Source: Verrucomicrobiaceae bacterium
GTDB taxonomy: Bacteria > Verrucomicrobiota > Verrucomicrobiia > Verrucomicrobiales > Verrucomicrobiaceae
NCBI GenBank assembly: GCA_016795365.1
Contig: JAEUHN010000033.1
Location: forward strand, 1 to 32,555
Direction of reading: 5' to 3'
DNA length: 32,555 nucleotides
The position numbers and the translations under genes are program-made. The notes under the pieces were generated by a model. It saw nothing but the letters and a program-made list of their open reading frames with translations. It had not been told where the DNA came from and did no database searches. Shown piece by piece: positions 1-32,555 of this stretch; the stretch's first letter is position 1, and each line of letters begins with the position of its first letter.

Positions 1-1599
1 GTATTGCACGCTGCCATCCGGCTGGCGCATGAAGTTCGCGTAGAACTTCCAGTTGTCCCAGAAGTAGCGCTGGTCGCGATCGCTGAACCACGGCATCACC
101 AGCGCGGTGAAAAGACCGCCGCCCATGTTGTAGGCATGCGCATTGAGGTGCCGATTGTGCGCCGCGATGATGTAGTTTGTGTGCATGTCCATCACCGCCT
201 GATCCGCCGACGATGGCGGCGTGCTGCCGTGATACACCTTCATCCCGAGCAGCGTCGCCGGTGTGCGACCACCCGCATCATACTCCGCGCCCGTCACACT
301 CGCGTAGGCGACATAGCCCGAGCTGCCCGTGGACCGCGTGAGGCAGTCCCATTGAATCCAAAACTTCTGATCCAGCGAGCAGTCGTAGTAGAAAGGGTTG
401 TTCGACGAGTCCGCGGTGATGATTTTCGTCAGCGGAGCGCTCGACACATTGTCGATGTGCGGCAGCGAACGGCCGTCCTGCGCTCCTCGCGGCAGGATGA
501 TCGTCGCGGGCAGTGCGGGCGAGATATTGGAAGGCACCGCATCGCCCGGATTCAGCGTGTGGCCAAAGTAGTGCGCGTCCTTCGGGCGCTGCGTCATGTC
601 CGCTCCGGCCCGTTTCGCCATCGCGAGTCCGTTGAAGACATGCAGCCCGGCCATGTTGATGCCCACATACCACTGATGCGTGTAGTCGCCCGTCACACCG
701 CCGTGACCTGTCGCGCCGCGAGTTTCTTCATAACTCAGGTTCGCCGTGCCGCCATTCGCCGGCTGCGCCCAGTTCTCGATCCGGTTCGCCATCATCACCG
801 CCGCGCGTTGCAGCACGGTTTGATAAGTCGCCTGCTCGCCGGTCTTCGTCACATACTCGGAGAGAAACATCACCGCCTGGCCGAGCGACCAGTTTTCCAG
901 CCCGGTGCCGACGTAGTTCGGATTCGCCGTGCCATCGAAGTATTTGTCTTCCACCGGCGTGAGCTGGCTGGTGTTGATCAGATTGATCGCCCAGTCGCGC
1001 AGCTTGTTCACTGAAAGCCGATACGGCTTCGCGCCCGTCAGATCATTCCAGTTTGGATGCCCGAGCAATGCCAGCGCCACAAAGCCCGTCGGATAACCCA
1101 GATCGCCATCCGCATCCGCCATCACGCGAGCGTGAAGCTGCGCACAGGCATATTCATACGTCGCCGTATACTTCGCGCTCGTCAGCGGATACGCCGGGTC
1201 CAGCGCCCCGAGCACCGGCAGATTCACCGTCACCGTGATGATCCCCGCGCCACTGCGCAGCACCTTCAGCGGCAGCACGCCGTCATTCGACTCCGCATGC
1301 TCGATGGCATTCCCAAGCTGCCGCACCACACCTTCGAAGTCACTGCCCAGCACCTCAAAATCCCGACCGAAGGCCCCCAGGATGAAATCATTCACCTGCA
1401 AGCCCGCCACCTTCCCCGGCGCACCATTCGTCAGCTCCGAAACGCGCACAAAACTCTCGCCCGTCCATAACCGCATCTTCCCGCCAATCGGCCCCAGCGG
1501 CCACGAAAAGCCCGTCTCCTCCGCCGCATGAAGCAGCGAGGCAAAAGCCGCTATCAAGACAGCAGCCATACCGAGGAACAAGAAGCGTGGTTTGATCAT
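1..1599 (-). CDS. PDZ-like/DUF6288 family exported protein, 3' end outside window
   Basis: An uninterrupted frame of 533 codons runs from an ATG at 1599 to the left edge, so the C-terminus is missing. The N-terminus (MIKPRFLFLGMAAVLIAAFASLLHA in short form: basic start, about 15 hydrophobic residues, then Ala-rich) reads as a Sec signal peptide. Residues about 35-130 look like a PDZ domain (GAPGKVAGLQVNDFILGAFG, then the FEGVV and LPLKVLRSG strands). The rest has Trp/Tyr/His-rich alpha/alpha-toroid-like segments (NWSLGQAVMFLSEYV, GHGGVTGDYTHQWYVGINM) typical of DUF6288, a PVC-enriched family of unknown activity. It starts 31 bp after the YdjY-domain gene on the same strand and is probably cotranscribed with it. 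The family call is from memory of the domain pattern; no enzymatic role can be assigned. Confidence 0.75.
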   Translation of the reverse strand, partial: MIKPRFLFLGMAAVLIAAFASLLHAAEETGFSWPLGPIGGKMRLWTGESFVRVSELTNGAPGKVAGLQVNDFILGAFGRDFEVLGSDFEGVVRQLGNAIEHAESNDGVLPLKVLRSGAGIITVTVNLPVLGALDPAYPLTSAKYTATYEYACAQLHARVMADADGDLGYPTGFVALALLGHPNWNDLTGAKPYRLSVNKLRDWAINLINTSQLTPVEDKYFDGTANPNYVGTGLENWSLGQAVMFLSEYVTKTGEQATYQTVLQRAAVMMANRIENWAQPANGGTANLSYEETRGATGHGGVTGDYTHQWYVGINMAGLHVFNGLAMAKRAGADMTQRPKDAHYFGHTLNPGDAVPSNISPALPATIILPRGAQDGRSLPHIDNVSSAPLTKIITADSSNNPFYYDCSLDQKFWIQWDCLTRSTGSSGYVAYASVTGAEYDAGGRTPATLLGMKVYHGSTPPSSADQAVMDMHTNYIIAAHNRHLNAHAYNMGGGLFTALVMPWFSDRDQRYFWDNWKFYANFMRQPDGSVQY

Positions 1600-1630
1600 G
1601 GGCGCGAAATTGGAAGGCAAAGTCTAACCT

Positions 1631-2473
1631 TCATTTGTTACCGGTGAAAACAAAGATCACAGACACAGGGACACCGTCCGGCGGAAGCTTGTCAGAGTTG
1701 GCGAAGAACACATCGTCCCTCATCAGCGAGGCCGCAGTCCTGTGGTTCACCAACGCTGCCGGGTCATTGACGAGGGCCACCAGCGAACCCTCCCTCATCG
1801 CAGCAAAGCTCCCGTGGCTGAACTCCGATCCATTGTAAGTCCAGGGGTTCGCCTTCAACACATCGGGAGCCACTTGCTGCACTCGAATCAAGTCACTCAG
1901 CGGCATCCGCGCTTCACCACCGTGCTTGCGCCACGAAACTTCGATCATCGGAGCCCGTCCACTGGCTTCAAGAAGCAGCACGGCCACATGCACATCCTGC
2001 ACAGGCACCTTTGTCACCAGCAGGGCCTCATGCGCTTTCCCCGTCTCATGAACCAGCGCATACTCCAGCGGCTGCGTTCGCACCGCCACCGTCGCCGTGA
2101 AGGTGATGGTTCGCTCCCTCTTGAGCAGCCTCACTTCGCCCACGCGCAGTTCATTTGGTCCGACCTCTTTGATGTAGCTGCGGGCGACCTCTTTCATGGC
2201 CTCGGCGCTCGGGATTTCACTACTGGGAGGCTTGCCGCGATTGGCTTGAAACTTGCCCCCGGATTGCACTACGCCCTGATCCGGCGTCGGCAAACGATCG
2301 GACGATAACGATACGGGCGGAGCCAGAACCTCGTTCGCTTTGGACATATCAGGACGTGCTTCGATCGAGCTCCCAGCATCCTCTGTGTGGACTCCCCCGC
2401 CCCACCACCAGCCCAGACATCCCAGGACCACCAAGACCAAGGTAACGAGTAAACGACGGGGAAGAGGGAGCAT
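1631..2473 (-). CDS. membrane-anchored YdjY-domain protein
   Basis: This encodes a protein of 280 residues with an RR-basic start and one hydrophobic segment at about residues 7-25 (VTLVLVVLGCLGWWWGGG), so it is a signal anchor or exported protein. After a low-complexity linker, residues about 85-275 match the YdjY-domain pattern seen in planctomycete and verrucomicrobial proteins: GEVRLLKRERTITFTATV, YALVHETGKAHEALLVTKV, VHVAVLLLEA and a C-terminal VSVIFVFTG strand. The function of the domain is unknown. A GTG at 2518 would add 15 residues before the basic stretch; I prefer the ATG at 2473 because it puts the charged residues directly before the hydrophobic core. The gene lies between the dehydrogenase fusion and the DUF6288 gene on the same strand. 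Confidence 0.7.
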   Translation of the reverse strand: MLPLPRRLLVTLVLVVLGCLGWWWGGGVHTEDAGSSIEARPDMSKANEVLAPPVSLSSDRLPTPDQGVVQSGGKFQANRGKPPSSEIPSAEAMKEVARSYIKEVGPNELRVGEVRLLKRERTITFTATVAVRTQPLEYALVHETGKAHEALLVTKVPVQDVHVAVLLLEASGRAPMIEVSWRKHGGEARMPLSDLIRVQQVAPDVLKANPWTYNGSEFSHGSFAAMREGSLVALVNDPAALVNHRTAASLMRDDVFFANSDKLPPDGVPVSVIFVFTGNK

Positions 2474-2536
2474 GATGATTCGAGCGATTGCCGAGCCTAA
2501 CAATAAACTGCCCCACACTCCAAGCGAACAAACCCA

Positions 2537-3235
2537 CTACTCGCGCTTGCTGTTGAGATACTTCAGTAACTCGATCGCCTTGTGCTCGGACAGCGCCTCC
2601 AGCATTCCGGGCGGCATCAGCGACGCGGCGGCTTTCGTGTGGTCCTTGAGATCGCTCTTCGCGACGATGATGGACTCGGTGATCGTTCGCACAGTGAGCG
2701 CAGTGGGCGTTTCGTTCTCGATCAAGCCGGACACCACGCTGCCGTCCTTCTTCGTGAGGATGTGGAGTTGGAAATTGTCACCCACGACCGCGTTCGGATC
2801 GACGATGTTCTCCAGGAAGTAGTCGAGCCCATTGCGCCACGAGCCGCCGAGATCAGGCCCGAGCTTACCGCCCACACCACCCATCGCATGGCACACCGCG
2901 CAGACTTGCTGGAAAGTCTGCTCGCCGGACTTCGCATTGAAGGCCCACAGCGGTGCGGACTCATAGGCCTTCTTCAGCTTCGCGATGGTGGCCTTCGCTG
3001 CCGCACTGGACTCGGTGACCTTGCCCAGGGTCTCGTCAATGAGCGCGTTGATCTGGGCGTTGTTGAGGTTGCGCAACTGCCGGACCTGCAAGGCGCTGAG
3101 CCGCGTCTTATCGAAGCGCTTCGCCTTCACCGCATCGAGCAACGGTTTCGCGAGTTCCGCACGACTGGTTAGCGTGTTGAGCGCGGCGCTTTGGTTGGCG
3201 GGGTCGAGGCGGTCAAAACGGTCAAGGAGTGTCAA
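2537..3235 (-). CDS. C-terminal haem-binding part of the split PVC-type dehydrogenase
   Basis: This frame of 232 residues continues the long gene upstream after a frame break. It opens on a TTG inside the 10-bp tandem repeat, and its first residues (TLLDRFDRLDPANQ) join seamlessly to the TALTLLD end of the upstream frame if one repeat copy is removed. It holds the end of the HEAT-like region and the haem-binding domain of the Pirellula/Verrucomicrobium type: CAVCH at residues 112-116 followed by a GGKLGPDLGG loop. Translated alone it has no signal peptide, so it could not be exported for haem attachment. I therefore read it as the detached tail of a broken gene, or as the product of a sequence error, not as an independent protein. 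Confidence 0.85.
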   Translation of the reverse strand: MTLLDRFDRLDPANQSAALNTLTSRAELAKPLLDAVKAKRFDKTRLSALQVRQLRNLNNAQINALIDETLGKVTESSAAAKATIAKLKKAYESAPLWAFNAKSGEQTFQQVCAVCHAMGGVGGKLGPDLGGSWRNGLDYFLENIVDPNAVVGDNFQLHILTKKDGSVVSGLIENETPTALTVRTITESIIVAKSDLKDHTKAAASLMPPGMLEALSEHKAIELLKYLNSKRE

Positions 3236-3247
3236 GGAGTGTCAAGG
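3221..3247. repeat. 10-bp tandem duplication that breaks the dehydrogenase frame
   Basis: On the plus strand GTCAAGGAGT occurs at 3221-3230 and again at 3231-3240, followed by a partial third copy GTCAAGG at 3241-3247. In the gene's own direction the reading is GCC TTG ACA CTC CTT GAC ACT CCT TGA, a stop. Removing exactly one 10-bp copy gives GCC TTG ACA CTC CTT GAC CGT TTT GAC and restores the downstream frame with no other change. The excess of 10 bp is therefore the whole cause of the split. Confidence 0.95.
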
Positions 3248-6200
3248 CCGTTGCTGGGTCGTTGGAACGCGCGAGCAAGGGGATCACCGCCGTGGTGAAC
3301 TCGGGCTGGTCGAGGAGCTTCGCAAAGATCGGTGTCGCGTCGTTGTCGCCGACAAGCTTGAGCAAGTCGAACGCGGCGCGGCGCGCGGCGATGGGCTTCG
3401 TGGCATCGGCGAGTGTGGTGCGTTTCTGCTCGAGCACTTCCTTGTCGCCAAACAAAGCGGAGAGCTGATTCACGGTTTCGAGTTTCGAATTTCGAGCTTT
3501 CACCTCCATCCACGCTTTCGGCATCGGCACGGTGGCTTCGTCTTTGAGAGCAAAGGCGAGCATCTTCAGGCTGCGCTCGGCGAGTTCGTCGGATTGCTTC
3601 GCGACGCTGGCGACGAAGGCCTCGCGTCCGGCAGTGTCCTTGCACGCACACCAGCGGATGCTGTCCGCGAGCGACGGCATGGGTGTGCGGTCAGCGAGGG
3701 CTAGTAGGTCAGGCATTCTGCCTGACACGGGGGCAGCGGGGATTCTGCCCGCTGAGTCGTCGGGTAGAATACCCGACGCACTGGCGACAGGTGAAACACC
3801 TGTCCTACTCGCAAGCCCAAACCAGATCATCTTCGGCAGGAAGCGGTCGTCCTTGTCCTCTGCGTGCATCGCGAGCGCGCTGCCGACGTCGAAGGCCCAG
3901 TCAGCGGGCAAGGCGGGCATCGCGGAGGCGAGAGCGAGACGCACGACCGGCGAGGGGTCGTCTTTGGCGAGCTTTACCAAGGTCTCGCGCCTGACCTTTG
4001 GTTTGCCGGGCTCTTCAGTGGCGAGTTGGATGGCCCAGGAGCGGACGGTTTCATCTTGGTCCTCGACAGCTTGCTCAAAGAGGATGTCTAGCCCGCTTAC
4101 CTCTTGCGCGGCGGTCCACAGTGCTTTGAGATATTGACCGGCAGACAGGTCTTCGTTGCCGACCATCGTCATGAGCGCTTGAAGTGACTTCGCGCTGAGT
4201 TCTCCATCCCTCTCCTGGAGCATTCGTTGAGCCATGCGTGGGTGCCAATCGTTGGAATGGGACAGCAGACCGACCAATTCCACATCACTCATCTTCCCCA
4301 AATCCACCTTCACCGGCTTATACGTCGCCTTCCAAGAGATTCGATAAATCCGCCCGTTTGTCCGATCCCACTTCTCATCCTCCGGATTGTGGCAGTGCTG
4401 CGTGTCGGCCCAGTCGATGATATACACCGCGCCGTCGGGACCGGTTTGGAGATCGACGGGGATGTAGTGCTCGTCGCCGCAGAACATCAGGTCGTAGCCT
4501 GCGTGCAGGGTCTCGTAGCCGCTGCCTTCGCGAACCATGTGCTGCTGGTTCATTTGGTGACCGTGCAGGTTGTGGGTGAAGAGATGGTCGCGGTAGATAG
4601 AGGGAAAATTGTCGCCGTTGTAGATCATGGTGCCGACATGGGAGTGGCCGCCATACACGGCAGTCGTTCCCGGCTTGCCTGCGCCACCCTCGCCGCTGTC
4701 ATACTTCGCGGAGGCGGGCAGGTAGTTTTGCAAAGCGGGTGCGAAGTCGGGTGCTGTGGCGCTGACGTAGCTCGGGTAGTTCGCGTTGGATTGATTCCAA
4801 AAGATGCCATTGCGGATCGCGTTTGTGGTGCCGCCCTTGCCCCAAAAGCTGCGGCAGTGCGTCATGAAGAGATGGCCGCTGCTGTTGTAGTCCAGGCCCC
4901 ACTGGTTAGAGCCGCCGTGGCAGAAGACCTCAGACACATGCCGCACCGGATGATAACGCCACACGCCGCTGCGCAGTTCGATGCGATCCTTCGCATCGCT
5001 GCCGGGCTTGCCGATGTGCGCGGTGTTGAACACGCCCTGATTGCCGTAGAGCCAGCCGTCCGGTCCCCAGAGAAAGGAGTTCAGCGTCTCATGGGTGTCC
5101 TGATAGCCGAAGCCGTCCAGGAGGATGTGGGCGGTGAATGACAACCCTGGGGGCTGCGGATAGGACTTATAAGTCTCATGCGACTTATGAGTCCAATTAA
5201 GAGGCACCGTGCGGTCGCCATCGCTGGGGATGAAAAGCAGGTAAGGAGCTGCCCCCACCCACACGCCACCGAAGCCGACTTCGATGCCACTGACGAGATT
5301 TAACCCCTCACAGAAGATCTTGTGCGTCTCGAAGCTACCATCGCCATCGCTGTCTTCGAAGATACTGATGCGATCCTTGCCTTGGCCTTCCGGTTGACGG
5401 TTCGGATAGCTGAACGCCTCGGCCACCCAGATGCGACCACGTTCATCGAAGCAGAAGGCGATGGGCTGCTTCACATCCGGTTCGGCGGCTATGAGATCGG
5501 CTTGAAAACCATCCTGCAACTTCATGCCCGCGACGAGCTTCTGCGCTGCCTCGTTCTTCACGCTCGTGGGCTTGGCGGGGTTCGGCGTCAGGTGCCAGAG
5601 GACGGGGCTTTCATCGCCGCGCTTGGATCGATCACCGCTGATCGTGATGCCTTGCGGCTTGGCGAACTTCGGCTCGGTGTCGTGAAACACGAAGTCATCG
5701 AAATTGACGTGTCCCCAGCCGCGCGTGCTCTGATCGACGATGCGGATGAAGATGCGTTTGCCGATGAGGCTCGTGAGATTCACCGCCACGCGCTGCAGAT
5801 TCTCCACCTGCGCACCATGGCCGGTGTGAATGACCTTGCCCGTGGCTTCCTCGACAATCTCCACGCGTTCCTCGCTTACGTTTGGTGCCGCGCCGACGAG
5901 ATAGCTCGCCCACGGATGTGTGACATCGAAGGCCAACGAGGTGAGCGCGCCTGTTCCCTTGTCGCCACTGCGCTCGTAGCCACCGAGCCAGAACTTGCCG
6001 ACGTGCTGTGAGTTGCCGCGCTTGCGAACTGCGACGGTGTCGCCTTCGACGGGTTGCCTCTCCCATGCGTTTCCTTCTGCTGTCCAGCCGTCGAGCGTGC
6101 CCTTCTCGAAGCCCAAGTTCAGTGCTGCGGACGGCGCAACGCTTTCAGGCATTTCAGCTTTTGGCTTTCCCGACTCAGCTATGGCAATGTCGCGCTTCGG

Positions 6201-6899
6201 CATCTCAGTCTTTCCCAAGTCAGTCAGCTGGATGTTGCGAAACTGAATCTTCGACGGCCCCGGTCCTGAATGAAGCTGAAACGCGAGCTTGCCGGACCAC
6301 TCGGCATCTTTCGCGTCGTGATCATCGAGCACGCTGAAGAGCACGTCATTGATGCGCACCTCGACGTGCGAGGCCGTAGCGGTGATTTGATACTTGTTCC
6401 AGTCGTGGAACTTCACGAAGCTCTCCAAGCTCTTCGGCTCGGCGAACACATCCGTCCACTTGCGACCATCGGGCGCAATGCTCACACGTTGACCGCGCTC
6501 GCAGATCAGCGCACGACCATGCTCGTCGTAGATGCGACCGAGCCATACCTTGCCGTCATCAAGATCAGCCTGATAACCGGAAGCGTGACCGTCGTCGTGC
6601 TGCTGACATCGATACTGGATGCCACTGTTCGCACTCGGGCCGCCGGTGATCTTGAACTCGCAGGTGAAGTCGAAGTCATTCACCTCGCCGTCCCAGAAGA
6701 TCCATTGGTTCCCCTTGAGCGCATCGCCCTCCTTGATCTCGCCGGTGATGCAACCGTCCTCCACGCGCCAATGCTCGGGCTTGCCAGACCAGTGGTTCAG
6801 CGTCTTGCCATCGAAGATCGACACAGGCCTAGCCTCACCTGCCGAAAGGCTGGCGGTCACGGCGCACCAGACAAAGACGATCGAATAGTATGTTCTCAT
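3222..6899 (-). CDS. DUF1080 / PVC-type membrane-bound dehydrogenase fusion, frameshifted before its haem domain
   Basis: This encodes 1225 residues; with the frame repaired the protein would be 1450 residues. Domains in order: signal peptide 1-22; DUF1080 (3-keto-disaccharide hydrolase-like) about 26-228 (SIFDGKTLNHW, WRVEDGCITGE, NSGIQYR); a galactose-binding-like beta domain about 258-406 (NLGFEKGTLDGW, VNFDDFVFHD); PVC-dehydrogenase N-terminal propeller about 458-860 (GFQADLIAAEP, FDERGRIWVAEAFSYP, SFLWGPDGWLYGNQGVFN, QTGPDGAVYIIDW); HEAT-like repeats to the end. The haem motif lies in the adjoining frame. The start is the ATG at 6899, giving MRTYYSIVFVW and a good leader; the ATG at 6953 is an alternative. 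Two palindromic elements sit in frame at residues about 569-579 and 1032-1064. The PQQ-like gene is 185 bp upstream. The product is expected in the periplasm or at the membrane, passing electrons to haem; the substrate is unknown. Confidence 0.85.
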   Translation of the reverse strand: MRTYYSIVFVWCAVTASLSAGEARPVSIFDGKTLNHWSGKPEHWRVEDGCITGEIKEGDALKGNQWIFWDGEVNDFDFTCEFKITGGPSANSGIQYRCQQHDDGHASGYQADLDDGKVWLGRIYDEHGRALICERGQRVSIAPDGRKWTDVFAEPKSLESFVKFHDWNKYQITATASHVEVRINDVLFSVLDDHDAKDAEWSGKLAFQLHSGPGPSKIQFRNIQLTDLGKTEMPKRDIAIAESGKPKAEMPESVAPSAALNLGFEKGTLDGWTAEGNAWERQPVEGDTVAVRKRGNSQHVGKFWLGGYERSGDKGTGALTSLAFDVTHPWASYLVGAAPNVSEERVEIVEEATGKVIHTGHGAQVENLQRVAVNLTSLIGKRIFIRIVDQSTRGWGHVNFDDFVFHDTEPKFAKPQGITISGDRSKRGDESPVLWHLTPNPAKPTSVKNEAAQKLVAGMKLQDGFQADLIAAEPDVKQPIAFCFDERGRIWVAEAFSYPNRQPEGQGKDRISIFEDSDGDGSFETHKIFCEGLNLVSGIEVGFGGVWVGAAPYLLFIPSDGDRTVPLNWTHKSHETYKSYPQPPGLSFTAHILLDGFGYQDTHETLNSFLWGPDGWLYGNQGVFNTAHIGKPGSDAKDRIELRSGVWRYHPVRHVSEVFCHGGSNQWGLDYNSSGHLFMTHCRSFWGKGGTTNAIRNGIFWNQSNANYPSYVSATAPDFAPALQNYLPASAKYDSGEGGAGKPGTTAVYGGHSHVGTMIYNGDNFPSIYRDHLFTHNLHGHQMNQQHMVREGSGYETLHAGYDLMFCGDEHYIPVDLQTGPDGAVYIIDWADTQHCHNPEDEKWDRTNGRIYRISWKATYKPVKVDLGKMSDVELVGLLSHSNDWHPRMAQRMLQERDGELSAKSLQALMTMVGNEDLSAGQYLKALWTAAQEVSGLDILFEQAVEDQDETVRSWAIQLATEEPGKPKVRRETLVKLAKDDPSPVVRLALASAMPALPADWAFDVGSALAMHAEDKDDRFLPKMIWFGLASRTGVSPVASASGILPDDSAGRIPAAPVSGRMPDLLALADRTPMPSLADSIRWCACKDTAGREAFVASVAKQSDELAERSLKMLAFALKDEATVPMPKAWMEVKARNSKLETVNQLSALFGDKEVLEQKRTTLADATKPIAARRAAFDLLKLVGDNDATPIFAKLLDQPEFTTAVIPLLARSNDPATALTLLDTP
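3476..3496. repeat. three tandem 7-bp units inside the dehydrogenase gene
   Basis: The plus strand reads TTTCGAG, TTTCGAA, TTTCGAG in direct succession. The 21-bp block keeps the frame and encodes part of a KARNSKLETVNQ stretch in the HEAT-like region. It has an internal palindromic core (TTCGAA). Confidence 0.7.
3708..3804. repeat. cluster of four short palindromes inserted in frame in the dehydrogenase gene
   Basis: Four stem-loops follow one another. Palindrome 1 at 3708-3726 has arms GTCAGGCA/TGCCTGAC around TTC. Palindrome 2 at 3734-3754 has arms CAGCGGG/CCCGCTG around 7 nt. Palindrome 3 at 3759-3777 has arms GTCGGGTA/TACCCGAC around GAA. Palindrome 4 at 3786-3804 has arms GACAGGTG/CACCTGTC around AAA. 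In the minus-strand frame they encode TGVSPVAS, SGILPDDS, GRIPAAP and SGRMPDLL, Gly/Pro-rich peptide unlike the surrounding HEAT-type helices. Three of the four have perfect 8-bp arms and a 3-nt loop, so they are one family of elements with different arm sequences. Confidence 0.85.
5163..5194. repeat. 32-bp near-perfect palindrome in frame in the dehydrogenase propeller
   Basis: The element starts GGACTTATAAGTC and ends GACTTATGAGTCC around a CATG centre. It equals its own reverse complement except at two symmetric base pairs. In the minus-strand frame it encodes THKSHETYKS at residues about 570-579. This stretch lies between SDGD and ILLDGFGYQD, which in my recollection of this family are joined by only a short loop. 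It looks like a second, unrelated palindromic element taken up without loss of frame. Confidence 0.75.
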
Positions 6900-6944
6900 G
6901 GTAACCCGAGCGGCGAGGAATGATTGATGCAAACGATCACGAAG

Positions 6945-6962
6945 GTTAGACATGCGTCTAAC
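6945..6962. promoter_or_regulatory. inverted repeat upstream of the dehydrogenase fusion
   Basis: The sequence GTTAGACATGCGTCTAAC has perfect 7-bp arms with a 4-nt centre. It lies 45 bp upstream of the preferred start at 6899 and covers the alternative ATG at 6953. It is a candidate operator for a dimeric regulator or a leader hairpin; no regulator gene is next to it. Confidence 0.4.
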
Positions 6963-6991
6963 GCTTGAACACATCGCACACTGGGACGTGC

Positions 6992-7005
6992 TCCTTGCGC
7001 AAGGA
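6992..7005. promoter_or_regulatory. 14-bp perfect palindrome in the PQQ-dehydrogenase gap
   Basis: TCCTTGCGCAAGGA reads the same on both strands. It is in the 185-bp gap between the PQQ-like gene and the dehydrogenase fusion, about 30 bp upstream of the 6945 inverted repeat. It is a possible protein-binding site; the function is inferred only from symmetry and position. Confidence 0.35.
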
Positions 7006-7032
7006 TTGGCTGACCGCGGCCGGATAGCAGTG

Positions 7033-7067
7033 TCACCACTCCGCCTACACGGCTTGAAAAGTGGTGA
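7033..7067 (-). terminator. hairpin just after the PQQ-like gene
   Basis: Arms TCACCACT (7033-7040) and AGTGGTGA (7060-7067) are perfect inverted copies around a 19-nt loop that itself contains a GCC/GGC pair. The hairpin begins about 18 bp after the PQQ-like stop codon in the direction of transcription. There is no T-run after it, so it may be a partial terminator, a processing site or a stabilising stem instead of a classical intrinsic terminator. Confidence 0.35.
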
Positions 7068-7084
7068 GACAAACACTCCTTCGA

Positions 7085-8371
7085 TCAAGGCAACGGAGCC
7101 GCCTTGCTGCCGATACACCAGAGCATCTTCTCCGTGCGCACGTAGATGCGGCTGTCGCCGATCGCGGGCGAGGAGTTCACTGGGCTGTCGAGTTTGCTCG
7201 CGGAGAGTTGCTCGAACTTGGGCCCAGCCTTCACAACAATGAGGTCGCCCTGCTGGCTGGCGGCGTAGATCTTGCCATCGGCGGCCACGGGGCTGCTGAA
7301 GAACTTGCTGCTGCCCTTGCTGCCATTGAGGCGCTCTTCGTAGATGACCTTGCCGGTCTTGAACTCGACCGCGCGCATGATGCCGCCATCGCCCACGAGA
7401 TACATCGTGTCGCCAATGACGAGCGGCGAGGGCACATAAGGCAGGCCTTTGGGGATGTCGAACTTCACGGGCTCGGGCTTGCCGGACTTGAGGTCGATAG
7501 CAGCGATCTCCTTCACCCCACCACCGGTGCCGAAGGTGCAGAAGTAGAAGTCATCGCTGATGACGCCGGAGCCGAGGCTGCGCTGGGTCTGGCCGGGGTT
7601 GTGCTGCCAGTTGAGCTTGCCAGTCTTGGTATCAATGCCCATGACGCCGCTGCCGGTATCGGCGCAGATAAACTCGTTGGTGCCGGCTTTGGTCTTGTGA
7701 ACGACTGGCGTGGAGAAGGTGTTGAGGCAGTTGGGGATTTCGTTCTTCCACACCTGCTTGCCCGTCGCGGCGTCGAGGCCCACGATGCAGGCCTTCCACT
7801 TCTGCTGCACGGGATCGTCGGTATAGACCTTGCCATCGCGCTGCCAGTCGAACTCGCTGCGCACGATCATGATGCCATCGGCCACGACAGGCGACACGCC
7901 CGTGCCGTGCTCGTGGATGTAATCGGCGACGTGCTCATTGAACCACACGCGCTTGCCCGTGTGATCGAGGGCCAACGCTTGGATCGTGGTGCCGGTGCTC
8001 CAGTTCACGTAGATGCGATCGGCATCCACGAAGGGCGAGCTGGAGGCGAAGGAATTGAAGTTGTGAATCTTGTGCGCCACGAAGGTCTCCTCGTGCCGCC
8101 ACAGCTCCTTGCCGTCCTTGGCCGAGAGCGCGATCACGGCACGCTTGCCATCGCCGGTCTCGGCGGTGACGATCACCTTGTCCTTCCACAACACGGGTGA
8201 GGACCAGCCTTTGCCCAGCTCGACCTTCCAGACCGTGTTCGAGTCATCGACCGTGGTCGGCATGTTGGTGGTCTCGGCGACGCCGGAGCCATTCGGACCG
8301 CGGAAGCGGCTCCAATCAGCAGCGGTGGCAAGGGTGGAGACGAGGCAAAGGAGAGCGAGCGTTGGTTTCAT
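7085..8371 (-). CDS. exported PQQ-like beta-propeller repeat protein
   Basis: This encodes 428 residues from the ATG at 8371, which gives a clean Sec signal peptide (MKPTLALLCLVSTLATA, cleavage before ADWSRF). The mature protein begins WSRFRGPNGSGVAET, the hallmark start of PVC PQQ-like repeat proteins. It continues with repeated blade motifs: VWKVELGKGWSSPVLW, VIALSAKDGKELWRHE, CIVGLDAATGKQVWKNE and VMGIDTKTGKLNWQHN. About seven to eight blades can be placed. Many proteins of this family lack proven PQQ binding, and I see no residue that decides it. It is followed by the dehydrogenase fusion on the same strand, and it is divergent from the DUF6797 gene with 114 bp between the starts. The role is likely periplasmic, either sugar or alcohol oxidation or scaffolding. 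Confidence 0.88.
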   Translation of the reverse strand: MKPTLALLCLVSTLATAADWSRFRGPNGSGVAETTNMPTTVDDSNTVWKVELGKGWSSPVLWKDKVIVTAETGDGKRAVIALSAKDGKELWRHEETFVAHKIHNFNSFASSSPFVDADRIYVNWSTGTTIQALALDHTGKRVWFNEHVADYIHEHGTGVSPVVADGIMIVRSEFDWQRDGKVYTDDPVQQKWKACIVGLDAATGKQVWKNEIPNCLNTFSTPVVHKTKAGTNEFICADTGSGVMGIDTKTGKLNWQHNPGQTQRSLGSGVISDDFYFCTFGTGGGVKEIAAIDLKSGKPEPVKFDIPKGLPYVPSPLVIGDTMYLVGDGGIMRAVEFKTGKVIYEERLNGSKGSSKFFSSPVAADGKIYAASQQGDLIVVKAGPKFEQLSASKLDSPVNSSPAIGDSRIYVRTEKMLWCIGSKAAPLP

Positions 8372-8485
8372 GGTGCGTGCATCAAGACAGAGGCGAGAGG
8401 GCTGAACTTTCAAGCGAAGACAACGAGCCACGATAAGGCGGAAGAAACTGGCAGGGTCGTCGCGTTCTGTTAGCTCCTCTGCACC
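8372..8485. promoter_or_regulatory. divergent promoter region of the PQQ-like and DUF6797 genes
   Basis: These 114 bp separate two divergent starts and so should carry both promoters. Toward the PQQ-like gene, TTGAAA at about 8411-8416 (minus strand) is a possible -35 box, but no convincing -10 box follows. Neither gene has a recognisable Shine-Dalgarno sequence. I see no long inverted repeat here. Confidence 0.4.
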
Positions 8486-11185
8486 ATGACTCGCCTTCTT
8501 GCTCTTTCCCTACTCGCTGCTGTCCCGCTGCTGGCTGCTGATTCCAAGCCGAAGTCCAAGACTGCCCCCAAGGCGAAAGAGGCCGCTCCTGCCGCGATGA
8601 ATCCGTATGACATTGCGGAGTATATCGAGCCGGACTTCCCCTTCTTCAGCAGCGTGCTGGACTGCCGTGAACTCGGCGAAGGTTTCCCGAAGGACAACCT
8701 CACGCCACGTGGTCTGATCCTGAATCTGGGCCACAACTTGTGGGCCTGCTTCGACATCGATCTGCTACGCATCGCCTGCGTGTGGGAAAGCGAACCGGGC
8801 AAGCCGCCGATCACGCTCGATGGCCTCGCGCCCGGCTCGTATCACATCGCGGGCCAGAAGACGAAGGATGGCGAAGACATACTACCGAAGCCCGTGGGCA
8901 AGGTGTGGCTGGCGAATGGCTTGTATCCGGGATGGCAGGTTGGTGACAAGGTCAGCTTCACCGATCCTCGTGAGCCTGCGCCAAGCAAAGAAGAACTGGG
9001 CCGTGGTCCGCTCACCGAGAAGCAAGGTCGCTTTCAAGGGATCGCCTTCACGCCAAACGGCGTGGTTCTGCGAATGATGGTGAACGGGACGAACATCGTG
9101 CAGAATTTGCGCGCCGTTGAAGAGCAAGGCACCTGGGTGGTGGAGTTGCAAAGCGTGATCGGCTCCGGTCAAGGCGATCTCAAGCTCGTGCTCGGCAGCT
9201 CCGGCAATAAAAACCCCACCGTTCACAGCTTGAAGGTCGAGGAGAAGCCACATCTCGATCGCGTGTTGATCACTGCCTCTGGCATTCGGGACCAAGCGAA
9301 TACCGATGCGAAGAAGGCACCGAAAGTCGCCATCACCGAGCGTCACTGGAAGGGTCAAGTCACCACGACGACTGCTCTCTCCACCAAAGACGAAGCTTTC
9401 GTCACTGACCTCATCGGACTGCCCACAACGAATCCTTGGAAGCGCAACATCCGACTCGCGGACATCGACTTCCTGGATGATCAAGGCAACGCGGCGGGTG
9501 TCACGTTCGATGGCGATGTGTGGCTGATCTCAGGCCTCAAGGGCAATCTCGACAAGGTGACGTGGAGACGCTTTGCCAGCGGTCTGCACGAGCCGATGAG
9601 CATCGTGGCGCGACGCAATGTGGTGCCAGGCGCTGATCCACAAGTGAAGGCCAACGACTTAAAGTCCGGCATGGGCGGTCCGTTGCCGGAGATCTTCGTG
9701 TTCGACCGTAACGGCATCTGGAAGCTGAGCGACACCAACGGCGACGGCGAGGCCGACGTGCATGAGATGTTCTGCAATCTCTTCGCGCAGACAGCGGAGA
9801 CGCGAGAGTTCCCCAACAGCATGAAGCTCGGGCCGGATGGATCGTTCATCATCAGCAAGGGCGGCCAGCAGGGCTCCTACCTGGGCAAGCACAACGGAAC
9901 GGTGATCAAGGTCGCGCCGGATGGGAAGTCGTTCGAGGTGCTGGGCTATGGATTGCGTCAGCCGTTCATCGGCGTGAACTCGAAGACGGGTCTCGTGGTC
10001 GCCAGCGACCAGGAGGGCAACTACGTGCCGACCACGCCGATCCATGTCATCAAGGATCATCAGTTCTACGGTCACCTCGCCACCATCCAACCTCACGAGG
10101 AGTATCCGCAAAGCATCGCCGATCCGCTGACGTGGATCCCCCACTCCGTGGTGCCGAGCGGCGCGACACTCATGTGGTTGAACGACGCGAAGCTCGGACC
10201 CGCAAATAATGAAATGGTGCTGATCAGCTACAACAAGCCGGAGCTGCATCGCGTGCTGGAGAATCATCGCACCAGCCGCCCGCAAGGCACCGTGGTGCCG
10301 TGGATGAAGAACTTCGATTTCCCCACGCTCAACGCGCACATCAACCCCGCCGACGGCCAGCTCTACGTGTGCGGCTTCCAAGTCTGGGGCACGACGGTGA
10401 AGACGATCAGCGGTCTCGCCCGCGTGCGCTACACCGACAAGCCACGCATTCTGCTCACGGAATGCACACCGTGCGATAAAGGCGTGCTGCTGCGCTTCAA
10501 CGAGCCACTGGACAAGACGCTGGCCACCAACCCCGACAGCTACAACGTCGAGCGCTGGAGCTACAAGCGCACCTTCAACTACGGCTCGCCGCACCTGAAG
10601 GCGGACGGCACACCCGGCACCGAGTGGATGGCTCCGAGCAGCGCTTACCTTTCCAAGGACGGCAAGTCGGTCTTCATCGGCCTGCCCGAGATGAAGACCA
10701 CTTACATGCAGATGCGCGTGGGCTACGGCTTGAAGGGTGATGGTGGTTTGCCCGCGCAGAACAACGCCTACTTCACACCTTATGAACTCGTGAAGTTCGA
10801 GCCCGAGAAGGAAGGCTTCGACAAGCTCGAGGTCGATCTCACACCACGCAAAGTCGTCGCAGCGGCACAGGTGAAGCCCACGCTCGAAGAAGGGAAGCGC
10901 CTCTACGAGATGATGGGCTGCATGGCCTGCCATTCCATCGACGGCACCACGTATGCGAAGGTCGGCCCGAGCTGGAAGGGTCTCTTCGGCACCGAGCGCG
11001 TGCTCAGCAAGGGCGGCGTGAAAGCCACCGCCGATGAAGCCTATCTCAAGGAGTCGATTCAGAACCCACCCGCGAAAGTCGTGAAGGGCTACGAGAAACT
11101 CGACGCCGGCATGCCCATCTACGCCGGTGTGCTGAACGACTCGCAAATCGACTCGCTGATCCTGTTCATCAAGAGCTTGAAATAG
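8486..11185 (+). CDS. DUF6797 propeller protein with C-terminal cytochrome c domain
   Basis: This encodes 899 residues. Residues 1-18 are a signal peptide (MTRLLALSLLAAVPLLAA), followed by a Lys/Ala-rich linker. Residues about 40-330 match DUF6797 (NLTPRGLILNLGHNLWACFD, RIACVWESEPGKPPITLDG, GRFQGIAFTPNGVVLRMMV). Residues about 340-720 contain a glucose/sorbosone-dehydrogenase-like propeller (VTWRRFASGLHEPMSI, EIFVFDRNGIWKLSDTNGDG, SMKLGPDGSFIISKGGQQGS, EVLGYGLRQPFIGVN). The C-terminal 100 residues are a cytochrome c domain with CMACH at 812-816 and a likely axial Met in DAGMPIYAG. The protein is therefore probably a periplasmic oxidoreductase with its own electron-transfer haem. It is divergent from the PQQ-like gene and followed after 38 bp by the toxin-antitoxin pair. 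The substrate is unknown. Confidence 0.87.
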   Translation: MTRLLALSLLAAVPLLAADSKPKSKTAPKAKEAAPAAMNPYDIAEYIEPDFPFFSSVLDCRELGEGFPKDNLTPRGLILNLGHNLWACFDIDLLRIACVWESEPGKPPITLDGLAPGSYHIAGQKTKDGEDILPKPVGKVWLANGLYPGWQVGDKVSFTDPREPAPSKEELGRGPLTEKQGRFQGIAFTPNGVVLRMMVNGTNIVQNLRAVEEQGTWVVELQSVIGSGQGDLKLVLGSSGNKNPTVHSLKVEEKPHLDRVLITASGIRDQANTDAKKAPKVAITERHWKGQVTTTTALSTKDEAFVTDLIGLPTTNPWKRNIRLADIDFLDDQGNAAGVTFDGDVWLISGLKGNLDKVTWRRFASGLHEPMSIVARRNVVPGADPQVKANDLKSGMGGPLPEIFVFDRNGIWKLSDTNGDGEADVHEMFCNLFAQTAETREFPNSMKLGPDGSFIISKGGQQGSYLGKHNGTVIKVAPDGKSFEVLGYGLRQPFIGVNSKTGLVVASDQEGNYVPTTPIHVIKDHQFYGHLATIQPHEEYPQSIADPLTWIPHSVVPSGATLMWLNDAKLGPANNEMVLISYNKPELHRVLENHRTSRPQGTVVPWMKNFDFPTLNAHINPADGQLYVCGFQVWGTTVKTISGLARVRYTDKPRILLTECTPCDKGVLLRFNEPLDKTLATNPDSYNVERWSYKRTFNYGSPHLKADGTPGTEWMAPSSAYLSKDGKSVFIGLPEMKTTYMQMRVGYGLKGDGGLPAQNNAYFTPYELVKFEPEKEGFDKLEVDLTPRKVVAAAQVKPTLEEGKRLYEMMGCMACHSIDGTTYAKVGPSWKGLFGTERVLSKGGVKATADEAYLKESIQNPPAKVVKGYEKLDAGMPIYAGVLNDSQIDSLILFIKSLK

Positions 11186-11198
11186 GGCTTGAAGGAGC

Positions 11199-11215
11199 GG
11201 TTCCATTATGGAACC
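11199..11215. promoter_or_regulatory. 17-bp palindrome, candidate autoregulatory operator of the toxin-antitoxin pair
   Basis: GGTTCCAT T ATGGAACC has perfect 8-bp arms around one base and ends 8 bp before the antitoxin start. Ribbon-helix-helix antitoxins of VapBC/FitAB systems normally bind such inverted repeats in their own promoters, so an operator role is the simplest reading. Confidence 0.6.
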
Positions 11216-11223
11216 ATTTTGCC

Positions 11224-11526
11224 ATGACAGCCTCGTTGACCCTCAAATCAGTGCCGGAAGGTCTCCTCGACAGCCTCCGCTCTGCTGCCGATTCCGCTCA
11301 CCGCAGCCTCAACAAAGAAGTCATTCACCGCCTCGAACGCTCCTTCGACAAACCCATGAAAGCCACCATGAAAACCTCCTCGAACGAATGGGACAAAGCT
11401 CGTGTCGCCGAGCAAGTCGATGCCTGGAAGGAACTGTCGGGAGGCTGGGAGTCTGATCTTTCCATCGAGGCCGAGATTGAGGCCCTCTACGCCGCCCGCA
11501 CGGAAGGTCGTAAGGTGGACCTATGA
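11224..11526 (+). CDS. vapB: ribbon-helix-helix (FitA/Arc-like) antitoxin
   Basis: This encodes 100 residues. The N-terminal part reads as an Arc/FitA-type ribbon-helix-helix: the strand ASLTLKSVPEGLLDSL followed by RSAADSAHRSLNKEVIHRLERSF, including the conserved S-x-N-x-E-x-I pattern of the second helix. The C-terminal part (WDKARVAEQVDAWKELSGGWESD) is acidic and Trp-rich, as expected for the toxin-neutralising tail. Its stop codon overlaps the toxin ATG (ATGA), so the pair is translationally coupled. A 17-bp palindrome lies directly upstream. The symbol is by role; FitA would be an equally good label. Confidence 0.85.
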   Translation: MTASLTLKSVPEGLLDSLRSAADSAHRSLNKEVIHRLERSFDKPMKATMKTSSNEWDKARVAEQVDAWKELSGGWESDLSIEAEIEALYAARTEGRKVDL

Positions 11527-11921
11527 TCATCCTCGATACCGATCACTGCATCGACATCCTGCGTGGTCGGCAGGAGGTGATCATCGCACGGCGCTCGGTT
11601 TATGAGGAGGTCGCGACCACGATCATCACGGCCTGTGAACTCTACTTCGGAGCTGCTAAGTCGGCCAAGCCGCTGGAGAACAAGCGTGCCGTGGACGCCT
11701 TCCTGCACACACTGCGAGTGATCGACATGGACATCTATGCGGCGCAGTTCTTCGGCATCTTCAAGGCGGAACTGGAAACTGCGGGACAACCACTGGCCGA
11801 CGCTGATCTCATGATTGGTTCCATCGCCCGTTCAAACAACGCCAGTGTGGCCACAGGCAATAAGCGGCACTTCGAGCGGATGACGAGTCTGAAGCTCGTC
11901 AACTGGCGCGCGAAGAAGTAG
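11523..11921 (+). CDS. vapC: PIN-domain ribonuclease toxin (VapC/FitB type)
   Basis: This encodes 132 residues, the usual size of a PIN toxin. The expected acidic residues are present: D5 in MIILDTDHCID, E39 in ITACELYFGA, and D93 and D95 in LADADLMIGSIA. They are followed by the TGNKRHFERM motif before the last strand. The family uses Mg-dependent RNase activity, often against tRNA or rRNA; the target here is unknown. An SD-like AAGGTGG precedes the ATG, which overlaps the antitoxin stop. Its TAG abuts the end of murI (stop codons at 11919-11921 and 11922-11924), so the two genes converge with no spacer. Confidence 0.9.
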   Translation: MIILDTDHCIDILRGRQEVIIARRSVYEEVATTIITACELYFGAAKSAKPLENKRAVDAFLHTLRVIDMDIYAAQFFGIFKAELETAGQPLADADLMIGSIARSNNASVATGNKRHFERMTSLKLVNWRAKK

Positions 11922-12722
11922 CTACAGCACCGCCTTCTTGATGCGGCCAAACTCTGCACCGAGGAAGCGATGCGCGAGCGCCTCAAACTGCTCGGAGTAG
12001 TCGGTGAGATGAATCTCCAGCGTGGGCTTGCCTTTCGCCGTGCGCAGAAGGCCTTCAGCTTCGAGTGTGCGCTTCACGTGTGCGGCGCAGGTGGAGGCGG
12101 AATCGACGAGGCGCACTTTGTTGCCGAGCATTCGCTTCAAGACAGGGACGAGCAGCGGGTAGTGCGTGCATCCGAGCACGAGCGTGTCGATGCCCCGATC
12201 GAGCATCGGCTTCAAGTATTCGCGCAGCACGGACTTGAGCGCGGGGTGATCGATCCAGCCTTCCTCGATGAAGGGCACGAGCAACGGTGTGGGCTTGGCT
12301 TCGGCAATCAAATCGGGACGCTGCATCGCGAGCGCATGTTGATACGCGCAGCTTCGGATCGTGCCCGAGGTCGCGATGATGCCGACGCGCTGCGAATTCG
12401 GATCGGACAAGGTCGCTTCCACACCAGGCTCCACGACACCGATGATGGGCATGCGGAAGGTCTTCTGCAGATGCGGTAGCGCATGAGCGGTGGCTGTGTT
12501 GCATGCGACGACCACCGCCTTCACTTCATGGCGAAGGAGGAACTGCGTGTCCTCGACGGCGAATCGACGAATCGTGTCTGGAGACTTCGAGCCGTAAGGC
12601 AGTCGCGCCGTGTCTCCGAGATAGACGATGCTTTCGTTGGGCAGCAATTCGCGCAAGGCACGCACCACCGTCAAGCCGCCGACACCTGAGTCGAAGACAC
12701 CGAGAGGAGCGGAGGCGTTCAT
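11922..12722 (-). CDS. murI: glutamate racemase
   Basis: This encodes 266 residues, the normal length. It interconverts L- and D-glutamate for peptidoglycan synthesis in the cytoplasm. Both catalytic cysteines are present, C74 in VVVACNTATAHALP and C185 in VLGCTHYPLL, along with the DSGVGGLTV motif at 11-19 and the GDTARLPYGSKS loop. It is the last gene of the argB-argD-argF block on this strand, 50 bp after argF, and ends flush against the converging vapC. Having glutamate racemase after arginine genes links two consumers of glutamate, but this may be only positional. Confidence 0.97.
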   Translation of the reverse strand: MNASAPLGVFDSGVGGLTVVRALRELLPNESIVYLGDTARLPYGSKSPDTIRRFAVEDTQFLLRHEVKAVVVACNTATAHALPHLQKTFRMPIIGVVEPGVEATLSDPNSQRVGIIATSGTIRSCAYQHALAMQRPDLIAEAKPTPLLVPFIEEGWIDHPALKSVLREYLKPMLDRGIDTLVLGCTHYPLLVPVLKRMLGNKVRLVDSASTCAAHVKRTLEAEGLLRTAKGKPTLEIHLTDYSEQFEALAHRFLGAEFGRIKKAVL

Positions 12723-12730
12723 GAAGGACT

Positions 12731-12754
12731 AATGATGAATGTCGAATGACGAAG
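12731..12754. repeat. short AATGA-rich repeat between argF and murI
   Basis: The 50-bp gap holds degenerate tandem units (AATGATGAATGTCGAATGAC then GAAG) resembling the AAGTATGAATGATG units in the argD/argB gap. It is not coding on either strand as far as I can tell. Confidence 0.5.
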
Positions 12755-12772
12755 CAAGACCGAAGTCGTTGC

Positions 12773-13678
12773 TCAAGCCCGTGCCCGCATCAGTTCAACG
12801 ATGACTGCCTTCTGCGCGTGCAGACGATTCTCGGCTTCATCGAAGATCACATCGGCGTGCGCTTCCATGACGCTATCGGTGATCTCCTTGCCACGATACG
12901 CAGGCAGGCAGTGCATGATGACTGCGCCATTGTTGGCATGAGACATGAGCTGCTCGTTGATCTGGTAGGGACGCAGGATGTCGATGCGCTCAGCGGACTC
13001 AGCTTCCTTGCCCATGCTGACCCACACATCGGTGTAAACCACATCGCAGCCGCTCACGGCTTTCGCTGCATCGGCTTCGACGCGGACCGTATTGCCCGGC
13101 ACGCCGGACATGAAACTCTCGGCAGGTTGGAAGGCCTTCGGCGCGCCGATGACCAACTCGAAACCGAGACGCGCAGACGCCCAGATCCAGGAGCGAGCGA
13201 CATTGCAATCGCCATCACCAAGGAAGCACACGCGCTTGCCCTTCCAGCCACCGAGACGCTCCTGCATGGTCTGGAGGTCGGCGAGAATCTGGCAGGGATG
13301 CTCATCGTCGGTCAAAGCATTGATTGTGGGCAGCTTGCTGTAGTGAGCAAAATCGACCACATCCTGCTGCGCATACGTGCGAATCACCGCGCCATCGACC
13401 ATGCGACCGAGCACACGTGCCGTGTCCTTCACCGGTTCACCACGACCGAGCTGCATCTCGGAGCCCGAGAGAAACATCGGCGAGCCACCAAGTTCGCGAA
13501 TACCGACCTCAAAGCTGACGCGAGTGCGTGTGGATGACTTGTTGAAGATGAGCGCCCAGGTCTGACCAGTCAGCACTTGCGGCGATGACTTGCGGTTCTT
13601 CTTCAGATCCACAGCGCGGTTCACCAGGTGCGCGATCTCGTCGCCGGTCAGTTGTTCGATGGAGAGCAGATGATTCAT
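12773..13678 (-). CDS. argF: ornithine carbamoyltransferase
   Basis: This encodes 301 residues. The enzyme makes citrulline from ornithine and carbamoyl phosphate in arginine synthesis. The carbamoyl-phosphate motif STRTR is at 49-53, HPCQIL at 127-132, the ornithine-side D-x-WVSMG at 217-223 and the catalytic HCLPA at 256-260. The HCLPAYRG ending and the SMG loop fit ornithine rather than acetylornithine transcarbamylase, which is consistent with an ordinary argD and argB next door. It begins 12 bp after argD and was probably made from the same transcript. The loop GDGDCNVARSW differs slightly from the common GDGxNNVA form. Confidence 0.95.
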   Translation of the reverse strand: MNHLLSIEQLTGDEIAHLVNRAVDLKKNRKSSPQVLTGQTWALIFNKSSTRTRVSFEVGIRELGGSPMFLSGSEMQLGRGEPVKDTARVLGRMVDGAVIRTYAQQDVVDFAHYSKLPTINALTDDEHPCQILADLQTMQERLGGWKGKRVCFLGDGDCNVARSWIWASARLGFELVIGAPKAFQPAESFMSGVPGNTVRVEADAAKAVSGCDVVYTDVWVSMGKEAESAERIDILRPYQINEQLMSHANNGAVIMHCLPAYRGKEITDSVMEAHADVIFDEAENRLHAQKAVIVELMRARA

Positions 13679-13690
13679 GAGAGCAGAGAT

Positions 13691-14956
13691 TTACGAAAGT
13701 AAGTCCAGCACGGACTTGAAGATGCGCAGCCCCTCGTCGGCCTCGGCTTGCGTGATGTTGAGAGGCGGCAGCCAACGAACGACGTTGGGTCCAGCAGGCA
13801 CCGTCATCATGCCTGCGTCGAGCAACTTTCTTGCCACAAAGATGGAGGCCGGGCGACCATTCGACACTGCATCGACCTTCGCTGCTTCGAGTTCGAAGCC
13901 GATGAAGAGACCGAGCTGGCGAACCTCTTTCAGCAGCGGATGCTGCCAGCCACGCGCGATGGATGCGACATGCGCACCGATTTGGTTCGCGTGCTCGCAG
14001 AGATTCTCGTCGAGAATGGTGTTCACCGTGGCAAGGCCGACCGCACAGGCTAGCGGCGAGCCACCGTAAGTCGTGCCGTGCGAGCCAGGGCCAAGAAGGT
14101 CGCAGAGCTTGCCGTCCTTGCCCGGCAGCGCGACATCGCGGACCCAGAAGGCACCGAGCGGGTAGCCGCTACCGATGGCTTTTGCCCAGCTCACGCCATC
14201 GGGTTGAATCTCATCGCCAGGGATGATCGCGCGCCAACCGGCCATCTCCCCTGCCCTGCCGAAGCTGCACTGCACTTCGTCCAGCAGCAGCAGGACGTTC
14301 TTCTCGCGGCACAAGCGCTGAGCCGTGCGCAGGAACTCGGGCGTCACAGCATTGACGCCGCTCTCGCCTTGAATCGGCTCGACGAGGATCGCGACCACAT
14401 CGGCGTTTTCATTGATCGTCTTCTCCAGTGCGGCGACGTCGTTGAACGGCAGATGGATGTATCCGAGTTCATCAGGCGTGAAGCCGAAGTCGCCCCAGAT
14501 CTTCTTTTGCTCGGTGGCGAACATCGCGCCCAAGGTGCGACCGTGGAAGCTGTTGGTGAAGGTGATGATCTTTGGCTTCGCGACACCACGCACGGTCACG
14601 CCATAGCGACGCGCGAGCTTGAGCAGACCTTCGTTGGCCTCTGCTCCGCTGTTGCAGAAGAAGTTCTTCCCTGGGATGCGCACGACCTTCTCCGTGAGCA
14701 CTTCGGCAAGGTCGGCCTGCTTGTCGATGCAATACCAGTTCGACACGTGAATGAGCGTGCTGGCTTGCTGCGTGATTGCCTTCACCACCGCTGGATGGCA
14801 GTGACCGAGCGGACACACAGCCACGCCGCCGGCGAAGTCGAGATACTCCTTGCCATCACGATCCCACACACGCGCGCCCTCGCCTCGCACCGGCCACACA
14901 TCGTAGCGGCCATAGTTCGGGATGATGTAGTGCTTGAGTTTGTCGTCGTGCGTCAT
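13691..14956 (-). CDS. argD: acetylornithine aminotransferase (class III PLP)
   Basis: This encodes 421 residues. It transfers the amino group of glutamate to N-acetylglutamate semialdehyde. The following are visible: CNSGAEANEGLLKLAR at 101-116 for cofactor phosphate contact, SFHGRTLGAM at 136-145, D226 of LLLLDEVQ for the pyridine nitrogen, and K259 in VSWAKAIGSGYPLGAF as the Schiff-base lysine. The region around that lysine (AKAIGSGYPLGA) departs from the usual AKGLGGGxPIGA, so a relaxed or shifted amino donor is possible, but the arg context makes ArgD the best call. It lies 103 bp downstream of argB, with a repeat-rich hairpin between them, and 12 bp upstream of argF. Confidence 0.92.
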   Translation of the reverse strand: MTHDDKLKHYIIPNYGRYDVWPVRGEGARVWDRDGKEYLDFAGGVAVCPLGHCHPAVVKAITQQASTLIHVSNWYCIDKQADLAEVLTEKVVRIPGKNFFCNSGAEANEGLLKLARRYGVTVRGVAKPKIITFTNSFHGRTLGAMFATEQKKIWGDFGFTPDELGYIHLPFNDVAALEKTINENADVVAILVEPIQGESGVNAVTPEFLRTAQRLCREKNVLLLLDEVQCSFGRAGEMAGWRAIIPGDEIQPDGVSWAKAIGSGYPLGAFWVRDVALPGKDGKLCDLLGPGSHGTTYGGSPLACAVGLATVNTILDENLCEHANQIGAHVASIARGWQHPLLKEVRQLGLFIGFELEAAKVDAVSNGRPASIFVARKLLDAGMMTVPAGPNVVRWLPPLNITQAEADEGLRIFKSVLDLLS

Positions 14957-14961
14957 GGGGA

Positions 14962-15060
14962 AAGTATGAATGATGAAGTATGAATGATGAAGTATGAAGG
15001 ATGAATCACTGAAAGGTGCGAATGAAGAAGTTCATCCTTCATCATTCATACTTCATCCTT
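14962..15060. repeat. 14-bp tandem repeats and inverted copy between argB and argD
   Basis: The direct units AAGTATGAATGATG at 14962-14975 and 14976-14989, and AAGTATGAAGGATG at 14990-15003, are followed after 27 bp by inverted copies at 15033-15060, including an exact reverse complement of the first unit (15040-15053). The inverted arm reaches the argB stop codon. In the mRNA this would fold into a long stem-loop between argB and argD, suited to attenuation, processing or differential stability. It could equally be a dispersed repeat of the genome. Confidence 0.8.
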
Positions 15061-15941
15061 TAAAGGGTGATCTCCGTGCCGATGCCGATGTCGGTGAAGA
15101 TTTCGAGGATGAGCGCGTGCGGCACGCGGCCGTCGATGAGGTGGACCTTGCCCACGCCGCCGTGGAGAGATTCGAGAGCGCTGTCCACCTTGGGGATCAT
15201 GCCGCCGCTGATGATGCCTTCGGCCTTGAGTTGCTTGATGCTCGCTTCGTCGAGACTGGGGATGAGCGTGCTGTTGTCCTTCGGATCGCGCATCACGCCG
15301 AGCACATCGCTGATGAAGATGAGCTTGTGTGCTTTCAATCGAGTGGCCAGCGCACACGCGGCAAGGTCGGCATTCACGTTCAAGGTGTGGCCGCTCGTCT
15401 TGTCGCGCGCGACGGGCGACACGCACGGGACGAACTCGCCACCGACTGCGGCTTCGATGAGGCCGAGCTTGCAGTCGGTCACACGCCCCACCCAACCGAT
15501 GTCCACATCGCGACCCGAGGCCGGATCGTGGCCCAGCATCTTCTCGCCTTGGAACACTTCCGTGCCAGGCAGCCCGACCGCCTTGCCACCGAAGGCATTG
15601 ATCTTGTCCACGATCTCCGGGTTGATGACACGAGCCAAGGTCTTCTCCACGATGCTGATCGTAGCGTCATCTGTCACACGCATGCCGCCGATGAACTGCG
15701 CCTGCAAACCCGCCTCCTTCATGGCCGCAGAGATCGCCTTGCCTCCGCCATGCACGAGCACGGGATTGATGCCCACGGCTTCGAGGAAAACAATGTCGCG
15801 CAGGAACCGATCGACGAGCTTGGGGTCTTCCATCGCGCTGCCGCCCACCTTGATCAGGAAGGTCTTGCCACGGAAGTTCTGCATGTAAGGCAGGGCTTCG
15901 AGGAGGACATCGGCTTTGCGGAACTGGTCGTCGAGATTCAT
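15060..15941 (-). CDS. argB: acetylglutamate kinase
   Basis: This encodes 293 residues. It phosphorylates N-acetylglutamate, the second step of arginine synthesis and often the feedback-regulated one. Motifs: KVGGSAM (phosphate loop, with the catalytic Lys) near 31-37, LVHGGGKAI near 62-70, and LNVNADLAACALA near 188-200. The N-terminal helix before the kinase core (MNLDDQFRKADVLLEALPYM) is the extension found in hexameric, arginine-inhibited enzymes, so feedback by arginine is expected. It is the first gene of the argB-argD-argF-murI block, with a possible promoter directly upstream. Confidence 0.96.
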   Translation of the reverse strand: MNLDDQFRKADVLLEALPYMQNFRGKTFLIKVGGSAMEDPKLVDRFLRDIVFLEAVGINPVLVHGGGKAISAAMKEAGLQAQFIGGMRVTDDATISIVEKTLARVINPEIVDKINAFGGKAVGLPGTEVFQGEKMLGHDPASGRDVDIGWVGRVTDCKLGLIEAAVGGEFVPCVSPVARDKTSGHTLNVNADLAACALATRLKAHKLIFISDVLGVMRDPKDNSTLIPSLDEASIKQLKAEGIISGGMIPKVDSALESLHGGVGKVHLIDGRVPHALILEIFTDIGIGTEITL

Positions 15942-15958
15942 GGAAAACGGGGAAGGGC

Positions 15959-15987
15959 CAAGAATGCACCGCCAGCCCCCGCGTCAA
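15959..15987 (-). promoter_or_regulatory. argB: candidate promoter of argB
   Basis: On the minus strand TTGACG (15987-15982) is a near-consensus -35 box. A weak CATTCT follows after 15 nt and TTCTTG after 17 nt, and transcription would begin just before the ATG at 15941. Only the -35 box is convincing. Confidence 0.35.
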
Positions 15988-16061
15988 GCCGTGAGGCGGG
16001 TTTTTGAAACAGCTGATGGACGGGCGGAAACATGTCTCAAAGGCAAGCGCTGTGTGCATTT

Positions 16062-16078
16062 GGCATTGCAGCAATGCC
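16062..16078. promoter_or_regulatory. 17-bp perfect palindrome immediately upstream of the multihaem gene
   Basis: GGCATTGC A GCAATGCC has perfect 8-bp arms around one base and ends 3 nt before the preferred ATG. Placed there it could be an operator, or an RNA hairpin that masks the ribosome entry site. It has the same geometry as the palindrome before the antitoxin gene, but a different sequence. Confidence 0.5.
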
Positions 16079-16081
16079 CGA

Positions 16082-17758
16082 ATGTCACAAGTGTCGCAGC
16101 AGATGGATCTGCCTCTGAAGCTTTTGGGAATCATGGTGCTGGCTGCTGGGGCCGCAGCACCACTGCGCGCTCATCCTCTGCAAGCAGAGCCCATCAACCA
16201 CCCATACGTCTTCACCTTCGATCAGTTTCACCTCGATGTGGACGGCGATGAATCGCTCGTCCAAGGCGGCTTGCTTTTGATGGCAGAAACTCGATGCCTC
16301 GCCTGTCACACGGCTCCGAAGGAATGGAGCGAACGCCTGGAGCCCCCGCCAGCGCCTGATCTCAGCGCCGTGGGATCGCGATTGGATGCCGATACGATCT
16401 GGCTGATGGTTCGAAGTCCGCAGCATCGCAAGAAGGGCACGCTGATGCCAGGCATATTCAGTGGCGCCGATGATGATGCTGAGAAGGTGGAGGCACTAAC
16501 GCAATACCTCGTCTCGCTGAAGCGGCCTACCAAACCCATGCCCGCAGGTGATGCGAAGAAGGGTCGGGATCTGTATCACAAAGTCGGGTGCGTCGCCTGC
16601 CACGAACCCGCCGCTGACAAGCGTCCGCCAGGCGTGCCTCCAGACCGCGAGGTGGAGAAACCAGGGAATGCCTCCGTGCCGATCGCCTTCGCGGACGCCT
16701 ACGAGTTTCATGCCTTGGCCCGCTTCATTTTTGATCCGCTCTCGACCCATCCCGCCGGACGCATGCCTTCGATGCGACTGGCTGAACAGGAGGCATCCGA
16801 CATAGCGGCCTACTTGCACGTGGGTCGAACTGCGGAAAAGGCGATAGAGCGCGAGGTGCTCAATATTGCTCCTCAAACATCGCAGCGCGGACGAGAGCTG
16901 TTTGTGATGCAGCGTTGCTCCGTGTGCCACGCGACTGGAGAATCGCTCGAGAAACGATCGGCCCATCCACTGGCGGAGTTGAACTCTCACTCGGGTTGCC
17001 TTGCGGACACGCCCGACCAGGGGGCTCCCCGTTTCGACTTCAATCCGCTGCAACGTCGTGCCCTGCGACTGGCCTTGGATCATGTGCAACAACATCGACC
17101 CGAACCGATGACGGCGATGCAGCAAACGGACTGGCTGATGAGAAGGCTGAATTGCTATGCGTGTCACGATCGCGATGGCAAAGGTGGAACCGAGGATCCT
17201 CGTGCGCAGTATTTCATCAGCTCGATTCGTGGTGCGGACCTGCTCGGCGATCTGGGACGCCTTCCGCCGTCTTTGGATCATGCGGGCTGGAAACTCACGG
17301 AGTCCTGGATGGACCGGGTCCTCCACGGTCCCATGATTTCAGTTCGCCCCAGTCTCACGGTCCGAATGCCCAACTTCGGTAAGCCGAACACTTCACTGCT
17401 GGCCAAAAGCCTGCGAGAGGCTGACCTACCGGCCGCCCCTCAACTGAAGGCACCACCGTCAGGGAAGCCGGATCAAGGTCGCCATTTGTTTGGAGCCGAT
17501 GCGCTCGGCTGCATCCGCTGCCACGGACTGAAGGCGCAGAAACCACTGGAAGCCGATGGCTCCAACCTCACGCACACCGTGGAACGTCTCACACCCTCCT
17601 ACTTCCGAGCTGTGTTGCTCAAGCCATCCGACATGCAAGCTGGCAGCCTGATGCCTGCTCTGTTCGAAGGTCGGACCACGGCGGAAGACGACATCGCCAG
17701 TTTGTGGAACTTCCTCGCCGACCTCGATCATCATTCTTCACCCTTTCCGTCGAAGTGA
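16082..17758 (+). CDS. exported pentahaem c-type cytochrome
   Basis: This encodes 558 residues from the ATG at 16082, with a signal peptide (LPLKLLGIMVLAAGAAAPLRA). An in-frame ATG at 16004 would place 26 implausible residues before it, and an ATG at 16103 is also possible. Five CxxCH haem sites are present: CLACH 72-76, CVACH 170-174, CSVCH 279-283, CYACH 358-362 and CIRCH 477-481. Met-rich segments such as GTLMPGIF, GRMPSMRL, VRMPNFG and GSLMPALF could supply axial ligands, suggesting several consecutive cytochrome c-like modules. I do not recognise a named family. The likely role is periplasmic electron transfer. It is divergent from argB, and its 3' end overlaps the converging zinc-ribbon gene by 21 bp. 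Confidence 0.85.
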   Translation: MSQVSQQMDLPLKLLGIMVLAAGAAAPLRAHPLQAEPINHPYVFTFDQFHLDVDGDESLVQGGLLLMAETRCLACHTAPKEWSERLEPPPAPDLSAVGSRLDADTIWLMVRSPQHRKKGTLMPGIFSGADDDAEKVEALTQYLVSLKRPTKPMPAGDAKKGRDLYHKVGCVACHEPAADKRPPGVPPDREVEKPGNASVPIAFADAYEFHALARFIFDPLSTHPAGRMPSMRLAEQEASDIAAYLHVGRTAEKAIEREVLNIAPQTSQRGRELFVMQRCSVCHATGESLEKRSAHPLAELNSHSGCLADTPDQGAPRFDFNPLQRRALRLALDHVQQHRPEPMTAMQQTDWLMRRLNCYACHDRDGKGGTEDPRAQYFISSIRGADLLGDLGRLPPSLDHAGWKLTESWMDRVLHGPMISVRPSLTVRMPNFGKPNTSLLAKSLREADLPAAPQLKAPPSGKPDQGRHLFGADALGCIRCHGLKAQKPLEADGSNLTHTVERLTPSYFRAVLLKPSDMQAGSLMPALFEGRTTAEDDIASLWNFLADLDHHSSPFPSK

Positions 17759-18001
17759 TTCTTCACGCACTTGCTTCAGGAGGTCGGGCGAGTTCGCATA
17801 GAACTCCACATAGCCACACGCCGCACACACCCAGGCCGACACCGTGCTTCGTTCTTCACCTGTGAACACAAAGGCGTCGGGATCAGCGAACACGGCAAGG
17901 CTGAAATGACGCCCTGCATCACCATGCCCACGATCCACCGCCTTCACATTCGCCAAAATATCGGTGGACCGGCACTTGGGACATTTGCCTGTGCTTTTCA
18001 T
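17738..18001 (-). CDS. small zinc-ribbon protein
   Basis: This encodes 87 residues from the ATG at 18001. Two CxxC knuckles, CPKC at 7-10 and CAAC near 60, frame a beta-rich middle, the layout of a zinc ribbon that reports on nucleic acid or protein contact. The partner is unknown. A longer frame to 18100 exists, but the 18001 start overlaps the stop of the lipoprotein gene as ATGA, which argues for coupled translation. The 3' end overlaps the end of the pentahaem cytochrome gene on the other strand. Confidence 0.7.
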   Translation of the reverse strand: MKSTGKCPKCRSTDILANVKAVDRGHGDAGRHFSLAVFADPDAFVFTGEERSTVSAWVCAACGYVEFYANSPDLLKQVREESLRRKG

Positions 18002-18348
18002 GATCCGGCCACAAGACGAACCTCCGCAGCCTCCGTGACGACGATCGTGAAGTCCCCCTCTTTCACCGCGGGTGGCTTCATGGCATAAGCCAGTTCCCAC
18101 TCCTTGTGCGATTCATTGAAGGCAATCACCGGGCTCTGAAAGAGGGCGAGGTTAATCTTCTTCTCTTTGGCAAACGCCGTGGCCAGCTCGATGGCGCGCT
18201 CTTTGGAGATTCGAGGTTTGGCGGCTTCATCGGCCCAGGAGGGTTTGACAGGCCGGCTGGTGTCAGGCTGCACGACAGGCTCCTCCTTGCCACAAGATGT
18301 CAGGGCGAATGCGATGATGATCAGTAGAGATGGCCTTTGATTGCTCAT
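17998..18348 (-). CDS. small lipoprotein, possibly PepSY-like
   Basis: This encodes 116 residues. A hydrophobic leader ends in a lipobox LTSC with Cys19, so the mature protein should be lipid-anchored. Residues about 45-115 (SKERAIELATAFAKEK, SHKEWELAYAMKPP, FTIVVTEAAEVRLV) have the helix-strand order of a PepSY-like domain, a guess from pattern alone. The gene is coupled by ATGA to the zinc-ribbon gene, an odd pairing because one product should be outside and the other inside the cytoplasm. Confidence 0.65.
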   Translation of the reverse strand: MSNQRPSLLIIIAFALTSCGKEEPVVQPDTSRPVKPSWADEAAKPRISKERAIELATAFAKEKKINLALFQSPVIAFNESHKEWELAYAMKPPAVKEGDFTIVVTEAAEVRLVAGS

Positions 18349-18400
18349 GTTGGTGGAAATCTCATCTCATCAGTCAGCCACGCAAGTGACATCACGATAT

Positions 18401-20083
18401 TCAAGCCCGCTGCCGCTCGCGGATCTCCAGGAGCTTCTTCATCACCGGATGCAGATGGCCGCACCAGCCGTGGGTGCCGAAGGCATCGTGCAGGGTGCGG
18501 TAGATCTCATACAGCTCCGCATACACGGCCTGGTTGTCGGGGATCGGATAATAGACCTTCTCGCGCGTGGCCGTCATGGTGCTCTGCAAGTCGCTGAGCT
18601 TGCCAGCACCCGCGGCGGCGGCACCGAAGATGGCGGCACCGAGCGCACAGGTTTGCTCACTGCGGCTGACCTTCATCGGACGGCCGATCACGTCGGCGTA
18701 GATCTGCATCAGCGTGGCATTCTTGATCGAAAGGCCGCCGGTGTTGACGACTTCGTTGACCTTCACGCCATACTCTTCGATGCGGTTGATGATGGTGAGT
18801 GCGCCGAAGGCGGTGGCCTCGATGTAAGCGCGGTAGATCTCGTGCGCCTTTGTGTGCAGCGTCTGGCCAATGAGCAGGCCGGTGAGACGATGATCGACGA
18901 GGATGGTGCGGTTGCCGTTGTTCCAGTCGAGCGCCATGAGGCCGGTGGCTCCTGGTTTGTCTTGCGACATGGCCTGCTCCATCGCGACAAACTTATCACC
19001 CGGCGTGCTGCCGTAGCTGTCGGGCACGAGGTTGTGCACGAGCCACAGAAAGATGTCGCCCACCGCGCTCTGGCCAGCTTCGATGCCGAAGTAACCGGGC
19101 AGCACGGAGCCATTGACGATGCCGCACACGCCGGGGATGTCGGCCAGCGGCTTGTTGTTCGGCGCGATCATGAGGTCGCAGGTGCTGGTGCCGAGGATCT
19201 TGGTGATCGTGCCTTCCTTCACACCGGAGCCCACGGAACCCATGTGCGCATCAAATGCACCTACAGCGATGGCGGTGCCAGCTTTCAAGCCGAGACGATC
19301 AGCCCACGCGGAGCAGAGTTCGCCCGCCTTGGTGTCGGCTGTGTGCGCGACATCGAACAAGCGATCGCTCAGCTCGGCGACCATGGGATCGAGCTTGGCG
19401 AGGAACTCCTTGTCAGGCAGGCCGCCCCACTCGGCGTTGAACATCGCCTTGTGCCCGGCGGCGCACACGCTGCGCTTGATGGTGAGTGGGTCGGTGTTGC
19501 CGGTGAGCACGGCGGGAATCCAGTCGCAGTGTTCGACGAACGAATACGCGCTGGCGAAGACGGCGGGGTCGATGCGGCGCAGGTGAAGGATCTTAGACCA
19601 CCACCATTCGCTCGAATAAGTGCCGCCGCACTTGGCCAGATACTGCGGGCGCATCTCGGCAGCGAGCGCAGATATCTCGGCGGCTTCGGCGTGTGAGGTG
19701 TGGTCCTTCCACAGCCAGACGTAGGCGTTGAGATTGTCTTTGAACTCTGGAAGCAAGGCAAGCGGCGTGCCGTCCTTCGCTACCGGGATTGGCGTGCTGC
19801 CGGTGGTGTCGATGCCAATGCCGACGACCTGCACGGGATCGAAATCCGCGACCTTCTCACGAGCCTGCTTCAGAGCGCCCTTTACCACGGCTTCAAGACC
19901 ATCAAGATAGTCCTGCGGGTTCTGGCGGGCTACATTCGGATCGCGTGGATCAGTGAGGATGCCGAGCGTGCCACTGGGGTAGTTGAAGACGGTGGACCCG
20001 AGTTCCGTTCCGTCGCTGAGGTCCACCAGAAGGGAACGGCAGGAGTTCGTGCCGTAGTCGATGCCGAGAGCGTAGCGTTTCAT
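18401..20083 (-). CDS. araB: ribulokinase (FGGY carbohydrate kinase)
   Basis: This encodes 560 residues, the normal length for AraB. It phosphorylates L-ribulose, a step in arabinose use. Family features are the N-terminal ATP-site motif GIDYGTNSCRSLLVD, GIGIDTTGSTPIP, the substrate-side KDHTSHAEA and TYSSEWWWSKILH, the catalytic region GAFDAHMGSVGSGV and LGTSTCDLMI. No araA, araD or regulator is present. The gene lies 165 bp downstream of the DUF1080 gene on the same strand and could be cotranscribed with it or have its own promoter. Confidence 0.93.
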   Translation of the reverse strand: MKRYALGIDYGTNSCRSLLVDLSDGTELGSTVFNYPSGTLGILTDPRDPNVARQNPQDYLDGLEAVVKGALKQAREKVADFDPVQVVGIGIDTTGSTPIPVAKDGTPLALLPEFKDNLNAYVWLWKDHTSHAEAAEISALAAEMRPQYLAKCGGTYSSEWWWSKILHLRRIDPAVFASAYSFVEHCDWIPAVLTGNTDPLTIKRSVCAAGHKAMFNAEWGGLPDKEFLAKLDPMVAELSDRLFDVAHTADTKAGELCSAWADRLGLKAGTAIAVGAFDAHMGSVGSGVKEGTITKILGTSTCDLMIAPNNKPLADIPGVCGIVNGSVLPGYFGIEAGQSAVGDIFLWLVHNLVPDSYGSTPGDKFVAMEQAMSQDKPGATGLMALDWNNGNRTILVDHRLTGLLIGQTLHTKAHEIYRAYIEATAFGALTIINRIEEYGVKVNEVVNTGGLSIKNATLMQIYADVIGRPMKVSRSEQTCALGAAIFGAAAAGAGKLSDLQSTMTATREKVYYPIPDNQAVYAELYEIYRTLHDAFGTHGWCGHLHPVMKKLLEIRERQRA

Positions 20084-20248
20084 GCGGCGCCGATCATGGC
20101 GGAGGTGGAGCGCTAGGCAAAGAGGAATTCACACAAGCAGACACGCGCACGAGCGTCTTCACCTCGTCCTGCATCACACTTCCCGTCGCCCCCTCAACGA
20201 TGGAGGACGCATCGCCAGGCAGCCTGCTGCCAGTTAGTTCCGCAAAGG
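20084..20248. other. 165-bp gap between DUF1080 gene and araB
   Basis: I find no gene here. A small stem GGCAG/CTGCC near 20217-20230 lies about 20 bp after the DUF1080 stop and could be a weak terminator, but there is no T-run. A 26-codon frame on the minus strand (about 20174-20094, MQDEVKTLVRVSACV) has no visible support. Confidence 0.4.
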
Positions 20249-20914
20249 TTACTTCAGCTCCTGAATGCGTATGTTCTTCCAGCGGATCTCTTTGCCAACG
20301 GCTTCGGCCTTGTTGCCGATGCCATGCACTTGCAGCGCGATGATGCCCTTGGGTGTGAGGCCGTCCTTGAGGTCAGCGGCAGGCACGCCGTTGAGGAAGG
20401 TCTTGATGGAATCGCCACGGCATTCGATGCGCGCCTTGTTCCATTCGCCGCCTTTGAACGCCTTGCGGGCGGGCTCGTTATTCTTCAAGTCGAAGAGCCA
20501 GCCGCGACGTGCCTCGTCATAGACTCCCGCAGTCCACGCGCGCGCGGATGGATCGATCTCGAACTGATAACCATGCACGCGGTCGGCGGGGAATCTCTTC
20601 TTCTTGCCGTCGATCTCGATCTCCGTGTCCTTGTCGTAGAACTGACTGCGGAACTGCACGCCGGAATTCATGCCTTCGGGCACCTTGAACTCGAACTCGA
20701 GGATGAAGTCGCCGTATTCCTTGGTGGTGCACATGAACGAGTTGCCAGTGCCCGCGACGGTCTTGCCGACCACGCAGCCGTCTTCGACGCGATACTCAGC
20801 CTTGCCGCTGTGCTGGGCCCAGCCGGTGAAGTCTTTGCCATTGAAGAGCGACGTCCAGTCTTCGGCGTGAAGGGTGACGGTGGCAGCGAGGGCGATGAGC
20901 AGGGTGTATTTCAT
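20249..20914 (-). CDS. exported DUF1080 (3-keto-disaccharide hydrolase-like) protein
   Basis: This encodes 221 residues: a signal peptide ([17 protein letters not shown]) and one DUF1080 beta-sandwich ([81 protein letters not shown]). Characterised relatives cleave 3-keto glycosides, so the product may act on keto sugars made by periplasmic dehydrogenases. It is the last member of the PSD1/DUF1501 run, 116 bp after a DUF1501 gene, with an inverted repeat between. The same domain forms the N-terminus of the large dehydrogenase fusion elsewhere in this window. Confidence 0.9.
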
Positions 20915-20948
20915 GGTGGTTGGTTGGGGGAGTGGACGATTTTATCTA

Positions 20949-21024
20949 AACCACTAATAAGCACTGATGGACACTCATCTGACCAGATGAATTCATTAGT
21001 GTTTATCAGTCTACATTAGTGGTT
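20949..21024. repeat. head-to-head inverted repeat after the DUF1501 gene
   Basis: Arms AACCACTAAT (20949-20958) and ATTAGTGGTT (21015-21024) bracket two related half-units, with a perfect inner stem TCATCTG/CAGATGA (20975-20981 and 20984-20990, 2-nt loop). The two halves share ACTGAT, ACACT and CATCTG in order, so they are inverted copies of one ACACTAAT-rich unit. It starts 6 bp after the DUF1501 stop and is AT-rich against GC-rich surroundings. It may be a dispersed repeat, a terminator-like structure, or both. Confidence 0.8.
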
Positions 21025-21030
21025 CAAAGG

Positions 21031-22437
21031 TCAGGCGAGGATGTCTTTGATGACCTTCGCGCCTTCGACACCGCTCAGGCGTGCGTCGAGACCTTGGAAC
21101 TTGAAGGTGAAGGCGTTGTGATTGATGCCGAGCTGATTGAGCATCGTCGCGTGCAGGTCGTGAACGGTGGTGATCTTTTCCACCGCCGCGTAGCCGAGGT
21201 CATCGGTCGCACCGTAAACGATGCCGCCCTGGATGCCTGCGCCTGCGAGCCACACGGACATCGCCTTGTTGTGATGATCGCGACCACTGCCGCCCTGCGA
21301 CATCGGCGTGCGACCGAACTCGCCGGCCCACACGATGAGCGTGCTGTCCAACATGCCGCGCTGCTTCAGATCGGTGATCAGCGCCATGCACGCGCGGTCG
21401 ATCTCCTGAGCCTTGAGCGCCACGCCTTCCTTCACGCCGCCGTGATGATCCCAGTCCTTGTGATAGAGCTGGATGAAACGTGTGCCGCGCTCGGCCAAGC
21501 GACGTGCGAGCAGACAGTTCGAGGCGAACGATCCATCGCCCGGCTGGCAGCCGTAAAGCTCCAGCGTCTTCGCGCCTTCGCTGCTCACATCCATGAGCGC
21601 AGGCACGCTGGCTTGCATCTGGAAGGCCATTTCATACTGCGCGATGCGCGTGGCGATCTCGGGATCATCGACGAGCGCATTGCGCTGCTGATTGATCGCG
21701 TTGATCGCGGCCACGTCGGCACCTTGTCCTTCACGCGAGACACCACCGGGATTGGTCAGATACAAAACAGGATCGCCCTGGGCGCGGAGTTGCACGCCTT
21801 GATACTTCGAGGGCAGGAAGCCACTGCTCCACTGGCGCGCCGCGATGGGCTGGTTCTGTCCGCCTTTGCCCAACGACGTGAGCACCACGAAGCCGGGCAG
21901 ATCTTCGGCTTCCGTGCCGAGGCCATACGTGATCCAGGAGCCCATGCTCGGACGGCCCGCGATCTGCGAGCCCGTGTTCATGAACATGTGCGCGGGATCG
22001 TGATTGATCGCGTCGGTGGTCATGCTGCGGATTAGGCAGATGTCGTCGATCACGGAACCGATCTGCGGGAACAGCTCGCAGATCTCGATCTGGTTTTTGC
22101 CGAACTTGGCGAACTTGTGCTGCGGTCCGAAGCAGTTCAGTGGCTTGCCTTGAAGCTGCGCGAGCTGCTGACCTTTGGTAAAGGACTCCGGCATCGGCTT
22201 GCCATCCATCTCGGCCAGCTTCGGCTTCGGATCGAAAGTCTCAAGATGCGACGGTCCACCTGCCATCGTGAGCCAAATCACACGTTTGGCTTTCTGCGGC
22301 AAGGGCAGCGAATTGAGCACGCCGGGTGCGGCTTGCGCTTGATGCATGATCGAAGCAAGTGCCACCACTCCGAGGCCTTGCGAAGTTTTGCCGAGGAAGG
22401 CGCGGCGGGATTGTTGAAGGGCAAATGGTGTGTTCAT
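21031..22437 (-). CDS. DUF1501 sulfatase-fold protein, tandem copy 2
   Basis: This encodes 468 residues. The leader has a twin-arginine-like motif (QSRRAFLGKTSQGLG) followed by an Ala-rich hydrophobic stretch, so Tat export is likely. DUF1501 belongs to the alkaline phosphatase/sulfatase fold; here the conserved segments VIWLTMAGGPSHLETFD, DPAHMFMNTGSQIAGRPS, GEFGRTPMSQG, GRDHHNKAMSVWLAGAG and TVHDLHATMLNQLG carry the candidate metal ligands (Asp/His). The activity is unknown; the typical sulfatase formylglycine motif is not visible. It begins 12 bp after a close paralogue and is part of the PSD1/DUF1501 run. Confidence 0.92.
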   Translation of the reverse strand: MNTPFALQQSRRAFLGKTSQGLGVVALASIMHQAQAAPGVLNSLPLPQKAKRVIWLTMAGGPSHLETFDPKPKLAEMDGKPMPESFTKGQQLAQLQGKPLNCFGPQHKFAKFGKNQIEICELFPQIGSVIDDICLIRSMTTDAINHDPAHMFMNTGSQIAGRPSMGSWITYGLGTEAEDLPGFVVLTSLGKGGQNQPIAARQWSSGFLPSKYQGVQLRAQGDPVLYLTNPGGVSREGQGADVAAINAINQQRNALVDDPEIATRIAQYEMAFQMQASVPALMDVSSEGAKTLELYGCQPGDGSFASNCLLARRLAERGTRFIQLYHKDWDHHGGVKEGVALKAQEIDRACMALITDLKQRGMLDSTLIVWAGEFGRTPMSQGGSGRDHHNKAMSVWLAGAGIQGGIVYGATDDLGYAAVEKITTVHDLHATMLNQLGINHNAFTFKFQGLDARLSGVEGAKVIKDILA

Positions 22438-22449
22438 GCAGACGAAATA

Positions 22450-23859
22450 CTAAATGAGGATGTCTTTGATTACTTTCGCGCCTTCAACACCGCTGAGTCG
22501 CGCGTCGAGGCCTTGGAACTTGAAGCTGAAGGCATCGTGCTGGATGCCGAGCTGATGGAGCATCGTGGCGTGCAGGTCGTGGACCGTGGTCACGTTCTCC
22601 TGCGCCGCGTAGCCAAGGTCGTCGGTGCTGCCATAGACGAGGCCACGCTTCACGCCTGCGCCCGCGAGCCAGATGGACATGGCCTTGTTGTGATGATCGC
22701 GACCGACCGGGCCTTTGTTCCCCTGAGCCATCGGCGTGCGACCGAACTCGCCTGCGAATACAATGAGCGTGTCGTCGAACATGCCGCGTTGCTTCAAGTC
22801 GGTGATCAGTGCCGCGCACGCCTTGTCGATCTCCTTCGCGCGCAACGGCAGTTCTTCGTGCAGCAGGCTGTGATGATCCCAGTCGCGATGATAGAGCTGG
22901 ATGAAACGCGTGCCGCGTTCGGCCAGACGGCGCGCGAGCAGGCAGTTCGAAGCGAACGAACCGTCACCTGGCGTGCAACCGTAGAGATCGAGCGTCTTCT
23001 GGCCTTCCTTCTTGATGTCCATCAGCTCCGGCACGCTCATCTGCATCTGGAACGCCATCTCATACTGCGCGATGCGCGTCGCGATTTCGGGATCATCGAC
23101 GAGCGCGTTGCGTTGCTTATTGAGCGCGTTGATCGCGGCCACGTCAGCACCTTGTCGTTCGCGTGTGACGCCATTCGGACTCGTCAGATACAACACCGGA
23201 TCGCCCTGCGAGCGAAGCTGCACCCCCTGAAAACGCGACGGTAAGAACCCGCTGCTCCACTGCCGCTGGGCGATCGGCTGCGGCGTGCGGCCTTTGCCCG
23301 TGGACACCGCGACGACGAAACCCGGCAAGTCACTCGACTCGCTGCCCAGCCCATACGTCACCCACGCGCCCATGCTGGGCCGACCCGCAATCTGCGCGCC
23401 CGTGTTCATGAACATGTGCGCCGGATCGTGATTGATCGCGTCCGTGGTCATCGACTTGATGATCGAGATATCGTCCACCACCGAGCCGAGGTGCGGCAGC
23501 AGCTCCGACAACTCCGTGCCCTGCTTGCCAAACTTCTGAAACGAAAACATCGGCCCCTTGCACACCAGCTTCTGCCCCTGCAACTGCGCGAGCTGCTGCC
23601 CCTTCGTGAACGATTCCGGCATCGGCTTCCCATCCATCGCCGCGAGCTTCGGCTTGTAGTCGAACAACTCCAACTGCGACGGCCCGCCCGCCATCGTGAG
23701 CCAAATCACCCTCTTTGCCTTCTGCGGCAGCGGCAACGACGTGAGCACACCTCGCGTCGCCGCATTCGCCTCATTCATCAGCGAGGCGAGCGCCACAGCG
23801 CCGAGACCTTGCGTGGTCTTGCCGAGAAAGGCGCGACGATTGCATTGAAGAGCGTTCAT
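22450..23859 (-). CDS. DUF1501 sulfatase-fold protein, tandem copy 1
   Basis: This encodes 469 residues and is closely related to the following gene. In a 59-residue segment around DDAINHDPAHMFMNTG-type sequence I counted 10 differences. The Tat-like leader is CNRRAFLGKTTQGLGAVAL. The same metal-site segments are present (GEFGRTPMAQG, GRDHHNKAMSIWLAGAG, TVHDLHATMLHQLG). It starts 3 bp after the stop of the PSD1 gene, so coupling is very likely. The pair is best explained by a tandem duplication after which both copies stayed intact. Confidence 0.92.
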   Translation of the reverse strand: MNALQCNRRAFLGKTTQGLGAVALASLMNEANAATRGVLTSLPLPQKAKRVIWLTMAGGPSQLELFDYKPKLAAMDGKPMPESFTKGQQLAQLQGQKLVCKGPMFSFQKFGKQGTELSELLPHLGSVVDDISIIKSMTTDAINHDPAHMFMNTGAQIAGRPSMGAWVTYGLGSESSDLPGFVVAVSTGKGRTPQPIAQRQWSSGFLPSRFQGVQLRSQGDPVLYLTSPNGVTRERQGADVAAINALNKQRNALVDDPEIATRIAQYEMAFQMQMSVPELMDIKKEGQKTLDLYGCTPGDGSFASNCLLARRLAERGTRFIQLYHRDWDHHSLLHEELPLRAKEIDKACAALITDLKQRGMFDDTLIVFAGEFGRTPMAQGNKGPVGRDHHNKAMSIWLAGAGVKRGLVYGSTDDLGYAAQENVTTVHDLHATMLHQLGIQHDAFSFKFQGLDARLSGVEGAKVIKDILI

Positions 23860-23862
23860 GGC

Positions 23863-26800
23863 TCAGGACCTCGTGATCGTTTCATGCAGATTCAGCAACA
23901 CCCGCGCCACATGCGTCCACGCAGCGAGTTCGCTCGTGTTCAAATCCTTCGCGACAGGTGCCGCACCAGTTTTGAGCAGCGCATCCGCAGCGGTGGCATC
24001 CCTCGCGTAGTCGGCGAGATGCTTCTGCACGAGTGACGTGATCGCCTTCAACTCATCGGCGCTCGGATCGCGTTGCAGCGCCTGCTGCCAAGCCCAGGTG
24101 ATGCGCTGCTTGGTGTCGCCTGTGCATTCGCTGAGGATGCGGGCAGCGAAGACGCGCGCAGCCTCGACATACGTGGGGTCGTTGAGCAGCACGAGAGCTT
24201 GCTGCGGGATGTTGGAGCGGTTGCGCTCGGAGGTGCATTCTTCGCGACTCGGTGCGTCGAAGGCGAGCATCGACGGATGCGTGAAGGTGCGTTGCCACCA
24301 AGTGTAGAGACCGCGCCGATACAGGCCCTCACCGCTGTCGTTCTGCCATTCGCGCGTGGGGAAGTTGAGGTTCTCCCAGTAGCGCTCGGGTTGATAGGGC
24401 TTTACGCTCGGGCCGCCGATCTTCGGCACGAGCAGACCGGAAATCGCGAGCGCATTGTCGCGCACAAGTTCGGCATCGAGACGGAAAGGACTCTGCCGCG
24501 CGCACTCACGATTGTAGGGATCGGCGGCGACGAGTTCCTTCGTCGCGGTGGACACTTGCTTGTAGGTCGCGCTGGTGACGATGAGCTTCACCATGTGCTG
24601 ATAATCCCAGCCGCTGTCCATGAACTCGCACGCCAGCCAATCGAGCAGCGGACCATTCACTGGCGGCTCGCCTTGGGCGCCGAGATCGCTGAGGACCTTG
24701 CTGATGCCAGTGCCAAAGAGTTGCGCCCAAAGGCGGTTCATCACCGTGCGTGCGGTGAGCGGGTTGTCTTTGGAGACAAGCCATTGCGCAAGATCGAGTC
24801 GCGTGAGATCGCGGCCTTCGATCTTCGGCTTCGGCAGATAACCAGGCAACGATGCCTTCACGACTTCGCCGCTTTCGTCCATCCAGTTGCCGCGTGGCAA
24901 GATGCGCACGGTGCGCTTGTTCGTGTCGCTCACGCTGACGATGCACTTTGGCGCGTTGGCTTCGAAGTCGGCCTTCTCCTTCTCCGCCGTCGCGAGCTTC
25001 GTGCGCAGCTCGGCAAGCTGTGGCGCGATCTGCTTGTAAGCTGTCGCGAGCTTCTGCTTTTGCGGCGGGGTGCGCTTCGCTGCATCGAGCTTCAAGATGT
25101 CAGCGATCTCCTTGTCCGGCAGCGACGTGCCCGGAGCGCGGATCGGCTTCGGCGCAGTCGTGCTGTTGATGCGTAGGTTTGCGATCTCGTGATTGTCGCC
25201 CCAGCCAAAGGTGAGCGTCATCGTCACGGTCGCATCCGCATCAGCGATGGGCTCCGCGAGTTCGAGGTAAAGCGACTGATCAGCGCCCGTGCCGCCGAGC
25301 ACGCCCCAGCCGTTGTCCTTCTTGTCCGCGATGCCGTCGATGGCATTCGCTGCGGGGAAGCTGCCCTGCTGATAGGTCGCGGTCGCCGACGCGATCTTGA
25401 TCGGACCTTTTCGCTTCTTCGAGCCACTCGCGAGCGCCACCTCGCTGAGCACGAAGTTGCCATTCGATGCCAGGCCAACGCCCGGCAGCTTTTCCTTCAG
25501 CGCATCAAGTCGCAGTCCCGTCGTGCCCTGCGGCAGCTTCGCGGTGATCACGTAGCTGTCCGTGCCGTCGTTCTGCTTCCGCTCCGTGCGCTTCTTGTCG
25601 ATGGTGCCGCGCGCGATGCCGTCTTTGCCGAGTTTGAAGTCGATGTTCTTCTTCGACGACGCAGCGGTGATCGGCTTCACCATCTGCCATGCGCCGTTCG
25701 ACTCGATGGCTTCGAGTGACTTCTTCTCCCACTCCGCCTGCGCTGGAGCGAACTCAGGACGCGGCTTCGCAAACTCTGCCTGCAACGCTGCGAGTCGCTT
25801 CGCGATGTCCGCCTGCTTCTTCTCGCCCTCAGCATCCAGCACCATCATGCCCGCCTCGCGACGACCAAGGATCGGCTCTTTGATGTCCGCAAAGAACGCG
25901 CCCATCGAGTAGAAGTCGCGCGTGGTCATCGGATCGAACTTGTGATCGTGGCACTGGCAGCAGCCCGTCGTCTGGCCCAGCCACGCATTGCCCACCGCAC
26001 GCACGCGATCGGTCAACATGCGCTGCTCATAGTCCTTCGCCTGCGCGCCGCCTTCTTCGGTCGTGAGCAGCAAGCGATTGAACGCGGAGCCCACGCGCGA
26101 TTCCTGATTCGCATCGGGCAGGAGATCCCCGGCGATTTGCTCCAGCGTGAAGCGGTCGAAGCGCTTGTTCGTGTTGAACGACTTGATGACGTAATCGCGA
26201 TACGGCCAGACGTTGTGTGGGTTGTCACTGTGATAGCCGATCGTGTCCGCGAAGCGCACCTGATCGAGCCAGTTGATCGCCATGCGCTCGCCGTAGTGCG
26301 GGTTCTTCAAAAGCGAATCGACCAGCTTGGCGCAAGCGTCAGGAGACTTGTCATTCTCAAACACCTTCACCTGCTCCGGCGTCGGTGGCAAACCGGTCAG
26401 ATCAAACGACAGCCGCCGAATCAACGTGCGCTTGTCCGCCTCCAGCGACGGCTTCAATCCGATCTCGCTCAACCGCTTCTGCACTAGCACATCCACGCCA
26501 TTCTTGCCCGCCGGGATCGCCGCCTTCACCGGCTTCTCGTAGGCCCAGTGAAGCTGGTAGTTCGCCCCCTGCGCGATCCACTTCTTGAGCACTTCCTTGT
26601 CACGCGCCGACAGCTTCTTGTTCGAGTCCTTCGGCGGCATCAGATCCTCATCATCCGCCGCGAGCATCACTCGCTTGATCGTCTCACTCTCCTCCGGCTT
26701 CCCTGGCACGAACGCTTCCTTCGCCAGCGCCTCCTCGCGGATGTCCAGCCGCAGCTTCGCCTTGCGATGGTTCTTGTCCGGCCCGTGGCAGTAGAAGCAG

Positions 26801-26919
26801 TTGTCCGAGAGGATCGGTCGCACATCGCGATTGAACTCGATCTTCGCAGGCACTGGAGGTTCAGTAGCCAGGAGCGAACCAAGGCCGATGGTGGATACAA
26901 GAAGGGAAGTCCTGGTCAT
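23863..26919 (-). CDS. PSCyt1/DUF1549/DUF1553 (PSD1) cytochrome c protein
   Basis: This encodes 1018 residues from the ATG at 26919, which gives a signal peptide (MTRTSLLVSTIGLGSLLA); a longer frame to 26970 adds 17 residues without support. A planctomycete cytochrome c domain has CFYCH at 41-45 in NRDVRPILSDNCFYCHGPD. DUF1549 follows (RRLSFDLTGLPPTPEQV, MAINWLDQVRFADT), with a second CxxCH at 320-324 (CCQCHDHKFDP). A discoidin-like region comes next (SFPAANAIDGIADKKDNGWG). DUF1553 forms the C-terminus (LAQWLVSKDNPLTARTVMNR, SPFRLDAELVRDNALAISGL). It is likely a periplasmic dihaem protein working with the DUF1501 products encoded just after it. Its substrate is unknown. Confidence 0.92.
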   Translation of the reverse strand: MTRTSLLVSTIGLGSLLATEPPVPAKIEFNRDVRPILSDNCFYCHGPDKNHRKAKLRLDIREEALAKEAFVPGKPEESETIKRVMLAADDEDLMPPKDSNKKLSARDKEVLKKWIAQGANYQLHWAYEKPVKAAIPAGKNGVDVLVQKRLSEIGLKPSLEADKRTLIRRLSFDLTGLPPTPEQVKVFENDKSPDACAKLVDSLLKNPHYGERMAINWLDQVRFADTIGYHSDNPHNVWPYRDYVIKSFNTNKRFDRFTLEQIAGDLLPDANQESRVGSAFNRLLLTTEEGGAQAKDYEQRMLTDRVRAVGNAWLGQTTGCCQCHDHKFDPMTTRDFYSMGAFFADIKEPILGRREAGMMVLDAEGEKKQADIAKRLAALQAEFAKPRPEFAPAQAEWEKKSLEAIESNGAWQMVKPITAASSKKNIDFKLGKDGIARGTIDKKRTERKQNDGTDSYVITAKLPQGTTGLRLDALKEKLPGVGLASNGNFVLSEVALASGSKKRKGPIKIASATATYQQGSFPAANAIDGIADKKDNGWGVLGGTGADQSLYLELAEPIADADATVTMTLTFGWGDNHEIANLRINSTTAPKPIRAPGTSLPDKEIADILKLDAAKRTPPQKQKLATAYKQIAPQLAELRTKLATAEKEKADFEANAPKCIVSVSDTNKRTVRILPRGNWMDESGEVVKASLPGYLPKPKIEGRDLTRLDLAQWLVSKDNPLTARTVMNRLWAQLFGTGISKVLSDLGAQGEPPVNGPLLDWLACEFMDSGWDYQHMVKLIVTSATYKQVSTATKELVAADPYNRECARQSPFRLDAELVRDNALAISGLLVPKIGGPSVKPYQPERYWENLNFPTREWQNDSGEGLYRRGLYTWWQRTFTHPSMLAFDAPSREECTSERNRSNIPQQALVLLNDPTYVEAARVFAARILSECTGDTKQRITWAWQQALQRDPSADELKAITSLVQKHLADYARDATAADALLKTGAAPVAKDLNTSELAAWTHVARVLLNLHETITRS

Positions 26920-27020
26920 ACTTGTGATGGGGTGGGTTAACGCGACGAACTCGCGGCTTTCATCGTGCAATGCGCGTCTTGGGCGGAGAGCTTCGGTTGA
27001 TGTTTCGTCAACGAAAGTGA

Positions 27021-28469
27021 CTAGGCGAGAATGCCTTTGACCACATGGGACTCCTCCACGCCCGTGAGACGCACATTGAGCCCGCGGAATTTATGGGTGA
27101 AGCGCGTGTGATCGATGCCCAGGCAATGCAGAATCGTGGCGTGAAGATCGCGGATGTGAACTGGATTCTCGGCGATGTTGTAACAGAAATCGTCCGTCGC
27201 ACCATACGTGATGCCCGGCTGGACTCCGCCACCTGCGAGCCAAATCGAGAAGCATCGCCCATGGTGATCGCGGCCCATTGCAGGATCATCAAGCTTGCCC
27301 TGGCTGAATACCGTGCGACCAAACTCCGTGGCAAAGACGACGAGCGTGTCTTTGAGCAGCCCGCGCTGCTTGAGGTCCTTGATCAAGGCGGTCGTCGGTT
27401 GATCGATGTCGTGGCATTGATTTGGAAGCTGCCGTGCGATCGCGATGTGCTGATCCCAACCGCGATGGAAAAGCTGAACAAAACGAACATCTCGCTCCAG
27501 CAAACGACGCGCGAGCAGGCAATTGGCCGCATAGCTACCCGGCTTGTGAACATCGGGTCCGTAGGCTTCCAGCGTGTCCTTCGACTCGGAGCTGATGTCG
27601 GTCAGATCGGGCACGGAGGTCTGCATCTTGAACGCCATCTCGTAGGCCTGAATCCGCGTTAGCGTTTCGGGATCCTCGAGTTCGGCAGCACGCAGATGAT
27701 TGAGTTTCGCGAGATCGTCGAGCATGGCCCGACGTTGATCACGCTCCACGCCTGGAGGGTTCTCCAGATATAGCACGGGATTACGACCGGGGCGCAGGCC
27801 CACGCCTTGATGCGATGAAGGCAGGAAGCCACTACCCCAGAGACGCGAGAAGATTGGCTGCCCCGGGTTCTTGCCCGTTCCTTGCGAGACCATGGCAATG
27901 AACGCAGGCAGGCTCGCATTCTCAGTGCCGAGTCCATAAATCACCCAGGCACCCATGCTGGCATAGCCAGGAAGCTGGCTGCCGGTGTTCATGAAGGTGA
28001 TGCCAGGGTCGTGATTGATGGCTTCCGTGTTGAGGGTCTTCACCACACAGATGTCATCAGCGATGGTCTGCATGTGCGGCAGCAGGTCGCTGATCCAGGT
28101 GCCGCTCTTGCCGCAGAGCTTGCCCCCTTTGAGCGGCGGCACCACGGGATAGGCGCTCTGCCCGCTCGTCATTCCCGTGAGACGCTGAGTGCCCTTCACG
28201 CTCGGCGGAATCTCTTTGCCCGCGTGTTTGTGCAGCATCGGCTTGTCATCAAAGAGATCCACGTGCGACATGCCACCGCTCTGGAAAAGACAGAGCACGC
28301 GCTTCGCCTTGGGTGCGAAGTGGGGAAAGCCCGGCAGCATCGTGGCCGAGGCACTGGCGAGTTCAGGATGCAACAGACTACCGAGTGCGATGCTGCCGAT
28401 GCCGCGCGAAATATCGCCTAGCACACTGCGGCGGGTGAGATGGAGAAGGCGTTCTTCGATGGGATTCAT
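27021..28469 (-). CDS. DUF1501 sulfatase-fold protein
   Basis: This encodes 482 residues and is a more distant paralogue of the two tandem DUF1501 genes. Its leader LTRRSVLGDISRGIGSIAL is a Tat-like twin-arginine motif. Conserved segments include VLCLFQSGGMSHVDLFDDKP, NHDPGITFMNTGSQLPGYAS, ATEFGRTVFSQG, GRDHHGRCFSIWLAGGG and HIRDLHATILHCLG. It lies 20 bp after the first PSD1 gene, forming the usual PSD1-DUF1501 pair of PVC bacteria. The catalytic role of the family is not established. Confidence 0.92.
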   Translation of the reverse strand: MNPIEERLLHLTRRSVLGDISRGIGSIALGSLLHPELASASATMLPGFPHFAPKAKRVLCLFQSGGMSHVDLFDDKPMLHKHAGKEIPPSVKGTQRLTGMTSGQSAYPVVPPLKGGKLCGKSGTWISDLLPHMQTIADDICVVKTLNTEAINHDPGITFMNTGSQLPGYASMGAWVIYGLGTENASLPAFIAMVSQGTGKNPGQPIFSRLWGSGFLPSSHQGVGLRPGRNPVLYLENPPGVERDQRRAMLDDLAKLNHLRAAELEDPETLTRIQAYEMAFKMQTSVPDLTDISSESKDTLEAYGPDVHKPGSYAANCLLARRLLERDVRFVQLFHRGWDQHIAIARQLPNQCHDIDQPTTALIKDLKQRGLLKDTLVVFATEFGRTVFSQGKLDDPAMGRDHHGRCFSIWLAGGGVQPGITYGATDDFCYNIAENPVHIRDLHATILHCLGIDHTRFTHKFRGLNVRLTGVEESHVVKGILA

Positions 28470-28489
28470 GATCGCGACAGAGTGGAGGG

Positions 28490-31400
28490 TTAGTTGCGCG
28501 TGACGCTTTCACTGAGGTTCAGGAGAAGGGAGGCAATCTGCATCCAGGCCGCGTGTTCGACGGCGGGAATCGCTGCATGTCGAGGTGCCTCACCCACGCT
28601 CAAGGCTTGCTCAGCCAGCTCAGGCTTGGCTGCGTAGCGAGCACGCTCACGAGCCAAAGCTGTCATCAAAACCTCCATCTCCTCCGCCTTGGGGTGCCGC
28701 GAAGTCGCTTCCAAAAAGGCCCATTCCAAGCGCCCCGAATCATCGCCTTGATGCAACAGCAGGCGCTCCGCGAACACTCGTGCGGCTTCCACGAACTGCG
28801 GATCATTGAGGGTCACCAGCGCTTGCAATGGTGTCGTCGTGTTGCCACGCGCAATGGTGCAGACTTCGCGGTTGGGCGCATCGAAGGCGGTCATGTTGGG
28901 GGGCGGAGCCGTGCGCTTCCAGAAGGTGTAAAGGCTGCGTCGGTAGAGCTTCTCGCCGTGATCCTGGACAAAGGTCTGGGCCGTCGCAGGTGTGCTGCCA
29001 TAGTGACTCACTTCGCGCCACAAATCTCCGGGGGTGTATGGATTCACGCTCGGACCACCAACGGTAGGCACCAGCAATCCACTCGTCTTGAGAGCAGCAT
29101 CACGCAGCAGTTCTGCCGGAAGACGGAACCGCGGACCGCGAGCGAGCAGTCGATTCATTGGATCGCGTTCGATCAGTTCCTTCGAAGACGCCGAAGTCTG
29201 CCGATACGTCTCACTCATGACGATGAGCTTGATGAGATGCTTCACATCCCAGCCACTCTCCACGAATTCCACCGAGAGCCAGTCGAGCACATCGGGGTGG
29301 CTGGGCCATTCGCCCTGGGCTCCGAAGTCAGCAGGTGTGCCCACGATACCGATGCCGAAGAGCATCTTCCAAAAACGATTCACCGCCACGCGAGCAGTCA
29401 GAGGATGAGACTTCATCGTCAGCCACTTCGCCAGTCCCAGGCGATCCATCGTCGCACCATCGGGCATGGGTGGCAGCGATGCGATGGTGCCCGTGCTCAC
29501 CTTTTCCAGCGGCTGCATGTAGTTGCCGCGATTGAGAATGAAGGTGTCACGAGGCTTGGGCGAGACATCCATCACCATCGTGGGGAAGGTCTGCGTGAGC
29601 GCCGCCAGGCGATCTTCGGCATTCGCCAGATCAATGCGAGTGCGATGGAGTTCCTCGGCGTGGGCAGAGCAGTAGGCCCACAGCATCTCGTTCTGCTCGT
29701 GACTGCGCTTGGCAGCCCCAGTCTTCAAGGCGGCGATCACAGGCTCAGGCAAGTCGCTGTCATCGTCGTGACCGGTCACCACCAGGAACTCGAAATGCCC
29801 AGGGATCATGCTCTTGCCGTTGCCGAATACCAGCTGCGCCGTGAGATAGGGCGTTGCGCCCGAATTCACAGGCGAGTCGAACGTGGCCGTAAACCTAACA
29901 TCCCCCTGCGTGCCCACATCAGGAGACCAACCGCTGTCATTGCGCGGGTCCAGTGCTCCGGCAGGCGGGAACGGCTCCACCCACGAGTTGGCCGTCGTGC
30001 GCTCGATCTTCTCCAGTTTGTGAAGGTTGACTTGATCATTGAGGTTCACATCCACCGTGATGCCAATGCCCGTCAGCACGAAGCTGCCCTTCTTCGGCAA
30101 CACGCTCTCCATCGTTGGAGCGGCAGCTTTGCTCTTGGCTTTCGCCTTGGCCGCTGGGCGAGCCTTGCGCTCCATGGGTCCACTGCCCCAGCCACCACCA
30201 GGAAGGGTTGGCACCGGATGGAAAACCACGCGCAATCCGGTGATCGGCTCTGACAACTTTGGCAACTGCATGGCCACATCATACGCTGCGAGGTCTGCCA
30301 CCTGCGGCAGACGAACGCCATTCTCGCCCTCCATCTCAAAGCCATTGCCACGGTTCGGCGTGGACACCTTGACCACCTTTACAGGATGCGTCTTGAAGCC
30401 CTGGCCGCGCTGACTCAGGCTCGACATCTGACGCTTTTCCCAAGCCGCAAAGAGCGCATCATCCTTGGCGGCGAGCTTCTGCTTGAGACTCGCGATCCTG
30501 GTCTGCAACGCAGGCAACTCGTCCGTCTTGAGCACCGTCTTGGCCGACACGAACGGGCCTGGATTGACTCCCGCATTGCCATCGAGCCCACGATCACTGA
30601 GCGAGTTGAAGAAGGCGAAGAGCTGGTAGTAGTCCTTCGTCGTGATGGGATCGAACTTGTGATCGTGGCACTGCGCACAGCCCAGCGTCAGCCCCAGCAC
30701 CGACTCCCCGAGGGTCTTCACGCGGTCGGCGTTGTAGTTCGCGAGGTTCTCTTCCGGAATGGTGCCGCCTTCGTGCGTCACCATGTTATTGCGCTGAAAG
30801 CCGGTGGCGATGAGGTCCGCCTCGGTGCGATTCGGGAGCAGGTCGCCTGCGAGTTGCTCGATCAGAAAACGATCGTAGGGCTTGTTGTCGTTGAAGGCTT
30901 GAATCACCCAGTCACGCCACAACCACATATGTCTTCCGCCATCAATCGAGAAGCCATTGGTGTCCGCGTAGCGTGCGGAGTCGAGCCAGTCCAAAGCCAT
31001 GCGTTCACCGAAGTGCGGGCTCTCCAGCAGGCTGTCCACCAACTGCTCGTAAGCCCCAAGTGAAGCATCCTTCACAAAGGCCTGCACCTCTTCCGCACTC
31101 GGAGGCAAGCCCGTGAGATCGAGCGACACACGCCGCATCAGCATAGCTCGATCAGCTTCAGGTGAAGGCTTCAATCCTTCCTCTTTTAGGCGTTCGCGGA
31201 CAAGGGCATCAATTGCGTTTCGAGTGCCCGTCGGCACGACGGGACGCTGAGGCGAGATGAAGGCCCAGTGCCCCGCATACTTCGCGCCCTGCTCGATCCA
31301 GGCCTTCACCTTCGCCCTCTCAGCGTCCGTCAGTTTGAGGTGCGACTTCGGCGGCGGCATCACTTCGTCTTCGTTATCCGAGATGATTCGCTGCCACACG

Positions 31401-31636
31401 TCACTGCCCGCCAAATCGCCTGGTTTCAAGGGAGTGACTCCATCGCGCTCGGCGTAGGCCGCCTCTTGCACGTCGAGCCGGAGCTTGGCCTTGCGCGCCT
31501 TCTCATCGAAGCCGTGGCAGGAAAAGCAGTTCTCCGAGAGGATGGGCCGGATGTCGCGATTGTAGTCCATCACAGGTGCAGCCAGCGCTGACGAAGTCGT
31601 CAGGGCTAACAGCGGCAGGAAGGTCTTAGCATTCAT
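28490..31636 (-). CDS. PSCyt1/DUF1549/DUF1553 (PSD1) cytochrome c protein
   Basis: This encodes 1048 residues with a signal peptide (MNAKTFLPLLALTTSSALAA). Haem motifs are CFSCH at 37-41 (YNRDIRPILSENCFSCHGFD) and CAQCH at 320-324 (LGCAQCHDHKFDP), the same positions as in the paralogue downstream. DUF1549 (RRVSLDLTGLPPSAEEVQAF) and C-terminal DUF1553 (LAKWLTMKSHPLTARVAVNR, FRLPAELLRDAALKTSGLL) are complete. Between them is a carbohydrate-binding-like beta region preceded by an Ala/Lys-rich linker (RPAAKAKAKSKAAAP) that the paralogue lacks. It follows the P450 gene by 55 bp and precedes a DUF1501 gene by 20 bp. Confidence 0.92.
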   Translation of the reverse strand: MNAKTFLPLLALTTSSALAAPVMDYNRDIRPILSENCFSCHGFDEKARKAKLRLDVQEAAYAERDGVTPLKPGDLAGSDVWQRIISDNEDEVMPPPKSHLKLTDAERAKVKAWIEQGAKYAGHWAFISPQRPVVPTGTRNAIDALVRERLKEEGLKPSPEADRAMLMRRVSLDLTGLPPSAEEVQAFVKDASLGAYEQLVDSLLESPHFGERMALDWLDSARYADTNGFSIDGGRHMWLWRDWVIQAFNDNKPYDRFLIEQLAGDLLPNRTEADLIATGFQRNNMVTHEGGTIPEENLANYNADRVKTLGESVLGLTLGCAQCHDHKFDPITTKDYYQLFAFFNSLSDRGLDGNAGVNPGPFVSAKTVLKTDELPALQTRIASLKQKLAAKDDALFAAWEKRQMSSLSQRGQGFKTHPVKVVKVSTPNRGNGFEMEGENGVRLPQVADLAAYDVAMQLPKLSEPITGLRVVFHPVPTLPGGGWGSGPMERKARPAAKAKAKSKAAAPTMESVLPKKGSFVLTGIGITVDVNLNDQVNLHKLEKIERTTANSWVEPFPPAGALDPRNDSGWSPDVGTQGDVRFTATFDSPVNSGATPYLTAQLVFGNGKSMIPGHFEFLVVTGHDDDSDLPEPVIAALKTGAAKRSHEQNEMLWAYCSAHAEELHRTRIDLANAEDRLAALTQTFPTMVMDVSPKPRDTFILNRGNYMQPLEKVSTGTIASLPPMPDGATMDRLGLAKWLTMKSHPLTARVAVNRFWKMLFGIGIVGTPADFGAQGEWPSHPDVLDWLSVEFVESGWDVKHLIKLIVMSETYRQTSASSKELIERDPMNRLLARGPRFRLPAELLRDAALKTSGLLVPTVGGPSVNPYTPGDLWREVSHYGSTPATAQTFVQDHGEKLYRRSLYTFWKRTAPPPNMTAFDAPNREVCTIARGNTTTPLQALVTLNDPQFVEAARVFAERLLLHQGDDSGRLEWAFLEATSRHPKAEEMEVLMTALARERARYAAKPELAEQALSVGEAPRHAAIPAVEHAAWMQIASLLLNLSESVTRN

Positions 31637-31691
31637 AGGAAGTAAGGCGTTTTAGTTAGTTCGGCTGGATCGACGATCTCGTGGTGTTGGA

Positions 31692-32555
31692 TTAATCGGC
31701 GAGGCGCTCCAGCTTCACCTTGAGCAAGTCGTAGCCCAGCACGCGATCGAAGGCGGCCTCGTGCTCCAAGCGCTCTTGCGCTTCGACGATCGTAATCTTC
31801 TTCACGCGCTCGCAGCAGAGACGCAGCAAGGTGCGCACAATCAGTCGAGCATGTGGTGCGCCCAGGCAAAGATGCTCACCGAAGCCGAAGGACACATGCG
31901 GGTTGGGCTTGCGATCAAGCTTCACATCACCGGCTTCAGGAAAGACCGTCTCGTCGAAGTTCGCGGACGACCAGCACAGCGAAGCGCGTTCGCCAGCCCT
32001 CACGGTCACGCCATTGACATTCGTCTCCGCCGGACAAACGCGCCCGATATGCGTGAGCGGCATGAAGACGCGGAAGAACTCCTCGCTTGCCAACGTGATG
32101 CGCTTCGGATCAGCACGGAGGTATTCGAGGGCGTCGGGATGCTCCGCCAGATAGCCCAGCACGCACGAGATCGAGTGAATGATCGTGTCACGTCCGCCAG
32201 CGAACGCGAGATTGGCAAAGCCCATCATCTCCTCGCGTGTCAAACGGCGACCACGATAGCTCGCCTGCACGAGAGCGCTGAAGAGATCACCTCCGGGGTT
32301 GGCCTCGGCTTCGTCAAACTTCCGATGCAGATACTGCTCCAGCACCGTGCCTTCCTTGAACTCACCGCCAGTCACCTTGAACACATGAATCCCCCACCCG
32401 ATCCAGATCTCGCCCTCGGATGCGGGCACATTGAGCAGGTGCGTCAGCGCACGGGACTGGATCGGCAAAGCAAAGTCATTCACGATCTCGATGGACTCCA
32501 TGCTCAGCGCCTGATCCAGCGTCCGGCTGATCAAGTCCTCCACCTTAGCCATCAC
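31692..32555 (-). CDS. cytochrome P450, 5' end outside window
   Basis: The 287 codons visible are the C-terminal two thirds of a soluble bacterial P450; about 110 residues should lie beyond the right edge, so the apparent GTG at 32555 is probably not the start. The I-helix motif AGGRDT is at 119-124, the ExxR pair E159/R162 in EEFFRVFMP, and the haem-thiolate signature FGFGEHLCLG with Cys230. P450s oxidise organic substrates using electrons from a ferredoxin and reductase, and neither is visible here. The protein has no export signal in the visible part and should be cytoplasmic, unlike its neighbours. It is codirectional with the PSD1 gene, 55 bp away. Confidence 0.93.
   Translation of the reverse strand: MMAKVEDLISRTLDQALSMESIEIVNDFALPIQSRALTHLLNVPASEGEIWIGWGIHVFKVTGGEFKEGTVLEQYLHRKFDEAEANPGGDLFSALVQASYRGRRLTREEMMGFANLAFAGGRDTIIHSISCVLGYLAEHPDALEYLRADPKRITLASEEFFRVFMPLTHIGRVCPAETNVNGVTVRAGERASLCWSSANFDETVFPEAGDVKLDRKPNPHVSFGFGEHLCLGAPHARLIVRTLLRLCCERVKKITIVEAQERLEHEAAFDRVLGYDLLKVKLERLAD

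Follow-up and report, generated by a model that had tools for sequence, protein, structure and literature searches.

An in-frame GTAG-type REP composite, probably moved by a RAYT-family transposase, in a predicted loop of a verrucomicrobial HEAT-repeat protein

What is a row of four inverted repeats doing inside an uninterrupted protein-coding frame? The question is raised by one locus in the window, by which we mean the whole 32,555-nucleotide stretch of Verrucomicrobiaceae DNA that was analysed (contig JAEUHN010000033.1 of assembly GCA_016795365.1). An earlier note, made from the letters alone, had placed four adjacent palindromes at positions 3708 to 3804, and they are indeed there, in a unit that proved slightly longer (3704-3808). 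The unit begins with the tetranucleotide GTAG on the plus strand (3704-3707), followed by hairpin 1 (3708-3726; GTCAGGCA-TTC-TGCCTGAC, 8-bp arms and loop TTC), hairpin 2 (3734-3754; imperfect, with seven perfect outer pairs around 7 nucleotides), hairpin 3 (3758-3778; CGTCGGGTA-GAA-TACCCGACG, 9-bp arms and loop GAA) and hairpin 4 (3786-3804; GACAGGTG-AAA-CACCTGTC, 8-bp arms and loop AAA), and it ends with CTAC (3805-3808), which is GTAG on the minus strand. Three of the stem-loops thus have perfect arms, as had been claimed, but of 8, 9 and 8 bp rather than all of 8 bp; an alternative reading of hairpin 2 from the sequence has 9-bp arms, with a single mismatch, around a TTC loop. The order GTAG-H1-H2-H3-H4-CTAC forms one unit of 105 bp, or 35 codons, whose coding strand is the minus strand and which lies in frame, with no stop, in the host gene. 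It encodes the 35-residue peptide SRTGVSPVASASGILPDDSAGRIPAAPVSGRMPDL, with 4 Gly, 5 Pro, 6 Ser and 5 Ala; the former estimate was of about 33 Gly/Pro-rich residues, and Gly/Pro/Ser/Ala-rich is the better label.

The host gene (3222-7118, minus strand) encodes a 3-keto-disaccharide-hydrolase-type domain, a PVC-type heme-binding CxxCH N-terminal domain (TIGR02604, DUF7133) and HEAT repeats, and the palindromic element is read in frame in the HEAT region of this PVC protein, as first described. A separate minus-strand frame (2537-3235) encodes a putative heme-binding CxxCH domain (TIGR02603) that would be expected at the C-terminus of the host protein, and many of the host homologues among the matches listed are longer, at about 1,370-1,455 aa. 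A 10-bp tandem repeat with 2.7 perfect copies (3221-3247) marks the point where the cytochrome frame separates from the host frame; it may be a genuine break in the frame, a slippage site or the result of misassembly. As the gene reads in this sequence, it is interrupted before the cytochrome domain, so the window copy need not make a working protein.

The earlier note had suggested aligning homologues, on the grounds that the same residues at this site across genera would mark the insert as ordinary protein sequence. The alignment gave the opposite picture: the interval spans 36 residues in the window protein and 10-11 in 109 of 119 homologues (the best 120 of the 179 matches listed, minus the window's own two entries). 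The remaining ten have longer loops. A clearly related peptide occupies the same place in P0005-P0007, a different one, which may be another frame of such an element, is found in P0003 and P0004, and other inserts are present in P0009, P0013, P0014, P0018 and P0035; the site is thus a permissive loop. Compared with homologues that lack the insert, the window protein gains about 25 residues (36 against 11 in the compared interval) and not 35, which indicates that the insertion site is not clean. In an AlphaFold model of a 459-residue fragment, the insert (residues 265-299) is a coil whose pLDDT falls to 44-53 in the middle, against about 95 in the flanking helices, and its last few residues join the next helix. 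An ortholog from another genus, in genome G434 (L120/L179), has a four-hairpin element at the same site, in which 22 stem pairs are unchanged relative to the window, 6 are changed on both sides and 3 are broken.

Could the hairpins have been formed by ordinary codons through chance? Taken singly, hairpins of this size are within chance in the window, where we counted 5 with arms of at least 8 bp and loops of 3-7 nucleotides, against 1-7 in ten first-order Markov shuffles. What lies beyond chance is the cluster, that is, the GTAG...CTAC frame with its conserved four-hairpin order, which recurs with covarying stems in unrelated genes and genomes. Together with the 109 homologues that have no insert, this recurrence leaves a chance origin in ordinary protein sequence with a practically negligible probability.

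Further composites were found in the window's own genome (G000), in a CysJ-type flavoprotein, a DmsBC-type frame and, more weakly (63 bits), a UvrA frame, so that the element is repeated in this genome at four full-length places (one of them weak) plus a partial one. Six matches to the pattern GTAGGNCAGG...CCTGNC were found in the own genome, the window accounting for two, and the reversed control gave none. Beside a putative tRNA gene lies a half composite of two hairpins (G000:C32:354802-354854, L039). In an alignment of seven copies, 97.2% of the 217 stem cells are paired and 14 of the 31 pairs have changed on both sides; the arm sequences are varied, as had been remarked from the window alone, and many of the variations are paired changes. 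A covariance model, R1, built from these seven aligned copies scores the window at 111.4 bits (E 4.9e-20 in 247,527 bases), the window copy being itself one of the seven training copies, and finds matches at E <= 0.01 in 40 of 68 genomes of the family. With both strands counted, the most were in G005 (56), G006 (51), G434 (44), G007 (39) and G432 (30). Other searches were narrower: a one-copy DNA search matched 8 of 57 relatives, and a strict outer-hairpin pattern, which is too narrow, matched 3 of 387 phylum genomes (the own genome included) and, across GTDB species genomes, 50 stretches, of which 39 come from records with PVC titles and 11 from other or unspecified ones. The genome-wide search for arm-loop-arm elements that had been proposed was run on 400 kb of the own genome with 8-bp arms and 3-nt loops, and it yielded only a mild excess (15 against 4.3 expected). 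Because the excess is mild and 6 of the 15 hairpins adjoin RAYT-family genes with other palindrome types, such counts are the wrong test.

The features of these copies mark the element as a composite of the GTAG REP type. In REPINs, two nearby REPs stand in inverted orientation with their tags outward, and the window element has this form, with GTAG...CTAC as a close inverted pair across 105 bp, as does the seven-copy alignment. A GTAG tetranucleotide lies at the end of a short stem-loop at 3704-3726 and, inverted, at 3786-3808. The copy number in the own genome is low, counting this composite type only, whereas such REPs usually exceed 100 copies per genome according to the abstract of PMC2817692. 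The earlier note had likened the insert to the palindromic elements of Rickettsia (RPEs), now in a PVC bacterium. The behaviour is similar, in that a short in-frame palindromic element encodes tens of residues in unrelated proteins, but the window element ends in GTAG/CTAC and goes with the GTAG REPs, not with the CGTC end stated for R. conorii (passages of PMC3733652); we regard the proposed kinship as highly improbable.

The reading phase was analysed at 43 places, comprising the 42 best-scoring R1 matches and the weaker own-genome place G000:C51, with all seven model-building copies among them. The length is exactly 108 bp in 18 of the 43. At 37 places the element lies in an open frame that is 300 aa or longer and extends for 30 codons or more before it and 20 or more after it, a placement by open frames that favours in-frame copies and hides broken genes; the other six (L173, L180, L182, L187, L189 and L206) are outside such long frames. 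On both strands of 42 copies (one containing N was excluded), 64 of 84 cases have phase 2 open, 57 phase 0 and 7 phase 1, the last being mostly closed because GTAG there gives a TAG stop. Phase 2 is the one used by 31 host frames and phase 0 by the other 6, or 19 to 4 when collapsed by flanking residues, on our reading, to 23 sites. Element length modulo 3 in the 37 long frames is 0 in 23, 1 in 11 and 2 in 3, so that the frame is not kept by length alone and small edge or internal indels must restore it in some cases. In 17 of the 18 host frames scanned, the element has Pfam matches on either side, a few of these matches being below the Pfam cut-off; in the eighteenth (L186, AcrB-type) one Pfam stretch begins just after the element and a second is unplaced. 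Hosts named by their domains include MetH, HrpA-, Lhr- and Mfd-type proteins, Cas4-Cas1, CysJ, UvrA and a penicillin-binding protein, while L169, L175, L190 and L208 have open frames only and are candidate genes. The MetH frame of L184 (G456) is 1,661 aa long and has, before its B12-binding domain, the composite and more than 300 further residues.

Has the composite been recruited as a functional linker or a regulatory RNA and been retained for its peptide or RNA? Same-site copies do persist across genera, and their stems vary less than the unpaired positions do: comparisons at the same site, 13 in number, some with rows in common and all on an alignment fitted to structure, contained 22 compensatory, 3 one-sided and 22 broken stem pairs. 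Yet the composite peptides evolve nearly freely (dN/dS 0.82 and 0.89, against 0.14-0.17 for the host parts, in one gene pair described below), the hosts are unrelated proteins, and an Rfam scan of window positions 3600-3900 returned no match. Recruitment is thus unlikely, though it is the alternative that we would least readily dismiss. In one genus, CysJ-type flavoproteins (L201 in G000, L204 in G001) have composites at roughly matching positions, where the flavodoxin domain gives way to the FAD domain, and the stem sequences of these composites differ.

The gene pair that gave these dN/dS values connects the composite with a transposase. In L171 (G434) and L192 (G432), one oxidoreductase frame contains a composite, a RAYT-family transposase and a second composite; the association of REPs with a RAYT is thus seen in these two relatives. 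The whole unit sits between the zinc-dehydrogenase part and the Gfo/Idh/MocA part of the host in a single open frame of 984 aa (G434) or 982 aa (G432), with a transposase part of about 205 residues that includes a Y1_Tnp domain (the Pfam scan was of the G434 copy); at the same place in G006, the oxidoreductase (736 aa) has one composite only. The Y1_Tnp match in L171 scores 32.0 bits, above the Pfam cut-off of 23, and the protein has the motifs of a RAYT, with an HUH motif NHVH and a tyrosine motif REYIGQNP. The NCBIfam model REP_Tyr_transpos is the best model for all four proteins compared, but its scores of 50.2-70.6 bits lie below its cut-off of 80, and the only PDB match of the L171 segment is TnpArep 4ER8 (E 0.003). 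Nei-Gojobori counting between G434 and G432 gives the transposase part a dN/dS of 0.076, the two host parts 0.167 and 0.138, and the composites (36 codons each) 0.82 and 0.89; these ratios are rough because synonymous distances range from 0.36 to 1.39. These values argue that the transposase is kept as a protein while the composite peptides are nearly free to change. In the own genome, no composite outer stem was found within 1.5 kb on either side of 10 RAYT-family loci, most of which have palindromes of their own (the L008 stem resembles the inner hairpins), and a RAYT matching the window composite was not found there, a result that counts against the mechanism favoured below.

RAYT-family domains also occur in frame inside other enzymes: LeuRS in G006 (L239) and G011 (L244), RecG in G005 and G001, HsdR-like frames in G006 and G001, a NUDIX frame in G007 and G006, and a glycosyltransferase frame in G007 and G435. 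These host names are our reading of the translations, except for the G011 LeuRS fusion (P0122), for which Pfam domains were listed. Of ten other frames, eight (L251-L258) are genes standing on their own and two (L243 and L250) look spurious. When proteins of about 624-1,986 aa were searched with the insert of the LeuRS fusion, there were 1,050 matches at E <= 1e-8; by our own count, 103 of the best 120 have a LeuRS-type Pfam set, and the rest of the 120 include AlaRS, MetH, IspG, CarB, DNA methylases and helicases, some of these names being read from Pfam numbers. A MetH-type protein with Y1_Tnp (P0128) is among the matches listed, as is a LeuRS fusion of the cultured verrucomicrobium Roseibacillus persicicus. 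The oxidoreductase insert gave at least 1,203 matches at E <= 1e-10 from 7,993 candidates, and the best 120 include the oxidoreductase, many CarB proteins, DinG/Rad3-like helicases and adenosine deaminase; the two match sets overlap. A loose pattern applied over the whole protein detected [ND]HxH in 118 of the 120 LeuRS-insert matches listed, with a later Y motif also in 113. In 49 aligned LeuRS fusions, the HUH histidines and the tyrosine are invariant, and a loose REP-type peptide pattern is present at the right junction in all 49 and at the left in 46, several fusions carrying the peptide in tandem. One AlphaFold model of a LeuRS fusion, of medium quality (mean pLDDT 67.7, pTM 0.50) and used only for its low-confidence junctions, places both junctions below 50. 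A further interruption of the LeuRS match, near residue 144 of the C-terminal part in several genomes, points to another site prone to insertion.

The fused leuS is the only LeuRS gene detected in G011 and G006 (genome completeness 96% and 92%): a search with the LeuRS C-terminal part at E <= 1e-30 hit a single place in G011 and, split into two pieces, a single gene in G006. For the LeuRS pair, dN/dS is 0.174 for the transposase and 0.115 and 0.156 for the host parts; for the RecG pair, 0.219 against 0.333 and 0.142; and for the NUDIX pair, 0.222 against 0.175, the glycosyltransferase pair being not computable. Judged by these ratios, the transposase is constrained in the three pairs, but no more than its host, and the overall range of 0.08-0.22 in the four computable pairs shows purifying selection.

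The presence of whole transposase domains in frame in essential enzymes, and of hairpins that largely keep their pairing, might suggest that the inserts are removed by translational bypass, RNA excision or intein-like splicing, leaving a finished host protein without them. Neither bypass nor RNA excision, however, would need open frames or a preference for one phase, and the Pfam results list no intein domain; removal of the insert is therefore very unlikely in our estimation.

We favour the reading, to which we assign a probability of roughly 85%, that the window insert is an in-frame four-hairpin GTAG-type REP composite. On this reading the element is likely mobile and non-autonomous; a RAYT-family HUH transposase probably moves it in single-stranded form, and its translation is predicted to give a flexible loop that joins two HEAT helices. 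The E. coli RAYT recognises GTAG hairpins as single strands (passages of PMC3733652), and a RAYT-family transposase probably recognises the hairpins here in the same way and copies or moves the composite. Genes would be hit at about the same rate as other DNA, with selection removing the insertions that disrupt the frame. The survivors would mostly use the phase whose translation is Gly/Pro/Ser-rich (RTGxxPV...GILP...GRMP) and would sit in loops or between domains. At old sites the hairpins could stay largely paired through selection at the DNA level or through palindrome-correcting mutation, a possible cause of kept stem pairing. More broadly, and with somewhat better than even odds, we suggest that Verrucomicrobiota and their relatives harbour a REP/RAYT class that inserts in frame into housekeeping, often essential genes (leuS, alaS, carB, metH, ispG and recG) and persists, much as inteins do, as translated loops or domains, with the host's need for the gene protecting the parasite and driving its expression; the window element would be a short, transposase-less member of this class. 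Such a class, predicted from sequence, would be a model for a transposon that lives inside essential proteins without splicing, and it bears on where proteins tolerate new domains and how new linkers arise. Many annotated enzymes of these bacteria may hold transposon-encoded segments, recognisable by TGVPPV, GILP or TGETPVP.

How does this compare with known systems? GTAG REPs occur inside ORFs, with the highest number in Opitutus terrae, a verrucomicrobium, and REP-encoded inserts have 20-30 residues, or 43-82 in Thauera and R. conorii (passages of PMC3733652); since ORF-internal GTAG REPs have been described there, in-frame REPs in PVC bacteria are already known. The window element resembles GTAG REPs, BIMEs and REPINs in its GTAG at the end of a short stem with a short loop, its inverted pairs with GTAG outward and its ORF-internal copies, but the GTAG REPs of those passages are singletons, dimers and grouped repeats, most of them intergenic, whereas the set examined here is a fixed four-hairpin composite of about 108 bp, mostly in open frames and in one phase. 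The composites flanking a RAYT-family gene in G434 and G432 recall REPtrons, in which a RAYT/TnpAREP gene is flanked by REPs (passages of PMC3733652 and PMC8266576), but in these two genomes the entire unit is part of a host enzyme's reading frame. The passages of these two papers, and the literature listings, contain no description of an in-frame, host-internal REPtron, and the terms 'in-frame' and 'inside' are absent from those of PMC8266576. A literature search over titles and the beginnings of abstracts, including few subscription papers, returned nothing on in-frame transposases inside essential genes, and the intein-like REP/RAYT lifestyle behind the window element is apparently undescribed so far. 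Rickettsia RPEs share the in-frame insertion into unrelated proteins but differ in their CGTC end, CGTC repeats having no dedicated transposase (passages of PMC3733652). The name REP implies an extragenic position, and RAYTs are regarded as genes of their own; in the present cases both lie in frame inside host genes. Inteins are likewise selfish elements translated inside essential proteins, with the mobility enzyme within the frame; in contrast to them, the Pfam results here include no splicing domain, and the mobility enzyme is an HUH transposase.
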